This document shows positions 1-64,000 of a stretch of DNA of 64,000 bases, one piece after another. The position numbers were made by a program, and so were the translations under genes. The first letter of the stretch is position 1. The number at the start of each line of letters is the position of its first letter. The notes beneath the pieces were generated by a model. That model was not told the DNA's origin and made no database searches. It was given only the letters and a program-made list of their open reading frames with translations. Source of the stretch: Candidatus Saccharibacteria bacterium 49-20 (GTDB lineage Bacteria > Patescibacteriota > Saccharimonadia > Saccharimonadales > Saccharimonadaceae); contig MKSN01000001.1 of assembly GCA_001897295.1 (NCBI GenBank), forward strand, positions 248,001 through 312,000, read 5' to 3'.

Positions 1-62
1 AAAATCGCACCCACATTATGTGTGGAGCGGATGTTGTGGGCGATTACGATAATCTCGGGCAT
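1..62 (-). CDS. SpoU/TrmH-family RNA 2'-O-methyltransferase, 5' end only
   Basis: On the minus strand an ATG at 62-60 opens a frame that runs off the window start. The 20 visible codons begin MPEIIVIAHNIRSTHNVGAI. The segment NIRSTHNVGAI matches the N-terminal NxRxxxNVGAI motif of SpoU methyltransferases, which methylate ribose in rRNA or tRNA using S-adenosylmethionine. A TATACT -10 box lies at 70-75, only 7 nt before the ATG, with no Shine-Dalgarno sequence, so the mRNA is probably leaderless. The rest of the gene, including the knotted cofactor site, lies outside the window. A second SpoU-family gene lies at 28728. Confidence 0.7.
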   Translation of the reverse strand, partial: MPEIIVIAHNIRSTHNVGAI

Positions 63-116
63 AGTAGGTAGTATACCACTATAAAAAGCTTATGTTTTCT
101 GCTACCATTGAAAGCA

Positions 117-1739
117 ATGGATGAAAATAAGGTACAGCAGCAGGCTCGTGAATCGGATGAGCAGAGTACGCAGCGTCGAGCGGCTATTTTGGGCGTGCCT
201 TATCTTGATATTCGGCCAATCGAGAACACGCTTGAATTGACCGAAGATGTGCTCGATGTCGACTCGATGCACAAAAACCGCATTATTCCCCTTATCGCTG
301 GTACCGACTCTACTCCTTGGGAGTTTGGTATTACGACTCAGACGCCACAGTCACTGCTACGTGAGCTGGCCGATAAGTACGCGGCCCAGGCGCAGAACGT
401 CGCCTATTACCTGATTAGCCAGACTGGCTTCAAGGTAATGATGGATCGTTACGACCCACCCGTGCAAGTAACCTATCAAGACATTAAGATTGCGAACGAA
501 GGTGATAGCGAAACCATCGATCAAGTCAGTCAGACGCTCAATAGTGTTGGAAGCGATGAAGTATTCGACTTTATCGTGAACCAGGCCGACAAACTTGGCG
601 CAAGTGACATTCACATTGAAAATCAGCGCGATAGCATTCGCATTCGTATGCGTGTTGACGGAGCACTTCACCCTGTTGCAACACTCGATCAAGATAGGTA
701 CCGAGTGATTCTTGGAACACTCGCGTCTCGTGCGAATCTTTCGACCGCAGCCACTGAGCCGCAATCTGGTCACATGCAAAAAGAAATTGGTGATGGCGAG
801 TCCCGACACACGTTGAATATGCGTATCGAAATGGTCCCGACTATGTATGGTCAAGATGCGGTGATTCGTCTTTTCAATTATGACGAATCTATGCTAAACA
901 TCGACCGCCTAAACATCGGCCCCGATGAACGACGCGAAATTGATGAAGTGATTAGCCACCCTCGCGGTATGGTGCTGATGGTAGGTCCAACAGGGTCTGG
1001 TAAGTCGACCACGCTTTACAGCATGATTAATGCGCTCAATACGCTTGATCGTAAAATTATTACCCTCGAAGACCCAATCGAATTTAGCGTGCCAGGTATT
1101 TCACAGGTGCCCGTCGACACCACGGGTGGTGCGAGCTTTGCCGACCACCTTCGTTCGGTGCTGCGTCTTGACCCTGATGTCGTGATGGTGGGTGAGATTC
1201 GCGATGGCGACACCGCGAAGACGGCAATCCAGGCTTCAATCACGGGTCACTTGGTGCTTTCGACGTTTCACGCAACCGACACTGCGGCGGCATTTAGCCG
1301 TATGATTGACCTTATTGGACAGAATCCTATCTTTAGTACTGCGATTCGCCTCGTCATTGCGCAGCGCCTGGTGCGAAAACTCGACGATACGAGTAAAGAG
1401 GCTTATGATCCCGATGAATCAACAAAGCAATGGGTGCGTGAAGTACTCAAGAATCTTCCTGAGCACGTCGAAAAGCCCGACCTTGAGAATTTCCAGCTGT
1501 ATCGACCGGTCGTAACTGAGTCTTCACCATTTGGCTATAGTGGGCGGATGGTTATCATGGAGCAGCTTGTGGTCACAGAAGAAATTCAGAAGTTCCTTCG
1601 CGGTGACGTGAACGATGTGCATGCTGAGGTGATTGCAAAAACTGCCCAGGAGAACGGCATGGTCACACTGCTGCAGCGCGGCGTACTGGCGGCTTTGAAT
1701 GGTGAGACCACAATCGAAGAGATTAACCGCGTTATTTAA
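117..1739 (+). CDS. pilB: Type IV pilus assembly / type II secretion ATPase (PilB/GspE)
   Basis: Hexameric ATPase that powers pilus extension at the inner face of the cytoplasmic membrane. An N-terminal GspE-like domain (about residues 1-130) precedes the secretion ATPase core. The core has Walker A GPTGSGKST near residue 290, the Asp box, a Walker B-like segment LRLDPDVVMVGEIRD near 350 and a His box HATDTAAAF. The C-terminal tetracysteine zinc motif normally found before GYxGR is missing: the sequence there reads ESSPFGYSGR and the whole protein has no cysteine. The ATG at 117 is preferred; an in-frame TTG at 108 is possible. It probably serves pili built from pilins such as the one at 7986. 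Confidence 0.93.
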   Translation: MDENKVQQQARESDEQSTQRRAAILGVPYLDIRPIENTLELTEDVLDVDSMHKNRIIPLIAGTDSTPWEFGITTQTPQSLLRELADKYAAQAQNVAYYLISQTGFKVMMDRYDPPVQVTYQDIKIANEGDSETIDQVSQTLNSVGSDEVFDFIVNQADKLGASDIHIENQRDSIRIRMRVDGALHPVATLDQDRYRVILGTLASRANLSTAATEPQSGHMQKEIGDGESRHTLNMRIEMVPTMYGQDAVIRLFNYDESMLNIDRLNIGPDERREIDEVISHPRGMVLMVGPTGSGKSTTLYSMINALNTLDRKIITLEDPIEFSVPGISQVPVDTTGGASFADHLRSVLRLDPDVVMVGEIRDGDTAKTAIQASITGHLVLSTFHATDTAAAFSRMIDLIGQNPIFSTAIRLVIAQRLVRKLDDTSKEAYDPDESTKQWVREVLKNLPEHVEKPDLENFQLYRPVVTESSPFGYSGRMVIMEQLVVTEEIQKFLRGDVNDVHAEVIAKTAQENGMVTLLQRGVLAALNGETTIEEINRVI

Positions 1740-1751
1740 AGGGGTAGGGGC

Positions 1752-1780
1752 TTCCCAAAACATCATAAAACTGCTATAAT
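1752..1780 (+). promoter_or_regulatory. rplS promoter
   Basis: A -35-like TTCCCA (1752-1757) and a consensus -10 TATAAT (1775-1780) are separated by 17 bp. The predicted start near 1787 leaves a leader of about 128 nt before rplS, unlike the leaderless promoters elsewhere in the window. Confidence 0.65.
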
Positions 1781-1786
1781 CAACCA

Positions 1787-1914
1787 CTGATTGTATGAAG
1801 TAACGCCATAAAAGGGTTGCGGAAGACGGAGCTGTAGGGATGCAACTACATGGCTGGCTTTCAGTTCTACCCGGCATAACCGTGCTGTAACGGCACAAAA
1901 AGAGGAATAATTTA
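1787..1914 (+). promoter_or_regulatory. Putative structured leader of rplS (L19)
   Basis: The untranslated leader can form at least two mutually exclusive hairpins. GTTGC (1816-1820) can pair with GCAAC (1842-1846). Alternatively TGTAG (1833-1837) can pair with CTACA (1846-1850), extended by AGC/GCT. A further GTGC/GCAC stem follows near the end. The leader ends at AGAGGAATAATTTAATG, where AGAGGA is the Shine-Dalgarno sequence. Autoregulation by L19 is known for other bacteria. The length and alternative folds make a cis-acting regulator plausible, but I cannot match it to a known family by eye. Confidence 0.45.
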
Positions 1915-2436
1915 ATGAGTTTTGCACTTATTCAAAAGGTGAACGACGAACAGCGTAAGGCTGCCGTTGTTGACGCAAAGAGCGGTGACACCGTACGTGT
2001 CCACCAAAAAATTAAAGAAGGTAACAAAGAGCGTATTCAGATCTTCGAAGGCGTTGTCATCCGCGTTGACCGTGCGAAGTCACACACTGCTCGTATTACC
2101 GTTCGTAAGATCGCTAGTGGTGTTGGTGTTGAGAAGAGCTTCCTTCTTCACAGCCCACTCGTAGAAAAGATTGAAATTACACGTCGTTCTAAGGTTCGCC
2201 GTAACTTCCTTTCTTACCTCCGCAAGCGTAGTGGTAAGAGCGCACGCCTTAAGGCTGTGAAGTTCGACCGCGAAGGTGTAAATGATCTTTCTGACCCACA
2301 CGCAGAAGCAGAAGCTGCTCGTCTTAAGGAAGAGGCAAAGGCTGCTGCTGAAGCAAAGGCTGCGGAAAAGGCGGCCGAAGAGGCTGAACTCGCTGCAAAG
2401 CAAGCTGAAGTTGAAGCACGTCACGCCGAAAGCTAA
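1915..2436 (+). CDS. rplS: 50S ribosomal protein L19 with long charged C-terminal tail
   Basis: L19 sits at the interface of the two ribosomal subunits. Residues 1 to about 115 are a normal L19 core, with VRVHQKIKEGNKERIQIFEG and the basic segment VEKIEITRRSKVRRNFLSYLR. The protein is 173 residues, against the usual 110-120. The extra 55 or so residues are an Ala/Glu/Lys-rich helix of low complexity. AGAGGA supports the ATG at 1915. The order rplS-rnhB-yraN is common in bacteria. Confidence 0.95.
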   Translation: MSFALIQKVNDEQRKAAVVDAKSGDTVRVHQKIKEGNKERIQIFEGVVIRVDRAKSHTARITVRKIASGVGVEKSFLLHSPLVEKIEITRRSKVRRNFLSYLRKRSGKSARLKAVKFDREGVNDLSDPHAEAEAARLKEEAKAAAEAKAAEKAAEEAELAAKQAEVEARHAES

Positions 2437-2452
2437 ATCGAACGCGATACAC

Positions 2453-2484
2453 AAATACCCCGCACTTACGCGGGGTATTTTTAT
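2453..2484 (+). terminator. Intrinsic terminator after rplS
   Basis: A perfect 11-bp stem pairs AAATACCCCGC (2453-2463) with GCGGGGTATTT (2470-2480). The loop has 6 nt and a T-rich tail follows. Confidence 0.9.
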
Positions 2485-2517
2485 TGGCCATTTCATTACT
2501 TATTCATTCTTTGCCCC

Positions 2518-2523
2518 TATACT
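2518..2523 (+). promoter_or_regulatory. rnhB -10 element, leaderless
   Basis: TATACT ends 6 nt before the rnhB ATG at 2530 and there is no Shine-Dalgarno sequence between them. Transcription would start at or beside the start codon. Confidence 0.6.
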
Positions 2524-2529
2524 AAGAGT

Positions 2530-3129
2530 ATGATTTTGGGAATTGATGAAGTAGGGCGAGGGCCATGGGCGGGGCCGCTTGTTGTTGGAGCGGTCGTGTT
2601 GCCAGATGGCCATACGCTCGAGGGGCTGACTGACAGCAAAAAGCTTTCTGCGAAAAAACGCGTATTACTTGATGATCAAATTCGCAAAGAAGCGCTTGGG
2701 TGGGGTTTGGGTTGGGTGCATGCTGATGAGCTTGACCAGATTGGACTTTCAGCCGCACTGCGACTGGCAACGATACGTGCAGTAGAAGCCGTTAAGGCTC
2801 CATACCATGAAATAGTGATTGACGGCACGATTAATTTCTTGAAAGAAACGAGCAAGGGCCAGTACGTCACCACTATGCCTAAGGCGGACTTTCTTGTGCC
2901 TGCCGTGTCTGCAGCTTCGATTATCGCAAAGGTCGCACGCGACACCTTCATGGAAGAACAGGATGCTATATATCCAGGCTACGGCTTCGGATCGCACGTC
3001 GGGTACGGCACTGCGCAGCACCAGAAGGCTCTTGAAGTGCACGGTGTAACGAAGCTGCATAGGAAGTCATTCGCACCAATTGCCAAGCTTTTGGGCGGCT
3101 CGAGCCCTCAAGCGCCTAAGTCTCATTGA
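2530..3129 (+). CDS. rnhB: Ribonuclease HII
   Basis: Endonuclease that removes ribonucleotides and RNA primers from RNA-DNA hybrids. The N-terminal motif GIDEVGRGPWAGP supplies the first acidic metal ligands, VIDGTINFL near residue 97 the next, and AASIIAKVARD is conserved. The 199-residue length is normal. The gene ends in TGA, which is rare in this window. The reading frame continues without change past that TGA into a YraN-like protein (see the next gene and the findings). Confidence 0.93.
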   Translation: MILGIDEVGRGPWAGPLVVGAVVLPDGHTLEGLTDSKKLSAKKRVLLDDQIRKEALGWGLGWVHADELDQIGLSAALRLATIRAVEAVKAPYHEIVIDGTINFLKETSKGQYVTTMPKADFLVPAVSAASIIAKVARDTFMEEQDAIYPGYGFGSHVGYGTAQHQKALEVHGVTKLHRKSFAPIAKLLGGSSPQAPKSH

Positions 3130-3456
3130 ATTTCAAGCGGGGCAATTGCCGAGAACCTTGTTGCTGAGGGTTTGGCGAGTCGTGGCTTTAAGATACTTGC
3201 GCGCAATTGGCGCACGAAAATATGTGAAATTGATATTATTGTCGAAACGAATGAATATCGGTATTTCATCGAGGTCAAGTATCGGTCCACTGAACGATAC
3301 GGCGGAGGCGGTGCGGCAATCACACCCGTGAAGCTTCGAAGAATGCGTTTTGCTGCTGAGCTTTATTCGGTGAAGTATCCCACCCTAAAAAACGAGCATC
3401 TTATGGCGGCAATCGTCGATTCTCGTAAACACATACGACTACTTCAGGTCGAGTAG
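3130..3456 (+). CDS. UPF0102 (YraN-like) nuclease-fold protein, start unclear
   Basis: YraN-family proteins have a restriction-endonuclease-like fold and are often encoded beside rnhB. The conserved core is visible: AENLVAEGLASRGFKIL, then NWRTKICEIDII and FIEVKYRS, the E-x-D...E-V-K pattern of this fold. No ATG, GTG or TTG precedes the conserved first helix. The first TTG (3172) would delete it. The open stretch begins with ATT directly after the rnhB TGA and in the same frame. Either ATT is the start (as known for infC), or UGA is read through to give an RnhB-YraN fusion. The 3' end overlaps the convergent aminopeptidase gene by 18 bp. Confidence 0.75.
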   Translation: MSSGAIAENLVAEGLASRGFKILARNWRTKICEIDIIVETNEYRYFIEVKYRSTERYGGGGAAITPVKLRRMRFAAELYSVKYPTLKNEHLMAAIVDSRKHIRLLQVE

Positions 3457-5961
3457 TGCGGCGCGAACAGTCGGTCCGTCGGTTTCAAGAAGCGAGACGG
3501 TACTTTCAAGCTCGTTGTAGCCAATCTTGATGTTCCGGCTTAATGCAACTTCGGATTCGAGTGGGGTGAAGAAAGTCCTATATTCATCAGCCTGTTGCTT
3601 CGAGACGAGCGCGCCAGCTATATAACGGGGGAACATGTCGTAGTGAGAATCGCCCTTGTAGGTTTCTTGAATCCAATTCCAATTTTCACGTGTCCAGGTC
3701 CAAAGTGTGTCGCGACCATAGCGGTTGCGAAGGAGCCATACAAACCAGTGAATGAAGTCTTGTGGGCGAATCAGCGACGAGTCCTTCAATAGGCCTGCAA
3801 GGCGACTAATTACAGCTTCATTTTTAGTTGAGGTGAGTGCCGAGGCGATGTCGTCGCGGAATTCGCTATTCGTAGCTTTTGGATACGCGTCGAGAAGTAC
3901 GTCAACAACGTCTGGAGTGATCTCTCGCCTGACTGCATGCGCCATGATGGCCGTGCGGAGCTCGGGATCGAGTGTGTCAATTGGGCCAGCCTTGTAGCGA
4001 TCGGTTGCTTCTTGAAGCGCAGAAGGAATTTCGCCGTACAGAGAGATACCGATGATGAGGCTACGAAGTTTAACATCGTTTTCGTCTTCGCCTGTCTTAG
4101 CATCCCAGCCAAGCCGCTCATATTGTGTACTGGCAAGTTCCGCGGCGATAGCCTTGAGCTTCTGCTCTGCGACTTCATCCGCCTCAACAAATCGCTTCAG
4201 TTCATTGAGCGCGAGCGATACGATACTCCATACAGATTCGTTGGTTTCTGTTTTGAAGTAATTCAAAAGTGGGATGATCTCCGCATACGACTGGATACCG
4301 GCTTTTGCGAGCAGAATTTGCTCGTGTAAGAAGTTGAGTTTATCAACTGATGAAAGTGAGTCGAGATTCTTTACGATATCCGCAAGGAGTATCCCGTCGT
4401 AGTGGGTAATGTAGTGTGCGGTACCTCCCGCGTTTAAGCGAAACGGTTGCGCGTCACTATACTCAAATGTGAAGATCTTTGATTCAAGCGATTCAGGAAT
4501 TTGAGACGAAATGCCATGGAGTGGTACTGGCCAGGTCCGGTCTTTGTCTTCGTGCGGACCGATGAAGAATTGCTTTTGGCTGAGCGTGATTTGGTTGCCA
4601 TCTTTTGACGCTGAGACTACAGGGAAGCCCGGTTGGGTCATCCATGCATGCATGAAGCTTCCGATGTCTTTTCCGGATGCTTCGGTGAGCGCCGCCCATA
4701 AATCATCCGCCTGTGTGTTGGTATATTTGTGACGTTCAAAGTATGCTTTGAGTCCATGCTTCATGGCATCGTCGCCCACGTAGGCTTGGAGCATGCGAAG
4801 CAGTCGACCGCCCTTTGCGTATACGATAGAAGGGTCGAAGATAGTACTAATTTCATCTGGGTGATTCACATCAATTTGAATTGACTGTACTCCGTCGAGG
4901 CTGTCTCGCCTAAGCGCACTAATAACTTCTGAGGTTGCGAAGTCGAGCCAGATATTCCATGAGGGTTCGAGGCCGTCAACTGCGACGTATTCCATCATGT
5001 CGGCGAAGCTCTCGTTAAGCCAGAGGTCGTTCCACCACTGCATTGTGACAAGGTTGCCAAACCATTGGTGACTTAGTTCGTGCGCGATGACTGTTGCGAC
5101 GTAGTGCTTCGTCGAGAGTGTAGTTGTTTCAGGGTCGACGAGTAGTGCAATTTCACGGTAGGTAATAAGCCCCCAGTTTTCCATGGCTCCGGCTGAAAAG
5201 TCGGGAAGCGCGACATGGTCAGATTTAGGAAGTGGATATGGGACACCAAAGTAGTCATCGAAAAAGTCGATAGTGCGCGTTGCGATCTGGAGCGCGAAAT
5301 CAAGGTTTGAGGCGTCATGTGCTTTGGTTGACCAGATTGCAACTTCAACGCCGCTGTTCGTGGTAGCCGATTTCTTCTGTAGGTCGCCAGCAACCCACGC
5401 AACCAGGTAGCTACTCATGCGTGGTGTGGTTTCGAAGCTCGTGACAAGCATGTCACCATCGGTACCTTGTGATTTAACTGGCATATTGCCGAGTACGGTA
5501 ATGTCTTTTTCAGTGGTCAGGGTGACGTCAAAGGTCGCCTTTGCCTCGGGTTCGTCGATACACGGAAAAGCTTGGCGTGCATAGTGACTCTCAAACTGAG
5601 TCGCCAGAAGCTCTTGTTTTTCACCGTCCACTTCGAAGTAGCATGGATAGATTCCGTTCATGTCGTCGGTGATGGTGCCACTAAATGATACGACAACTAC
5701 ATGCTCCCCGACTGTAATGTCCGGGTGAGAGATTACGAGTTCGTCGTGCAGGTCCTCTTTACAAGAAGCTTCTTTGCCATCAAAAGTCGCCGATGTAATA
5801 GTCAGGGCTTTGGCGTGCAGGCGAACTTCGTGAGTTTCGCGTAAGACTTCGCCGCGAATTGTGACAATGCCGTCAAATGTGCGCTCGGCGCGCTTAAGGG
5901 TTAGTGAGAGGTCGTAGTGTTCAGGCGCGAACGTCCTAATGAGTCGAGATACAGATTCCAT
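3439..5961 (-). CDS. pepN: M1-family zinc aminopeptidase (PepN/ERAP-like)
   Basis: Zinc exopeptidase that removes N-terminal amino acids from peptides. It is likely used for amino-acid scavenging in an organism with few biosynthetic pathways. The substrate motif GAMENWG is near residue 257. The zinc site HELSHQWFGN is near 293, and its third ligand lies in NESFADMMEY near 316. The 840-residue length and a C-terminal helical ERAP1-like domain fit the family. No signal peptide is obvious, so it is probably cytoplasmic. A -10 box TACAAT (5969-5974) lies 7 nt upstream of the ATG, so the transcript is likely leaderless. Confidence 0.92.
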   Translation of the reverse strand: MESVSRLIRTFAPEHYDLSLTLKRAERTFDGIVTIRGEVLRETHEVRLHAKALTITSATFDGKEASCKEDLHDELVISHPDITVGEHVVVVSFSGTITDDMNGIYPCYFEVDGEKQELLATQFESHYARQAFPCIDEPEAKATFDVTLTTEKDITVLGNMPVKSQGTDGDMLVTSFETTPRMSSYLVAWVAGDLQKKSATTNSGVEVAIWSTKAHDASNLDFALQIATRTIDFFDDYFGVPYPLPKSDHVALPDFSAGAMENWGLITYREIALLVDPETTTLSTKHYVATVIAHELSHQWFGNLVTMQWWNDLWLNESFADMMEYVAVDGLEPSWNIWLDFATSEVISALRRDSLDGVQSIQIDVNHPDEISTIFDPSIVYAKGGRLLRMLQAYVGDDAMKHGLKAYFERHKYTNTQADDLWAALTEASGKDIGSFMHAWMTQPGFPVVSASKDGNQITLSQKQFFIGPHEDKDRTWPVPLHGISSQIPESLESKIFTFEYSDAQPFRLNAGGTAHYITHYDGILLADIVKNLDSLSSVDKLNFLHEQILLAKAGIQSYAEIIPLLNYFKTETNESVWSIVSLALNELKRFVEADEVAEQKLKAIAAELASTQYERLGWDAKTGEDENDVKLRSLIIGISLYGEIPSALQEATDRYKAGPIDTLDPELRTAIMAHAVRREITPDVVDVLLDAYPKATNSEFRDDIASALTSTKNEAVISRLAGLLKDSSLIRPQDFIHWFVWLLRNRYGRDTLWTWTRENWNWIQETYKGDSHYDMFPRYIAGALVSKQQADEYRTFFTPLESEVALSRNIKIGYNELESTVSLLETDGPTVRAALLDLK

Positions 5962-5968
5962 ACATATA

Positions 5969-6001
5969 ATTGTATCAGAGTTAAGAGTTCGCTGTCATAA
6001 T
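5969..6001. promoter_or_regulatory. Overlapping divergent promoters of pepN and the HNH nuclease gene
   Basis: The minus-strand promoter has -10 TACAAT (plus-strand 5969-5974) and a possible -35 ATGACA (5993-5998), spacer 18. The plus-strand -10 CATAAT (5996-6001) overlaps that -35 box and sits 6 nt before the ATG at 6008. The two promoters could not be fully occupied at the same time. Confidence 0.5.
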
Positions 6002-6007
6002 GGGCGT

Positions 6008-6691
6008 ATGCGAAAGCGGCGAGCAATTGTGGTGTTTGTGGTAGGTACGATTGTGCTTATTTTGTTCGCAGGGTCTCTGCCCAGTTTGCTCGAGGCGCCT
6101 TTGACAGAAGAGCCTCGAAGTTCTATTGAAGCTACGAGTTCGGCGACGGAAGCCCTCGAAACGCTCGAAGTAAAGGGGCGTGCACCGAAAACAAATTATG
6201 CACGTGCTCAATTTGGTGACGGCTGGGCAACGGTCAATGGGTGCACGACGCGCAATATTATTTTGCACCGTGACCTCGAAGATACTACTGTTGATGAGGC
6301 GTGTCGCGTTGTCTCGGGGGTACTTCATGATCCATATTCTGGCGAGACAATTCAATTCTCGAAAGACGATAGCAGTAAGGTGCAGATTGATCATGTGGTT
6401 GCGTTGTCGGACGCCTGGCAAAAAGGTGCGCAAAATCTGTCGAAAGAGAGGCGTACGCAGCTTGCAAACGATCCACTTGAGCTTCTTGCGGTGCAGGGGG
6501 CGGCCAATCAAGCAAAGAGCGATGGCGATGCGGCGACGTGGCTACCAAAAAACAAAGCATTTCGCTGTGAATATATTGCGAGGCAGATTGCAGTAAAAAA
6601 GAAATACTTGTTATGGGTAACGGCTGCTGAGAAAGATGCTATGCGCGCGGTACTACAGGGTTGTCCGACTCAAGCGCTTCCTGCGTCGTAA
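6008..6691 (+). CDS. Secreted or membrane-anchored HNH endonuclease-family protein (DUF1524/GmrSD-type C-terminus)
   Basis: The ATG at 6008 gives a 227-residue protein. It starts with basic MRKRR and a hydrophobic segment (about residues 6-26), a signal peptide or anchor. The C-terminal half carries IDHVVALSDAWQKGA, followed by the asparagine-containing stretch NDPLELLAVQGAANQAK and DAATWLPKN, the His-Asn-His layout of secreted DUF1524-type nucleases. Two cysteine pairs could form disulfides outside the cell. A secreted nuclease would suit an epibiont that salvages nucleotides; that role is inference. Confidence 0.72.
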   Translation: MRKRRAIVVFVVGTIVLILFAGSLPSLLEAPLTEEPRSSIEATSSATEALETLEVKGRAPKTNYARAQFGDGWATVNGCTTRNIILHRDLEDTTVDEACRVVSGVLHDPYSGETIQFSKDDSSKVQIDHVVALSDAWQKGAQNLSKERRTQLANDPLELLAVQGAANQAKSDGDAATWLPKNKAFRCEYIARQIAVKKKYLLWVTAAEKDAMRAVLQGCPTQALPAS

Positions 6692-6698
6692 TACCCAC

Positions 6699-6727
6699 TT
6701 GCGGAATTGATTAAACTGAACTATACT
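6699..6727 (+). promoter_or_regulatory. nusA promoter
   Basis: TTGCGG (6699-6704) and TATACT (6722-6727) are separated by 17 bp. The predicted start is near 6734, giving a leader of about 54 nt. Confidence 0.65.
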
Positions 6728-6740
6728 ATGAGCAGTACAT

Positions 6741-6764
6741 TCCGGCCGGCAGGTCGGATTTTTT
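6741..6764 (+). terminator. Intrinsic terminator inside the nusA leader (attenuator candidate)
   Basis: TCCGGCC (6741-6747) pairs with GGTCGGA (6752-6758) through one G-U pair and a GGCA loop. Six T residues (6759-6764) follow at once. It lies about 7 nt after the predicted transcription start and 24 nt before the nusA start codon. Since NusA stimulates intrinsic termination, this would close a negative feedback loop. The structure is seen; its function is inferred. Confidence 0.7.
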
Positions 6765-6787
6765 AATCAGAAAGGATTGAAATAACT

Positions 6788-7918
6788 ATGGATGAATTAA
6801 ACCTAAAACAATTGACCCTTGCAGTCCGCACTATTGCAGACGAGAAGAACTTGCCAGAAGAGACTGTACTTTCAGTAATCGAGCAAGCAATTGCGGCTGC
6901 ATGGCGTCGTGACAACGGTGAGCGCGACCAAGAAGTACGCGCAGAACTTAACACCAACAACGGAACTGCGATTGTGTACGTTGGTCGCGAAGTTGTCGAA
7001 GCTGTTGGGAGCGAAGCGCACGAAATTAGCCTCGAAGATGCACGTAAGGTAAAGGCAGACGCTGAACTTGGCGACATCATTGAAGACAAGTACGAAGTCA
7101 CGAGCTTTGGACGCGTTGCTGCGCAAACTGCAAAGCAAGTGGTGCTTCAGCGTCTTCGTGAAGCTGAGCGTGAAGTTGTACTCGAAGAGTACGAAGACAA
7201 GATTGGTACGGTTGTAACCGGTACCGTACAGCGTGTTGAGCCGCGTGTGGTTCGCGTTGAAATTGGTAAGGCAAGCGGAATTATTCCACAGAGCGAACAA
7301 ATTCAGGGCGAATTTTACAGCGTCGGTAGCCGCGTAAAGGTATTTATTAAAGACATCGAACGCGAAAACCGTGGTCCACAGCTTATTCTTAGTCGTGGTA
7401 ATGAGCAGTTTGTTGAATACCTCTTCCGCCAAGAAGTTCCTGAACTTGAAACTGGTGCGGTTGAAATTAAGGCAATCGCTCGTGAAGCGGGTCGCCGTAC
7501 GAAGCTTGCGGTTGCAAGTGCAGTTCCTGGTGTTGACCCAGTGGGTACGTTCGTCGGTGGTCACGGTACTCGTGTGCAGGCTGTGATGAACGAAATTGGT
7601 GATCAAGAAAAAATTGACATTGTGACTTTCGATGAAAACTCGGAGCAATTTATCAAGAACGCCCTTAGCCCAGCTGAAGTAGTGAAGGTTGAGATCGATG
7701 AAGAAGCAAAGCGTGCGAAGGTATTTGTATCTGAAGACCAGCAATCAATTGCGATTGGTCGCGGTGGCCAAAACGTTCGCCTTGCAAGTCGTCTTTCGGG
7801 TTATGAACTTGATATTGAGCAGGCAACTGCTGCGACTGCCCCTAAGGCAGCTGAAAAGCCAAAGAAGAACATCGAAGACAGCCTTCTGAGCGCTGTTGAA
7901 GAAGCAACTGAAGAATAG
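6788..7918 (+). CDS. nusA: Transcription termination/antitermination factor NusA
   Basis: NusA binds RNA polymerase and controls pausing, termination and antitermination. The 376 residues show the N-terminal RNAP-binding domain (1 to about 125), an S1 domain (GTVVTGTVQRVEPRVVRVEIG, about 135-205) and two KH domains. The second KH domain carries AIGRGGQNVRLASRLSGYEL. A short acidic tail follows, without the E. coli-type C-terminal repeats. AAAGGA lies upstream of the ATG. rimP and infB, the usual neighbours, are absent, so nusA is a single gene here, followed by its own terminator. Confidence 0.96.
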   Translation: MDELNLKQLTLAVRTIADEKNLPEETVLSVIEQAIAAAWRRDNGERDQEVRAELNTNNGTAIVYVGREVVEAVGSEAHEISLEDARKVKADAELGDIIEDKYEVTSFGRVAAQTAKQVVLQRLREAEREVVLEEYEDKIGTVVTGTVQRVEPRVVRVEIGKASGIIPQSEQIQGEFYSVGSRVKVFIKDIERENRGPQLILSRGNEQFVEYLFRQEVPELETGAVEIKAIAREAGRRTKLAVASAVPGVDPVGTFVGGHGTRVQAVMNEIGDQEKIDIVTFDENSEQFIKNALSPAEVVKVEIDEEAKRAKVFVSEDQQSIAIGRGGQNVRLASRLSGYELDIEQATAATAPKAAEKPKKNIEDSLLSAVEEATEE

Positions 7919-7934
7919 TTTGTTCGTTTCTTAG

Positions 7935-7962
7935 AATAGTCGTCATGCGTGACGGCTATTTT
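7935..7962 (+). terminator. Intrinsic terminator after nusA
   Basis: AATAGTCGTCA (7935-7945) pairs with TGACGGCTATT (7950-7960) through one G-U pair. The loop is TGCG and a short T run follows. Confidence 0.8.
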
Positions 7963-7985
7963 AGTTATGCTATACTACGATAAGT

Positions 7986-8912
7986 ATGAAAAGGTGGGCA
8001 ACAAAGCAAGCGGGCTTCACGATAGTAGAACTCTTGATTGTCGTGGTTGTTATTGCGATATTGGCGGCGATAACTGTTGTGGCCTATACCGGTATACAGA
8101 ATCGAGCAAAAGATTCTTCGCTAAAGTCAACCTCTGCACAGGCGGCGAAGAAACTGATGACTGTCGCGGTGCAGAACAACGATAGTTATCCTGTCGATAA
8201 ATCAGACTTCCTCGCAAAAACATCTACGAGCGAGTCACAGAGCCTCGAGTATATATACTTGGTAACTGATTCATTAAAGGACTTTTGTCTTTCTGTTGAT
8301 AATCCATCAAGTGCTGACAATGCGTACGCAACGACGTCAAGCGTAAGTAACCCGGTGCCCGGTACGTGTATAAAGAATTTTATTGTGAATCCGAGCGTCG
8401 AATCCAACCTTATGGGATGGACGAATCGAAAAACGGCAGTTGTCACGCGCACTACTAGCCAGCAGCATACAGGTACGGCTTCGATTTCAGTGGTCACTCC
8501 TGGGACGGAGTCTGATGAGGGTGTAAACCTTGCGGTTTCATCTAACGCAGTCCCTGTTGGAGCAGCAGGAAACTACACCGGCAGCGCATGGGTTAAAGGT
8601 ACGAGCGGAGTGGTGGTGAGAATATTCGTCGAAGAATACACAGGCGGCGGTACGTATGTTGCAGGTGCGGCAAGTAATCTTACGCTCAACGGAAGCTGGC
8701 AAAGGGTGAGCGCAACAAAGCTTATTTCGGCCGATACGAGTAAAGTTGCGGTTAATGTACGAACTTTAAGCGCCACGGCGACCACTTTTTACGTAGACGA
8801 TGTGATGGTAAATGCTGGATCTAGGGCGTATCAATACGGAGATGGATCGACACTCGGTTGGTCATGGGCGGGTGTGCCGGACAACTCCTATTCTATTGGA
8901 CCTTCGAATTAG
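7986..8912 (+). CDS. Type IV pilin-like protein with C-terminal carbohydrate-binding-like domain
   Basis: A class III/type IV prepilin leader MKRWATKQAG is followed by FTIVELLIVVVVIAILAA: cleavage would fall between G10 and F11, with Glu at mature position 5. This is the hydrophobic helix that packs the pilus core. From about residue 130 a beta-rich domain begins at NFIVNPSVESNLMGW and ends in FYVDDVMV, the layout of CBM_4_9-type jelly-roll modules that bind sugars. At 308 residues it is much longer than a major pilin, so a tip or minor adhesive pilin is likely. A TATACT box (7971-7976) lies 9 nt before the ATG. Confidence 0.8.
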   Translation: MKRWATKQAGFTIVELLIVVVVIAILAAITVVAYTGIQNRAKDSSLKSTSAQAAKKLMTVAVQNNDSYPVDKSDFLAKTSTSESQSLEYIYLVTDSLKDFCLSVDNPSSADNAYATTSSVSNPVPGTCIKNFIVNPSVESNLMGWTNRKTAVVTRTTSQQHTGTASISVVTPGTESDEGVNLAVSSNAVPVGAAGNYTGSAWVKGTSGVVVRIFVEEYTGGGTYVAGAASNLTLNGSWQRVSATKLISADTSKVAVNVRTLSATATTFYVDDVMVNAGSRAYQYGDGSTLGWSWAGVPDNSYSIGPSN

Positions 8913-8923
8913 CTTGTGAGAAA

Positions 8924-8950
8924 TTAGCACTCTATTGCATGGAGTGCTAA
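8924..8950 (+). promoter_or_regulatory. CIRCE operator (HrcA) upstream of clpC
   Basis: TTAGCACTC (8924-8932), a 9-nt spacer, then GAGTGCTAA (8942-8950) is an exact match to the CIRCE inverted repeat bound by the heat-shock repressor HrcA. A TATACT -10 box follows at 8957-8962, so bound repressor would cover the promoter. Confidence 0.95.
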
Positions 8951-8968
8951 TTTTGCTATACTAGGTAT

Positions 8969-9022
8969 ATGAATAGTGAGGGAATTATGAAATTCTCTTG
9001 CACTTCACACTATGGAGGATAG
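8969..9022 (+). CDS. Possible 17-codon upstream reading frame in the clpC leader
   Basis: An ATG at 8969 lies 6 nt after the TATACT box and opens a frame encoding MNSEGIMKFSCTSHYGG, ending with TAG at 9020-9022. The GGAGG that would serve clpC (9014-9018) is inside its last codons, so its translation could affect access to the clpC ribosome binding site. It may be a coupled leader peptide or chance. Confidence 0.35.
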   Translation: MNSEGIMKFSCTSHYGG

Positions 9023-9033
9023 ATAATAGATAT

Positions 9034-11514
9034 ATGTCTGATGATTTTGCAGAATTCATCTCGCACTTGACCGACAACGCTCGGACAAGTCTTCATCACG
9101 CAACACTTATTGCGCAAGGGTACGGCAGCTCCTATGTGGGAACCGAACACTTGTTGCTCGGCGTGATGGCTCAGGGTGCATCGGTTGGTGCAAAAATCCT
9201 TGCAGATGCAGGGGTTACCCTCGATAAGGCGCAATCAGCGCTAAGTGCGGTGCCCATTACCGCGAACTTTACTTCAGGAATTATGACAAAGAACCTGAGC
9301 GAAACGGCCAAACTTACTTTGAAGATGAGCTGGGATGTCGCACAGGAATTTCGCCAAGATTACCTAGGTACTGAGCATATTTTGTACAGTATTTTGTCAC
9401 AGAAAAATGCACGCGCAACCGTGCTGCTTCGTGACATGAATGTTGATATTGCCGAGATTCTTTCTGAGCTTGAAGAGTACCTTGATCGTAATAGCGAAAC
9501 AAACAATGGTTCGATAGAAGAACTCGAGCGTCCATTGAAGCAGCCTCGTGAGAAGGGTCTATTGGGTGTATTTGGTACTGACCTCACCGCACGAGCCAAA
9601 GCGGGCAAACTCGATCCAGTTATTGGTCGCCAGGAGCAAGAAGAGCGCCTCGTCACAATCTTAAGTCGTCGTACGAAAAATAACCCGGTCCTTATTGGCG
9701 AGCCTGGAGTGGGCAAGACGGCTATCGTTGAAGGTATCGCACAGCGTATCGCGAGCGAAGATGTCCCCGAGCACTTGCTTGATAAGCGAATCGTACAACT
9801 TGACCTCGCGGGTATGATCGCGGGTACAAAGTATCGTGGTGAGTTTGAAGAGCGCCTCAAAAAAGTGGTCGCTGAGCTTCAAGAGCAAAAGAATGTGATC
9901 GTCTTTATTGATGAACTTCACCTACTGGTAGGCGCAGGTGCGGCTGAGGGTGCGTTAGACGCGGCAAATATGCTCAAGCCTGCACTTGCACGCGGTGAAA
10001 TGCGCTTGATTGGCGCAACCACGCTAGAGGAATACCGTAAACATATTGAAAAAGATACTGCCCTCGAGCGTCGCCTTCAGTCGATTATTGTGCCCGAGCC
10101 AAAAACCAAAGACACAATCGCAATTTTAAAGGGCCTTAAATCGTATTACGAAAAGCACCACGGCGTTGCAATTAGTGACGAGATTATCGAAGACGCAGTG
10201 TACATGGCAGACCGTTATGTAAGCGAACGCTTTATGCCCGACAAGGCAATTGACGTGATTGATGAAGCCGCGGCGCGCGTACGGGTGAAGGCTGGCCACA
10301 AGCCAAGTAAGGTGCGCGATTACGTCAAGCAGCTTAAGAACCTCAACGAGAAGATGGAAGAAGCGGTTGCCTCTGAGGAGTACGAGCGAGCTGCGCTTTA
10401 CAAAACCCGTATTAGTCAGCTAAATGAAAAGCTTGATGAGTCGCGTGAAGAAAGCGAAAAGAAAACTCCAATTCAACTCACCGATGAAGATATCGCCCAA
10501 GCGATTGCGCAGATGACGGGAATTCCCGTGAAGCGTGTGCAGAAGTCTGAGGCAAAAATGCTTCGGACGCTCGAAAAGCACCTTGGCAAATACGTTATCG
10601 GTCAGGAAGAAGCGGTAGAGAAGGTGGCGCGTGCGATTCGACGTAGCCGCAGTGGCGTCGCGAGTAATAAGCGCCCTATTGGTTCGTTTGTGTTCATGGG
10701 TCCAACGGGCGTAGGTAAGACTGAACTGGCACGTGTACTGGCGCGTGAAGTATTCGGCAGCGACGATGCGCTTATTAAAATTGATATGAGTGAGTTTAGC
10801 GAGCGCCACAATACAAGTCGATTACTTGGTGCGCCGGCGGGGTATGTCGGCTATGAAGACGGGGGGCAACTTACTGATAAGATTCGTCGCCAACCGTATA
10901 GTGTCGTATTGTTTGACGAAATTGAAAAAGCAAATAAAGAAGTATTTAATTTACTACTCCAACTTCTTGAAGACGGTAAAATTACCGACGCCAAGGGTCG
11001 TTCGGTCGACTTTAGTAATGCAATCATCATTCTGACAAGCAACCTTGGGGCTGAGCAAATGATGAAAGAGTCAAGCCTTGGATTCCATGCGTCGTCTCGC
11101 CAGGATGAAAAGCAGCTCGATGCGGTGCATGCCGAAAATGCAGCTGCTGCGAAAGAGGCGCTTGAAAAACTCATGCGCCCAGAGCTCATTAATCGCTTTG
11201 ATTCAATTGTGACGTTCCGCGCGCTTACGCGTAAAGAGGTTGGTAAGATTTTTGACACGCTTCTAAGTGAGCTGCAAGGGCGCCTCGTTCGCAAGGGTGT
11301 CCATCTTATGGTTGCGCCTTCTGCAAAGCGTCTTATCATTGCCGAAGGGTACGATGAGAAGTACGGTGCGCGCCCACTAAGGCGTGCGATGCAAGAACTA
11401 CTTGAGCATGTGGTTGCAGAGGGTATACTAAGTGGAGAATATGATAAGGGTACTGTGCTAAAAGCAACTGCACAAAAGGGTAACATTCAACTTCATGTCG
11501 AACACGAAAACTAG
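9034..11514 (+). CDS. clpC: ATP-dependent Clp protease ATPase subunit ClpC
   Basis: HSP100 unfoldase that feeds substrates to ClpP. Domains: the double Clp N repeat (1 to about 150), AAA-1 with [13 protein letters not shown] near residue 222, a UvrB/UvrC-like middle segment ([16 protein letters not shown] near 440), AAA-2 with [14 protein letters not shown] near 555, and the D2-small C-terminal domain. The middle segment marks ClpC rather than ClpA or ClpB. The ATG at 9034 fits the family N-terminus; an in-frame TTG at 8998 would add 12 unrelated residues. Transcription is probably controlled by HrcA through the upstream CIRCE, as for clpP at 32661. Confidence 0.95.
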
Positions 11515-12496
11515 TCGCACCGGTGCGGTTATCGCCTTCTTGGTAAGTGCGCTCTTTGTGGCCGCTGCGATTTGGCTGTTTTTCAATCGCCAATATGCCA
11601 TGGACCAAGTTTCGGTGTGGGCATATCAACCCTCATCGGCCGTTGCCTCGATGACCGAAAAGGTCGAATTCACCGATAAGGGAAAGTTTATCTTTTACGC
11701 AACGAAGCCTGAGCTCGAGAGTCAAGATGCTTTCAATAAGGTATGTCCGCGGCAAGAAACTGGAAGTCCAATTTTAGGGTGCTACACAACCGATGATCGT
11801 ATCTACGTCTATAACCTTACCAATGAACAGCTTCAGGGGATGGAAGAGGTGACGGCGGCGCACGAAATGCTCCACGCCGTATGGTATCGTATGAGCGCCG
11901 GCGAGAAGGAGAAGCTTACCGCAGAGCTGCAGGCTGCCTACGAGAAACTCGACGACTCTGAACTGAAGACGCGTATGGAATACTACCAGCGCACTGAACC
12001 AGGCGAATTCGCCAATGAGCTTCACTCGATCCTTGGAAGCGAAAAGGCTTCCTTGGGTGAGTCTCTTGAGTCGTACTACGGCCAGTTTTTTAATCGCGCA
12101 GCAGTCCTGAAGTTGCATAATCAATATAGTAGCGTCTATAAGGCATTGTACGATCGGGCTGACACGCTGTACGCAACCATGCAGACACTTGCAACAACAA
12201 TTGAAACCAAAAGTACTGCATACGACGCAGCGGTTAAGCAATTGAGTGCCGACATTTCCTCGTTTAATGCGCGGGCACAAAACGGAAGCTTTACATCACA
12301 GAGCCAGTTCAATAGTGAGCGCAATGCATTGATTCGTCGCACGAACGCCCTGGACGCTCAGCGATCGGCAATTAATGACGATATTGCCACGTACAACGGG
12401 TACTACAATGAGTATCAGGATATCTCAAAGCAGATTGAGGGTCTTAATAATAGTATCGATAGCTTCAACCAGATAGAAGAAGCCCCGTCGGTATAG
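11495..12496 (+). CDS. Membrane-anchored HExxH metallopeptidase candidate
   Basis: The start overlaps the clpC end by 20 bp, so the two are probably cotranscribed. An N-terminal transmembrane helix (about residues 10-29) is followed by an extracytoplasmic domain containing TAAHEMLHAVWYRM, with the zinc-binding HEMLH at 123-127. A possible third ligand is Glu175 in EFANELHSIL. The last 120 or so residues are predicted coiled coil. The zinc site suggests a protease working on the cell-envelope side. I do not recognise a named family, and its place after clpC hints at envelope quality control. Confidence 0.6.
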   Translation: MSNTKTSRTGAVIAFLVSALFVAAAIWLFFNRQYAMDQVSVWAYQPSSAVASMTEKVEFTDKGKFIFYATKPELESQDAFNKVCPRQETGSPILGCYTTDDRIYVYNLTNEQLQGMEEVTAAHEMLHAVWYRMSAGEKEKLTAELQAAYEKLDDSELKTRMEYYQRTEPGEFANELHSILGSEKASLGESLESYYGQFFNRAAVLKLHNQYSSVYKALYDRADTLYATMQTLATTIETKSTAYDAAVKQLSADISSFNARAQNGSFTSQSQFNSERNALIRRTNALDAQRSAINDDIATYNGYYNEYQDISKQIEGLNNSIDSFNQIEEAPSV

Positions 12497-12518
12497 CGGT
12501 GCTATACTAAGAGTAAGA

Positions 12519-13877
12519 ATGGTGAAGGTTAAAACACAGTTTGTGTGCCAGCAGTGTGGCGCTACCTACGGTAAATGGCAGGGGCGTTGTGATAATTGTG
12601 GCGAGTGGAATACGCTTATAGAACAAGTGCCCACTTCGACTGCGCAGTCTTCGGTTGCTAAAGCAGGCCAAAGTGGCAAGAAGCTTAACGTGCAGCCAAT
12701 TAAAGATGCCAAGGCGGATACCAAGAATAGCAAGCGCATCTCAACCGGTGTCGAAGACCTTGATACTGTGCTGGGCGGCGGAATTGTACGCGGTTCGGTT
12801 ACGCTGCTAGCAGGGCAGCCAGGTATTGGTAAAAGTACGATCCTTTTGCAATTAGCCGCACATATCGCAAAAGACCACCCAGTCCTCTATATCAGCGGTG
12901 AAGAGTCTGCGCATCAAGTCGCGCTTCGTGCATCACGTTTGGGTGCCGACACCAATGAGCGGTTGGACTTCGCTGCGTCTACAAGCGCAAATGATATCGC
13001 GGCAACCATCCAGGATGGTGGATACGGGCTCGTGATTGTTGACTCAATTCAAACAATGTCAGTTGATGAAATGACCAGCGCTCCGGGCACGGTAAGTCAA
13101 ATTACCAACAGCAGTAATGTGTTGATTCGTGCGGCAAAGTCGGCTGGGTCGGCAGTAATCCTCGTGGGCCACGTGACAAAAGAGGGGAGTATTGCGGGGC
13201 CTAAGGTACTTGAGCATCTTGTTGATGTCGTGCTGCAGTTCGAAGGCGACCGCTACGGTGGTTTTAAGGTTGTCCGTGCGGCAAAAAACCGCTTTGGCTC
13301 TACAAGTGAAGCAGCTATTTTCGAAATGTACGAACAGGGTCTACGGGTAGTAGAAAACCCATCAGCGGCACTGCTTGCTGAGCGTCAATCTGCCGATGGC
13401 TCGGTAGTACTCGCAACCCTGGAGGGAACACGACCACTGCTGGTCGAGATTCAAGCCCTTGTCAATCCGACTAGTTTCGGGTATCCTAAGCGTACTGCAA
13501 GCGGATTTGATTTAAACCGCCTTAACCTACTCATTGCGGTACTCGAGCGACGTACCAAGCTGAATTTATCAGACAAAGATATCTATATAAATGTCGTAGG
13601 CGGATTGAAACTTGTAGACCAGGCGGCGGACCTTGCAATCTGCATGGCGATTGCGAGTGCGGCTGCCGGTAAGCGCATTGAAGATGACGTGGTCGTCTTT
13701 GGTGAGGTAGGACTCGGGGGTGAGATTCGTACAGTCATTGGCGCTGATAAGCGCATTGCTGAAGCGAAGAAGCTTGGATTTAAGCGGGCAGTGGCTCCTA
13801 AGCAATCACAAAAAAATGAATTTATTACGCCAGTAGGTGATGTGCGCGCTGCGCTTATCGACTACCTACGGCAGTAA
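12519..13877 (+). CDS. radA: DNA repair protein RadA (Sms)
   Basis: RecA-like helicase that extends recombination intermediates. The N-terminal C4 zinc finger is intact (CQQCG and CDNCGEW), in contrast to the lost zinc sites of RpoC and PilB. Walker A is GQPGIGKST near residue 107. The RadA-specific KNRFGS motif is present. A Lon-like C-terminal domain includes VNVVGGLKL. The 452-residue length is typical. A TATACT box (12503-12508) lies 10 nt before the ATG, with no Shine-Dalgarno sequence. Confidence 0.96.
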   Translation: MVKVKTQFVCQQCGATYGKWQGRCDNCGEWNTLIEQVPTSTAQSSVAKAGQSGKKLNVQPIKDAKADTKNSKRISTGVEDLDTVLGGGIVRGSVTLLAGQPGIGKSTILLQLAAHIAKDHPVLYISGEESAHQVALRASRLGADTNERLDFAASTSANDIAATIQDGGYGLVIVDSIQTMSVDEMTSAPGTVSQITNSSNVLIRAAKSAGSAVILVGHVTKEGSIAGPKVLEHLVDVVLQFEGDRYGGFKVVRAAKNRFGSTSEAAIFEMYEQGLRVVENPSAALLAERQSADGSVVLATLEGTRPLLVEIQALVNPTSFGYPKRTASGFDLNRLNLLIAVLERRTKLNLSDKDIYINVVGGLKLVDQAADLAICMAIASAAAGKRIEDDVVVFGEVGLGGEIRTVIGADKRIAEAKKLGFKRAVAPKQSQKNEFITPVGDVRAALIDYLRQ

Positions 13878-13884
13878 GGAGACT

Positions 13885-14805
13885 ATGGAATTATTAATCA
13901 TTATCGTACTACTCGCAGTTGCAGTAGAGACGACGTATTTAACCGCGAAGTTATTTCGTAAAGAACGACGCGAGACGCTTGCACCGGTGTTTGTTGACAC
14001 CTCGGTACTCATTGACGGAAGAATTATCGCCGTTGCAGAGTCGGGGTTCCTTACTCGTCCACTTTACATTCCTCGCAGTGTCGTGGGTGAGCTGCAGTTT
14101 CTCGCGGACAACGCAGACCCAGAAAAGCGTTCACGCGCTCGTCACGGACTCGACATTATCAACCAGCTGCAATCAATCACTTCTGTGAAGACGGTTATTT
14201 TCGCCGACGGCGTAAAGGCCGAAGAGGGTGTCGATAACCGCCTCTTGAGCCTCGCGAAGAAGCATGGCGGGGCACTGTGTACAATCGACTATAACCTCAA
14301 CAAGGTAGCGGTGGTTGAAGGGCTTGAGGTGCTAAATGTGAACGAACTTGCGAAGTCACTTCGTATGGCGTATCTTCCTGGTGAGCGTGCGCGCATTGAG
14401 CTTACTCAAAAGGGAAATGACCAGCATCAGGCGGTTGGACACCTTGAGGACGGCACCATGGTTGTCGTCGAGCACGCCTACAAGCAAATTGGTACGACCG
14501 TTGAAGTAGAATTTATTCGTAGCCTTCAGACTGCAGCAGGAAAGATGATGTTTGCGAAACTCACGCAGGCTTCTCAAAATCCAAAGCGACAACAGCCTCA
14601 AGTAGCTCAGCCCGCTCAAGAGAAAGTTCAACGTGAAGCGGCGAAGAAACGCCCGCAACAGAAGCGCGTAAAAGGGACGGCTCCTACACTTGTACCTGCA
14701 GCGGCGCCCGAGAAGAAAGAAGCTCAGCCACGAACACGAAGGCCACAGCAGCGACGACGCAGCACGCCCGAAGATAGTATGGTAGAGCTCGCGAATCGCC
14801 AGTAG
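13885..14805 (+). CDS. Membrane-anchored PIN-TRAM domain ribonuclease-like protein (YacL-like)
   Basis: The ATG at 13885 follows AAGGAG and lies 7 nt after the radA stop, so the two form an operon as radA and yacL do in Firmicutes. An N-terminal transmembrane helix (2-20) precedes a PIN domain beginning VFVDTSVLIDGRI, with further acidic residues in EEGVDNRLLSLA and CTIDYN. A TRAM RNA-binding domain follows (about 175-225). The last 70 residues are rich in Lys, Arg, Gln and Pro and may bind nucleic acid. PIN proteins are Mg-dependent ribonucleases; its substrate is unknown. Confidence 0.85.
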   Translation: MELLIIIVLLAVAVETTYLTAKLFRKERRETLAPVFVDTSVLIDGRIIAVAESGFLTRPLYIPRSVVGELQFLADNADPEKRSRARHGLDIINQLQSITSVKTVIFADGVKAEEGVDNRLLSLAKKHGGALCTIDYNLNKVAVVEGLEVLNVNELAKSLRMAYLPGERARIELTQKGNDQHQAVGHLEDGTMVVVEHAYKQIGTTVEVEFIRSLQTAAGKMMFAKLTQASQNPKRQQPQVAQPAQEKVQREAAKKRPQQKRVKGTAPTLVPAAAPEKKEAQPRTRRPQQRRRSTPEDSMVELANRQ

Positions 14806-14822
14806 TATAATTGATTTTTAAT

Positions 14823-14855
14823 AAATAACACCCTCCACTTGAGAGGGTGTTATTT
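14823..14855. terminator. Bidirectional terminator between the PIN-TRAM gene and the PBP gene
   Basis: A 13-bp perfect stem pairs AAATAACACCCTC (14823-14835) with GAGGGTGTTATTT (14843-14855). The A/T flanks provide a U tail in either direction, which suits the two convergent genes. Confidence 0.9.
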
Positions 14856-14874
14856 ATAGATCGTATTCGTGGAG

Positions 14875-17499
14875 CTACGATGAGCCAGAGGCGGTATAGT
14901 ATCCAGAGTCAACAACGTTCACGTTGACGGAGCCGTTGATTGCGCCGGATGCGCGATATTGATTTCCATTGATCTTGGTAACGGTAAGACTACTACCCCC
15001 AGAAGTTGCAGTAATTCCAGACACGTCGAGGCTAAATGTACCTTGGGTGACCGTGAACACTACTGCGTTAGGGCCTTGTGAGGAGAATCCACCTATAGTT
15101 GGTTTAGCATCGCTACAGCTGTGCACATTATCTTCTTCGTTTGAGTTGTAACCATCAGGAACGTTTGCGTAGGAATCCTTTTTGCTGACAGGGTCGGTAG
15201 TCTTCAGTACGTCGACAGTTACCTTTGCACCTTCTGGAGTACAGGCGGTTGCCTTGCGCATAGAGACGCGGTCGAAGGTCAACTTGTCGTTTGTTTGACC
15301 CTGAGATTTACTCCACCATGATGGGTAGATTTCTTTGCCAACGCGCTGCATACCTGCAGGTTGTGTGTACCATTGGTTTGCAGTGTATTTGCCTTCACTG
15401 GCGTAGATGTCCGAAGCCGCCTTCATGGTGCTTGCGATGATTGGACTACCGATTGATGACGTACCCTTCTTGAGGATTGTTGTATCGGGGTTACCGAGCC
15501 ATACGCCCATCGTAAGGACTGGGTTGTAGCTCATCATCCAGAGGTCTTTTGCATTTCCACCCTTGTCAGATGTACCCGTCTTGGTGGCGGTCTTTACACC
15601 AGGGATGTTCTTAGCTGCGTAGTTACCAAGTGAAGCACTGGCGCTTGCGTCCGTGAGGATGTCGGCAATAATGTAGGCAGATTGTTGGTCAATAATGCGC
15701 TTGCCTTGTGAGTCTGACCATTTCTTCAATACTTCACCAGAGCTGTTCTTAACTTCAAGGACTGATGCTTGGTCTTTATAGACACCCATGCGGGCGAGTG
15801 AGGCGTAGGCGTTGACGAGGTCAACTTGCTTCACACCACATCCACCAATTGCTGCAGAGAGGCCCGCTTGCTTGTCGGCGCCAACGGTACAGTAGCTCTT
15901 CGCGCCCATGTCACGGATTTCTTGAATAGTTGAACCTTCTTTATCTTGCTCGTTAATGTACATTGCCTTTACGGCCGGGACGTTACGCGAAGTTGCGAGG
16001 CTCGTGCGAATCGTCACCGAGCCCTTGTAAGAACGGTCGGCGTTTTGTAGTTGCGCACCATAGATCTTGTCGATCGGTTCATCTACGAGGATGCTTCCGC
16101 TTCCGTAGTTTTGCATACCTTCTTTCTTCTGTTGGAAGAGTTCGGCGTATACGAGGCCCTTTACTGTAGAACCCGGCTGAATGTAGGCGGTAGCGGCGTT
16201 GTCTTGGCCGTAGCCTTCATAGTTAAAGTCTCGACTACCAACAAGTGCAACGATTTGGCCCGTTTGAGTATCTTCAACGGTCGCGGCGCCGTTAGAGAAG
16301 CCGGCGATGGCTGGGGTTGATGAGGCGAACATGTCAGCCATAGCTTTCTCGGCTGCTTCTTGGATACGAATGTCGAGAGTTGTCTTTACGGTAAGTCCAC
16401 CGCGCCCAACGGTTGCTTTACCAAGTTCTGTCTCGAGCTGTGAGCGTACCATTTGTACGAAGTGAGGCGCCTTGATGTTTTCGTATTGGCTGGTTTGCGG
16501 CTTAATACTGTCGAGGATCGGCACGGCAATCGCTTCGTCGTACTGAGCCTGCGTAATATAGCCAATTTCTTTCATAGCCTTCAGCACAAGGTGCTGGCGG
16601 TTAATGAGGCCGGTGTGTCCTTCGACATTGTAAGGGTCGTAGACGGCTGGGTTTTGTGGAACCGCTGCAAGCAGGGACGCTTCAGCCAGGGTAAGATCTT
16701 TTGCGGACTTACCAAAGTAGGTTTGCGCACCAGACTCGGCACCGTTACGACGCCCACCGTATGGGGACTCGTTAAGGTAAAGCGTAAGGATTTGATCCTT
16801 GTCGTACATACGCTCAATCTCAATTGCGAGGATGAGTTCTTTAATCTTACGTGGAATACCCCCGAGACCACGGTTGTCGGCCTCGTCAGAGAAGAAGACT
16901 TGTTTGACGAGCTGTTGGGTAAGTGTTGAGCCACCTTGTACTTCACCGCCGGTAAAGTTATTGAATGCCGCACGAACTGTACCAGTGACACTGACGCCAC
17001 TGTGCTTAAAGAAGTCTCGGTCCTCAATGGCAACGGTAGCCTTTTTCAGGTTGTCGCTCAGGTCTTCGCTTTTTACGACGAGCTTATAGTTGCCATCACC
17101 CTTGTCTTCCCAGAGTACTTGGCCGTTGCGGTCAAGATAGGTGGTGACGGTAGATTGGACGCGTTTGTCGATTTCACCTGGTCGGATTTGATCGAGGTCT
17201 TTACGAAAGTAGGCAAAAAGCCCACCGACAAATAGGGCAACGAGTAGTACGGCGACACCGGTCACCTTGAGGGCCATCATCATGCCGCGCTTACTAAACC
17301 AGTATGCCCAGAAGCGCTTCGGGTGCATGCGGTAGAAGAATCGCTTTACTGGGTGTTTTGGAAGTGTCGCTAAGTACTCAGCACGACGGCGTGCTTCAGC
17401 GTCTTTTTTTGTCTTACGCTTTTGTGACATTTTCGTAGTCTTTTTCGACAAATTCGAATACAGACTCATCTTCTTATCGTTCGGTTTTTTCTTACTCAC
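14875..17499 (-). CDS. Bifunctional penicillin-binding protein, class A (PBP1A-like)
   Basis: Polymerises and crosslinks peptidoglycan. A long basic cytoplasmic tail (1-80) precedes a transmembrane helix (about 82-102). The GT51 transglycosylase domain has EDRDFFKHSGVS and QGGSTLTQQLVKQ. The transpeptidase domain has the active serine in PGSTVKG (SxxK), SRN and KTGTSDKGG. A Ser/Thr-rich C-terminal beta segment ends the 874-residue protein. The start is GTG at 17499, preceded by GGGAAAAG. The minus-strand -10 TATAAT is at 17535-17540. Confidence 0.94.
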   Translation of the reverse strand: MSKKKPNDKKMSLYSNLSKKTTKMSQKRKTKKDAEARRRAEYLATLPKHPVKRFFYRMHPKRFWAYWFSKRGMMMALKVTGVAVLLVALFVGGLFAYFRKDLDQIRPGEIDKRVQSTVTTYLDRNGQVLWEDKGDGNYKLVVKSEDLSDNLKKATVAIEDRDFFKHSGVSVTGTVRAAFNNFTGGEVQGGSTLTQQLVKQVFFSDEADNRGLGGIPRKIKELILAIEIERMYDKDQILTLYLNESPYGGRRNGAESGAQTYFGKSAKDLTLAEASLLAAVPQNPAVYDPYNVEGHTGLINRQHLVLKAMKEIGYITQAQYDEAIAVPILDSIKPQTSQYENIKAPHFVQMVRSQLETELGKATVGRGGLTVKTTLDIRIQEAAEKAMADMFASSTPAIAGFSNGAATVEDTQTGQIVALVGSRDFNYEGYGQDNAATAYIQPGSTVKGLVYAELFQQKKEGMQNYGSGSILVDEPIDKIYGAQLQNADRSYKGSVTIRTSLATSRNVPAVKAMYINEQDKEGSTIQEIRDMGAKSYCTVGADKQAGLSAAIGGCGVKQVDLVNAYASLARMGVYKDQASVLEVKNSSGEVLKKWSDSQGKRIIDQQSAYIIADILTDASASASLGNYAAKNIPGVKTATKTGTSDKGGNAKDLWMMSYNPVLTMGVWLGNPDTTILKKGTSSIGSPIIASTMKAASDIYASEGKYTANQWYTQPAGMQRVGKEIYPSWWSKSQGQTNDKLTFDRVSMRKATACTPEGAKVTVDVLKTTDPVSKKDSYANVPDGYNSNEEDNVHSCSDAKPTIGGFSSQGPNAVVFTVTQGTFSLDVSGITATSGGSSLTVTKINGNQYRASGAINGSVNVNVVDSGYYTASGSS

Positions 17500-17692
17500 T
17501 TTTCCCTAGTTCCATAAGCAATTTACTGTACCCCATTATAGCATGGGCGGTAAGGCTATTGAGAATAATATTTAGTATTTCTTGGCCCGTATCAGGGGGT
17601 AATCTGGGGCTACTATAGCTGTATTTGCTGTGTATTCCCTGTAAGAATTTTGGTATAATTTAACAGATAAACTAAAGAGAAAGAGAAATGGC
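17500..17692. promoter_or_regulatory. Divergent promoter region of the PBP gene and tyrS
   Basis: The minus strand has TATAAT (plus-strand 17535-17540), which would serve the PBP gene. The plus strand has TATAAT at 17654-17659, ahead of tyrS with AAAGAGAAAG as a weak ribosome binding site. I see no T-box or other recognisable RNA element in the remaining sequence. Confidence 0.6.
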
Positions 17693-18907
17693 ATGACCTT
17701 ATCTGAAGAATTGACGTGGCGCGGCTTCGTCAATCAAATGACCTTCCCTGATATTAAAGACCTAGACAAAGCTCCAATCTCTTTCTATTTTGGCGTTGAC
17801 CCTTCTGCGGATAGCATGACGATTGGTAACCTTGCATCTGCGATGATGGTGTACCACTTTATTAATGCCGGCCACAAGGCGTTCTTACTCGTAGGTGGTG
17901 CGACGGGCATGATCGGCGACCCTGACGGAAAGAAGGATGAACGCAACCTTTTGACACTTGAAGATATTGCGCGCAATAAGAATGCGATTGCCGAGCAGTA
18001 TAAGACCGTCTTTGAGGGCAAGCCTTTTACAACCGTCGACAACTACGACTGGTTCAAGGGTGTTGAGTACCTCGACTTCCTTCGTAACATTGGAAAGCAC
18101 GTGCCGCTCAGCAACATGTTGGGTCGAGATTTCGTCCAGTCACGCATTGGTGAAGGCGGCTCGGGTATTAGTTACGCCGAATTTAGCTACTCGCTTATTC
18201 AAGGATACGACTTCCTGACGCTGTACCGCGACCATGGCGTCACACTGCAGCTTTGTGGTGGTGACCAATGGGGTAACTCGATTGCGGGTGTTGATATGAT
18301 TCGCCGCATCGAGGGTGCAGAGGCTCATGTGTACTCAGCGCCACTCATTATTAATAAGGCGACTGGCAAGAAGTTCGGCAAAACCGAAGATGGTGCGATT
18401 TGGCTCGATCCAACAAAAACAAGTGTCTACAAGTTCTACCAATTCTGGCTTAACGCCGACGACGAAGGAGTGGTTGACTACGCGAAGGTATACACACTCC
18501 TTGATCAAGCTGCGATCGCAGCAATGGCCGAGCAGGTTGCAACGAACCCTGGGGCTCGTGAGGCACAGAAAACGCTTGCGCGTGAAGTAACAAAGATTGT
18601 GCATGGTGAAGCGCGCACCGCAAGTGTTGAAAAGGTGACCACAGTGTTATTTGGTGGTGAAAGTGTCGCAAACCTTTCTACTGAAGAGCTTGATATGCTT
18701 GCGGCCGAAATTCCAACTGCAGCGCTCGGCACTTCCGTGATTGAATCACTTGTGGGCACTCACGTTGCTTCGAGTAACGGTGAAGCTCGTCGCTTGATTG
18801 AAGGCGGCGCCGTATCGCTTAACGGTGAAAAGATTTCTACCGACCAATCTATCGAAACTCTGACTCTTTTGAAAAAGGGTAAGAACAGTTTCATTCTTGT
18901 GCGATAA
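17693..18907 (+). CDS. tyrS: Tyrosyl-tRNA synthetase
   Basis: Class I synthetase that charges tRNA-Tyr. The HIGH-type motif appears as DPSADSMTIGNLASAM and the KMSKS-type motif as KFGKTEDGAIW. The substrate loop contains CGGDQWGNS. A C-terminal S4 RNA-binding domain (about 340-404) includes SNGEARRLIEGGAV. The 404-residue length is normal. Its stop codon overlaps the -10 box of recG. Confidence 0.96.
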   Translation: MTLSEELTWRGFVNQMTFPDIKDLDKAPISFYFGVDPSADSMTIGNLASAMMVYHFINAGHKAFLLVGGATGMIGDPDGKKDERNLLTLEDIARNKNAIAEQYKTVFEGKPFTTVDNYDWFKGVEYLDFLRNIGKHVPLSNMLGRDFVQSRIGEGGSGISYAEFSYSLIQGYDFLTLYRDHGVTLQLCGGDQWGNSIAGVDMIRRIEGAEAHVYSAPLIINKATGKKFGKTEDGAIWLDPTKTSVYKFYQFWLNADDEGVVDYAKVYTLLDQAAIAAMAEQVATNPGAREAQKTLAREVTKIVHGEARTASVEKVTTVLFGGESVANLSTEELDMLAAEIPTAALGTSVIESLVGTHVASSNGEARRLIEGGAVSLNGEKISTDQSIETLTLLKKGKNSFILVR

Positions 18908-18910
18908 AAT
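18905..18910 (+). promoter_or_regulatory. recG -10 element, leaderless
   Basis: TAAAAT overlaps the tyrS TAA stop and ends 6 nt before the recG ATG. There is no Shine-Dalgarno sequence. Confidence 0.4.
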
Positions 18911-18916
18911 AAGGAT

Positions 18917-20947
18917 ATGAACCTTTCGACCTCACTCGAAAAAGTGAAGGGGGTGGGCACTAAAACTGCCGAGCAGCTAGCTGCGGCGGGGCTTTATAGT
19001 GTGAATGACCTCATTACGTTCTTGCCGCGTGCCTACGAGGACTATTCGCATGTGACTCGTATTGCTGATATTGCACCGGGTAAACTAACGGTGAAGGCGC
19101 GCTGCGAGAAAGTCGAGACACGGCCTGTGCGTCGGGGCATGAAGGTCACAACCGCAACACTTGCCGACGACACAGGAAAAATACAAGCCGTCTGGTTTAA
19201 TCAACCGTATCGGGCAGCGCAACTTGCGGGTGGTGCAGAATTTGTATTCTCGGGTGAGTTCGAGTTTAGCTACAATCGCTATCAGCTTACAAATCCAAGC
19301 GCCGAGAAAACCAGTGAACTCCCAGAAACCGAAGGCAAAGTAGTGCCAATTTACAGGGCTGTCGCGGGCCTGAAAACGGCACTCGTTCGCAAGCTTCTCG
19401 GCGAATTAAGGCCACTTATTACGATGCTTCCTGAAACTTTGCCTGAAAGCATTGTCAAAAAGGAAAAACTCTTTTCGTATAGTGAGGCAATTAAGGGTAT
19501 GCATTTTCCTGACACCCACCAAGAGGCGGATGATGCCCGGGAGCGCCTGGCGTTTGAGGAACTATTTCAACTGCTTCTTGCGAGTCAGTACAACAAGCAG
19601 GAAAATGCCAAGCTTGAAGGGTGGCATATTCCATTTAATAAAGAGGTTGTGAAAGCTTTTGTTGAAAAGTTACCTTTTGCGCTTACTAATGCGCAGCGCA
19701 TTGCGTCTTGGGATATCTTGCAAGACTTCGAGAAAGCAGTACCAATGAATCGCCTCCTTCAGGGTGACGTTGGGGCGGGTAAGACGGTTGTCGCGGGGCT
19801 CGCAGCAAGGCAAGCGGCGCATGAAGGCTTTCAATCTGCGCTTATGGCCCCAACAGAGATTCTTGCCAATCAGCATGCTGCAACACTCGATAAGTTGCTC
19901 TCACCGTTTGGAGTGAGGGTCGGGCTTTTAACAGGAAGCGTAAAGGGTAAAGCGCGTGAGGCGTTATATAACGCAATTCGTGAAGGAGACGTAGACGTGG
20001 TGGTGGGTACGCACGCATTGATTCAATCGGGAGTTGAGTTTCATAAGCTAGGGTTTGTCGTGATTGACGAACAACACCGCTTTGGCGTTGCTCAGCGCCA
20101 AGAGCTTTTAAAGAAGTCCGCCAAAATGCCGCATTTACTCGCGATGACCGCAACGCCGATACCTCGTAGCTTGGCTCTTACCGTATATGGAGAGCTAGAT
20201 ATTTCAATTCTTAATGAAAAGCCAGCGAATCGTAAGCCGATTGAAACGAAAATATGGTCGCCTAATAGCCGCCCGCAACTCAATGCATTGATTGACGCTC
20301 AAATTGAGCGGGGTCGCCAGGCGTACATTATATGTAACTTGATTGATAATAACCCGGATAACGATTTAAAAAGTGTCGAGGCCGAGTACAAACGGCTACG
20401 CTCATCTGTGTTCAAGCACCGAACAATTGGCCTACTTCATGGTCGACTAAGCCCTGCGGAAAAGGATTTGGTGATGGGTGAATTTGCAAGTGGCAAGATT
20501 GATATTCTTGTGAGCACGACCGTTGTAGAGGTGGGCGTCGACGTCCCAAACGCAACGGTGATGGTAATCGAGGACGGTGATAGGTTTGGTCTTGCACAGC
20601 TCCATCAATTACGTGGACGCGTAGGGCGCAGCGAGCATCAGAGCTACTGTTATATTGTGCCGAGCGATAGTAAGAAGCCAAGTCAGCGTCTTAAAGAAAT
20701 TGAAAAAAGTAACGACGGGTTCTATTTAGCCGAAGTTGACCTAAAGCTAAGGGGTCCGGGTGAAATTTATGGACGCGCACAACACGGGGCGCTTAACCTA
20801 CAGGTGGCGACTCTGGGCGACACCAAACTTATCGCAAGGGCTCAGGCGGCAGCGAAGCGCTTCGTCGAGTCGGGCGAAAACCTGTTACACTATACACAGC
20901 TGGCTCGTCAGGTTAAGACCTATCAACGACTGACAACCTTAAACTAA
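18917..20947 (+). CDS. recG: ATP-dependent DNA helicase RecG
   Basis: Branch-migration helicase that regresses stalled forks. An N-terminal helix-hairpin-helix start (VKGVGTKTAEQLAAAGLYSV) and an OB-fold wedge domain (about 55-150) precede the helicase core. The core has Walker A LLQGDVGAGKTVVA, DEQHRFG (DExH type), TATPIPRSLAL and the C-terminal VVEVGVDVPNATVMVIE with QLRGRVGR. The 676-residue length is typical. Confidence 0.96.
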   Translation: MNLSTSLEKVKGVGTKTAEQLAAAGLYSVNDLITFLPRAYEDYSHVTRIADIAPGKLTVKARCEKVETRPVRRGMKVTTATLADDTGKIQAVWFNQPYRAAQLAGGAEFVFSGEFEFSYNRYQLTNPSAEKTSELPETEGKVVPIYRAVAGLKTALVRKLLGELRPLITMLPETLPESIVKKEKLFSYSEAIKGMHFPDTHQEADDARERLAFEELFQLLLASQYNKQENAKLEGWHIPFNKEVVKAFVEKLPFALTNAQRIASWDILQDFEKAVPMNRLLQGDVGAGKTVVAGLAARQAAHEGFQSALMAPTEILANQHAATLDKLLSPFGVRVGLLTGSVKGKAREALYNAIREGDVDVVVGTHALIQSGVEFHKLGFVVIDEQHRFGVAQRQELLKKSAKMPHLLAMTATPIPRSLALTVYGELDISILNEKPANRKPIETKIWSPNSRPQLNALIDAQIERGRQAYIICNLIDNNPDNDLKSVEAEYKRLRSSVFKHRTIGLLHGRLSPAEKDLVMGEFASGKIDILVSTTVVEVGVDVPNATVMVIEDGDRFGLAQLHQLRGRVGRSEHQSYCYIVPSDSKKPSQRLKEIEKSNDGFYLAEVDLKLRGPGEIYGRAQHGALNLQVATLGDTKLIARAQAAAKRFVESGENLLHYTQLARQVKTYQRLTTLN

Positions 20948-20952
20948 CTACT

Positions 20953-21759
20953 ATGTATTCAGGAACAACCTTTCACCATCAATCGGGTAATGTCATTGGC
21001 GCGCACCAACGTATTGATCGTGTGGCAAAAAAACACTTGATTCACCATATTGGGATGACACCGTTCTTTCCATCGATTAAAACCATCCTTCATTTTGAAG
21101 GTAAAAATGGCCCAGACGGCATTAAGAGTAAAAGCCCTTCAATTGATGAGCCGTGGCATTTTATTAATCCTGAAGCAGGGATGGACGACCCACTCATTAC
21201 AGTAATCAAAGACCATTTGTACAATTTGGCCGAGGCACTACGCTCAGAAGATGAAGTACGGGCTGGATTTGAAGCCGCGTGGCTTTCGCATGCAATCGTT
21301 GACGGCTTAACGCCCGCGCATCATGTACCGCTTGCTGAAAAGATCGAAGAATTATGGGGAAAGCCCCATCACGAACGCGCTTCAACCAAAGAGAAGTTTA
21401 TGATTAAAGGCACCGGTAAGCGTGATACGCTTTCGAAGAACTGGCAGTACTGGGGCAAAGGTGGTGTGTTTTCTGCTCACGTTGGGTACGAATGGGGCGT
21501 CTCAATGGCAATTGCCGCGGGAAGCTTTAATGATATCGGCGTCACCCATGAGCTTCTTGAGCGAATTGAAAAGGAAGGCTACATTCCGTATTTCCTCGAG
21601 TCCGTCAAAGCAATAGATGAACTCGGTACGTATCAAGAATACGTAAAGACTGGATGGTCGGCGTATCTTGGCAATGTGACGCGTCGTAAACTCGCGCCGA
21701 CAATTATGCGTAATGTCTGCCTCGCGTGGTACGCAGCATCGATCGGGGTAACGAAGTAA
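20953..21759 (+). CDS. Zinc-dependent phospholipase C / S1-P1 nuclease-like protein
   Basis: 268 residues, starting 5 nt after the recG stop. The pattern GAHQRIDRVAKKHL near residue 16, PWHFINPEAG near 67 and AWLSHAIVDGLTPAHHV near 110 resembles the spaced His/Asp/Trp zinc ligands of the all-helical phospholipase C and P1 nuclease fold. There is no signal peptide, so a cytoplasmic role is likely, and enzymatic activity is uncertain. Its stop overlaps the rsmD start as TAATG, so translation is coupled. Confidence 0.45.
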   Translation: MYSGTTFHHQSGNVIGAHQRIDRVAKKHLIHHIGMTPFFPSIKTILHFEGKNGPDGIKSKSPSIDEPWHFINPEAGMDDPLITVIKDHLYNLAEALRSEDEVRAGFEAAWLSHAIVDGLTPAHHVPLAEKIEELWGKPHHERASTKEKFMIKGTGKRDTLSKNWQYWGKGGVFSAHVGYEWGVSMAIAAGSFNDIGVTHELLERIEKEGYIPYFLESVKAIDELGTYQEYVKTGWSAYLGNVTRRKLAPTIMRNVCLAWYAASIGVTK

Positions 21760-22301
21760 TGAATATTCGACTTATTGCGGGCCAGTACGGTGGACGTATC
21801 ATCGAGGGTTCTGGGACGAACCGTACTCATCCAATGGGTGAACGTATTCGTGGTTCACTTTTTAATATGATTGCTTCAGAACTTGAAGGCGCGCAGGTGC
21901 TTGATGCATTCGCGGGTAGCGGTTCGTTAGGACTCGAAGCTTTGAGTCGTGGTGCGGCGCATGCAACCTTCGTGGAGCGCGACCGCGTGGCACAAAATGT
22001 GATTACAAATAACATCCGCTCACTAGGGGTGGACGGAGCGACAAAGCTCGTCAAGGCACCGGTCGCAAGTTGGCTCGAAACGACCCATCAGACCTTCGAT
22101 ATTATCTTTGCAGACCCCCCATATCACGACCTTCAGTTATCCACAGTAGGAAAGTTGCAAAAACTATTGAAACCCAATGGGCTTATGGTATTATCGTATA
22201 CAGGTAAGGGTGAGGTTCCCACCGAATTAGGAGTTGTTGTGGTGGACAATCGTAGTTACGGAGATGCGGTCCTTGCGTTTTACCGAAGAGAGAGCGCTTA
22301 G
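21759..22301 (+). CDS. rsmD: 16S rRNA (guanine966-N2)-methyltransferase RsmD
   Basis: SAM-dependent methyltransferase that modifies G966 of 16S rRNA. RLIAGQYGGRIIEG is the family N-terminus. The SAM motif is VLDAFAGSGSLGLEALSRGA, and the catalytic ADPPY motif lies near residue 117. 180 residues. The TAATG overlap with the upstream gene fixes the start. Confidence 0.93.
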   Translation: MNIRLIAGQYGGRIIEGSGTNRTHPMGERIRGSLFNMIASELEGAQVLDAFAGSGSLGLEALSRGAAHATFVERDRVAQNVITNNIRSLGVDGATKLVKAPVASWLETTHQTFDIIFADPPYHDLQLSTVGKLQKLLKPNGLMVLSYTGKGEVPTELGVVVVDNRSYGDAVLAFYRRESA

Positions 22302-22313
22302 GCGCTCTCTCTT
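22286..22313. terminator. Terminator at the end of rsmD
   Basis: A 12-bp perfect stem pairs AAGAGAGAGCGC (22286-22297) with GCGCTCTCTCTT (22302-22313). The loop TTAG contains the rsmD stop codon. It may also end the convergent gene at 22324. Confidence 0.75.
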
Positions 22314-22323
22314 TGTATTGAAA

Positions 22324-23205
22324 TTATTTTTTCTCGAATGTACTTCGATATGTTTCCCAGACAAGAGGCTCTCGGTTGGGGTGACCCCACATGCGAAGCG
22401 GAAGGCCATTGGCAACTAACAGTGCTTCCACCTTATTTCTTTCAATCTTCCATTCGGTAGGGCTGTGGAGGCAGGTGTGCGCAAGCTCTTGGCCAAGGCG
22501 AAACACTCGGTCCATTTGTTCTGGCGATGTTGTGACGAGTGTGCGGAATTCATAGGCAACAGTGTCGTTGCCTTCGAGTTCGTGAGTGTTGCGTTTGCGA
22601 ATTCCGCCCATTCCTTTTTGCATCCAGGTGCCTTTTTTTGAATGTTCGGGAGATGCAAGCCGCTCAGGGGTGGTGCCACCTGCTTGTTCAAGGCGGCAAA
22701 GGATCGCAGCGGCGTCGCGAATGCTTGTAATGCCCGCCAGCGTCATGTGGGTTGGGTAGGGAATATCTTCAAACAGAATGCCCGCATCGTAAAGTGTTGT
22801 AAGCTCGGCGTTCGCGACCGCAGGGTCTTTTGTGGGGCGGAATGAAAATTCCCAGAAGGAATCCTCTCCTACGCGAGGGATCACTGGCGTGAGGCTATGG
22901 AGGCGGGGAATGAGCTGGGTGTAATTGCGGGTGTAATTGGCATGAAATGCCTTGTATTCAGCCGATTTAATGTCGAGGTCGTAACGTGGCACGACTTTGG
23001 AATGAAGCCACGGGTCATGCATGTCTTTAAATGCTTGGCGCCATGTCATTTCAATTTCGATGCCCGCAGTCGGAGTTGAAGGCTCGGGAGGAATAGCGGG
23101 GGCCTCGAGGGCGGTCAGGCCCAAATGGCCACGGAGTGCATTCAGATGAGCGAATCGCGTAGAGGTTTCGAAGAGTTCGTGGTCGCCAAGTCGTTCGAGA
23201 GTCAT
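22324..23205 (-). CDS. Putative amidoligase-like (glutamine synthetase-fold) protein
   Basis: 293 residues of no family I can name with certainty. The ordered motifs AGIEIEMTW (about 47), FWEFSFRPTKDP (about 120), PYPTHMTLAGI (about 150) and VAYEFRTLV (about 220) resemble the E-x-E, E-[LF]-S-P, H-x-H and E-F-R sequence of ATP-dependent amidoligases, which form amide bonds on peptides or cell-wall components. The gene is single, convergent with rsmD and divergent from the MFS gene. Confidence 0.4.
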   Translation of the reverse strand: MTLERLGDHELFETSTRFAHLNALRGHLGLTALEAPAIPPEPSTPTAGIEIEMTWRQAFKDMHDPWLHSKVVPRYDLDIKSAEYKAFHANYTRNYTQLIPRLHSLTPVIPRVGEDSFWEFSFRPTKDPAVANAELTTLYDAGILFEDIPYPTHMTLAGITSIRDAAAILCRLEQAGGTTPERLASPEHSKKGTWMQKGMGGIRKRNTHELEGNDTVAYEFRTLVTTSPEQMDRVFRLGQELAHTCLHSPTEWKIERNKVEALLVANGLPLRMWGHPNREPLVWETYRSTFEKK

Positions 23206-23228
23206 ATTTGTTAGTGTACCCCGTCAGA

Positions 23229-23257
23229 TTGACGAACCAAACCATGACCTCTATAAT
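23229..23257 (+). promoter_or_regulatory. Near-consensus promoter of the MFS gene
   Basis: TTGACG (23229-23234), a 17-bp spacer and TATAAT (23252-23257). The ATG follows 9 nt later, so the leader would be at most a few nucleotides. Confidence 0.8.
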
Positions 23258-23266
23258 GGGCAAGTT

Positions 23267-24871
23267 ATGTTTGGATTTTTAAAGAAAAAGAATACAGAAA
23301 CTACTAAGACCCGCAAGGTAACCCATAAGCTGACTACGAAAGAGCTTGAAGGGATTGACGCTTGGACATACCAGCGCCGTTGGTGGATTCTGGGTACGCT
23401 TTGTTTGACATTGCTTGGCGTGATGCTTGCGAACAGCAGTCTTAATATGGCACTCCCAATGATGGCGCGTGACCTAGGGCTTTCCCAGCTCGAGCTTACC
23501 TGGGTAGTGAACGTCTATACACTCGTTTTTGCGAGCCTGCTCTTTATCGCGGGCGCGGTTGGTGACAGGTATGGTCGCAAGCTTGCGATGCAGATTGGGC
23601 TTGCGGTATTTACGGCCGGTTCGCTGTACGCGGGCTTCTTGGCGCAAACCGGTACAGAGCTTATCATCTCTCGTATTGTGATGGGTATTGGCGCTTCGTT
23701 TGTGATGCCAACAACCCTATCTATCATTAACAACACCTTCCCGAAGCGTGAACGCGCACGGGCGGTTGCGATTTGGGGTGCGATTGCCGGTGTGGGCATG
23801 ATGTTCGGCTCTGTGATTAGCGGCGTGCTTCTCGAGCACTTTACCTGGCACTCTCTTTTCTACTTCAGTGCGATTATTGCGGTGATTGGTCTTGTTGCGA
23901 ACCAGTACCTCGCGCATGAATCAAAAGACGAAAAAGAATCACCGGTGGACTGGCTTGGTGGATTGTTCTCTGCGGCAGGTATCTTTGGCTTTGTATATGG
24001 AATCACCGAGGCGCCGTCAGCGGGTATTACTGACCCACTCGTGCTCGTGAGCTTGATTGGTGGTGCAGTTGCAATTGCGGCGTTTATCTTTTGGGAATTC
24101 CGCTCAAAGTCACCAATGCTCGATATGAAACTATTCAAGAATCGTGCATTCTCGGTATCAAGCCTTACATTGACGCTTGTGTTCCTGGCGATGAGTGGCG
24201 TGTTCTTCTCGATGAGCCAGTTGATGCAGCTTGTGATGGGGTACAGCGCGCTTGAATCGTCGCTTCTTACAATTCCACTGATGCTCCCGATGATGTTTAT
24301 CTCTCCACTCGTGCCGAGTGTCGTCAAGAAGGTTGGTGCACGCACTACTATTACCGTAGGTCTCTTGCTTGTCACAGCTGCGTTCTTGGTGATGTCGACC
24401 TGGACGAAAGACCTTACGTACTGGCATTTATTCGGCACAATGCTCGTGATGATGCTTGGTATTACTTTTGCAATGACCCCTGGAACCAATATCCTCATGG
24501 CATCCGTACCGCGTAACCGTTCTGGTATGGGATCCGCAATGAACGATACAACTCGCGAACTAGGTAGTGCGCTCGGTGTTGCCGTTCTTGGTGCGGTACT
24601 TAGTGCGGCCTATGAAAAGAATATCGCCGAGGCGGCAAGCCATTTTACGGGTTCGGTAAAAGACGCGCTTGAAAGTTCGCTTGCAGTTGCGATGGCTGTT
24701 GCCGAAAAACTCGGCCCAGCAGCAGATAGTGTCACCAATGCCGCGATGGACGCGTTTATGACCGGTGTGTCGCATGCCGCATTAGTCGCGGCGGCGATCA
24801 TCTTTGTGAGTGCGATGATTGCACTCTTCGGATTGCCGAAGCACTCGCAAAAAGACGACGATACGATTTAA
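23267..24871 (+). CDS. MFS transporter, DHA2 (EmrB/QacA-like) family
   Basis: A 534-residue integral membrane protein with about 14 predicted helices, the hallmark of the DHA2 drug:proton antiporters. The motif between helices 2 and 3 reads GDRYGRKLAMQIG. Motif C-like glycines occur in IWGAIAGVGMMFGSVISG. Likely substrates are drugs or other amphipathic compounds, expelled in exchange for protons; specificity cannot be read from sequence. The mRNA is probably leaderless. Confidence 0.88.
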   Translation: MFGFLKKKNTETTKTRKVTHKLTTKELEGIDAWTYQRRWWILGTLCLTLLGVMLANSSLNMALPMMARDLGLSQLELTWVVNVYTLVFASLLFIAGAVGDRYGRKLAMQIGLAVFTAGSLYAGFLAQTGTELIISRIVMGIGASFVMPTTLSIINNTFPKRERARAVAIWGAIAGVGMMFGSVISGVLLEHFTWHSLFYFSAIIAVIGLVANQYLAHESKDEKESPVDWLGGLFSAAGIFGFVYGITEAPSAGITDPLVLVSLIGGAVAIAAFIFWEFRSKSPMLDMKLFKNRAFSVSSLTLTLVFLAMSGVFFSMSQLMQLVMGYSALESSLLTIPLMLPMMFISPLVPSVVKKVGARTTITVGLLLVTAAFLVMSTWTKDLTYWHLFGTMLVMMLGITFAMTPGTNILMASVPRNRSGMGSAMNDTTRELGSALGVAVLGAVLSAAYEKNIAEAASHFTGSVKDALESSLAVAMAVAEKLGPAADSVTNAAMDAFMTGVSHAALVAAAIIFVSAMIALFGLPKHSQKDDDTI

Positions 24872-24878
24872 AGACAAT

Positions 24879-25532
24879 CTATTGATATCTCTCGAGGAAA
24901 CGCGCTACCTTTTGATACCCGACTTCGTCGGTAGGGTCGGATGCTACTAGGGTAATCGGGTCGATAAGTTTAATCGCACCTGTCGAAGTATCAATGACTG
25001 CGTTGTCCCTTCCAAGTAAATCTGGTGCGGCGGCGATGCCGCTTTCAATGAGCATAGCCCGGCTGTCACGAAGGAAGGCTTGTGCGGATTCGGGAATCGT
25101 TTCCGGTACGAACATGTTAACACCCGATGTCGAATGGATGCGTTCTTGAGTGGCGGTCACGATACTCTGACTGGGATTGAGCGGGTTTGCTTCAATTGCG
25201 AAACTCTGCGCGACGGCATATTCCGCAAGGTGTTCGAGCGCGTACGATTGTTTCTCACACCATATGTCAATTTGCTTTTTTTGTGCACCTTCACTCATTG
25301 CTGCGGTGTGACGATAGAATTTGCGAACTGTCGACGGTCCATCGTCTACCGTGATTGCATGATAGCCAATATCTAAAATATCAAAGCCAGCTCTGCGATA
25401 TGCGGAGCCTTGGGTATGTTCGTGAAGAAACTTTGGTAGCCCGGGGGTAGCGAGAATAGCGCGTATGACCATTGCTCGCGCGGGATGTAGGTCGCCTTGC
25501 GCGAGAATTTCTCGTGCATCAGGGCTATACAC
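24879..25532 (-). CDS. Kinase-fold-like protein, probably frameshifted at the 5' end
   Basis: The GTG at 25532 opens a 217-residue frame without a ribosome binding site. Its C-terminal part has APDLLGRDNAVIDTSTGAIKLIDP, resembling the catalytic-loop Asn and DFG-like Asp of protein-kinase-fold proteins. A second minus-strand frame (25600 to 25373) starts with an ATG and its first 20 or so residues look like a natural N-terminus. The two frames overlap and differ by one base, so a single-base indel near 25535-25550 probably split one gene of about 240 codons. A GGTAACC inverted repeat lies just before the ATG at 25600. Confidence 0.5.
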   Translation of the reverse strand: MYSPDAREILAQGDLHPARAMVIRAILATPGLPKFLHEHTQGSAYRRAGFDILDIGYHAITVDDGPSTVRKFYRHTAAMSEGAQKKQIDIWCEKQSYALEHLAEYAVAQSFAIEANPLNPSQSIVTATQERIHSTSGVNMFVPETIPESAQAFLRDSRAMLIESGIAAAPDLLGRDNAVIDTSTGAIKLIDPITLVASDPTDEVGYQKVARFLERYQ

Positions 25533-25600
25533 GAATTTGCAAGTTGGTCAGTGCGACTGCGGATATGTGTGATTGTTTCTTGAAGTGATTTTGGCGCCAT

Positions 25601-25629
25601 AAAATAAAAGGTAACCTAAGTTGGTTACC
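25601..25629 (-). promoter_or_regulatory. Inverted repeat with U-rich tail before the kinase-like gene
   Basis: GGTAACC (25610-25616) and GGTTACC (25623-25629) form a perfect 7-bp hairpin. On the minus strand it is followed by TTTTATTTT and then the ATG at 25600. TATGAT/TATGCT boxes lie just upstream (25632-25645). It may be an attenuator or an operator. Confidence 0.5.
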
Positions 25630-25651
25630 ATAGCATATCATATCATATCTG

Positions 25652-25978
25652 GTGCGCCTACTAGGACGTTACTTGAATTCTCTAACAGAGGTAGACAAGA
25701 TCCGCGACCTCTGTCGGCGAGCGACTTCTGAACGAGTTGAGCGCACGCCTATGAGCGACCAGTCAGCTCGCTCGTCGTTCTCGAAGCTCAAGCCCGCCCA
25801 GTGCGACGAGATCCTGCGCCGCTACCAAGCTGGCGATCGCCCTGTCGACATCGCTCGGGACTTCGGTGTCACGGAGTGGACGATTCAGAACGTACGGAAG
25901 CGGGCAGGTGTGCCGACGAGACCGAAGGGCACGAGCGAACAGGCCTTAGCTCGAGCGGCGCTACGGCAGGCTCTTTAA
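25652..25978 (+). CDS. GC-rich HTH protein, possibly the C-terminal remnant of a resolvase
   Basis: Starts at GTG 25652 or ATG 25751. The part from KPAQCDEILRRYQAGDRPV through DIARDFGVTEWTIQNVRKRA is a helix-turn-helix like that at the end of serine recombinases of the Hin/resolvase type or of small transposition regulators. The catalytic recombinase domain is absent, so it may be a fragment or a stand-alone regulator. Codon use is GC-rich (GAC, CGC, CTC, GCG) and unlike flanking native genes, which suggests transfer, perhaps from an actinobacterium. Confidence 0.5.
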   Translation: MRLLGRYLNSLTEVDKIRDLCRRATSERVERTPMSDQSARSSFSKLKPAQCDEILRRYQAGDRPVDIARDFGVTEWTIQNVRKRAGVPTRPKGTSEQALARAALRQAL

Positions 25979-26066
25979 TGGCCTCACTTCATGCTTGACA
26001 GCTTGCGCGGGCGGGCGCATAGTTCGGGGCAGACTACAAAGCCGAGGGTTTCCCTCAAGGTAACTC

Positions 26067-26648
26067 ATGCCACCCACACCGTTCACTACGGATCAGCCAG
26101 CGCAGGCCCCGACCCCCACGCCGACCGACTTCGCGGATGCGACGGGAACTCCGCTTCCGCCAGGGATCACTCCTACGCCACCACCCCCAAAGTCCCGCTG
26201 GAGCCGTATTCGAACCCGCTTTCTGATCTTTTGTGTGGTGGCGGTTTCGCTGGTGCCGCTAGGCCTCGCCTTTTATGGCAATGTCACTTGGTCGACTCGC
26301 ACATTCGCGGTAGGTGATGAGGCGCTTGATGCCTACATCACCGCTAGCGGCTGCCGAGAAGTCGATAGTCGCGTGTATGACAGAGGATCCACGCTTGGGT
26401 ACTCGCCCTACGTGTTGACCGTTGTCGATTGTGACCAGCGCACAGCGCGTGAGATATGCCAAGCCGTCCTGCAGGCAGGCGGGTTCGTTGATGCGGGCAT
26501 GTGTAGCTTGAGAAGACAGCACGCGTTGACAGAGAGCTGCTATTTCAGTGACTACAACGCCCGACCCCAGGAGATCAAGATTCCCGAGGGTCAACGAGCG
26601 GTACATGTCACCTGTGACCCGCAGTTCAGTCTCCCGAAACTGCCGTGA
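26067..26648 (+). CDS. Unknown GC-rich protein with proline-rich N-terminus and one membrane helix
   Basis: A 193-residue frame. Residues 1-45 are rich in Pro and Thr, then basic SRWSRIRTR, then a hydrophobic helix (about 52-72), then an extracytoplasmic domain with seven cysteines. Such tail-plus-helix-plus-Cys domain proteins are common in Actinobacteria; I recognise no family. It ends with TGA, unlike almost all native genes here. The codon use matches the preceding HTH gene, so both belong to one foreign block. Confidence 0.5.
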   Translation: MPPTPFTTDQPAQAPTPTPTDFADATGTPLPPGITPTPPPPKSRWSRIRTRFLIFCVVAVSLVPLGLAFYGNVTWSTRTFAVGDEALDAYITASGCREVDSRVYDRGSTLGYSPYVLTVVDCDQRTAREICQAVLQAGGFVDAGMCSLRRQHALTESCYFSDYNARPQEIKIPEGQRAVHVTCDPQFSLPKLP

Positions 26649-26671
26649 GCATTGCCAGAGGAGGTCATACA

Positions 26672-26702
26672 AAGAGGTCACCTCGGTACGAGATGACCTC
26701 TG
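26672..26702. terminator. Inverted repeat at the end of the GC-rich block
   Basis: AGAGGTCA near 26672 and TGACCTCT near 26695 can form an 8-bp stem around a loop of about 13 nt. No T tract follows, so it may be a GC-type terminator carried in with the foreign block, or an element end. Confidence 0.4.
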
Positions 26703-26738
26703 TCAATTCTCAAGTGAGAATGATAACCATAATCATGT

Positions 26739-26823
26739 TGGTGCGGATGAAAGGACTTGAACCTTCACGCCTTGCGGCACTAGCTCCTAAGGCTAGCGTG
26801 TCTACCAATTCCACCACATCCGC
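26739..26823 (-). tRNA. tRNA-Leu(UAG)
   Basis: On the minus strand the acceptor GCGGATG (26823-26817) pairs with CATCCGC, followed by A and an encoded CCA (26741-26739). The anticodon stem CTAGC/GCTAG encloses the loop CTTAGGA, giving anticodon TAG. A long variable arm (TGCCGCAAGGCG) and a TTCAAGT T-loop fit a class II leucine tRNA. Its 3' end faces the GC-rich block. Confidence 0.95.
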
Positions 26824-26952
26824 ATGATGAGTGGATGTTTTCACATCTCTGTTAAGTGTAGCAAAAATACTACATAAATAAAAGATGTTAGAGGGGGTTC
26901 TCGATGATACCGTTTGTGCTAGAATAGTAGCAATAGGAAAAAGGACGGGGAA

Positions 26953-28554
26953 ATGAATAAAATTGCGTCGTATTTGAGTCAACATTTATCCGGTGAAGTC
27001 TCAAGTGCTCAATCGCTTCGTAAGCTTTACTCAACTGACGGTGGGATTCTATCAATTGCGCCGGAAATTGTTGCATTTCCTCGCGTAACCAACGATATCC
27101 GAAAGGTTGCGCGTTTTACGTGGCAGCTCGCTGAAAAAGGCCACACTGTTGGCGTGACGGTGCGTGGCTTTGGCGGTGATACTACCGGGGCCTCTATTGG
27201 TAAGGGTATCGTTGTTGACACCTCAAAGCAGCTTAACGGTATTATTGAAATCGCGGCAAAGGATAAACTTGTGCATCTTCAGCCGGGTGCATCTTTGTCG
27301 GTCGTGGAAGAGGCATTGAAGTGGCAGGGGCTTGCGCTCCCAGGCGCATCACACCGTGGGCTTCGTGATGTATCTGTCGGTGGTGCAATTGCAAACGATA
27401 GCCTTGGTGCTGATGGTAGCGTTTCAGACGCAATCAAGAAGCTCGAAATCGTACTTGCAAACGGCGATATTATCGAGACCGGCAAGTTGAGTCGCCGTGA
27501 AGTAAGCAAAAAGCTAGGCCTTCAAACTTTTGAGGGTGAAATTTACCGTAAACTAGAGGGTCTCATTGAAGATAACGACTCGCTTATTAAGCAGCTGGCT
27601 GACGACACAACTCGTGACAACACCGGCTATAAGCGCATTTCGTCGGTACGTGCAAAGGACGGCTCGTTTGATCTCACGCCACTCTTTATTGGGAGCCAAG
27701 GAACACTTGGTATCATTTCTGAAGTAGTGCTCAAGACAGAATTTTATGCACTCGATGAAACAATCGCGATTGTCGTGGCGGACTCACTCCAGACGGGTCG
27801 TGACCTATCGGATCGCCTTATGGAACTCGAACCAGCTGAGCTGCGCATTATCGACGGCGTATTGCTTCGTCGTGCCGAGAAAAATGGCGCGTCATTCTCA
27901 CTTCTTGGATCGGTAGAGCGCGTTGGTGCGGTGGTGTTGGTTCGATTCAACGACTTTAGTACGCGCGCACAAGACCACAAGCTCAAAAAGCTCAAGAAGC
28001 TTCTCAAGAAGATCAACATGGCTTCAATCGACTCAACCGAACGCGATCCAGCTGATTTCAAGCCATTGACCCGCCTTGGTCAAACCCTTCAGCTTGGTGC
28101 AAGCGACGACAAGGTGGCGATGCCAATTATTAACGGCGTATCGGTACCGGTAAATCGCTGCGAAGAGTTTGAACTTGCGGTTCAGGATCTAGCTGCGAAG
28201 CAACACATCGAGCTTCCACTCGAATACGATGCGATTGCCGGTGTGTATAATGCGTTCCCGCTTCTGAGCCTCGACTCAGTTGCTGACAAGCAAAAGATCT
28301 TTAAATTGCTTACCGAATATTCGACACTTGTTGACAAGTGCGGCGGTGCATTTACCGCGGACGGTGCCGAGGGGCGCCTGAAGGCAAATGCTGCTTGGGC
28401 AACACTTGATGAAGCGCACGCGCGCCTATACGAACAAGTACGCGAAATCTTCGACCCATTCGGAACGCTCAATCCTGGCGTGAAGCAAACGACTGAACTT
28501 CGTAGCCTAGTCGCCACGCTCCGCTCGACCTACGACAGCGCAAGTGTGCTATAA
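26953..28554 (+). CDS. FAD-linked oxidoreductase (GlcD / D-lactate dehydrogenase type)
   Basis: A 533-residue FAD_binding_4 (VAO family) protein. The FAD pyrophosphate-binding segment is VRGFGGDTTGASIGKGIVVD near residue 75. ASHRGLRDVSVGGAIAND and GSQGTLGIISEVVLKTE are conserved. A C-terminal FAD-oxidase domain ends NPGVK. Such enzymes oxidise 2-hydroxy acids such as glycolate or D-lactate; the substrate and electron acceptor are unknown here. An extended -10 TGCTAGAAT (26917-26925) lies upstream and GGACGGGG precedes the ATG. Confidence 0.85.
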   Translation: MNKIASYLSQHLSGEVSSAQSLRKLYSTDGGILSIAPEIVAFPRVTNDIRKVARFTWQLAEKGHTVGVTVRGFGGDTTGASIGKGIVVDTSKQLNGIIEIAAKDKLVHLQPGASLSVVEEALKWQGLALPGASHRGLRDVSVGGAIANDSLGADGSVSDAIKKLEIVLANGDIIETGKLSRREVSKKLGLQTFEGEIYRKLEGLIEDNDSLIKQLADDTTRDNTGYKRISSVRAKDGSFDLTPLFIGSQGTLGIISEVVLKTEFYALDETIAIVVADSLQTGRDLSDRLMELEPAELRIIDGVLLRRAEKNGASFSLLGSVERVGAVVLVRFNDFSTRAQDHKLKKLKKLLKKINMASIDSTERDPADFKPLTRLGQTLQLGASDDKVAMPIINGVSVPVNRCEEFELAVQDLAAKQHIELPLEYDAIAGVYNAFPLLSLDSVADKQKIFKLLTEYSTLVDKCGGAFTADGAEGRLKANAAWATLDEAHARLYEQVREIFDPFGTLNPGVKQTTELRSLVATLRSTYDSASVL

Positions 28555-28579
28555 TTTCTGAGTTGTAGCCACACCGTAT

Positions 28580-28666
28580 GCGGATATGGCGAAATTGGTA
28601 GACGCGCTAGCTTCAGGTGCTAGTGCCCGCAAGGGCGTGGTGGTTCAAGTCCACTTATCCGCACCA
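28580..28666 (+). tRNA. tRNA-Leu(CAG)
   Basis: The acceptor GCGGATA (28580-28586) pairs with TATCCGC (28656-28662). Discriminator A and an encoded CCA end at 28666. The anticodon stem CTAGC/GCTAG holds loop TTCAGGT, giving anticodon CAG. A long variable arm (TGCCCGCAAGGGCG) is typical of leucine tRNA. Confidence 0.95.
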
Positions 28667-28669
28667 AAT

Positions 28670-28697
28670 AAAAAACACCTTTTGGAGGTGTTTTTTT
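28670..28697 (+). terminator. Terminator after tRNA-Leu(CAG)
   Basis: AAAAACACCT (28671-28680) pairs with AGGTGTTTTT (28686-28695) around the loop TTTGG, and a T run continues to 28697. Confidence 0.88.
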
Positions 28698-28727
28698 GTT
28701 TGAAAGCCTAACTTGTATACTAGTGGT

Positions 28728-29261
28728 ATGGAAGAAGACGCTCGAAACGTTGTCGATAAATACCGCGGACTCTCTATGGAGACTATTATTGAAGATCTTG
28801 ATAAAACTCGTAGCGAGCTTGAAGTAGCAGTCGAGAACATTGAACGGGACTTTAATATGGGTACCATTGTCCGCAATGCGAATGCATTTAATGTGGCGAA
28901 GGTGCATGTCATTGGTCGTAGGCAGTGGAATAAGCGTGGCGCGATGAAGACTGATGCGTATTTACATATTGAGTATCACCAAACCGCGGCAGACTTCTTC
29001 AAGCAGATGCAGGCGAGTAATCGTGAGGTCATAGCGATTGATATCGTTGAGGGTTCCGAGCCGCTCGGGGGCGTACGGCTACCTTCCAATGCGGTGCTCG
29101 TGTTTGGCTCGGAAGGTGAAGGGCTGAGCCGGGAGGTACTTGAGGGCGCAAAACGGGTGGTGCATATTGAACAATTTGGCTCGACCCGCTCTGTGAATGT
29201 CGGAGTCGCATCGGGAATAGCGATGTACGCCTGGGTACAGCAAAATCGATTGACACGCTAG
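28728..29261 (+). CDS. SpoU/TrmH-family RNA methyltransferase
   Basis: A 177-residue SPOUT methyltransferase. NIERDFNMGTIVRNANAFNV is motif 1, LVFGSEGEGLSREVLEGA motif 2 and SVNVGVASGIAMYAW motif 3, which builds the trefoil knot and SAM site. The short N-terminus lacks an extra RNA-binding domain, so the target (tRNA or rRNA ribose) cannot be told. TATACT (28716-28721) lies 6 nt before the ATG, so the gene is leaderless. Confidence 0.88.
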   Translation: MEEDARNVVDKYRGLSMETIIEDLDKTRSELEVAVENIERDFNMGTIVRNANAFNVAKVHVIGRRQWNKRGAMKTDAYLHIEYHQTAADFFKQMQASNREVIAIDIVEGSEPLGGVRLPSNAVLVFGSEGEGLSREVLEGAKRVVHIEQFGSTRSVNVGVASGIAMYAWVQQNRLTR

Positions 29262-29278
29262 ATGTAGCGGTTCATACT
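29250..29278 (+). promoter_or_regulatory. Consensus-type leaderless promoter of the gene at 29285
   Basis: A perfect TTGACA (29250-29255), a 17-bp spacer and CATACT (29273-29278). The ATG follows after 6 nt. The -35 box lies inside the end of the SpoU gene. Confidence 0.75.
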
Positions 29279-29284
29279 AAAGAC

Positions 29285-29911
29285 ATGGAAGACACCGGGT
29301 ATGAATTTAGCCAGGTGCACGTCTTGCGACACAGTTTTCGGCCGAACGCGTTTTTAAGCAAACAATTTGAGGAAATTGCACCGGGGACTCAGGCCCCCTT
29401 TGTTATATATGGCAGTGACGAAAGGGTTATTCCGTTGTTTGATGTGGGATCGCGAGCTTTTCAATCGCAAAGTTTTAACGCAAATGCAAAAGTGGAGCGA
29501 AATAGTCATGGTAATTTTCAACTTGAATCCGGGCTTGATGCGCATGTACTCATCTCGCGCAGAAAGGGCGCGGTTGCACTTCGTCTTGTGATGAACGTGC
29601 TCTACACGGCGCAATATAAAGAGCTTCTTTCTGTAATGAATGATATTAAAGTGGGTGAGCGAGCTTATGCGCCCGGGTTATATGCAACGCAACTCTATGT
29701 AGATATGCCTTTTTCAAAGCTTGCTCCAGAGCCGTCGGTCCGAAAGTCGGTAACCGATTTTCGGGCACTACTTAAGGATAAGGAGTCGAGAAGGCAGTAC
29801 CAGGTTTTTTCTACTCCACAATTAAGCAGCCTAACTGCCCAGCGAAGAATCACGTCGCCGCCTTCAGTTGAGGGCACGAGGTCCACGCTTGACACCTTGC
29901 CTCACCCCTGA
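29285..29911 (+). CDS. Unknown protein, 208 residues
   Basis: I do not recognise a family. The protein looks globular, mixed alpha/beta, with no signal peptide or membrane helix. The C-terminal 60 residues are charged and probably disordered. It ends in TGA, one of the very few such stops here. It has its own strong leaderless promoter and lies between the SpoU gene and hisS. Confidence 0.6.
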   Translation: MEDTGYEFSQVHVLRHSFRPNAFLSKQFEEIAPGTQAPFVIYGSDERVIPLFDVGSRAFQSQSFNANAKVERNSHGNFQLESGLDAHVLISRRKGAVALRLVMNVLYTAQYKELLSVMNDIKVGERAYAPGLYATQLYVDMPFSKLAPEPSVRKSVTDFRALLKDKESRRQYQVFSTPQLSSLTAQRRITSPPSVEGTRSTLDTLPHP

Positions 29912-29934
29912 AAACGTGCGAGAATAAAGAAGAT

Positions 29935-31227
29935 ATGACAGCACTATCCTCACAACCCTACAAAGGGACTCGCGACTATTATCCTGAAGATAAGCGAGTT
30001 CAGAATTATATTTTCGAAACCTGGAAGCGGGTTGTTGAGCAATTTGGCTACGAAGAGTACGGTGCGCCAATTCTTGAAAACCTCGACATTTACGCAGCCA
30101 AAAGTGGCCAGGAACTTGTAAACGAACAGACCTATACCTTCACCGATCGTGGTGGACGGACGGTCGCGATTCGTCCCGAGATGACCCCTACTATTAGTCG
30201 CATGGTGGCGGCGCGTCGCCAAGAACTCGCATACCCAGCCCGTCTCTTCTCGATCGCTAACTTCATGCGATACGAGCGCCCTCAGCGCGGCCGTGAACGC
30301 GAATTTTGGCAACTTAATGTTGACGTCTTTGGCGTTGATGAAATTGCGGCAGACGTCGAGATTATTACTATGGCCGATACGATTCTTAAAGAATTTGGCG
30401 CCAAGTCGGGTGATTACGTGATTCGTATCAACAACCGCAAATTTATTCACTACATGATGGCAGAGTACCTTGGGCTCGATTCAGTCGGTGCACTTCAGAT
30501 GACAAAACTGTTTGATCGCCGCAACAAAATTACCGAGCAAGACTTTGATGAACAAGCGCTGCAAATTCTTGGTGAAGCGCAGGCAGATGACATTGCGAAA
30601 ATCAAGCAAATCATCGATGCGAATTCAATCGACTCACTTCCAGAAGAGCTACAGCGTGCCGCAGCTATCGATGAGATCCGCGCGGTTTTCGACGGGCTTA
30701 CTAAGGCGGGCGTTGACGGGGCGGTATTTGACGCGACTCTTATGCGCGGGCTTGATTACTACACGGGCACGGTCTTCGAGGTATTTGATACACACCCAGA
30801 TAACAACCGTTCGCTCTTTGGTGGTGGCCGATATGACGGTCTTGTGGGACTTTTTGGCGCAGAGCCAATTAGTGCGGTTGGTATGGCGCCAGGTAATACT
30901 ATGATTGAAAACTTCCTCGACGTACACGGACTTCTTCCGGCGAATACGTCAAAGACTGATGTATACGTGGTGGTAATTGGCGATGCGCTCGATGATGCGC
31001 GCTGCGTTGCTTATGAACTTCGCCAAGGCGGCCTGAACGTAGAGGTTGATATTACCGGGCGAAAGCTCGACAAGCAGATTAAGACCGCGGTAAAGAAAAG
31101 CATCTCGCACCTCCTGTTTATTGGTGCACAAGACGCCGAGTCTGGCCAGTACTCACTCAAGAACGTGGACGACGAAACCGAAGAAAAGCTTTCCTCGGAA
31201 CAGATTATCGAAAAACTTCACGCCTAA
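29935..31227 (+). CDS. hisS: Histidyl-tRNA synthetase
   Basis: Class II synthetase that charges tRNA-His. Motif 1 region KGTRDYYPED near the start, RPEMTPTISRMVA and FMRYERPQRGREREFWQLNVD (motif 2), and the HisS-specific LMRGLDYYTGTVFEVF are all visible, as is GGGRYDGL (motif 3). A C-terminal anticodon-binding domain ends the 430 residues. Confidence 0.96.
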   Translation: MTALSSQPYKGTRDYYPEDKRVQNYIFETWKRVVEQFGYEEYGAPILENLDIYAAKSGQELVNEQTYTFTDRGGRTVAIRPEMTPTISRMVAARRQELAYPARLFSIANFMRYERPQRGREREFWQLNVDVFGVDEIAADVEIITMADTILKEFGAKSGDYVIRINNRKFIHYMMAEYLGLDSVGALQMTKLFDRRNKITEQDFDEQALQILGEAQADDIAKIKQIIDANSIDSLPEELQRAAAIDEIRAVFDGLTKAGVDGAVFDATLMRGLDYYTGTVFEVFDTHPDNNRSLFGGGRYDGLVGLFGAEPISAVGMAPGNTMIENFLDVHGLLPANTSKTDVYVVVIGDALDDARCVAYELRQGGLNVEVDITGRKLDKQIKTAVKKSISHLLFIGAQDAESGQYSLKNVDDETEEKLSSEQIIEKLHA

Positions 31228-31237
31228 CGCCGCAAAC

Positions 31238-31266
31238 TTGCCAGCCCCCTTCACCTCTGTTATACT
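31238..31266 (+). promoter_or_regulatory. tig promoter
   Basis: TTGCCA (31238-31243), a 17-bp spacer and TATACT (31261-31266). The ATG is 9 nt downstream with no Shine-Dalgarno sequence. Confidence 0.7.
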
Positions 31267-31275
31267 GGGTGTAAT

Positions 31276-32580
31276 ATGAAGACGACTGTAAAAAACCTAT
31301 CCGAGACCAAAGTAGAATTAACTATTACACTTGATGCCGCTGCATTGGCTGACGCCGAAAAAGTTGCACTCGTAAAGCTGAGCAATACTGTAAAAGTACC
31401 TGGCTTCCGCCAAGGTAAAGTCCCTGCAAGCGTTGCTGCGAAGCATGTAAACCCTCAAGCACTCCAAGAGCAACTTCTTGACGATGCAATTAGCAAGGCT
31501 GTTGCTGAAGCATTCTTGGCTGAAAAGATTCAAGCCCTCGACCGTCCATCGGTCGACATTAAAAAGTATGTTCCTGGCGACCTTCTTGAGTTCACTGCAG
31601 AAGTCGATGTTCTGCCACCGGTGAAGCTTGGTGACTACAAGAAGCTTGGTGTAAAGGCCGAAAAGGTAACTGTGAAAAAAGAAGACATCGCTGATGTCAT
31701 TGACCGTATGCGCGCAGGCTTTGCTGAAAAGAAAGAAGTCGAGCGTGCTGCGAAAGATGGCGATGAGACAGTTATTGATTTCGTAGGCAAGAAGGGCGAT
31801 GTGCCATTCGATGGCGGTACGGGCACCGACTACACCCTCAAGCTTGGTTCTGGTCAGTTTATTCCTGGATTTGAAGAAGGTATTGTTGGCCACAAGGCAG
31901 GCGAGACATTCGACCTTGAACTTTCTTTCCCTGAAGACTACCACGCAAAAGACCTCGCAGGCGAGAAGGTGACGTTCACAACTACTCTTAAGAAGGTTGT
32001 CGAACTCGTACTTCCTAAGGAAGATGACGAGCTTGCAAAGAAAGCTGGTGACTTCAAGACACTCGACGAGCTTAAGGCTGATATCGAGCGCGAAATTACC
32101 ACCCAAAAAGAACGCGAAGCGGGTGACAAGCTTAAGGACGACCTGATTGCGGCGCTTATCGAAAAGAGTGAAGTACCTGCGCCAGAAGTACTCGTTGCAG
32201 ACCAAATGCGTTCTATCGAACAAGATTTCTCACAAAACCTCATGTACCGTGGTGTTGACCTGCACACCTACCTAGAAGCGAATAACTTCAAGGATGAAGA
32301 CGACTGGCGTGAAAAAGAAGTGAAGCCGACTGCGGTAAAGCGCACTCAGGCTGGGCTCGTGCTTAATGAACTTAGCAAGGCCGAGAATATCGACGCGACC
32401 GACGCGGAAATTGACGAGCATGTTGAAATTCACAAGCGTCAGTACGCAAACAACCCAGAAGTTTTGAAGCAATTCGAAACACCGGAGGTTCGCCGCGATA
32501 TCGCCAACCACTACATTACTGAAAAGACTATCGAGCGACTTGTCGAACTTAACGGCGGCAAGGTTACTCCACACAACTAA
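31276..32580 (+). CDS. tig: Trigger factor (peptidyl-prolyl isomerase chaperone)
   Basis: Ribosome-associated chaperone. The N-terminal ribosome-binding domain has VPGFRQGKVPASV, close to the family GFRxGKxP signature. The FKBP-type PPIase domain (about 155-245) includes GFEEGIVGHKAGETFDLEL. The C-terminal arms are helical and rich in Lys and Glu. 434 residues. It is followed by clpP, a common pairing (tig-clpP-clpX); clpX is not here. Confidence 0.95.
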   Translation: MKTTVKNLSETKVELTITLDAAALADAEKVALVKLSNTVKVPGFRQGKVPASVAAKHVNPQALQEQLLDDAISKAVAEAFLAEKIQALDRPSVDIKKYVPGDLLEFTAEVDVLPPVKLGDYKKLGVKAEKVTVKKEDIADVIDRMRAGFAEKKEVERAAKDGDETVIDFVGKKGDVPFDGGTGTDYTLKLGSGQFIPGFEEGIVGHKAGETFDLELSFPEDYHAKDLAGEKVTFTTTLKKVVELVLPKEDDELAKKAGDFKTLDELKADIEREITTQKEREAGDKLKDDLIAALIEKSEVPAPEVLVADQMRSIEQDFSQNLMYRGVDLHTYLEANNFKDEDDWREKEVKPTAVKRTQAGLVLNELSKAENIDATDAEIDEHVEIHKRQYANNPEVLKQFETPEVRRDIANHYITEKTIERLVELNGGKVTPHN

Positions 32581-32597
32581 TCTGCGCGAACATATAA

Positions 32598-32624
32598 TTA
32601 GCACTCACTTGACCTGAGTGCTAA
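32598..32624 (+). promoter_or_regulatory. CIRCE operator (HrcA) upstream of clpP
   Basis: TTAGCACTC (32598-32606), a 9-nt spacer and GAGTGCTAA (32616-32624) is an exact CIRCE. A -35-like TTGACC (32609-32614) lies in its centre and -10 TACAAT is at 32633-32638, so HrcA binding would block RNA polymerase directly. Confidence 0.95.
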
Positions 32625-32660
32625 TTTTTATGTACAATAGGTACTAGAAAAGAGGTGTAT

Positions 32661-33257
32661 ATGACCGGACCTAAAAATTATCTTGTTCCTACGGTGATTG
32701 AAAAATCTCACGATGGTGAGCGAGCGTTTGATATTTACTCGCGACTCTTAAAAGATCGTATTATCTTTTTGGGTGAAGAGGTGAATGAGCATACCGCAAA
32801 CATTGTAATTGCGCAGCTTCTGTACCTTGCGTATGAAGACCCGAAGAAAGACATCAAGCTCTACATTAATAGTCCTGGTGGGAGCGTCTACGACGGCCTT
32901 GGTATTTTCGACACCATCCAGGCAATTGCTCCAGACGTGCAAACCGTCGGTATTGGACTTCAGGCAAGTATGGGCGCCTTCCTGCTTTCAAGCGGTACCA
33001 AGGGGAAGCGCTTCGCACTCCCGAATAGCCGTATTATGATTCACCAGCCATCGAGCGGCACCCAGGGGAAGATTAGCGATCAAGAGATTACACTTCGCGA
33101 AGGTCTCTTTTTGAAGCAACGTCTTAATGAAATCCTTGCGAAGAACACTGGTCAAAAACTTTCTAAAATTGAGAAAGATGTTGATCGTGACTTCTGGATG
33201 AGTGCCAAAGAGGCCAAAGACTACGGCATTATCGACGAGATTATCACAAAAGCCTAA
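32661..33257 (+). CDS. clpP: ATP-dependent Clp protease proteolytic subunit
   Basis: Serine peptidase that forms the degradation chamber used by ClpC or ClpX. The catalytic triad is visible: Ser in QASMGAF near residue 104, His in MIHQPSSG near 128 and Asp in VDRDFWM near 177. 198 residues. The ATG at 32661 follows AGAGGTG; a GTG at 32655 is less likely. The CIRCE links it to clpC at 9034. Confidence 0.96.
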
Positions 33258-33295
33258 CTGAATAGGGAAGCATAAGTGGTATAATTCCTCTAGTT

Positions 33296-33631
33296 ATGCC
33301 ACATAGTCCTGTACACGTATCTGCAAAAAAGAAATCTTTGAAGAAAAAAATCGACATTCATCCGTATACCGGGTTTGATCGATTGGTATTATTTGTTTCT
33401 GTGCTCTATCCTTTGAGCGCAATCCCTCAAATCATCGCTGTCTTTAGTGGTCGCACCGAAGGTGTGTCAGTACTTTCTTGGATGGTGTTCTTGGTATGTT
33501 CTGCGCTCTTCTTTACCTACGGGCTTCGTCGCAAGGTGCCCCCGATGATTGCCGCAAACTCAATTTGGGTGGTGATGGATGCGCTCGTGATTATCGGTAT
33601 CTTCATGAATGGGGCGGTGAGCTGGTTTTAA
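33296..33631 (+). CDS. SemiSWEET-like PQ-loop transporter
   Basis: 111 residues. After a basic N-terminus three transmembrane helices follow (about 28-46, 57-73, 84-105). The PQ motif in YPLSAIPQIIAVFSGRTEGV and the second-helix pattern SWMVFLVCSALFFTYGL fit SemiSWEET proteins, which dimerise to move sugars down their gradient. A sugar-uptake role suits a fermentative epibiont, but the substrate is unknown. TATAAT (33280-33285) lies 10 nt before the ATG. Confidence 0.78.
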   Translation: MPHSPVHVSAKKKSLKKKIDIHPYTGFDRLVLFVSVLYPLSAIPQIIAVFSGRTEGVSVLSWMVFLVCSALFFTYGLRRKVPPMIAANSIWVVMDALVIIGIFMNGAVSWF

Positions 33632-33684
33632 GAAGCGCTCATGGTAGCATTTCAGGTTGCGTTGATTTATTTTAAGGCATAGTA

Positions 33685-34263
33685 ATGACTGAGTTCTCAC
33701 CACTTAAAGGATTCTCCGACGCACGCGCAGTGCAGCGGCTTAATCTTCAGCAGGCCCGAACCCTAGGGTATCAGAATCCGGAAGATCTCTACGACCCTCA
33801 CAATATTCGCCTCGTATGGCGACAAATGAAACTCTTAAAACAAAATCCTCAAAACTATGAAGGGGCGTTCTTCGATAACTGGATGGCGGGGTATGTGCGT
33901 ACCGCGGAATGGACAATCGACGACGAGATCCCATTTAGTTCCGATATTGCTCGGGGTAGATTGAGGGAGCTGCAAGAAAGTGGCATGAGTATTGATCCGC
34001 TGCACAAACTAGGCGTAAGCGCATTGATTGTCAGTAACCGTCTTGATGAAGATATGCAGTACGACGTCGTAGAGCAATTACTTGATCGCGCGATTGACAG
34101 GGGTATTGCCCTTGGAAATAGGGCAGTGAATATAGTAGTGACCGAGCCGGATCCAATCCTTGAAGCCGTGCGAGATCACGGGTTTCTCGCAACCGGTCGC
34201 ATCGCAGACTATCCAGGGAGTACGAGGACTCGTCGTCTTTATACAAAACCCCTTGACTCGTAG
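33685..34263 (+). CDS. Possible GNAT-family acetyltransferase
   Basis: 192 residues. The C-terminal half (EQLLDRAIDRGIALGNRAV, then IVVTEPDPILEAVRDHGFLA, then YPGSTRTRRLYTKPL) has the shape of a GNAT acetyl-CoA domain, with a helix ahead of a strand and the final hGF...G...Y segment. The acetyl-CoA loop R/Q-x-x-G-x-G/A is not clear, so the call is tentative. It ends just before the rpoB promoter. Confidence 0.4.
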   Translation: MTEFSPLKGFSDARAVQRLNLQQARTLGYQNPEDLYDPHNIRLVWRQMKLLKQNPQNYEGAFFDNWMAGYVRTAEWTIDDEIPFSSDIARGRLRELQESGMSIDPLHKLGVSALIVSNRLDEDMQYDVVEQLLDRAIDRGIALGNRAVNIVVTEPDPILEAVRDHGFLATGRIADYPGSTRTRRLYTKPLDS

Positions 34264-34281
34264 CCTAAAAACGTGCACAAT
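34253..34281 (+). promoter_or_regulatory. rpoBC promoter
   Basis: TTGACT (34253-34258), a 17-bp spacer and CACAAT (34276-34281). It overlaps the end of the GNAT-like gene. The predicted leader is about 163 nt. Confidence 0.65.
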
Positions 34282-34287
34282 GGGTAC

Positions 34288-34450
34288 TAAGAAGTAGTGT
34301 AGCCCTGGGTGTCTGTGCCCGCGAGAAAGTACAGATTATCGCAAAAACGAATGTGGCAGTTCGCGAATGCACCAGAGGTTAAGGGAATCTTCGGCGCCAA
34401 AGAAAACCCTTATATTAAACCCAATTAATTATTGCGAGGTCCATTTATAT
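34288..34450 (+). promoter_or_regulatory. Long leader of rpoB, possibly structured
   Basis: No gene fits in this stretch. Possible pairings include CGCGA near 34319 with TCGCG near 34360, and CCCTGG near 34303 with CCAGAGG near 34371, enclosing an arm of about 60 nt. In most bacteria rplJ-rplL and the L10 leader precede rpoB; here they are absent and rpoB has its own leader. GCGAGGT precedes the ATG by 10 nt. Confidence 0.4.
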
Positions 34451-37400
34451 ATGGCTGGTACGAAAAGTACGAACACCAAGCGTGTGTTTTTCACTAGTGA
34501 TGACACAGCACTCCCACTACCAAACTTAATTCAGCACCAACGCGAAAGTTGGAAAGACTTTATCGAGACAGGTCTCGGCGAAATCTTTGCAGAGCTTAAC
34601 CCAATCGATGACTACACCGGCCAAAAGCTGGCGCTTCGTTTTGGTAAATACGCATTCCAAGAGCCTAAGAACTCTGAAGTGCACGCAAAAGAAAACAACC
34701 TTACCTTCGATGCTCCACTTCACGCGATCGTAGAGCTTACCAACAAGGTAACTGGTGAAGTAAAAGAACAAGAGATCTACCTTGGTGACTACCCATGGAT
34801 GACCGACCGCGGTACATTCATTATCAACGGTACCGAGCGTGTGGTTGTGTCTCAGCTTATTCGTTCTGCAGGTGTATTCTTCACCGCCGATCGCGCTGCG
34901 ACTCGTAACTTCTATGGTGCGAAGCTTATCCCGGGCCGTGGTGCATGGCTTGAATTCGAGACCGCTTCAAACGGTGCAATCTACGTAAAGATCGACCGCC
35001 GTCGCAAGCTTCCTGTAACCACCCTTTTCCGCGCCCTTGGCTACAACAAGACAAGCGAAATTAAGTCTCTCTTTGACGACATTGACACCGGTGAAGTAAA
35101 GTACCTCGACGCAACTCTCGATAAGGACCCAGCGCGTGGAACTAACGAAGCACTCATCGAAGTGTACCGCCGTCTCCGTCCAGGTGACCTCGCAACCGTT
35201 GACAACGCACGTTCAATGATTGAGCGTATGTTCTTCGACTTTAAGCGTTTCGACTATTCTCGTGTCGGTCGTTACAAGCTTAACCAACGCCTTGGCCTCG
35301 AAGTTGCAAACACTACCGAAAACCGCGTATTCCAGGTTTCAGACCTCATTGCGATCGTTCGTGAAGTGATTCGCCTTAACAACACTCAAGAAGACGCCGA
35401 CGACATCGACGCACTCTCAAACCGCCGCGTGAAATTGGTTGGTGAGCTTGTAGCTCGTCAATTCCGCGTTGGTATGCTCCGCATGCAGCGTAACGCGATG
35501 GACCGTATGTCAATGTCTGACATCGAAACTGTCACTCCATCTCAGCTTATTAACGCTCGTCCAGTGGTTGCTGCGGTTCGCGAATTCTTCGCAAGCTCAC
35601 AGCTTTCACAACTTATGGACGAAACTAACCCACTTGCAGAGCTCGCTCACAAGCGTCGTCTATCTTCAATGGGTCCTGGTGGTCTCTCACGTGAGCGCGC
35701 CGGCTTCGACGTTCGTGACGCCCACCCAACTCACTACGGTCGTCTTTGTGCAGTGGAAACACCAGAAGGTGCGAACATTGGACTCGTGCTTAACCTCGCA
35801 GCCTACGCTCGTGTGAACGAGTACGGCTTTATCGAGACTCCTTACCTCAAGGTAAAGGACGGTAAGGTAACCGACGAAGTAGTCTACCTCGATGCCTCAC
35901 AAGAAGCAGTTGAAGTGATTGCTGACGCGGGTGCTGAGCTTAACGATAACGGTACTTTCCGCGACGAGCGTGTATCTGCACGTAACGGTCTGCTTCCAGA
36001 GCAAGTTGACGCATCAGAAGTGACTTACATGGACGCTGCGCACAAGCAAATTCTTGGTTCAACCGCATCACTCGTGCCTTTCGTTGAAAAGAACCGTGTT
36101 GACCGTTCACTCATGGCCTCAAGCATGCAGAAGCAAGCTGTGCCACTTCTTCAGCCACAATCTCCAACTGTGGGTACTGGTATCGAAGAAGAAATCGCTC
36201 GTAACACCAGCCAACTTATCGTTGCAGAAGCAGACGGTGAGGTTGTAAAGGCTGACGGTAACAGCGTTGAAGTGAAGTACAAGGATGGCGTGAAGTCATA
36301 CGAACCTGTTCACTTTATTAAGTCAAACGACGACCGCTCAATTAACCAAAAAGTACGCGTAAACCGCGGCGACAAGGTTAAGGCTGGCGACATTCTTATC
36401 GAAGGTGCGTCTGTTGCAGATGGTGAAATTGCACTTGGTAAGGACCTTCTCGTGGCCTTCATGCCATGGAACGGTTACAACATGGACGACGCGATCGTAC
36501 TTTCACGAAAGCTCGTACAAGACGACACCCTGACAAGCGTGAACATCAAGGACTACACTGTTGAAGTTCGTGAAACCAAGCTTGGTCCAGAAATCGTGAC
36601 TCGTGACATTCCAAACGTATCAGAAGAATCACTTCGCCACCTCGACGAAAATGGTATCGTACAACTCGGTTCTGAAGTAAAGGCCGGTGACGTACTCGTA
36701 GGTAAGATTACTCCAAAGGGTGAGCAAGAGCTCAGCTCTGAAGAGCGCCTTCTTCGCGCTATCTTCGGTGAAAAGGCTAAGGATGTACGTGACACCTCAC
36801 AACGCATGAACAATGCAGGTGGTGGTAAGGTTGTGGGCGTAAAGATCTTCTCACGCGAAAACGGTCACGAACTCAAGGCTGGTGTGCTTATGCAAATCCA
36901 GATCTTCGTTGCACAGTTCCGCAAGATCTCTGTAGGTGACAAGCTTGCAGGCCGTCACGGTAACAAGGGTGTGGTTGCACGTATTCTTCCTGAAGAAGAC
37001 ATGCCATTCCTCGAAGACGGTACTCCTGTCGACGTAGTCCTTAACCCACTTGGTGTCCCGAGCCGTATGAACATTGGTCAGCTTTTCGAAACTCACCTTG
37101 GTATGGCAGCACGCGCACTTGGGTACAAGGTTGCAACACCTCCATTTAACGGTATTTCTGACGAGACTATCTCAAACGAGCTCGAAAAGGCTGGATTCGC
37201 CCGCGACGGTAAGAGTCAACTCTTTGACGGACGCACTGGTGAGGCCTTTGAGGAACGTACTACTGTTGGTGTGATGCACATGCTGAAGCTTCACCACATG
37301 GTGAGCGACAAGATTCACGCACGTTCAACTGGTCCTTACACAATGGTGACCCAACAGCCACTTGGTGGTAAGGCACAAAACGGTGGTCAGCGCTTCGGAG

Positions 37401-37813
37401 AGATGGAGGTGTGGGCACTTGAAGCATATGGTGCTGCGGCAACACTTCAAGAAATGCTTACTATTAAGTCTGACGACGTCTACGGACGTGCGAAGGCATA
37501 CGAATCAATCATCAAGGACGAGCCAATCGTTGGTCCTAAGCTTCCTGAGTCATTCAACGTCCTCGTGAAGGAACTCCAAGGTCTCGGCCTTCGTGTTGAC
37601 CTCATGGACGAATCTGAAGACGCAGTCGTTGACGCAGAACAAGTAATTGGAAGTGTCATTAACGGACAGCCTGTCGCTGCATCTGAAGTTGACCTTGGTG
37701 AAGAAGTTGAAACAATTCTCGATGAAGCTGATGCGGAAATGAACGATCTTGAAGAAGATGGTCTGAGCATCCAGGACATTGATGAAATTGACGAAGTAAA
37801 GGAGGAGGCGTAA
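34451..37813 (+). CDS. rpoB: DNA-directed RNA polymerase subunit beta
   Basis: The 1120-residue beta subunit of the core polymerase. Recognisable blocks: rifampicin-region segment SSQLSQLMDETNPLAELAHKR followed by LSSMGPGGLSRERAG, then RDAHPTHYGRLCAVETPEGANIGL, MPWNGYNMDDAIVLS and GDKLAGRHGNKGVV. The ATG at 34451 matches the family start; an upstream TTG-led extension lies in the leader. It is cotranscribed with rpoC, separated by 2 nt. Confidence 0.97.
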   Translation: MAGTKSTNTKRVFFTSDDTALPLPNLIQHQRESWKDFIETGLGEIFAELNPIDDYTGQKLALRFGKYAFQEPKNSEVHAKENNLTFDAPLHAIVELTNKVTGEVKEQEIYLGDYPWMTDRGTFIINGTERVVVSQLIRSAGVFFTADRAATRNFYGAKLIPGRGAWLEFETASNGAIYVKIDRRRKLPVTTLFRALGYNKTSEIKSLFDDIDTGEVKYLDATLDKDPARGTNEALIEVYRRLRPGDLATVDNARSMIERMFFDFKRFDYSRVGRYKLNQRLGLEVANTTENRVFQVSDLIAIVREVIRLNNTQEDADDIDALSNRRVKLVGELVARQFRVGMLRMQRNAMDRMSMSDIETVTPSQLINARPVVAAVREFFASSQLSQLMDETNPLAELAHKRRLSSMGPGGLSRERAGFDVRDAHPTHYGRLCAVETPEGANIGLVLNLAAYARVNEYGFIETPYLKVKDGKVTDEVVYLDASQEAVEVIADAGAELNDNGTFRDERVSARNGLLPEQVDASEVTYMDAAHKQILGSTASLVPFVEKNRVDRSLMASSMQKQAVPLLQPQSPTVGTGIEEEIARNTSQLIVAEADGEVVKADGNSVEVKYKDGVKSYEPVHFIKSNDDRSINQKVRVNRGDKVKAGDILIEGASVADGEIALGKDLLVAFMPWNGYNMDDAIVLSRKLVQDDTLTSVNIKDYTVEVRETKLGPEIVTRDIPNVSEESLRHLDENGIVQLGSEVKAGDVLVGKITPKGEQELSSEERLLRAIFGEKAKDVRDTSQRMNNAGGGKVVGVKIFSRENGHELKAGVLMQIQIFVAQFRKISVGDKLAGRHGNKGVVARILPEEDMPFLEDGTPVDVVLNPLGVPSRMNIGQLFETHLGMAARALGYKVATPPFNGISDETISNELEKAGFARDGKSQLFDGRTGEAFEERTTVGVMHMLKLHHMVSDKIHARSTGPYTMVTQQPLGGKAQNGGQRFGEMEVWALEAYGAAATLQEMLTIKSDDVYGRAKAYESIIKDEPIVGPKLPESFNVLVKELQGLGLRVDLMDESEDAVVDAEQVIGSVINGQPVAASEVDLGEEVETILDEADAEMNDLEEDGLSIQDIDEIDEVKEEA

Positions 37814-37815
37814 AT

Positions 37816-40800
37816 ATGTCACGCGTCGTAACCAACAACAACGGCATCGCTGACTTTGACGCTATTCGTCTCAGCGTAGCAAGCCCTGAAGACATTCAGA
37901 AGTGGAGCTACGGTGAAGTCACAAAGCCTGAAACAATTAACTACCGTACTCAAAAGCCTGAGCGTGATGGTTTGTTCTGTGAGCGAATCTTCGGTCCAGT
38001 AAAGGACATTAACCCACACGACTCAAAGCTTAAGGGCGTACGTTCTCGTGAAGCTGCGGTCGACAAGAATGGTGACCTCGTTACCAAGTCAATCGTACGT
38101 CGCGAACGTATGGGTCACATTAGCCTCGCTGCGCCAGTTGCACACATCTGGTTCATGCGTGGTACTCCAAGCGCAATGTCATTGCTCCTTGGTATCACTG
38201 TTCGTAACCTTGAACGTATCGCATACTTTGCAACCTACGTAGTACTCAAGGCCGACGAAGAAACTCGCGACAAGTTCCTCGCGGACCTTGAAGCCGAAAC
38301 CGAAGCTGGCCGTATGGCTATCAAGATGCGTTTCGAGAAAGAAGCTGAAGCTGAAACTGCCGACGTAAAGGCACTTGCTGAAGCGCAGACTCGTGAACTC
38401 AGCGACCTCGACGAAAGCTACGCTGTAAAGAAGGCACAACTCGAAAGTTTGACTGCAAAGTCACTCATGAGCGAAGTTGACTACCGTAACCTCCCAGAAG
38501 AATACCAAGACCTCATCGAGGTTGGTATGGGCGGCCAAGCGCTTAAGGCACTCCTCGACGACATCAACCTTGAAGCCCTCATTGTTGAACTTAGCGAAGA
38601 AGCTGAAGGTGCAAAGGGTCAACGCGAGAAGAAGCTCCTTAAGCGTCTTAAGGTACTTGAAGGTATGCACGCCGCTGGTATTGAACCAAGCAGCCTTACG
38701 CTTACCGTACTTCCTGTGATTCCTCCGGACCTACGTCCAATGGTGCAGCTTACTGGTGGTCGTTTTGCGACCTCAGACCTCAACGACCTTTACCGTCGTG
38801 TGATTAACCGTAACAACCGTCTTAAGAAGCTCATCGAGCTTAACGCGCCAGAAGTAATTCGTCGCAACGAAATGCGTATGCTCCAAGAAGCAGTTGACGC
38901 ACTCGTCGACAACTCAGCGGCTCGCGGTGGACGTGCGGTCAACGCAACTGGTGGCCGTCGCCGTCTTAAGTCGATCTCTGACATGCTTAAGGGTAAGCAG
39001 GGTCGTTTCCGCCAAAACCTTCTTGGTAAGCGTGTAGACTACTCTGGTCGTTCAGTGATCGTGGTTGGTCCAAAGCTTAAGATCAACGAATGTGGTCTTC
39101 CGAAGCAAATGGCCCTCGAACTCTTCAAGCCATTCGTGATTAGCTGGTTGATTCGTGGCGAATACGCACACAACATCCGTTCAGCAACTCGTCTTATCGA
39201 AGCTGGCGATGCAGTAGTGTGGGACGCACTCGATGCAGTGATTGAAGGTAAGTACGTGCTCCTTAACCGTGCACCGTCACTTCACCGTCTTTCAATCCAA
39301 GCCTTCCAACCTCGCCTCGTTGAAGGTAAGGCAATCCAACTTCACCCACTCGTAGCAAACGGTTTCAACGCCGACTACGACGGTGACCAGATGGCAGTCC
39401 ACCTTCCACTTTCACGCCAAGCTCAAGAAGAAGCGCGCACCCTTATGAGTGCAACTGCCAACCTTCTTAAGCCAGCTGATGGTGCGCCAGTGCTTTCAAT
39501 CGGTCAGGACGTGGTGCTTGGTAACTACTACCTTACCTACAACAAGCCGAGTGCACAGAGCGACGTGGTAAAGCCATTCAGTTCTGTCTACGAAGCAGAA
39601 ATGGCGTACGACAACGGTATCATCCAACTCCAAACTCCAATTCGCGTGTTTGCAAAGGGTGAAATCCGTAACACAACACTTGGACGTGTCTTCTTTAACG
39701 AAATTCTGCCTGCAGATTTCCCATACGACGACAACATCCAAAGCAAGAAGCAACTTAAGAAGGTACTTAGCCAGATCTTCAACCGCTACGGTGCTGAAGC
39801 AACTGCGCAAACTGCTGACCGCATGAAGGGTCTCGCATTCCGCTTTGCAACCACTTCAGCTGTGTCGACTGGTAAGGATGACTACATCCAATTCCCAGAA
39901 ACCGACGAATTCATCGCCGAAGGTGACGCAAAGGTTACTCTCATCTCAGAACAATACGACCAAGGTCTTATTACTGAAGAAGAGCGTTACAGCCTTACAG
40001 TCTCAACCTGGCGTGGTGTAGTTCGCCAAATCACCGAGTTCCTCCAAACACAGCTTAAGGACATGGACACAAGTGTCTCTGTGATGGTCAACTCTGGTGC
40101 TCGTGGTGATATCTCTAACGTGCAGCTTGCAAGCGCCATGATTGGTATCATGGTGGACGCAACAAACCGTGAGATTGAGCTTCCAATTCGTTCAAGTTAC
40201 AAGAAGGGTCTTTCAAGCCTTGAGCAGTTCGTGGCGACTCGTGGTTCACGTAAGGGTCTTATTGACACCGCGCTTAAGACTGCCGACTCTGGATACCTTA
40301 CTCGCCGTCTCGTAGACGTGTCACAAGACGTGTTTACCGTAGAAGACGCAGCAGGTGACGATGATGGATTTACCATCTACCGCGCTGAAACTGAACTCAC
40401 AATGATCGACTTCGGTAACCGTCTCTACGGACGTTACGCTGCTGAAGATATTGCGGGTCATGTGAAACAAGGTGAGTTGATTACTCGTGAGATTGCTAAC
40501 GCGATTGAAGCTGATGCTGACATTAAGGAAGCAAAGATCATGTCAGTGCTTTCAACTAAGAACCTTCGTGGTGTGCCTCGTAAGAGCTACGGTATCGACA
40601 TGTCGACTAACCAACTCGTTGACGATGCACAGCCAGTAGGTGTGATCGCCGCACAATCAGTCGGTGAGCCTGGTACACAGCTTACCCTCCGTACCTTCCA
40701 CGCATCTGGTGTGGCGGAAAGCGACATCACCCAGGGTCTCCCTCGTGTGGAAGAGCTCTTCGAAGCACGTTCGCCAAAGGGTCAGGCATACGTTACCGAG

Positions 40801-41667
40801 GTAACTGGTGTGGTTGAAGCGTGGGAAGACGGCAAGAAGTACGTAGTACAAGTAACCCCTGAAGCCGGTCACGTTGAGCGTATCGCGCTTGAAGGTCGTA
40901 CCGCAGGTGTAAAGAACGGCGCAAACGTAAAGGCTGGTGATGTACTTGCAACTGGTGAAAGCGAAAGCAAGCCAATCGTTTCACCATTCGACGGCGTCGT
41001 AGAGATTACTGACGAATTCGTCGTACTCGCTGCAAACGCTGGTGCACCAGTTCGCTACGAAGTTCCTGGCAACATGCAACTTCTCGTAAAGAGCGGTGAC
41101 GTGGTTGAAGCAGGTGATCGTCTTACCGGTGGTTCACTCAACCTTCACGACCTCATGCGTCTTAAGGGTGTTGAAGCGACACAACGTTACATTGTGAATG
41201 AAGTGCTTCGCATCTACGCCGCGCAGGGTCAAGACGTTGCTGACAAGCACCTCGAGATCATCGTTCGCCAAATGTTCAGCCGTGTACAGGTTGAAGATCC
41301 AGGTGATGGTGAATTTGTAACAGGTGACATCGTGTCACGTGCTGCGGTTGTTGAAGCAAACATCGAGCTTGCTGCTGAAGGTAAAGAGCAAATCGCCTAC
41401 ACCCAACTGCTTCTCGGTATCACGAAGGTGTCAATCTGGTCTGATAGCTGGCTTTCAGCTGCATCATTCCAAGACACAACTCGCGTGCTGATTAACGCAG
41501 CGGTGAGCGGACGTTCTGACAACCTCCACGGTCTTAAGGAAAACGTGATCATTGGTCGCAAGATTCCTGTAGGTACCGGTGTGCACAGTGCGACCGCACT
41601 CGACACACTCGAAAGCGACGAAGAAGTCGTTGCGGACATCGAAGAAGATGTCGAACTCGCTGCCTAG
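37816..41667 (+). CDS. rpoC: DNA-directed RNA polymerase subunit beta', zinc sites lost
   Basis: The catalytic Mg motif reads NADYDGDQMAVH near residue 518. RQNLLGKRVDYSGRSVIVVGP and PVGVIAAQSVGEPGTQLTLRTFHASG are conserved. The 1283 residues contain only two cysteines (in LFCERIFG and NECGLPKQ). The N-terminal zinc ribbon after ERIFGPVKD is replaced by a cysteine-free segment (INPHDSKLKGVRSREAAV). The second zinc site near residue 916 reads NLRGVPRKSYGIDM where a CxxxxxxCxxC cluster is usual. A helical, charged insert of about 80 residues lies near 150-230. GGAGGAGG precedes the ATG. Confidence 0.97.
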   Translation: MSRVVTNNNGIADFDAIRLSVASPEDIQKWSYGEVTKPETINYRTQKPERDGLFCERIFGPVKDINPHDSKLKGVRSREAAVDKNGDLVTKSIVRRERMGHISLAAPVAHIWFMRGTPSAMSLLLGITVRNLERIAYFATYVVLKADEETRDKFLADLEAETEAGRMAIKMRFEKEAEAETADVKALAEAQTRELSDLDESYAVKKAQLESLTAKSLMSEVDYRNLPEEYQDLIEVGMGGQALKALLDDINLEALIVELSEEAEGAKGQREKKLLKRLKVLEGMHAAGIEPSSLTLTVLPVIPPDLRPMVQLTGGRFATSDLNDLYRRVINRNNRLKKLIELNAPEVIRRNEMRMLQEAVDALVDNSAARGGRAVNATGGRRRLKSISDMLKGKQGRFRQNLLGKRVDYSGRSVIVVGPKLKINECGLPKQMALELFKPFVISWLIRGEYAHNIRSATRLIEAGDAVVWDALDAVIEGKYVLLNRAPSLHRLSIQAFQPRLVEGKAIQLHPLVANGFNADYDGDQMAVHLPLSRQAQEEARTLMSATANLLKPADGAPVLSIGQDVVLGNYYLTYNKPSAQSDVVKPFSSVYEAEMAYDNGIIQLQTPIRVFAKGEIRNTTLGRVFFNEILPADFPYDDNIQSKKQLKKVLSQIFNRYGAEATAQTADRMKGLAFRFATTSAVSTGKDDYIQFPETDEFIAEGDAKVTLISEQYDQGLITEEERYSLTVSTWRGVVRQITEFLQTQLKDMDTSVSVMVNSGARGDISNVQLASAMIGIMVDATNREIELPIRSSYKKGLSSLEQFVATRGSRKGLIDTALKTADSGYLTRRLVDVSQDVFTVEDAAGDDDGFTIYRAETELTMIDFGNRLYGRYAAEDIAGHVKQGELITREIANAIEADADIKEAKIMSVLSTKNLRGVPRKSYGIDMSTNQLVDDAQPVGVIAAQSVGEPGTQLTLRTFHASGVAESDITQGLPRVEELFEARSPKGQAYVTEVTGVVEAWEDGKKYVVQVTPEAGHVERIALEGRTAGVKNGANVKAGDVLATGESESKPIVSPFDGVVEITDEFVVLAANAGAPVRYEVPGNMQLLVKSGDVVEAGDRLTGGSLNLHDLMRLKGVEATQRYIVNEVLRIYAAQGQDVADKHLEIIVRQMFSRVQVEDPGDGEFVTGDIVSRAAVVEANIELAAEGKEQIAYTQLLLGITKVSIWSDSWLSAASFQDTTRVLINAAVSGRSDNLHGLKENVIIGRKIPVGTGVHSATALDTLESDEEVVADIEEDVELAA

Positions 41668-41686
41668 TTTCTAGGTAACAAAGAAG

Positions 41687-41707
41687 AAGCCCCGCTTGGG
41701 GCTTTTT
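41687..41707 (+). terminator. Terminator after rpoC
   Basis: AAGCCCC (41687-41693) pairs with GGGGCTT (41698-41704) and a T run follows. Confidence 0.9.
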
Positions 41708-41772
41708 CTTTTGGGGTTGTGAAACTTGGGGTCGGGGAGTACGATCTGTGGCTATAGTAAAAGGAGCCGCGT

Positions 41773-42297
41773 ATGTCAGTACTGCTTATTCCAGAACATC
41801 AACCAAATTTTCCTCTTGAAGATGTGAGCGATAAGAACGCGGTGCTATTTGAGCAGCTGCTTTTGGATCCTAATTATATTTTTACAATTCATGAGCTTGC
41901 AGAGCAGCACGTGACCGCGTTTAAGCTGGGCCACGCTACGATTCGTAGCCTTGGACATGTCATTTACAAGAATGGTCAGCAGCAAATGGCGTTCAGCTAT
42001 GGGGCAACACTGTACGAGGCCCTTTCATCAACGGTGAAGCCCGAAGTGCGCACTTTCTCAGAGAATATTCGCGTCAGTGGTGTAGTGAACACGATCCTTG
42101 CCCTAAGGGATGATACTACGTCTGCAATTATGGGTATCATGGATGAAGAAGAGAGCTTCACGGAGGAGATGCCAACAGCTGCAAAACTGATTCATTATGC
42201 AAGTGAGTTTTCACCTGATTTCGATAAAAGATTAGTCCTTTGGGGTGCCGCGCTAGAACGCAGTATCGATAGGGATATGATGGATATCGCAGCGTAG
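41773..42297 (+). CDS. Unknown protein, 174 residues
   Basis: No recognised family. It is predicted mostly helical, acidic, with no signal peptide or membrane segment. A TATAGT box (41753-41758) and AAGGAG (41761-41766) precede the ATG. The segment FSYGATLYEAL loosely resembles FGFGTSLYLAW of the protein at 46857, so the two may be distantly related. It lies between rpoBC and rpsL-rpsG. Confidence 0.6.
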   Translation: MSVLLIPEHQPNFPLEDVSDKNAVLFEQLLLDPNYIFTIHELAEQHVTAFKLGHATIRSLGHVIYKNGQQQMAFSYGATLYEALSSTVKPEVRTFSENIRVSGVVNTILALRDDTTSAIMGIMDEEESFTEEMPTAAKLIHYASEFSPDFDKRLVLWGAALERSIDRDMMDIAA

Positions 42298-42342
42298 CTT
42301 TTATGCTTGCAACTTAACGGGGGCGGAGTATAGTTGAGGGAT

Positions 42343-43020
42343 ATGCAAGCTGGTGATACTTTAGACTTCATTCGACCGTTTACGGGGATCGAACAGCGAG
42401 AAGATGAGGGTGAGAAGATTTCTGAAGCCGATCTTTATGTGATGATGCAGCTGTTGAATCGATTTATTAATGATCGGGCCGAGAATGTGCATTCATTTGC
42501 AGTCCTTGAGCCATTCGGGCTGGTCACGGTGTTTGAAGGTTCGTATCGACTTGATATGCCCGACGACTCATACTTACATGTAGCGGTATACGGTACGCAA
42601 AATGACGACGGTATTATTGAATTTGGCGTTTCAGTAAATGAGCACCTCGCAGACGGCATGTATAACGGGGGACACTCGTATCTGTATGACTTCAATGGCC
42701 TCTCTCGTTCAACGTCAGCTCCAGATTTGAGTGAGGAACTTGATGAAGAGGACCGTGAGATGTTGAGGAGACACTACATGCTTTCAGATCACTACGCCGA
42801 AAGAGAAATACTTGCGGAAGCAAAACGTTCAGACGATTTCGAGGAGCGCGAACATGCTGAAGCGGCACAGAAACGAATCGATGAAGAGCTCGCATTCGAT
42901 GAGATTGCTGAGTCTATGGGTGTTGATAATCAACGACCGTATCCGGGTGAATTAGAGCAACTCCGAACGTTAATTTGGGATGCACGCCCCTTTCCTTTGC
43001 ACAACGAACTCGCGGAATAG
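42343..43020 (+). CDS. Unknown acidic protein, 225 residues
   Basis: No recognised family. The N-terminal 120 residues look like an alpha/beta domain (HSFAVLEPFGLVTVFEG, SYLHVAVYGTQNDDGIIEFG). The C-terminal half is a highly charged helical region rich in Glu, Asp and Arg, perhaps coiled coil. A promoter TTGCAA-16-TATAGT (42307-42334) ends 8 nt before the ATG at 42343, so the mRNA is probably leaderless. Confidence 0.6.
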   Translation: MQAGDTLDFIRPFTGIEQREDEGEKISEADLYVMMQLLNRFINDRAENVHSFAVLEPFGLVTVFEGSYRLDMPDDSYLHVAVYGTQNDDGIIEFGVSVNEHLADGMYNGGHSYLYDFNGLSRSTSAPDLSEELDEEDREMLRRHYMLSDHYAEREILAEAKRSDDFEEREHAEAAQKRIDEELAFDEIAESMGVDNQRPYPGELEQLRTLIWDARPFPLHNELAE

Positions 43021-43021
43021 C

Positions 43022-43050
43022 TTGAAAAAAGCATGTAATTCTGCTACAAT
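43022..43050 (+). promoter_or_regulatory. rpsL-rpsG promoter
   Basis: TTGAAA (43022-43027), a 17-bp spacer and TACAAT (43045-43050). It starts directly after the stop of the preceding gene. Confidence 0.75.
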
Positions 43051-43056
43051 AAGCAT

Positions 43057-43200
43057 CGAGTTTCCATTCATTCTCATCTGAAACGTGTACAAGACAGATG
43101 GGCGAGATGAATATCGCTTTGCATAGGTGTGCTGGCCGGCAGAGCAAACACTAACTAGAAGGTGTTAATCTAATAATTTTAAGAGGAAGTTTATTGTTCT
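43057..43200 (+). promoter_or_regulatory. Structured leader of rpsL (S12)
   Basis: ATTCAT (43066-43071) pairs with ATGAAT (43107-43112). Inside it CATCTG (43075-43080) pairs with CAGATG (43095-43100), giving a two-step hairpin. A second arm with TTTGC/GCAAA and an inner CTGGCCGGCAG fold follows. AGAGGAAG lies upstream of the ATG. Autoregulation of str genes by S7 is known in E. coli; whether this leader is a target is inference. Confidence 0.5.
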
Positions 43201-43614
43201 ATGCCAACAATTAATCAACTCGTGCGTAAGCCACGCCAGACTGCGAACAAGAAGTCAAAGTCTCCAGCGCTTGGCCGTATTCACAACGCACTCAAAACCC
43301 GTTACTACGATCAAGACGCCCCACTCAAGCGTGGTGTATGTATCAAGGTAACAACTAAGACACCAAAGAAGCCTAACTCAGCGCTTCGTAAGGTTGCTCG
43401 TGTTCGTCTTACTAACGGTCACGAAGTATGGGCTTACATTGGTGGTGAAGGTCACAACCTCCAAGAACACGCCGTAGTGCTCGTTCGTGGTGGTCGTGTG
43501 CCAGACCTTCCAGGTGTGCGTTACCACATCGTTCGTGGCGCCCTCGACCTTCAGGGTGTTGCAAAGCGTCAACAAGGCCGTTCTAAGTACGGTGCAAAGA
43601 AGGAGAAGAACTAG
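43201..43614 (+). CDS. rpsL: 30S ribosomal protein S12
   Basis: Decoding-centre protein. The streptomycin-region motifs [15 protein letters not shown] and [16 protein letters not shown] are intact with the wild-type Lys residues. 137 residues, slightly longer than E. coli S12. It is cotranscribed with rpsG 2 nt downstream. Confidence 0.97.
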
Positions 43615-43616
43615 TC

Positions 43617-44096
43617 ATGCCACGCAAGAAAACAGTCAGCCTTCAGCGCATACCTAACCCAGACCGCAAGTACCAAAGCGTCATGGTGCAGCGCCTTATC
43701 AACAAGTCTATGCTTGACGGTAAGAAGCTTGTCGCAGAGCGTGCGGTATACGCAGCCCTCGAAACTGCAGCTAAGAAGCTTGAAAGTGAAAACCCACTTG
43801 AAGTGTTTGAAAAAGCTCTCAAGAACGTTTCACCAAACTTCGAAGTAAAGTCTCGTCGTGTTGGTGGTGCAAACTACCAAATCCCATTCCCAGTAGCTGG
43901 TCACCGCCAATTGCACTACGCCTTTTCATGGCTTGTACAATCAGCGCGTGCTCGTTCAGGAATGCCTTACAGCCAACGTCTTGCACTTGAAATTGTAGAT
44001 GCCTACAACGAAACCGGTGCAGCCTTCAAGAAGAAGGAAGACACCCACAAGATGGCTGAAGCAAACCGTGCATTCGCACACTTTGCACGCGGATAA
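43617..44096 (+). CDS. rpsG: 30S ribosomal protein S7
   Basis: Primary assembly protein of the small-subunit head. VQRLINKSMLDGKKLVAERAVYAA and the C-terminal KKEDTHKMAEANRAFAHFARG are typical. 159 residues. GGAGAAG lies before the start. Confidence 0.97.
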   Translation: MPRKKTVSLQRIPNPDRKYQSVMVQRLINKSMLDGKKLVAERAVYAALETAAKKLESENPLEVFEKALKNVSPNFEVKSRRVGGANYQIPFPVAGHRQLHYAFSWLVQSARARSGMPYSQRLALEIVDAYNETGAAFKKKEDTHKMAEANRAFAHFARG

Positions 44097-44113
44097 TTAT
44101 TCGCACCAATCTC

Positions 44114-44142
44114 AAACACTCCTCGTTTCGGGGAGTGTTTTT
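44114..44142 (+). terminator. Terminator after rpsG
   Basis: AAACACTCC (44114-44122) pairs with GGAGTGTTT (44132-44140), and a T-rich tail follows. It separates rpsL-rpsG from fusA, which has its own promoter 3.4 kb downstream. Confidence 0.85.
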
Positions 44143-44186
44143 GTTTGTGGTTTGCCAACGGGTCGCTTCGTGTCATAATGACCTGC

Positions 44187-45296
44187 ATGACAATTGGTGT
44201 TGATGCTGACTATTCTTTTTCCGGTGACCGTGAGCCAAAAAACTTCCAGAAGCTTTCAGGTGAACAGCGTTCGGTAGTGCAGATGGTGCAGGGTCAGATT
44301 TCTGATTCTGATGATTTTGATCGAATGCGAGATGCGACAGCTAATTTAAACGACGTGTTTATTGCTGATGGACTTCTTGGTCAGACAGCTATTATTAATT
44401 CAGAATTCTCGATAGTTGTTGAGCGGGATGTGAGCCTGGGTGCGTCGGGCCTAAAAGTTGATTCGATGAGCGAGAGTGCAACAAGCATGCAGCTTCAAGG
44501 TGTATTCGTTGGATGCGATGTGATCGCCCTCGACGGCAAGACTCCAGAGCTCGTGTATTTACTAGAGCTGCCGATGGCAACGAAGGAGTTTAAATTTAGA
44601 ACCGCAGTTGCTGCGGTCGATAGCGCAGTGCTCATGATTGACTCTGAGGTAGAGGGGATGGGCGAATCTCTCGAGCTCCTTTCGAAAGTGAAAAGTGAAG
44701 TTGTTGCGCGGAATTTACGTGCTATGGGTGAGCTTCGTGAGATAACCGACGAAGTGGATGCTGACTATTTGAAGGAGATGTCGCTTCTTGCGATTGAGAT
44801 TCTTGCACAGCCAGAGGTCGCGAAGAGTAAAACATTGCGAGATGCTGTGACGGAAATTTTTAGTGGATTGATTGATGGTGCCGTTCGTTATGCCTTTGAA
44901 GGGTTTGGTGTAGAGCGTGTCGAGCGAAAAGACGGCAGTGTTGCGCTTGCGGTGAATCAGATAGAAGCAGCGGGATACGTCCATGCGATTACTACTGTAG
45001 AGGATTTTAAGTATATACCTGCCACCGAGGGGAGTGAAGCGAGCGCTGAAGCTAGAGAGACTTTTCAGCCAGCTTTTGTATTTATGAATGGTGACGAGCC
45101 AGTTGTTGTTCCTATTCAGTACATTACACTTTTTTACGTCGATAGGCTCTCGGAAGAAGACGCGAGTTGTACATCTTTTCGCACGAAGTTTCTTGAGGAG
45201 TATCCTAATGTATTTAATCCTCGTATCATGCGAATATGGAAAATGATGAAATATGCGGTGCGAAACTATTTCCAAAAAGACGAAGGTGGTGTATAA
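44187..45296 (+). CDS. Unknown protein, 369 residues
   Basis: No recognised family. It is acidic and soluble; an N-terminal alpha/beta part is followed by helices (about 180-250) and a second beta-containing domain with PVVVPIQYITLFYVDRL. TTGCCA-16-CATAAT (44152-44179) ends 7 nt before the ATG at 44187, with no Shine-Dalgarno sequence; an in-frame ATG at 44178 overlaps the -10 box and is less likely. It begins a run of four unknown genes before fusA. Confidence 0.6.
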   Translation: MTIGVDADYSFSGDREPKNFQKLSGEQRSVVQMVQGQISDSDDFDRMRDATANLNDVFIADGLLGQTAIINSEFSIVVERDVSLGASGLKVDSMSESATSMQLQGVFVGCDVIALDGKTPELVYLLELPMATKEFKFRTAVAAVDSAVLMIDSEVEGMGESLELLSKVKSEVVARNLRAMGELREITDEVDADYLKEMSLLAIEILAQPEVAKSKTLRDAVTEIFSGLIDGAVRYAFEGFGVERVERKDGSVALAVNQIEAAGYVHAITTVEDFKYIPATEGSEASAEARETFQPAFVFMNGDEPVVVPIQYITLFYVDRLSEEDASCTSFRTKFLEEYPNVFNPRIMRIWKMMKYAVRNYFQKDEGGV

Positions 45297-45352
45297 CCAT
45301 AAGCAAATGGGAGCGCACAACACAAACATCACAAAGGTAATCGGGGACTAGT

Positions 45353-46159
45353 ATGGGTGAGCTGGTCGAGTTTGAGTCTATAGCGCGACTCGACCGCATG
45401 CCACCGATAGCCGACCCCGTTATTCGTTCCGCACTCGCTCGCCTCTCTTTCCGTGATTTTCAGGAAGAATTTGCAATTCGAACGCCCGTAGATAGGCGGG
45501 GAATTATTGACCATAAGGCACTGCTCGAGCAAGTATCAGCGTTCGTAGAGCCGGGCTATAAGTGGAAGGCACCATTCTTCGACGAACATCACCTTTACTG
45601 GAAGGCGAGCTACTACGAATCGGCATTTAATGTCGATGCAACGCTTGCTCAAGATTTTCGTGACTTACCAATTAATAAAATATGGGTACCGCGAGAGTTT
45701 CATGACTTTGTGCATCTTATGACCCGCCCTGGTGATGTGCCTGAGCATTTCGACATGAAATCAATTGTGCGTGATTTTCGTCGTCGTAATTATCTCTATA
45801 CGATTACCTCACAAATTGTGAACTTGCGAGAGGTTTCCGAGCGCGTAGTGCCTAGGACACTTCACAAAAAGGACGGCACCGCTGAGGGCGTTATATATGT
45901 AGATCCTATTACGCGACGCAGTTTTGAAAGTTTGGAAGAGTTAGAAGCGCGACGGCGACGGTTTATTACTCAGGTCGAGCGTCACGACAGGGACGGGCTC
46001 ATTGATTTAAGTACACTTACAACCATGTCACTTGATGAGTCGGGTCGGGTCGAAGATGCTATACCTGAAATTAGGGATATGATTCTTCCTGACTTTGCGC
46101 GAGCGGCGGGACGGTCGGCGCTACGTGTCGATATTCCCTACGAGCGCATTGCTGGGTAG
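45353..46159 (+). CDS. Unknown protein, 268 residues
   Basis: No recognised family. It has many charged and aromatic residues. The segment VPREFHDFVHLMTRPGDVPEH is rich in His and Asp and could bind metal, and DPITRRSFESLEELEARRRRF resembles the tail of an HNH-type or processing domain, but the match is too weak to name. AAAGGT and GGGGA lie upstream of the ATG. Confidence 0.55.
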   Translation: MGELVEFESIARLDRMPPIADPVIRSALARLSFRDFQEEFAIRTPVDRRGIIDHKALLEQVSAFVEPGYKWKAPFFDEHHLYWKASYYESAFNVDATLAQDFRDLPINKIWVPREFHDFVHLMTRPGDVPEHFDMKSIVRDFRRRNYLYTITSQIVNLREVSERVVPRTLHKKDGTAEGVIYVDPITRRSFESLEELEARRRRFITQVERHDRDGLIDLSTLTTMSLDESGRVEDAIPEIRDMILPDFARAAGRSALRVDIPYERIAG

Positions 46160-46168
46160 TGCTTTCGC

Positions 46169-46197
46169 TTGAACTCGTCGCGTGACTGGCCTATACT
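46169..46197 (+). promoter_or_regulatory. Promoter of the 46205 gene pair
   Basis: TTGAAC (46169-46174), a 17-bp spacer and TATACT (46192-46197). The ATG at 46205 follows after 7 nt. Confidence 0.7.
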
Positions 46198-46204
46198 CTC
46201 ATGC

Positions 46205-46873
46205 ATGTCTCAGTTCGAACTACTACCCATTCCACAGCCAAGAGACTTCGATGCTGCGTTTTCGTCCATAGAAGAGGCGTATCTCCGCCAGGGCGGCGCA
46301 ACAATGGTTGCGAGTGGTGAATCGAACATATCTCTTGTTGATGACGAAGCCATGCGGCGTGACACTCAACTTTCAAATTACTCAACTTTCCTTATTCCTT
46401 ATGGAGCTGATCCTACTGAAGCGCACGCATACGACCCGGCTCACGCTTTTTCGCGAGGTTTCTCGATGGCGTATCCGGTAAATGACGTACTCTACGAAAA
46501 CCGTTACGGGTTTGATGACTATTATTCTTCGCTCAATCAATGGATGCTTGCACAAGGTACGGAGAATATCGTCGATGATCGTGCATGGTTTGAAGCAAAT
46601 TCGCTCCTTGTGCAGAAATATAGCGAAGGGGGGCTTGCACTTCTCGGCACGAGCTCAACAGATGTAATCGAGGAGTGGGGTGATCGATTATATACAAATC
46701 CAACACTCTCGAGAGTGTTTACTATGGGATGTGGTGCACTTGTGATGTCCGGCGTCATTCACCAGCGCTCGCTCAATGAGTACGCGCTGAATACAGCTGG
46801 CTTTACGGCAAGTATCGAAGAAGGGCTTGAGGCGCTTATGGCAAGGAGGGACGGAGATGAATTTGGCGCCTAG
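46205..46873 (+). CDS. Unknown protein, 222 residues
   Basis: No recognised family; mostly helical and soluble. The first part (FDAAFSSIEEAYLRQGGATM) has a pattern like the start of the next protein (FDDYIAGIDSDIQEEGGPAA), so the two may be paralogues. It overlaps the next gene by 17 bp. The transcript is probably leaderless. Confidence 0.6.
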   Translation: MSQFELLPIPQPRDFDAAFSSIEEAYLRQGGATMVASGESNISLVDDEAMRRDTQLSNYSTFLIPYGADPTEAHAYDPAHAFSRGFSMAYPVNDVLYENRYGFDDYYSSLNQWMLAQGTENIVDDRAWFEANSLLVQKYSEGGLALLGTSSTDVIEEWGDRLYTNPTLSRVFTMGCGALVMSGVIHQRSLNEYALNTAGFTASIEEGLEALMARRDGDEFGA

Positions 46874-47534
46874 GGGTATAAAGCAGATATATCTGGAAAA
46901 GGGTTTCGAGCTGCCTTCACCTGCTAGTTTTGACGATTACATCGCAGGTATTGATAGTGACATTCAGGAAGAGGGAGGCCCTGCGGCATTCTTAGGGATG
47001 ATTCGGGCTGAACGAAGGGATTGGGAGTCAATGGAAAATGGCGTACTGCGTCCATTGTTACGGCACGCTTTTAACTATGAAGATCCACGTTGTGGGGGTA
47101 ATGCACCAAAAACAGACCTCTCGATGGCCAAGGCGGCTCTGAGTGGCATGCTCTTTGGGCATATCGTAAACGAAGGCGCATACCCTAGAATGCTACACGT
47201 TCGACCATACAACACTAACACTCCAATCAACACTGAGCTTGCGGCTGACTTTACGGATTTCGAGCAATTGTGGGAGATTGATCAACCACGCGCATATCGG
47301 CTCGGGGTGCAGGCGATGTCAACGTTATTTATCGATTCACTTAGTACAGAATCACTTAAAACGCTCTCGCGGTGGAGCGAGCCTATGGTAGGCATTGAGC
47401 GGGCGCAGCATTTTAATTTTGGATTTGGCACTTCACTCTATCTTGCCTGGGATGCATATTCGGACATGCTCAACGCGAAGGGCGAAAGCGGGCAAGTGCT
47501 CCAGTACATAGCTGCTAATCTAAGTCGAAAATAG
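46857..47534 (+). CDS. Unknown protein, 225 residues, translationally coupled to the preceding gene
   Basis: The ATG at 46857 is preceded by AAGGAGGGACGGAG inside the end of the upstream gene, so the pair is cotranscribed and coupled. The helical protein has no membrane segment. FNFGFGTSLYLAWDAY resembles a stretch in the protein at 41773. No function can be assigned. Confidence 0.6.
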   Translation: MNLAPRGIKQIYLEKGFELPSPASFDDYIAGIDSDIQEEGGPAAFLGMIRAERRDWESMENGVLRPLLRHAFNYEDPRCGGNAPKTDLSMAKAALSGMLFGHIVNEGAYPRMLHVRPYNTNTPINTELAADFTDFEQLWEIDQPRAYRLGVQAMSTLFIDSLSTESLKTLSRWSEPMVGIERAQHFNFGFGTSLYLAWDAYSDMLNAKGESGQVLQYIAANLSRK

Positions 47535-47558
47535 CATCTAGATAAGAGGCGGATAATC

Positions 47559-47652
47559 TGATATAATAGCACTAAAGCGCTATTTTTCATGGCCAAAAAT
47601 AATTAACCTCGGTACGACCGTATCGAAGTGACGAAAGAGAGACGAGAGAGAC
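47559..47652 (+). promoter_or_regulatory. fusA promoter and leader
   Basis: An extended -10 TGATATAAT (47559-47567) is followed by a leader of about 79 nt. CGGTACGACCG (near 47611) could form a small hairpin. GAGAGAC directly before the ATG is a weak ribosome binding site. Confidence 0.55.
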
Positions 47653-49746
47653 ATGGCACAAGCAAACGTCCCACTAAAGGACTATCGCAATATTGGTATT
47701 ATTGCCCACATTGACGCGGGTAAGACCACAACAACTGAAGGTATTCTTTACCGTACCGGTATTAACCATAAGATTGGTGAAGTTCGTGGTGACGGTGACG
47801 GTGCAACTACCGACTGGATGGCACAAGAGAAAGAGCGTGGTATTACTATTACCTCTGCTGCGGTGACTTGTTTCTGGAACGGTCACAAGATCAACATTAT
47901 CGACACCCCAGGTCACATCGACTTTACCGCTGAGGTTGAGCGTTCACTTCGTGTCCTCGACGGTGCGGTGACAGTCTTCGACGGTAAGATGGGTGTTGAA
48001 GCGCAGACTGAAACTGTATGGCGCCAGGCTAACAAGTACGGCGTGCCTCGTATTTGTTTCATCAACAAGATTAACCAAATTGGTGGTGATTTCTACAAGT
48101 CTCTCGATACAATTCACAACCGTCTCTCTAAGCACGCACTTCCTGTGCACCTTCCTATCGGTTTCGAAAAGGAAATCAACGGTCTCGTTGACCTCCTCGA
48201 CATGAAGGCATACACCTACAGCGACTACACCGACAAGGCCCTCGTACAAGGTGAAATCCCGGCTGACATGCTTGAAAAGGCAAAGAACGCACGTAGCCTC
48301 CTCGTTGAAGCTGCGGTTGAAGCAGAAGACGAACTCTTCGAACGCTACCTTAACGAAGGTGAAGAATCAATTTCTCTTGAAGACCTCAAGCGCGCACTTC
48401 GTAAGCGTGTCCTCGCGGGTGACTTCTTCCTCGTAACTGGTGGTGACGGACGTGGTGTGATCGTTGAGAAGGTCCTTGACCTCGTAACCGACTTCCTCCC
48501 ATCTCCACTTGACGTTGAAGCAATCCAGGGTACCAACCCTAAGACTGGCGACGTGATTGAGCGTAAGCCTGCTGATAGCGAGCCGCTCGCTGCCCTCGCA
48601 TTCAAGATTGCGACCGACCCATTTGTTGGACGTCTTATCTTCGTCCGTGTGTACTCAGGTAAGCTTACTGCAGGTAGCTACATCCTTAACACGACTACTG
48701 GTGAAAAAGAGCGTATCGGCCGTATTGTTCGTATGCACGCCGACAAGCGTGAAGACATCGACATGGTGGGCGCTGGTGATATCGCCGCAGTTGTGGGTCT
48801 TAAGAGCACCTTTACCGGTCACACCCTTGCAGACCCTGCAAACCCAATTATCCTTGAGTCAATCGAATTCCCAGAACCTCCTGTATCGATTGCGGTTGAG
48901 CCAAAGACTAAGGCTGACCAAGAAAAGATGGGTATCGCTCTCCAACGTCTCGCTGAAGAAGACCCAACCTTCCGTATTCACACCGACGAAGAAACTGGCC
49001 AGACAATTATGTCGGGAATGGGTGAGCTTCACCTCGACATCCTTGTTGACCGTATGAAGCGTGAGTTCAACGTTGAAGCAAACATTGGTGAGCCTCAAGT
49101 TGCCTTCCGTGAAACTATTCGTGGTACTGCTGAAGCACAAGGTAAGCACGCTAAGCAATCTGGTGGACGTGGTCAGTACGGTGACGTATGGATTCGCTTC
49201 GAGCCAACCGAATCTGGCGAAGGCTTCGAATGGGCTGATGAAATTAAGGGTGGTGTGGTCCCTCAAGAATACCGTGGTCCAGTACAGAAGGGTATTAAAG
49301 ATACTCTTGAAGGCGGTGTGATCGCTGGATACCCAATGATTGGTGTGAAGGCAACCCTCTACGATGGTTCATACCACGACGTCGACTCAAGCGAACTTGC
49401 CTTCAACCTTGCGGGTGTCCTCGCGGTGAAGGAAGGTATTCCTAAGGCGAAGCCAGTTATCCTCGAGCCAGTCATGAAGGTGGAAGTTTCAACTCCAGAA
49501 GACTTCATGGGTGACATCATCGGTGACCTTAACTCTCGCCGTGGTCGTATCGACGCTATGGAAGACATTCCTGGTGGCGCTAAGTTGGTTCGTGCTTACG
49601 TTCCACTTTCAAACCTCTTCGGATACACCAACGACATTCGCTCAATGAGCCAAGGTCGTGCAGCCTCAACTATGGAGCTTGCGCAGTACGAAGAAGTACC
49701 ACCAAACGTTGCACAAGAAATCATCGAGAAGCGTACCAACAAGTAA
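47653..49746 (+). CDS. fusA: Translation elongation factor G
   Basis: Ribosomal translocase GTPase, 697 residues. G1 is [13 protein letters not shown]3 DTPGHIDF and G4 in FINKINQIG, where the usual NKMD reads NKIN. Domain IV carries [15 protein letters not shown] and the C-terminal domain V has [14 protein letters not shown]. It is a single gene with its own promoter and terminator, unlike the usual rpsL-rpsG-fusA-tuf operon. Confidence 0.97.
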
Positions 49747-49762
49747 GTAATCGATTGATAGG

Positions 49763-49793
49763 AAATAGAGCGTCACTCGGCGCTCTATTTTTT
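49763..49793 (+). terminator. Terminator after fusA
   Basis: AAATAGAGCG (49763-49772) pairs with CGCTCTATTT (49781-49790), then T residues. Confidence 0.9.
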
Positions 49794-49858
49794 ATGCTTG
49801 TGCTTGCGACATCTTGAGGTAAATCGGTACAATACAGAGAACGAAACGGAGGAGTAAA

Positions 49859-51082
49859 ATGCCTGGAGAGCGGCAGAAAGCCTATAAGGCGACAAAATTT
49901 GGTGAGGGGCAGACAGCAGATGGTCAACTGGTAAGGTTCCGTGTTGAAGTCGATTCGATTGGCGACACGGAGGCGATACCTCGCGCCCAAGAGGCGTTGG
50001 CACTTTTTAGCCATCTCGATACAGTGCAGTCGCTTCCTACAACGCGTAATATTCAGCATGGTGGCTACGGGCAGTACACACGCTACGACGTCGACCAACT
50101 TGAATATTGGGGCGGCGGTGGATTTGCTGAAGCGCTTCATATTAAAGATGCACCAGAAGGGTATCATCCGATTGTGACCTATAGTATGTTCCCTCGCGAG
50201 GGTGGTCGAGACGCGTACTTCGTGGAATGGAAAGATGAAGCATCAGCACTCGCGGGACTGAGGCGATTCGCGAATCAAGCAACTTTTGAGCAAATCCCAG
50301 AAGACGAGGACGAATCAAGGGGATTTATTCGCGCAGTTAACCTTGGGTCGCTACAGCCGTGGTTCTATGCTGTTGGTGATGCGCAGCTCATGGGTGATTA
50401 TGTGTTCCCTGAGCATCTTGCTGGACATCCCGTATTCACTCCTGGCCGCCAGTTTATCGTACCAACGAAAGAATTCTGGCTTGATAAAGTTGCCCATACG
50501 ACAGTAAAAACGAGCATGGGCGCCTATACACGTGAGGTTCCCACTAAAAAGTACAACGGCTGGGGCTATGATGACGGCGATCCGCAGATTCACACAACGG
50601 TGCAGTGGAATGACGGCTCTTTGACTGAGATTACGCCCGAGACTCCGCAGCAGCTTCTACCTATTCCAATCGAAACACAACCTTGGGTCGCAGAAGCCTA
50701 CAAGGGCATTCAAGCAGCACTTGCAGGTAAAGCACTGAGCTTTACGGTGAATTTTGCTGACGGGAGCAAGTTTGTCGGTCGGTTCGTCGAGGCGCCAGAA
50801 AAGAAGTCAGACCCAGAGGGTGACTACTTTGTGCGAGTGAGTATGTCAGACGGCTCAACACGTGAGGGTAGAGTAACCTTTAGCCCTACCGCCGAGCTTC
50901 CTTCTGTGCAGTCATATGTACATCATCACTATTCAAAAAACGGCCATGAGTATACTCGTATAAGTGTGGATCGTATGGAAACGAAGCGTAATGGTCGCAA
51001 GGCTGCGGGAATTTTCTTTGCGCCTCCGACGGATGCAAGCCCTTACGAAGTAAATAGTACTCAGAACTCAGAAGAAGAATAG
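49859..51082 (+). CDS. Unknown protein, 407 residues
   Basis: No recognised family. It is soluble and beta-rich with many aromatic residues. Two segments have similar strand patterns (TVQWNDGSLTEITPE, TVNFADGSKFVGRFVEA and VRVSMSDGSTREGRVTF), which suggests a repeated small beta domain in the C-terminal half. The promoter has TACAAT (49828-49833) and the gene has a strong GGAGGAG ribosome binding site. Confidence 0.6.
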   Translation: MPGERQKAYKATKFGEGQTADGQLVRFRVEVDSIGDTEAIPRAQEALALFSHLDTVQSLPTTRNIQHGGYGQYTRYDVDQLEYWGGGGFAEALHIKDAPEGYHPIVTYSMFPREGGRDAYFVEWKDEASALAGLRRFANQATFEQIPEDEDESRGFIRAVNLGSLQPWFYAVGDAQLMGDYVFPEHLAGHPVFTPGRQFIVPTKEFWLDKVAHTTVKTSMGAYTREVPTKKYNGWGYDDGDPQIHTTVQWNDGSLTEITPETPQQLLPIPIETQPWVAEAYKGIQAALAGKALSFTVNFADGSKFVGRFVEAPEKKSDPEGDYFVRVSMSDGSTREGRVTFSPTAELPSVQSYVHHHYSKNGHEYTRISVDRMETKRNGRKAAGIFFAPPTDASPYEVNSTQNSEEE

Positions 51083-51104
51083 AATTGTTTTGTATCCTTA
51101 TGGT

Positions 51105-51380
51105 ATGAGACCTGTAGGATACGAACGACCAAGAGAAAAGCTACTGCTTAGGGGCGCTAAAGCGCTTAATACTTCCGAACTCCTTCAGCTCGTCATTGGT
51201 TCTGGGGGTCAGAAAATTTCGGGGGCGAAGGTAGCCGCTTCTCTCGATGTACTCTTGAGTCAGGGCAAGCCTACGTACGAGCAGCTCTTAAACGTACCAG
51301 GCATGGGTACGGCAAAGTCCTGTCAAATCCTTGCGGTATACGAACTTACCGCGCGACTGCACGATAAGGGGTATGGATGA
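51105..51380 (+). CDS. RadC N-terminal helix-hairpin-helix domain, stand-alone
   Basis: 91 residues. RPREKLLLRGAKALNTSELLQLVIGSGG and VPGMGTAKSCQILAVYEL match the N-terminal UPF0758/RadC domain, a DNA-binding helix-hairpin-helix. The C-terminal JAB/MPN metalloprotease-like domain is missing: the gene stops at TGA and the next gene is unrelated. It may be a truncated RadC or a genuine small HhH protein. A TATCCT box lies 6 nt before the ATG. Confidence 0.75.
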   Translation: MRPVGYERPREKLLLRGAKALNTSELLQLVIGSGGQKISGAKVAASLDVLLSQGKPTYEQLLNVPGMGTAKSCQILAVYELTARLHDKGYG

Positions 51381-51817
51381 CCATGGTACCCCAGGTTCGT
51401 AGCTGGTATGAAAAAGCGCAGATAGATTACACACATAGCTACATGGCGCTCTACGCATCATTTAATGCTTGGTATGCTGCGTTTACGGGTACTACCAACG
51501 ACAGGCAGGCGCTCAATACTTTACGTCGTGGTCATTCCATATGGTCGGCATATTGCGAGGGCTTGACTCTAAGGCCGCTCACGGTACCTATGGGATATTT
51601 GGTTGAGCTGACCCAGCGCGAGCCAATTTCGTACGCGTCACCTCATTGAAGGGGCGAAGTATCGAATGTGCAGGACTGGCCATCCTTGATAGAATATTGG
51701 TATAGGGTGCGGTGCTTAGTGATGCATGGGGCGCAAATACAGCCAACCTATGTGTACCTCGCCTACGAAACACTTAATTTGTTTATGGGTGAAGTTATTG
51801 CACGTGGACGGTATTAA
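51377..51817 (+). pseudogene. HEPN-domain protein interrupted by an in-frame TGA
   Basis: The ATG at 51377 overlaps the stop of the RadC-like gene. The first 90 codons (SWYEKAQIDYTHSYMALYASF and so on) stop at TGA 51647-51649. The same frame then continues for 55 codons to TAA at 51815 and contains EYWYRVRCLVMHG, with Arg (51710) and His (51725) four residues apart, the R-x4-H motif of HEPN ribonucleases. The two halves read as one protein of about 147 residues. Either the gene is inactivated by a nonsense mutation or UGA is read through. HEPN proteins are often RNA-cleaving toxins or defence effectors. Confidence 0.6.
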
Positions 51818-51822
51818 TACTG

Positions 51823-51851
51823 TTTACAACACCTCTAAAACAATATATAAT
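51823..51851 (+). promoter_or_regulatory. tuf promoter
   Basis: TTTACA (51823-51828), a 17-bp spacer and TATAAT (51846-51851). The leader of about 60 nt ends with AAAGGAGA ahead of the ATG. Confidence 0.8.
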
Positions 51852-51918
51852 TAGTTCATACGCCGTGGAGCCTTTTTACTCTAGTGCGAAAATAATTATC
51901 AAAGGAGAACTAACAACA

Positions 51919-53100
51919 ATGGCAGATTTCGACCGAAGCAAGCCTCACGTTAACGTTGGTACTATGGGTCACGTCGACCACGGTAAGACTACTCTTACTG
52001 CAGCTATCACAAACGTGCTTGCGAAGAAACTTCCTAGCGACGTAAACAAAGCTGTCGCTTACGACCAAATTGACAACGCACCTGAAGAGCGTACTCGTGG
52101 TATTACCATCGCTACCTCTCACCAGGAATACGAGTCAGAAGGCCGTCACTACGCACACGTAGACATGCCTGGACACGCCGACTACGTTAAGAATATGATC
52201 ACCGGTGCTGCACAAATCGATGGTGCTATCCTCGTGGTTGCTGCAAACGACGGTCCACTTCCACAAACTCGTGAGCACGTACTTCTTGCAAAGCAAGTTG
52301 GTGTGCCTAAGATCCTCGTGTTCCTCAACAAGATGGACCTCGCTGACCCAGAACTAGTTGAACTAGTTGAAATGGACATCCGCGAACTTCTTGCAAAGAA
52401 CGGATTCGACGAAGACGCTCCAATCATCAAGGGTTCTGCTACTAAGGCCCTTGAAGGTGACGCAGCTTCTGAAGACGCTATCATGGAGCTCGTTGCAGCC
52501 CTCGACAGCTACGTTCCAGAGCCAACTCGCGACCTCGACAAGCCATTCCTTATGCCAATTGAGGACGTATTCTCAATCAAGGGCCGTGGTACTGTTGCAA
52601 CTGGTCGTATCGAGCAAGGTGTGATCAACATCAACGACCCAGTTGAAATTGTTGGTATCAAGCCTACTCAAACTTCTACCGTTACTGGTATCGAAGCCTT
52701 CAAGAAGAACCTTGACCGTGGTCAAGCTGGTGACAACGCCGGACTTCTTCTCCGTGGTATCGAACGTGAGCAAATCGAACGTGGTCAAGTTATTGTTAAG
52801 CCAGGTTCACTTACTCCACACACAGAATTCGAAGCCGAAGTGTACATCCTTAAGAAGGAAGAAGGTGGTCGCCACACTCCATTCTCTAAGGGTTACAAGC
52901 CACAATTCTACTTCCGTACAACTGACGTTACCGGTGAAGTTGAGCTTCCTGCTGATAAGGAACTCGTTATCCCTGGTGACACCGTAACCTTCAAGGTTAC
53001 CCTGCTCGCTCCTATTGCTATGGAGCAAGGTCTTAACTTCGCAATCCGCGAAGGTGGTAAGACTGTTGGTGCAGGTGTTGTTACCAAGATCGTTAAGTAG
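51919..53100 (+). CDS. tuf: Translation elongation factor Tu
   Basis: GTPase that delivers aminoacyl-tRNA. G1 [11 protein letters not shown]3 [14 protein letters not shown] and G4 NKMD are clear. 393 residues. The G3 residue normally Cys (DCPGH) is Met here (DMPGH), in line with the cysteine-poor proteome. The ATG at 51919 follows AAAGGAGA. It is a single gene with its own promoter and terminator. Confidence 0.97.
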
Positions 53101-53119
53101 TTCTCCTACCTTACGCACG

Positions 53120-53148
53120 AATATCCCCGAGCAATCGGGGATATTTTT
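53120..53148 (+). terminator. Terminator after tuf
   Basis: An 11-bp perfect stem pairs AATATCCCCGA (53120-53130) with TCGGGGATATT (53135-53145), loop GCAA, then a T run. Confidence 0.93.
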
Positions 53149-53210
53149 GTATCTGGGGATGGAGCCAGCGAGCCCGCAAATACTAAGGGGGTGTAGTAAG
53201 ATATATACAT

Positions 53211-54095
53211 ATGGTAAAAAAGCGCCAGAGACGTCATGACGGGTGGGTACGCAGGCATGTCTATTCAATTGCATGTATCACACTCGCGGTGCTTTTGGTG
53301 CTGGGCTCGGTAAGTTGGTACGCGGTTACGACGAATGACGCGATTACCGCTCAAGAGGCTTCTATAGCGCAAAACAAGGTGGCGAGTGTAAAGCTTGCAC
53401 AACAAGCGAAAGAGAAGCGTGAAAAGCTCGCGGCGGAAGCGAAGGCAAAGCAAGAGGCTGCAGCAAAAGATGCGGCCGAGCAAGCAAAAACAGGCACCAC
53501 CGCCAATGCCGACTCAAAAGCGTGTAATGCCGCATCGACGCATAATAACCCTGCATCGATTGACGTCGTAGTGAATAAGAAACACTGTATGCAACCGCTT
53601 GGTTATGTGCCACCAGATCTTACCACTTCAAATGGCGCGACCTTAGGTGCGAAAGCGATAGCAGCCTACAACCAAATGTTTGCTGCGGCTGCAGCTGCGG
53701 GGCAACCCTTTTACGTCACAAGTAGCTACAGGTCCTACAATACCCAGGTAAGTACCTATAATCATTGGGTTGCAACGAGCGGGCAGGCAGGCGCAGATAC
53801 GTATAGCGCGCGGCCAGGGTATAGTGAGCACCAAACGGGATTTGCCTTTGACGTGGCGGCAAACGGGTGCACGCTTGATTGCTTTGGTTCAACCTCGCAG
53901 TATCAATGGTTCCAGCAAAACGCCGCAAACTACGGATTTATTCAGCGTTACTATGCGGGTTATGAATCAATTACCGGATATAAGGCGGAGGAATGGCATT
54001 ATCGTTATGTGGGGATAGAGACTGCAAAGGATATGCAATCGAAGGGTATTAAGACCCTAGAGCAATATTGGAATATCTCAGGCGGAGATTACTAG
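53211..54095 (+). CDS. D-alanyl-D-alanine carboxypeptidase, VanY/M15B type
   Basis: Trims peptidoglycan stem peptides outside the membrane. A basic N-terminus and a transmembrane helix (about 17-42) are followed by an Ala/Lys/Glu-rich coiled-coil spacer (60-100) and the zinc peptidase domain. Metal-binding motifs are YSEHQTGFAFDV (SxHxxGxAxD) and EEWHYRYV (ExxWH). 294 residues. It works on the same polymer as the PBP at 14875. A TAAGAT box ends 8 nt before the ATG. Confidence 0.88.
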   Translation: MVKKRQRRHDGWVRRHVYSIACITLAVLLVLGSVSWYAVTTNDAITAQEASIAQNKVASVKLAQQAKEKREKLAAEAKAKQEAAAKDAAEQAKTGTTANADSKACNAASTHNNPASIDVVVNKKHCMQPLGYVPPDLTTSNGATLGAKAIAAYNQMFAAAAAAGQPFYVTSSYRSYNTQVSTYNHWVATSGQAGADTYSARPGYSEHQTGFAFDVAANGCTLDCFGSTSQYQWFQQNAANYGFIQRYYAGYESITGYKAEEWHYRYVGIETAKDMQSKGIKTLEQYWNISGGDY

Positions 54096-54141
54096 AAAAG
54101 CGAATCCCCGCCAGCTCCCGGAGGAACCTTTGGGGGTTCGC
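54096..54141 (-). terminator. GC-rich terminator of the foreign gene at 54162
   Basis: On the minus strand GCGAACCCCC (54141-54132) pairs with GGGGATTCGC (54109-54100) with one mismatch, and TTTTC follows at 54099. The arm between them can fold further. Confidence 0.6.
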
Positions 54142-54161
54142 TCGACGGGTGCGCGGCGGGG

Positions 54162-54716
54162 TTAACCGGTTCGTCGAATCGTGAGGGCATAGGTCGGTTC
54201 GTAGGCGGCCGGCGTGAAGTCGGCGTTCGCGAGCGCTTCGTTCAGGTTCGGTCGGAACTTGACTCGCACTTCATCGGGCAGCTTCTCGACGTAGCTCAGG
54301 ATGCTGTTCGGCGGGCGGAAGACGAACGTGTCGTCGACGTCGAGCGCCGAACCCTGAGCTTTCACCTGAAGGGTGAGCTCCTCCACCAGGGTGGGGATGG
54401 GCTCGGCCTCCAGTCGGTCGGTGACCAGAAGCACCTCGACCACACCGCTGATGGACGGGTGGAGTTCGTACTTGTAGGGGATGGGCGTCTTGCTCTCCTC
54501 TTGATTGAGGGGAGCGCCGACGTAGCCGTCCAGCTGGGTGAGTGCGCGAAGTGCCTGTTCCTGCGTCGCAGGCGCGAGGGTCGGGATGTCCCCGATCGGG
54601 ACGACCATCACCAGGCGGTTGGGGTGCGCCTTGCACCACGCGGAAAGGAGCGACCGAAGGTCTCGGCGAACTGCGTCCGCCAAGGTGATCAGGTCGACCT
54701 GTTTTGTAGCTTCCAT
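54162..54716 (-). CDS. Unknown GC-rich protein, 184 residues, foreign-looking
   Basis: The codons are strongly GC-rich compared with the neighbouring ribosomal genes. The protein is soluble with alternating helices and strands, and no family is recognised. GAGAGG lies before the ATG. The promoter (TTGACA-17-TAAAAT, minus strand) is AT-rich and overlaps the rpsJ promoter back to back, so the gene appears to have been placed under a native-type promoter. It interrupts the space between the VanY gene and rpsJ. Confidence 0.6.
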   Translation of the reverse strand: MEATKQVDLITLADAVRRDLRSLLSAWCKAHPNRLVMVVPIGDIPTLAPATQEQALRALTQLDGYVGAPLNQEESKTPIPYKYELHPSISGVVEVLLVTDRLEAEPIPTLVEELTLQVKAQGSALDVDDTFVFRPPNSILSYVEKLPDEVRVKFRPNLNEALANADFTPAAYEPTYALTIRRTG

Positions 54717-54761
54717 GAATACCTCTCGGTTGATTCGGATGTGAACGAACTTCGTAGGTAT

Positions 54762-54812
54762 ATTTTACAATAGAGCGTACAACTTGTCAATTAAACCCAG
54801 AGGTGGTATAAT
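54762..54812. promoter_or_regulatory. Back-to-back promoters of rpsJ and the foreign gene
   Basis: Plus strand: TTGTCA (54784-54789), 17 bp, TATAAT (54807-54812) for rpsJ. Minus strand: TTGACA (plus-strand 54785-54790), 17 bp, TAAAAT (54762-54767) for the gene at 54162. The two -35 boxes overlap almost completely. Confidence 0.75.
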
Positions 54813-54818
54813 ATCGAG

Positions 54819-54931
54819 GTATTATTAAATGCACTTGAGAACTCGGTCAGACATAAGTCTTACAGAATATGGTTCGAACAGAGGTTACAAGGCCGCAGCT
54901 CAGCGTTACGAGCAAGAAAGGTTTCTTCCAC
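54819..54931 (+). promoter_or_regulatory. rpsJ leader
   Basis: A leader of about 113 nt with no credible reading frame in the correct register. It ends with GAAAGG before the ATG at 54932. It could be regulatory like other ribosomal leaders here; I found no strong helix by eye. Confidence 0.35.
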
Positions 54932-55249
54932 ATGGCAGAACAAGAAGGACTACGTATTCGTATTCGCCTTAAGGCATACGACCACAAGGTTATCGACCAA
55001 TCAGCAAAGCAAATTATCGACACAGCAATTCGCACCGGTGCGTCTATCGCTGGTCCAGTGCCACTTCCTACGCGTCGCAGCACATTCACCGTCGTGAAGT
55101 CTCCACACGTGTACAAGAAGGGTGGCGAAACATTCGAAATGCGCGTGCACAAGCGCCTTATCGACATTACTGGCGCAACTCCTAAGACTATCGACAGCCT
55201 GCAAAACCTCAGCCTTCCAGCTGGTGTTGACGCAGAAATTCGTATGTAA
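54932..55249 (+). CDS. rpsJ: 30S ribosomal protein S10
   Basis: 105 residues with [19 protein letters not shown] and the loop [20 protein letters not shown]. It normally begins the S10 operon. Here it has its own promoter and terminator and is cut off from rplC by a minus-strand gene. The ATG at 54932 gives the standard length. Confidence 0.96.
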
Positions 55250-55267
55250 TCGAAGCGCGAACAACAA

Positions 55268-55299
55268 AATAACCCCTCATCGCGAGGGGTTATTTTTTT
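55268..55299. terminator. Terminator after rpsJ
   Basis: AATAACCCCTC (55268-55278) pairs with GAGGGGTTATT (55284-55294), followed by a long T run. It lies between convergent genes and could serve both. Confidence 0.92.
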
Positions 55300-55311
55300 T
55301 ATTTAAGCTTA

Positions 55312-55632
55312 CTAGATATTTTGCAGCTGGGCTTGTTGTGCGTCGATAAGCGTCGCAACGTCAATTTGAAGCTTTAAGATCCAAAGCTGCGCAAAGATAA
55401 TGAACGCAATAAGGATAATCCAGTAAATGGTCTGGCGGGTAATCCTAAACTCTGTGAATGGTTGCTGGTCAGTTGCGATACGGAATGAGCGCATTTCCGG
55501 CTGCTTTTTAGTAGAAGTCTTCTTAGTAACGGCTGTTTTCTTTGCCGGAGTTTTCTTGGCTACGGTTGCCTTAACGGGTGCTTTTTTTGCAGTCGTCTTT
55601 TTTGCGGGTGCTTTTTTCTGTGTGGTCGCCAT
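55312..55632 (-). CDS. Histone-H1-like Lys/Ala-rich protein with C-terminal membrane helix
   Basis: 106 residues. Residues 1-45 are repeats of the KKTPAKKT and KKAPAK type, like bacterial and eukaryotic H1 tails that bind DNA. A short folded part with DQQPFTEFRITRQT follows, then one hydrophobic helix (about 68-87, IYWIILIAFIIFAQLWIL) and a short tail. This layout suggests a membrane-tethered DNA- or RNA-binding protein, but other roles for the basic tail cannot be excluded. The gene sits on the opposite strand between rpsJ and rplC. Confidence 0.6.
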   Translation of the reverse strand: MATTQKKAPAKKTTAKKAPVKATVAKKTPAKKTAVTKKTSTKKQPEMRSFRIATDQQPFTEFRITRQTIYWIILIAFIIFAQLWILKLQIDVATLIDAQQAQLQNI

Positions 55633-55743
55633 GTGATGCCCTTATGTAAGCTATGGTTAATAAATATCTACCTAGAGTATGCAAGATAGTTGTGATAAAC
55701 ACAAGCTTTTTGCATGGAAGTGCGCCACAAACTTCTACAGGGG

Positions 55744-55772
55744 TTGACTCTCGAGGTAATCTGTGGTACAGT
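55744..55772 (+). promoter_or_regulatory. Promoter of the rplC ribosomal operon
   Basis: TTGACT (55744-55749), a 17-bp spacer and TACAGT (55767-55772). The predicted start near 55779 gives a leader of about 150 nt. Confidence 0.65.
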
Positions 55773-55829
55773 CAGTAAGGTACTTTTTATACATTCGTGT
55801 AAAAGTTTAACTATCAGAGATAACAGACG

Positions 55830-55907
55830 ATTCTTGGTGAATTGGTAAGTCCAGCAGACGGTCCTCCAGCAGAGGTAAATCGACGGATACTGCCTTCCAC
55901 CAAGAAT
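55830..55907 (+). promoter_or_regulatory. Structured leader RNA ahead of rplC
   Basis: ATTCTTGGTG (55830-55839) and CACCAAGAAT (55898-55907) form a perfect 10-bp closing helix. The 58 nt inside hold two copies of TCCAGCAGA and a small CCT/AGG hairpin, consistent with a multi-arm fold. In E. coli L4 represses the S10 operon through its leader; an equivalent role here is inference. Confidence 0.65.
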
Positions 55908-55929
55908 TTTAAGTGGGAGAATGAAGAGC

Positions 55930-56544
55930 ATGAAAGCACTTCTCGGTACCAAAATTGGTATGACCCAAATCATCAGTGAGGATGGACGCGCAGTACCTGT
56001 GACGTTGATTCAAGCTGGGCCTGTGACAGTGACTCAGGTAAAGACCGTTGAAACCGACGGTTACAACGCTGTCCAAGTAGGATTTGATGAGGGTAAGAAC
56101 CTGAGCAAGGCCGTGGCTGGACACCTTAAGGCAGCCAACGTAACTCCGAAGTTTATTCGTGAGTTCCGCGTGGAAGACGCGTCAGAAGACCTGACCGTTG
56201 GAAGCACAATCGACGTAACCGCATTCGAGCTAGGCGATGTAGTTGACGCTACTGGTATTAGCAAGGGTAAGGGTTTCGCCGGAAATATCAAAAGGCACAA
56301 CTTCGAACGTCACCGCAAGACCCACGGTGGTAAGGGTAACACCCGTAAGCCAGGTTCAATCGGTTCGATGTATCCACAGAAGGTCTTTAAGGGTAAGCGC
56401 ATGGCTGGCCGTATGGGTCACGAGCAGGTTACCGTTAAGAACCTCGTAGTAAGCTACATCGACGTTGAGAACAATCTCATTGGTCTCAAGGGCGCTGTGC
56501 CAGGTCCAAAGAAGGGCCTCATCGTCATTGGAGGTAAGGCATAA
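55930..56544 (+). CDS. rplC: 50S ribosomal protein L3
   Basis: Begins MKALLGTKIGMTQII; an in-frame ATG at 55921 would add three residues but sits too close to GGGAG. RKTHGGKGNTRKPGSIG and GKRMAGRMG are conserved. First gene of the 15-gene ribosomal block ending at rpsH. It overlaps rplD by 1 nt (TAATG). Confidence 0.96.
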   Translation: MKALLGTKIGMTQIISEDGRAVPVTLIQAGPVTVTQVKTVETDGYNAVQVGFDEGKNLSKAVAGHLKAANVTPKFIREFRVEDASEDLTVGSTIDVTAFELGDVVDATGISKGKGFAGNIKRHNFERHRKTHGGKGNTRKPGSIGSMYPQKVFKGKRMAGRMGHEQVTVKNLVVSYIDVENNLIGLKGAVPGPKKGLIVIGGKA

Positions 56545-57158
56545 TGGCTGACGCTGTTAAAACCCAGAAGAACGACCTTCCAAAGGAAGTCTTCGCAGTA
56601 GAAGTGAAGAATCACGAACTACTGAAGCTTGCATACGATGCATACCTTGCAAACAACCGCACAAGCGCAGCTCGCACGAAGACTCGTGGTGAAGTGAGCG
56701 GTGGTGGTAAGAAGCCATGGAAGCAAAAGGGTACTGGTCGCGCACGTTTCGGTTCAAGCCGAAACCCAATCTGGCGTGGCGGTGGTATCGTATTTGGTCC
56801 ACGTGGTAACGAAAACTACTCTAAGAAGATCTCAACAAGTGCAAAGCGCCAAGCTATCAAGCAGGCTCTTACACTCGCAGACCAAGCTAAGAAGGTTCAC
56901 GTTCTTGACGTGAAGACAACTGGCAAGACTGCAGAAGTTGTGAAGTTCCTTAGCGACAACAAATTTGACCGTAAGACCCTTATCGTTGTAGACGAAAAGA
57001 CCCCTGCGATCATCCGTGCAACAAACAACTTGCAGAACGTGCTTCTTGTAAGCACTAAGTACCTCACTGTATTCCACATTCTTAATGCGGACAGCATCGT
57101 ACTTTCACCTGCATCAGTTCCAACTCTTAAGAGCTGGCTCGTAAAGGAGGAGGCGTAA
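56544..57158 (+). CDS. rplD: 50S ribosomal protein L4
   Basis: 204 residues. The tunnel loop TKTRGEVSGGGKKPWKQKGTG is typical. L4 is the classic autoregulator of the S10 operon. It is coupled to rplC through TAATG. Confidence 0.96.
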   Translation: MADAVKTQKNDLPKEVFAVEVKNHELLKLAYDAYLANNRTSAARTKTRGEVSGGGKKPWKQKGTGRARFGSSRNPIWRGGGIVFGPRGNENYSKKISTSAKRQAIKQALTLADQAKKVHVLDVKTTGKTAEVVKFLSDNKFDRKTLIVVDEKTPAIIRATNNLQNVLLVSTKYLTVFHILNADSIVLSPASVPTLKSWLVKEEA

Positions 57159-57159
57159 T

Positions 57160-57486
57160 ATGGCTAAGAACGTATCTACTATCCTCGTTACTCCTGTAAC
57201 AACTGAAAAGGCGTACGGCCTTTCACAAAAGAACGTTTACGTGTTCAACGTCCCACAGTCTGCGAACAAAAACGAAATTGCCGATGCTGTAAAAGCACAG
57301 TACGGTGTAGAAGTAAAAGCTATCAAAACTTTGGTACAAAATGGTAAAGCAGTTCGCTTCTCTCGTGGAAAGAATCGCTACCCAGGAACTACCACTCGTT
57401 CTGACAGCAAGAAAGCATATGTAACCTTGGCCGCTGGTAGCACTCTCGCTATCTTCGAACAACCAGCTGAGGAGGAGAAGAAGTAA
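57160..57486 (+). CDS. rplW: 50S ribosomal protein L23
   Basis: 108 residues located near the tunnel exit, the docking site for trigger factor and SRP. LVTPVTTEKAYGLSQKNVYVF is the family start. GGAGGAGGCG precedes the ATG. It overlaps rplB by 1 nt. Confidence 0.95.
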   Translation: MAKNVSTILVTPVTTEKAYGLSQKNVYVFNVPQSANKNEIADAVKAQYGVEVKAIKTLVQNGKAVRFSRGKNRYPGTTTRSDSKKAYVTLAAGSTLAIFEQPAEEEKK

Positions 57487-58325
57487 TGGCTATTAAGCAG
57501 TACAACCCAACTACTCCAGCTCGTCGTGGTATGACGTCTCAAGACTTGAGCGACATTACTACTCGTAAGCCTCTCAAGAGTCTTACTAAGAGCAAAAAGC
57601 AAAATGCTGGTCGCAACAACTCAGGTCGCATTACTGTCCGTCACCGCGGTGGTGGTGTAAAGCGTCACTACCGTCTGATGAACCACAACTTGCCAGCCGG
57701 TGCTGTTGTAACCGTTGAGCATATCGAGTACGACCCTAACCGTTCAGCTCGTATTGCTCGTGTGAAAGACCAAAATGGTCTTTACCACTACATCCTTGCA
57801 GATACCTCAATGACCGTAGGCAAGGTAATCCAAAGTGGTGCGGAAGCTCCAATCGAGCAATCAAACCGCATGCCACTTGCCAACATCCCAGTTGGTACCC
57901 AAATTTACGCAATTGAACTTCACCCAGGTAAGGGCGCACAAATCGTACGTTCAGCTGGTACGAAGGCTCAGTTGATGGCAAAAGAAGGTGAGTACGCACA
58001 GGTGCGTCTTCCTTCTGGCGAAGTTCGCAAGTTCCGTCTTGAAGCTACCGCTGCCATCGGTGTTGTCGGTAACGTTCAGCACCAAAACATCAAGATTGGT
58101 TCAGCAGGTCGCAAGCGTCGCAAGGGTATTCGCCCAACCGTACGTGGTGTCGTAATGAACGCCGCAGATCACCCTCATGGTGGTGGTGACGGTGGACGTC
58201 ACGGTGCTGGTAAGGCGCCTCGTACTCCATGGGGTCAACTTACCCTTGGATACCGCACTCGTCGTCGTAAAGACGTTGCTGGTCACATCGTAAGGTCGCG
58301 CCACGACGCGAAGAGGAAGAAGTAA
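57486..58325 (+). CDS. rplB: 50S ribosomal protein L2
   Basis: 279 residues. It contributes to the peptidyltransferase centre. The motif [17 protein letters not shown] with the key His is intact. [16 protein letters not shown] is the conserved N-terminal block. Confidence 0.97.
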
Positions 58326-58326
58326 T

Positions 58327-58593
58327 ATGAGTCGATCATTGAAAAAAGGTCCTTTCATCGACTTCAAGCTCGCGAAGAAAGTAGCGGCCTTGGGTCTCGA
58401 AGACCGAACAATCATCAAGACTTGGGCTCGTGCTAGCACGATTACCCCAGAAATGGTAGGTCGTACTATCGCCGTTCACAACGGAAAGGTACACGTACCA
58501 GTGCTCGTTACGGAAAACATGGTTGGTCACAAGCTCGGTGAGTTTAGCCCAACTCGTAAGTTCCGCAAGCACGGTGGAAAGGATAAGAAATAA
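58327..58593 (+). CDS. rpsS: 30S ribosomal protein S19
   Basis: 88 residues. [14 protein letters not shown] and [20 protein letters not shown] are conserved. It starts 1 nt after the rplB stop and overlaps rplV by 1 nt. Confidence 0.97.
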
Positions 58594-59063
58594 TGGCTGA
58601 CGTTACTCCAGTACGTAGCTACGCTAAGGGTATCGACCAAGCACCTCGTAAGGTTGCATTGGTTGCGAGCCTTGTTCGTGGCCGCACGGTAGCAGACGCT
58701 ATCGTTATCCTGAATCATACGCCAAAGCGCGCTGCTCTTGCAGTTCGTAAGGCAATCGAAAGTGCGCAGGCAAACGCTGTGAACAATCACGGCTTTGACG
58801 GCAAGACACTTGTTATCAGTACACTATCTGTAACCGTTGGTGCACGTATGAAGCGATTCAAGCCTGCAAGCCGCGGTCGCGCGTTGCCATTCCAAAAGAA
58901 GTCTTCGAACATCTTGGTTGAAGTAACGGGTGAATTGAAGCCTAAGAAGGCTCCTGCTAAGGCTGCTGAAGCTAAGGTTGAAGAAGCACCTGAAAAGGCC
59001 GCTCCTAAGACTGCTGCGAAGAAGCCAGCGGCAAAGCCTGCTAAGAAAGAGGAGAAAAAGTAA
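58593..59063 (+). CDS. rplV: 50S ribosomal protein L22 with Lys/Ala-rich tail
   Basis: The L22 core (about 1-112) includes APRKVALVASLVRGR and AMRR-like GARMKRFKPASRGRA. A tail of about 40 residues rich in Lys, Ala and Pro is added at the C-terminus, like the tails on L19 and the H1-like protein. 156 residues in total. Confidence 0.95.
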   Translation: MADVTPVRSYAKGIDQAPRKVALVASLVRGRTVADAIVILNHTPKRAALAVRKAIESAQANAVNNHGFDGKTLVISTLSVTVGARMKRFKPASRGRALPFQKKSSNILVEVTGELKPKKAPAKAAEAKVEEAPEKAAPKTAAKKPAAKPAKKEEKK

Positions 59064-59695
59064 TGGGACAGAAGGTTAATCCAACTAGCTTCCGCCTCCA
59101 GGTTCATAAGAACTGGGACTCACGCTGGTTTGCCCACAAGAAAGACTTTTCTCGCTTGCTTATTGAAGATATCAAAATTCGTGAGCACGTTGAAAAGCGA
59201 TTCGCGAGCCGTCCTACGATCGCTCGTGTTGAAATCGAACGTTCAGCAAATCTCGTAACTGTGACCATCCACACTGCTAAGGCGGGCGTGGTAATCGGTC
59301 GCGGTGGTGCAGGTGTGACTGAACTCAAGAGTGAACTTGAGAAGATCGCAAGTCTTCCAGTTCGCATTAACATTGAAGAAGTTAAGCGTCCTGACCTAAG
59401 TGCTAAGCTTGTTGCCGAAAACATCGCTCACCAACTCGAGCGTCGTGGTAACTTCCGCCGCGCACTTAAGATGTCTTCACAAAACGTGATGGCTGCCGGT
59501 GCTAAGGGTGTTCGTATCCAAGTATCTGGTCGTTTGAACTCAGCTGAAATGGCTCGTCGTGAGAAGATCAGCGAAGGTTCAGTGCCACTTCACACACTTC
59601 GTGCTGACGTCGACTTCCACACTGCACGTGCTGCACTTCCTGGTGCTGGTATCGTTGGTGTGAAGGTCTGGATTTACAAGGGCGAAAGGAGCTAA
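59063..59695 (+). CDS. rpsC: 30S ribosomal protein S3
   Basis: 210 residues. The N-terminal NPTSFRL block, the KH domain with [19 protein letters not shown] and the C-terminal [22 protein letters not shown] match S3. It overlaps rplV by 1 nt. Confidence 0.97.
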
Positions 59696-59700
59696 TCGGT

Positions 59701-60114
59701 ATGCTACTTCCTAAGAAAATGAAGCACCGCAAGGTTCGTAAAGGCCGCAACGACGGTATTGCCACTTCTGGTAACTACATCGCGTTCGGTGACTACGCCC
59801 TTCAGTCACAACAAAACAATGACATCACCTCTCGCCAAATCGAGTCAGCTCGTCAGGCGATGACCCGTTACATCAAGCGTGGTGGTAAGATCTGGATTCG
59901 TATTTTCCCTCATCTTCCACGTACTCGTAAGCCACAAGATGTAAAGATGGGTGGTGGTAAAGGTAACCCTGAGTTCTTCGTAGCTCGTGTGAAGGCCGGA
60001 ACCATCCTCTTCGAAATGAAGGGTGTCGACGAAGCTATTGCACGTGAAGCAATGCGCCTTGCGGCACACAAGCTTCCTGTGAAGACTAAGTTCATCGTGA
60101 AGGAGCAAGCATAA
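59701..60114 (+). CDS. rplP: 50S ribosomal protein L16
   Basis: 137 residues. [18 protein letters not shown] and the [20 protein letters not shown] loop near the A-site tRNA are conserved. GAAAGGAG lies upstream. Confidence 0.96.
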
Positions 60115-60350
60115 TGGCAGACAAGAAAACTACCAAGGCTACTTCTAAGAAGGCGGTTGAAGTGAAAACTCTCGACCAACTCAAGGAAGAAGCTGTGAAG
60201 CTTCAAAACGACCACCGTGAATCACGTCGTAGTCACCAAATGGGCGAACTCGTGAACCCACACGTACTGACCGTACAACGAAAATCAATTGCTCGTGCTC
60301 TTACCGCTGTTCGCAGCGCAGAACTCGCAGCCGCTAAGGAGGAAAACTAA
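60114..60350 (+). CDS. rpmC: 50S ribosomal protein L29 with basic N-terminal extension
   Basis: 78 residues. The helical hairpin LKEEAVKLQNDHRES and RKSIARALTAVRS is the L29 core. Some 15 extra N-terminal residues (DKKTTKATSKKA) are Lys/Thr-rich. It is coupled to rplP by TAATG. Confidence 0.9.
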   Translation: MADKKTTKATSKKAVEVKTLDQLKEEAVKLQNDHRESRRSHQMGELVNPHVLTVQRKSIARALTAVRSAELAAAKEEN

Positions 60351-60351
60351 T

Positions 60352-60639
60352 ATGGCAAAGACATTGACCGGTATTGTCACCTCTGATAAGGCTGACAAGA
60401 CAATTGTTATTACCGTTACAAGTCGTGAAACGCACCCAATCTACGGTAAGCAGTACACTGTAAACCGCAAGTACATTGCACACGACGAAAACAACGAAGC
60501 GCACGAAGGTGACCGCGTTGTTATCAAAGAAACTCGTCCAATTTCTAAGCGTAAGTCATTTACACTTACCGAAGTTGTTGAACGTTCACACGGAACCATC
60601 GAGCTTAAGGCTGACGTCGAAAGCGAGGAGGAGAAGTAA
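60352..60639 (+). CDS. rpsQ: 30S ribosomal protein S17
   Basis: The ATG at 60352 follows [31 protein letters not shown] and [17 protein letters not shown] are typical. 95 residues, with an acidic tail. Confidence 0.95.
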
Positions 60640-60640
60640 T

Positions 60641-61009
60641 ATGATCCAACAAGAATCACGTCTCAAGATTGCTGACAACAGTGGTGCGAAGGAAATCCTT
60701 TGTATCCGTGTTCTCGGTGGTACTGGCCGTCGTTACGCTCGCGTTGGTGATGTTATCGTTGCAACCGTGAAGGATGCAAACCCAACTGGTAACGTGAAGA
60801 AGAAGTCAGTGGTAAAGGCAGTAGTTGTTCGTACTCGCGACCAAATCCGTCGTAAAGACGGAAGCACCATCGCTTTCGACGACAACGCCGCAGTTATCAT
60901 TAACGACGACAAGACCCCTAAGGGTACTCGTGTCTTTGGTCCAGTTCCTCGTGAACTTCGTGACCTTGGATACAACAAGATCATTAGCCTTGCACCGGAG
61001 GTACTATAA
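60641..61009 (+). CDS. rplN: 50S ribosomal protein L14
   Basis: 122 residues. [19 protein letters not shown] and [20 protein letters not shown] are conserved. GGAGGAG precedes the ATG. Confidence 0.97.
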
Positions 61010-61010
61010 T

Positions 61011-61331
61011 ATGTCACGTATTAAGAAAGACGACCTCGTAAAGGTCATCTCTGGAGAAAACAAGGGCACTACCGCTAAGGTACTTGCAGTACTTTCAAGC
61101 AAGGACGCAGTTCTTCTCGAAGGTATTGGCCAAAAGCACCGTCACATCAAGCCAAACCAGCTTAACCCACGTGGTGGAAGCAAGGACATTCACGTTCCAA
61201 CTCCACTTTCAAAGGTTGCACTTGTGGTTGATGAAAAGACCGGCAAGACCAGTCGCGTAGGATTTGTTAAATCAGTTGACGGCACCACAGCGCGCGTTGC
61301 GCGTCAGCAAAATAATAAGGAGATTAAGTAA
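61011..61331 (+). CDS. rplX: 50S ribosomal protein L24
   Basis: 106 residues. The KOW domain KKDDLVKVISGENKGTTAKVL identifies it. GGAGG lies just before the ATG, inside the end of rplN. It overlaps rplE by 1 nt. Confidence 0.96.
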   Translation: MSRIKKDDLVKVISGENKGTTAKVLAVLSSKDAVLLEGIGQKHRHIKPNQLNPRGGSKDIHVPTPLSKVALVVDEKTGKTSRVGFVKSVDGTTARVARQQNNKEIK

Positions 61332-61924
61332 TGGCGACTAGTAAAACTAAGTCTACTACTATCACCGCTCCTCGCCTGAAAGCCTTCTACAACGAAAAGT
61401 TTGCGAAGGAACTTCAAGCCGAACTCGGTCTTTCAAACATCAACGAAGTACCAAAGCTTGAAAAGATTATTGTCAGCGTAGGAATCGGTAAGAACAAAGA
61501 CGACAAGCACCACTACGAAGTAGTACGCAACACCGTCACCAAGATTACTGGTCAATCACCAATCGACCGTATGGCGAAGAAATCTATTGCAGGTTTCAAG
61601 ATCCGTGCTGGTATGAACCGTGTTGGTCTTTCAGTTACCCTTCGTGGTGCTCGTATGTACGAGTTCCTCGACCGCCTTGTAAACATTGACCTTCCACGCG
61701 TTCGTGACTTCCACGGCGTTGGCGGTAAGGCATTCGACAAGGGTGGTAACTACAACCTTGGTATTAACGACCAATCAATTTTCCCAGAGCTTACTTTCGA
61801 AGAGACACAGCACGTGCACGGCCTTCAAGTTACTTTCGTTATCAAGAACGGTAGCGCTGAAGCAAGCAAGGCACTTCTTGTGAAGTTCGGTATGCCGTTT
61901 GAGAAAGAAGGAGGCGCACGCTAA
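61331..61924 (+). CDS. rplE: 50S ribosomal protein L5
   Basis: 197 residues. [33 protein letters not shown] and RVRDFHGV are typical L5 blocks; L5 binds 5S rRNA. It overlaps rpsN by 1 nt. Confidence 0.96.
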
Positions 61925-62193
61925 TGGCTAAAACATCAGCAGTTGTACGCGACGAAAAGCGTAAGAAGATGATCCAAAAGTATGCTGCAAAGCGTGCTGA
62001 GCTCAAGGAACTCGGTGACCTCGACGGTCTCCAGAAGCTTCCAAAGAACAGTTCACCAACTCGTTGGAAGAACCGCGACGCCCTTCACGGACGTCCACAC
62101 GGATACATGCGCCGCTTTGGCCTTAGCCGTATCAACTTCCGCGAAAAAGCCTCAAAGGGTGAAATCCCTGGCATCACTAAGAGTAGCTGGTAA
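61924..62193 (+). CDS. rpsN: 30S ribosomal protein S14, zinc-free form
   Basis: 89 residues, the long type without the CxxC zinc ribbon. [32 protein letters not shown] is split by conserved Arg and Gly positions. Absence of cysteine fits the general loss of zinc sites here. Confidence 0.95.
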
Positions 62194-62210
62194 GAAAGGA
62201 GAAATCGAAA

Positions 62211-62612
62211 ATGTCACTACAAACTACAGACCCAATCGCTGACCTCCTCACTCGTATCCGCAATGCTGTGATGGTTGGTAAGAACGAAATTACTGTTCCT
62301 TCAAGCAAGTTGAAGGTAACCGTAGCACAAGAACTCAAGAAGGCTGGCTACGTTTCTGCTGTAAAGGTAGAAGCTGCAAAGCCTCGCGACATCCTTGTTG
62401 TTACAATCAACAAACCTGGTGAAAACTCTACAATCAACGAAATCAAGCGCCTCTCAAAGCCTGGACGCCGCGTGTACGTAAGTGCAAACGACATCCCTAA
62501 GGTAAAGAGCGGTCGTGGTATCGTCCTTGTAAGTACCTCAAAGGGTGTGGTTACTGGCCAAGAAGCTGTCAAGCAGCGCCTTGGTGGCGAACTTCTCCTT
62601 AGCGTGTACTAA
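62211..62612 (+). CDS. rpsH: 30S ribosomal protein S8
   Basis: 133 residues. DPIADLLTRIRNAVMVGK and the C-terminal SKGVVTGQEAVKQRLGGELL are typical. S8 regulates the spc operon in E. coli. AAGGAG lies upstream. Last gene of the block; a terminator follows. Confidence 0.97.
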   Translation: MSLQTTDPIADLLTRIRNAVMVGKNEITVPSSKLKVTVAQELKKAGYVSAVKVEAAKPRDILVVTINKPGENSTINEIKRLSKPGRRVYVSANDIPKVKSGRGIVLVSTSKGVVTGQEAVKQRLGGELLLSVY

Positions 62613-62629
62613 TTCACGCCAGTTGCACG

Positions 62630-62657
62630 AAAAGGCCTCCCTCGTTGGAGGCCTTTT
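62630..62657 (+). terminator. Terminator after rpsH
   Basis: An 11-bp perfect stem pairs AAAAGGCCTCC (62630-62640) with GGAGGCCTTTT (62647-62657) around a 6-nt loop. It ends the operon before rplF. Confidence 0.92.
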
Positions 62658-62688
62658 GTGTTGTTTAAGGGTATACTGAGTACTGATT

Positions 62689-63687
62689 ATGACGCGCGCG
62701 CATCGTATATATAAGGCAACTCTCGACCGTATGAAGCTATACGGCCTTGTTTTTGTCGCGATCGGATTGATGTGTGCTCAGCTTGCGTATGTGCAGTCAC
62801 TTAATAAAATAGTTGAGATGACCGAAGTGCGTACCGCACAAACAAATCGTGAACTTGCCGAATATCGCGCCTCACACTGTGTAGGCCGAGAAAAGATTCA
62901 GGCACACGCGGCTGCTGCGTATAGCGTGAATAGCGCGGGACATGAGCGAACGTACCATGTGCACGTGCCGGACTCGTATAATCCATCAAACAGGTATCCA
63001 GTGATCGTTAATTACGACGGCATCGATGGGGGCGGACTGAAGATGGAGGGCTATTCCAATGTAGATTCTCTTCCTGTGATTGCTGTGTACCCGGACTCAC
63101 TTATGGGCACGAGCGGCTTTACTGCCTGGCAGGGCGCACCGTATTCACTTGCGGGCGACTACGACGTGCAGTTCACAAAAGCTATGATGAATGAAGTGAA
63201 GCAACAGTACTGTGTAGATGATGCGAAGGTGTTTGGAATCGGTATGTCGAACGGGGGTGGATTTGTGGTGATTGCGAATTGTCAGCTTCCTGGCATGTTC
63301 AAAGCTATCGCAAGCCTTTCCGGTGCGTATTACACGGGATGCGAAGGTGCCTCGAAACCAAGTGGGTCACTTCTTGCGCTACATAGCGCAACCGACCCTC
63401 GAGTGCCGTTTCAAGGTTCGACTACAAAGGGAGTGCCCGCGGTAACAGAGTGGGCAGGGCTTCAGGCGAAAGCTCGAGCGTGCCAAAAGGCAGCGAAAAA
63501 CTCAGACGTATATGGCACTGAGCGCTACGACTGGACTGGATGTAACGAGGGTACAAAGGTGCGCCTGATAGTGTTGCAGAATCAGCCACATGGCTGGCTC
63601 GCGCCACCTTACACGCAGGCTTCCGAAGCGCCTAATACCGCGGGCTATATTTGGTCATTCTTCAAAGAGTCGATGCGGGCTAAATAG
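62689..63687 (+). CDS. Secreted alpha/beta-hydrolase esterase (PHB depolymerase/feruloyl-esterase-like)
   Basis: 332 residues. An N-terminal membrane helix (about 14-34) exports or anchors it. The catalytic Ser is in GIGMSNGGGFVV, the Asp probably in HSATDPRVPF and the His in NQPHGWLAPP. The cap lacks features that reveal a substrate; LpqC-type enzymes cleave polyhydroxybutyrate or feruloyl esters. Cysteine pairs may form disulfides. TATACT (62672-62677) lies 11 nt before the ATG. It interrupts the conserved rpsH-rplF order. Confidence 0.78.
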   Translation: MTRAHRIYKATLDRMKLYGLVFVAIGLMCAQLAYVQSLNKIVEMTEVRTAQTNRELAEYRASHCVGREKIQAHAAAAYSVNSAGHERTYHVHVPDSYNPSNRYPVIVNYDGIDGGGLKMEGYSNVDSLPVIAVYPDSLMGTSGFTAWQGAPYSLAGDYDVQFTKAMMNEVKQQYCVDDAKVFGIGMSNGGGFVVIANCQLPGMFKAIASLSGAYYTGCEGASKPSGSLLALHSATDPRVPFQGSTTKGVPAVTEWAGLQAKARACQKAAKNSDVYGTERYDWTGCNEGTKVRLIVLQNQPHGWLAPPYTQASEAPNTAGYIWSFFKESMRAK

Positions 63688-63714
63688 ATTGCATTTTCGC
63701 CCCAGTTATGCTAC

Positions 63715-63828
63715 TATAATTCAGATAATAATTTGCGAGTGAAATCGAGGTGATTTTGCGCGAGTGCCCGTAAGACGGCCGAAGCACGAAAACAAATACC
63801 TCCTCACTTGCCTAACGAAAGGTAAGAC
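63715..63828 (+). promoter_or_regulatory. rplF promoter and structured leader
   Basis: TATAAT (63715-63720) is followed by a leader of about 100 nt. GCGAGTG near 63735 pairs with CACTTGC near 63806, and inside it GAGGT pairs with ACCTC. An inner arm has GTGC/GCAC around CCGT-AAG-ACGG. GAAAGG precedes the ATG. The nested helices suggest a cis-acting ribosomal-protein leader. Confidence 0.6.
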
Positions 63829-64000
63829 ATGAGTCGAATCGGAAAACTACCAATTGACGTTCCTGCGGGTGTGACAATTACGGTCGGCGAGAGTGAAATT
63901 ACTGTAGAAGGCCCTAAGGGCAAGCTCGTAGTACCTCACCTCAGCGACGTAACTGTTGCCGTAGAAGATGGTCAAGCTAAAGTAACCCGTAAGGACGACG
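63829..64000 (+). CDS. rplF: 50S ribosomal protein L6, 5' part
   Basis: The ATG at 63829 opens a frame that continues past the window end. The visible part starts MSRIGKLPIDVPAGVTITVG and includes ITVEGPKGKLVVP, the L6 N-terminal domain. It has its own promoter because the esterase gene and terminator separate it from rpsH. Confidence 0.95.
   Translation, partial: MSRIGKLPIDVPAGVTITVGESEITVEGPKGKLVVPHLSDVTVAVEDGQAKVTRKDD

Follow-up and report, generated by a model that had tools for sequence, protein, structure and literature searches.

In the window (the whole stretch of DNA analysed here, 64,000 nucleotides from Candidatus Saccharibacteria bacterium 49-20), open-reading frame and domain searches revealed a nusA gene on the forward strand (6788-7918; 376 amino acids, with the ATG at 6788). 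Its product scores 376 bits with TIGR01953, whose cut-off is 253, and harbors the NusA_N, S1 and KH domains. The gene upstream of it (GmrSD_C) lies on the same strand and ends at 6691. Several elements, also on the forward strand, were recognized between the two genes by reading the sequence: a weak -35 element, TTGCGG (6699-6704; three of the six consensus bases, and absent from the list of a consensus scan), a -10 element, TATACT (6722-6727), at a spacing of 17 nt, and a probable Shine-Dalgarno sequence, AGAAAGGA (6769-6776). Placed from the promoter boxes, TTGCGG-17-TATACT, the predicted start of the nusA RNA is about A6734, and thus a leader of about 54 nt and a terminated RNA of about 31 nt would result. 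This RNA would begin with a 5' tail, AGUACAUU (6734-6741), the last base of which doubles as the base of the stem. Sequence, folding and conservation indicate a terminator hairpin of seven pairs at 6741-6758, in which 6741-6747 (TCCGGCC) pairs with 6752-6758 (GGTCGGA) around the loop GGCA (6748-6751), and the one G.U pair, G6745 with U6754, is the weak pair of the stem. A run of six T residues (6759-6764) follows, where the terminated RNA is predicted to end, and the G+C-rich hairpin with a T-run directly after it is a feature of intrinsic terminators. The sequence-only reading of this DNA had noted a hairpin with six T residues in the nusA leader, a few nucleotides after the predicted start; both points were confirmed, the hairpin lying about 7 nt from the predicted start at about 6734 and 13 bases downstream of the -10 box.

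Folding of 6734-6764 gives this hairpin at -12.4 kcal/mol (z = -3.5, equalled by none of 200 shuffles), and folding of 6734-6790 gives z = -4.2. A second, A+U-rich hairpin is predicted at 6760-6782, across the T-tract and the Shine-Dalgarno region, with the Shine-Dalgarno sequence partly in its loop; its sequence is common to the window and L003 and is not general. The window site is unconvincing by itself, because a simple scan of the first 14 kb found 10 terminator-like sites against a mean of 14.7 in shuffles, and the nusA promoter was not listed by a consensus scan of the same 14 kb. Judged by the sequences of the relatives, once these are compared, the leader hairpin is more than chance. 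Two perfect CIRCE inverted repeats (8924-8950 and 32598-32624; 0.02 expected) were also found in the window, which we take, from the consensus, to be operators of HrcA; the first lies just upstream of an open-reading frame (8998-11514) that appears to encode a Clp ATPase-like protein.

The comparison set consists of the window and the best 80 of 107 relatives from a NusA search, most of them titled Candidatus Saccharibacteria; as these relatives are partly the same genomes as those of the class-wide survey, the counts are not independent. Each of the 81 leaders has CGGCC-loop-GGTCG once in the 600 nt before nusA, or in as many of these as the contig covers. The check proposed by the sequence-only reading, whether other Saccharibacteria keep the hairpin, thereby had a positive outcome. 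The longest T-run is at least five in 74 of the 81 leaders, at least four in 79 and three in two, and in some relatives the T-tract is interrupted beside the stem (AACTTTT, AATTTTT). When four duplicates and two leaders at contig edges are set aside, the 75 distinct rows that remain align with 12 invariant columns, every one of them within the stem or the T-tract. The inner five pairs of the stem are unchanged in all 75 rows, and the two outer pairs covary in a compensatory manner, giving the family consensus (T/G)(C/T)CGGCC...GGTCG(G/A)(A/C). Among 74 leaders, the mean pairwise identity is 0.91 in the hairpin and 0.89 in the T-tract, but 0.45 directly 3' of the T-tract, 0.27 about 50 nt upstream and 0.42 at third codon positions over the first 40 codons of nusA. 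The pair probability of the hairpin is higher than 0.9 in 68 of the 81 leaders and lower than 0.5 in eight, and when 60 nt of nusA are folded together with the leader, a different pairing is preferred in eight of the 81. The stretch from the hairpin to the ATG (19-128 nt) varies in both length and sequence, and no conserved antiterminator was recognized between the T-tract and the ATG.

The hairpin is linked to a promoter. In 42 of 79 leaders, 13 or 14 nt separate the hairpin from the end of the most -10-like hexamer found in the 60 nt preceding it. The intergenic regions of the 81 loci show a -10 box with a terminator-like hairpin after it upstream of nusA in 70 of 77 cases, versus 20 of 210 upstream of other genes, and 15 of these 20 are CIRCE repeats. 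GTACA, moreover, was found after 31 of 47 nusA promoters and after none of 71 other promoters of the same loci; it is therefore ruled out as a general promoter feature, and the tail seems to be part of the element within the family. Because the spacing between tail and hairpin varies among relatives, the identity of the tail is just 0.36 when anchored on the hairpin, and the GTACA tail fades beyond the family, outside which it is not conserved. These findings bear on the possibility that the hairpin is merely the terminator of the upstream gene, nusA being transcribed from elsewhere. In the window genome, where the same-strand upstream gene ends at 6691 and a simple scan listed no further terminator-like site between this end and the hairpin, such an arrangement would fit, and the hairpin may additionally stop transcripts of the GmrSD_C gene there. 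However, at 26 of 77 loci the gene before nusA is encoded on the other strand, and the spacing from the -10 box to the hairpin is kept while the distance to the ATG is variable, so that mere termination of the upstream gene does not explain the hairpin in general; since the GTACA at the start is also specific to nusA, we consider this possibility very improbable.

The element is almost entirely restricted to nusA. In the window genome (904,897 bp in one contig), the core occurs in one exact copy, and the next-best site has two mismatches, no second site with fewer than two being present on either strand. Similarly, the model R1 gave a single match in this genome at E-values up to 10 (150 of 271 candidates scored). 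It could be supposed from the conservation of both tail and hairpin that the 31-nt RNA is itself the conserved product, acting in trans, but the lack of a second site with fewer than two mismatches to the core leaves it with no obvious target in the genome, and we find this supposition barely credible. Across 294 genomes of the class, R1 matched 142 at E-values up to 0.1, 82 of them in the window's own family and 60 in other families of the order. In all 60 of the latter, nusA lies downstream of the best match, and in the own family the match adjoins nusA in 79 of the 82 genomes (coordinates compared by eye in all but G326), whereas those in G221 and G300 lie away from nusA. In one of the 60, G327:C15 (L242 and L366), about 230 nt separate the hairpin from nusA, and the unusually long spacer is rich in inverted repeats and has no Rfam match.

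Second R1 matches were found in four genomes (G161, G193, G215 and G034). A regulon was considered and rejected: of the two second matches inspected, L271 is an ordinary, fully paired terminator ending another gene, and L270 is a further nusA leader at a contig end. G034 thus has two nusA leaders, one with a strong match on C9 (L270, the contig end) and one with a weak match on C15, where the adjoining nusA has an internal stop; this genome is perhaps a mixed assembly. Viral copies of the core were considered as well. Twenty-two viral contigs, many of them near-identical, match the pattern, and two near-identical ones carry a short T-run at the core match; in none is a nusA-like start preceded by promoter, hairpin and T-tract together, and the matches were taken as chance.

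The weakness of the stem lies in its middle, at the pair four steps up from the stem foot. Among 168 hairpins, namely the 81 family leaders, 59 of 60 from the order's other families and 28 of 36 from genera g2 and g11 (which are mostly missed by R1), this pair is G.U in 142, mismatched in 25, A-U in one and G-C in none, a count conditional on the CG neighbours of the pair that the search patterns require. In the family it is G.U in 81 of 81 leaders, 79 of which fit the T-tract rule of the count, with L017 and L075 (both G.U) added, and in the order's other families the 59 fitting leaders comprise 58 G.U and one A-U. The 28 of g2 and g11 comprise nine G.A, eight A.C, five A.G, three G.G and three G.U. 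Left out of the count were L235 and L143, L151, L153, L252, L258, L262, L266 and L269; two of these, L153 and L266, gave A.C in a count that had some hairpins out of register. The exceptions are an A-U pair in L223, L162 and L165 (the latter two of the order, by eye) and fully Watson-Crick stems, again by eye, in L188, L189 and L191 of another family of the class and in L281, L283 and L287 outside the class. A single inherited state may account for the G.U of the order; the mismatches of g2 and g11, as their sequences read, are changes that preserve the defect and not the letters.

Leader stems have seven pairs in 80 of the 81 cases, with a median of -11.6 kcal/mol, whereas 79 terminator-like hairpins at the 3' ends of genes in the same loci (a set that includes some CIRCE repeats and irregular folds) have medians of 10 pairs and -13.2 kcal/mol (Mann-Whitney p = 0.0003). 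None of the 81 leader stems but 33 of the 79 3'-end terminators are fully Watson-Crick, so that the suboptimal terminator hairpin that is a feature of NusA-autoregulated attenuators is present throughout the family set. Because the leader stems are shorter and weaker than 3'-end terminators, and have the weak pair, we read them as selected, within the order, to terminate suboptimally. Partial termination would follow from a weak stem alone, and every sequence feature fits equally well a terminator that leaks constitutively and cuts nusA transcription by a constant factor, with no feedback from NusA. A fixed trimming, however, could be given by a weaker promoter, and the maintenance of a nusA-specific element across the order suggests a signal tied to the gene; as feedback also has a precedent in B. 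subtilis (described in a part of PMC12288461), we think the leaky terminator unlikely.

Of the 36 leaders covered in g2 and g11, seven have no such hairpin adjoining nusA. In genus g2, L151, L258, L269, L143, L252 and L262 lack the hairpin and have other sequence before the start, which in L151, L258 and L269 includes a similar GCGCGAATAA-like palindromic repeat in place of the hairpin. Among 30 class genomes with no R1 match (10 in the order and 20 beyond), a hairpin and T-tract before nusA were recognized by eye in 24, with differing hairpin sequences; L177 is doubtful, and no hairpin was recognized by eye in five (L166, L171, L174, L186 and L190). A CIRCE-like repeat overlaps the nusA promoter (by eye) in L176, L178 and L181, which belong to another family of the class, and thus nusA there may be under the heat-shock control of HrcA. 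Outside the class, an automatic hairpin test of 78 of the 103 nusA leaders found, namely those retrieved with a clear start, was positive in 33, versus zero to three of 78 in ten shuffles, which do not model terminators of upstream genes. No relevant Rfam match was found at 35 nusA loci outside the class; sub-threshold L20_leader matches near nusA in L330 (231-344, forward strand) and L326 (69-211, reverse strand) are probably due to chance. It has also to be considered that the hairpin may bind a protein (NusA or a ribosomal protein) and act on translation or mRNA stability, the T-tract being incidental. That the stem and the GTACA tail are so highly conserved does suggest sequence recognition, but a T-run of at least five in 74 of 81 leaders, a distance to the ATG ranging over 19-128 nt, and the retention of hairpin and T-tract with a changed stem sequence in two genera and other families all speak against this, and it seems to us distinctly unlikely.

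The reading that we favor, and regard as reasonably probable, is that the nusA leader is a minimal NusA-responsive transcription attenuator, similar in action to the rimP-leader and the B. subtilis leader. RNA polymerase would start at about 6734 and make the short tail, next the seven-pair hairpin with its built-in weak pair and then six U residues, with possible release of a 31-nt RNA at about 6764; some 30 bases downstream of the start, the hairpin probably halts transcription. The weak stem would need NusA for good termination, so that high NusA would lower nusA transcription and low NusA would let the polymerase read through. Conservation across the order suggests that NusA keeps its own synthesis in check. 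The gene for a termination stimulator, a weak stem, a T-tract, no conserved alternative fold and no ligand-binding region together suggest that the protein serves as its own signal, and with NusA in that role no antiterminator would be needed. As a speculation, the conserved tail may contact the S1/KH surface of NusA. At about +30, sigma may still occupy the site of NusA on the polymerase, which counts against the attenuator reading, as do the exceptions to the weak pair, the leaders with no such hairpin in g2, g11 and elsewhere in the class, and the eight leaders with a competing fold. The autoregulation proposed by the sequence-only reading is partly supported, inasmuch as the element is nusA-specific, promoter-linked and weak in its stem, and has the precedent of B. 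subtilis (part of PMC12288461), whereas NusA as the setter of the level is what we infer and the start is a predicted one.

A farther-reading version is put forward tentatively, and we think it more doubtful than not: the 31-nt RNA would be among the smallest protein-sensing attenuators, NusA would have to join the polymerase before it has made more than 30 bases, at the time sigma departs, and would complete a stem kept imperfect by evolution, the leader would report free NusA at promoter escape, and lineage-specific stems would control nusA widely in Patescibacteria, independently of rimP. If NusA were already bound at about +30, the leader would be a very direct sensor of free NusA. The element offers a minimal natural test bed for NusA-driven intrinsic termination (a 31-nt RNA, one gene and one protein), with many natural variants having the defect at the same pair, and a new RNA motif for the annotation of Saccharibacteria. 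If the attenuator reading is true, ultra-small genomes that lack rimP and a nusA operon have nevertheless kept the regulation of NusA through its own terminators.

Among the papers listed by literature searches, none describes the element for Saccharibacteria or Patescibacteria, and none, by title and abstract, gives start-site data for Saccharibacteria. The original study on B. subtilis nusA attenuation is reportedly that of Mondal et al. in 2016. The NusA of B. subtilis is autoregulated via NusA-stimulated termination in its own leader, according to the part of PMC12288461 used here, and as in that system an intrinsic terminator exists in the 5' leader of the NusA-encoding unit; the leader here is, however, much shorter, and its response to NusA is a predicted one. 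In B. subtilis, the dependence of terminators on NusA and NusG is tied to weak hairpins and T-tract interruptions (part of PMC8060035), and both a weak hairpin and, in some relatives, interruptions on the stem side of the T-tract are recognized here; in the NusG terminators, as that part describes them, the weak pairs lie at the stem foot, whereas here the weak pair is in mid-stem.

The closest known system is the rimP-leader (Rfam RF01770), a short conserved terminator that is described as the most ubiquitous attenuator, without an antiterminator in most species, and for which NusA was proposed as the regulator (Naville and Gautheret 2010; part of PMC2965389). The two share a short conserved terminator stem with a U-tract before the nusA transcription unit, a proposed regulation by NusA and a variable distance to the gene (4-130 nt in the rimP-leader and 19-128 nt here). 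They also share the lack of an antiterminator, none being conserved here, and so this lack, which the sequence-only reading had put down to an absence of room, is nothing unusual, at least in view of this part of PMC2965389. The differences are that the stem is GGGc...gCCC in the rimP-leader and CGGCC...GGTCG with a fixed G.U here (81 of 81), that rimP is the first gene there while nusA directly follows the hairpin here, and that the hairpin here lies about 7 nt past the predicted start, compared with a B. subtilis leader of about 180 nt. rimP (PF02576) was found in none of 99 class genomes versus 10 of 14 control genomes. The RF01770 cut-off, that of a narrow model which one of 14 controls passes, was passed by none of 116 genomes of the phylum, the window's own included, and no RF01770 match was found in 6600-6900 of the window at E-values up to 10. 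As the stem motif, the first position of rimP and the RF01770 score all fail to fit, we call the element a new variant, the 'nusA-leader'.
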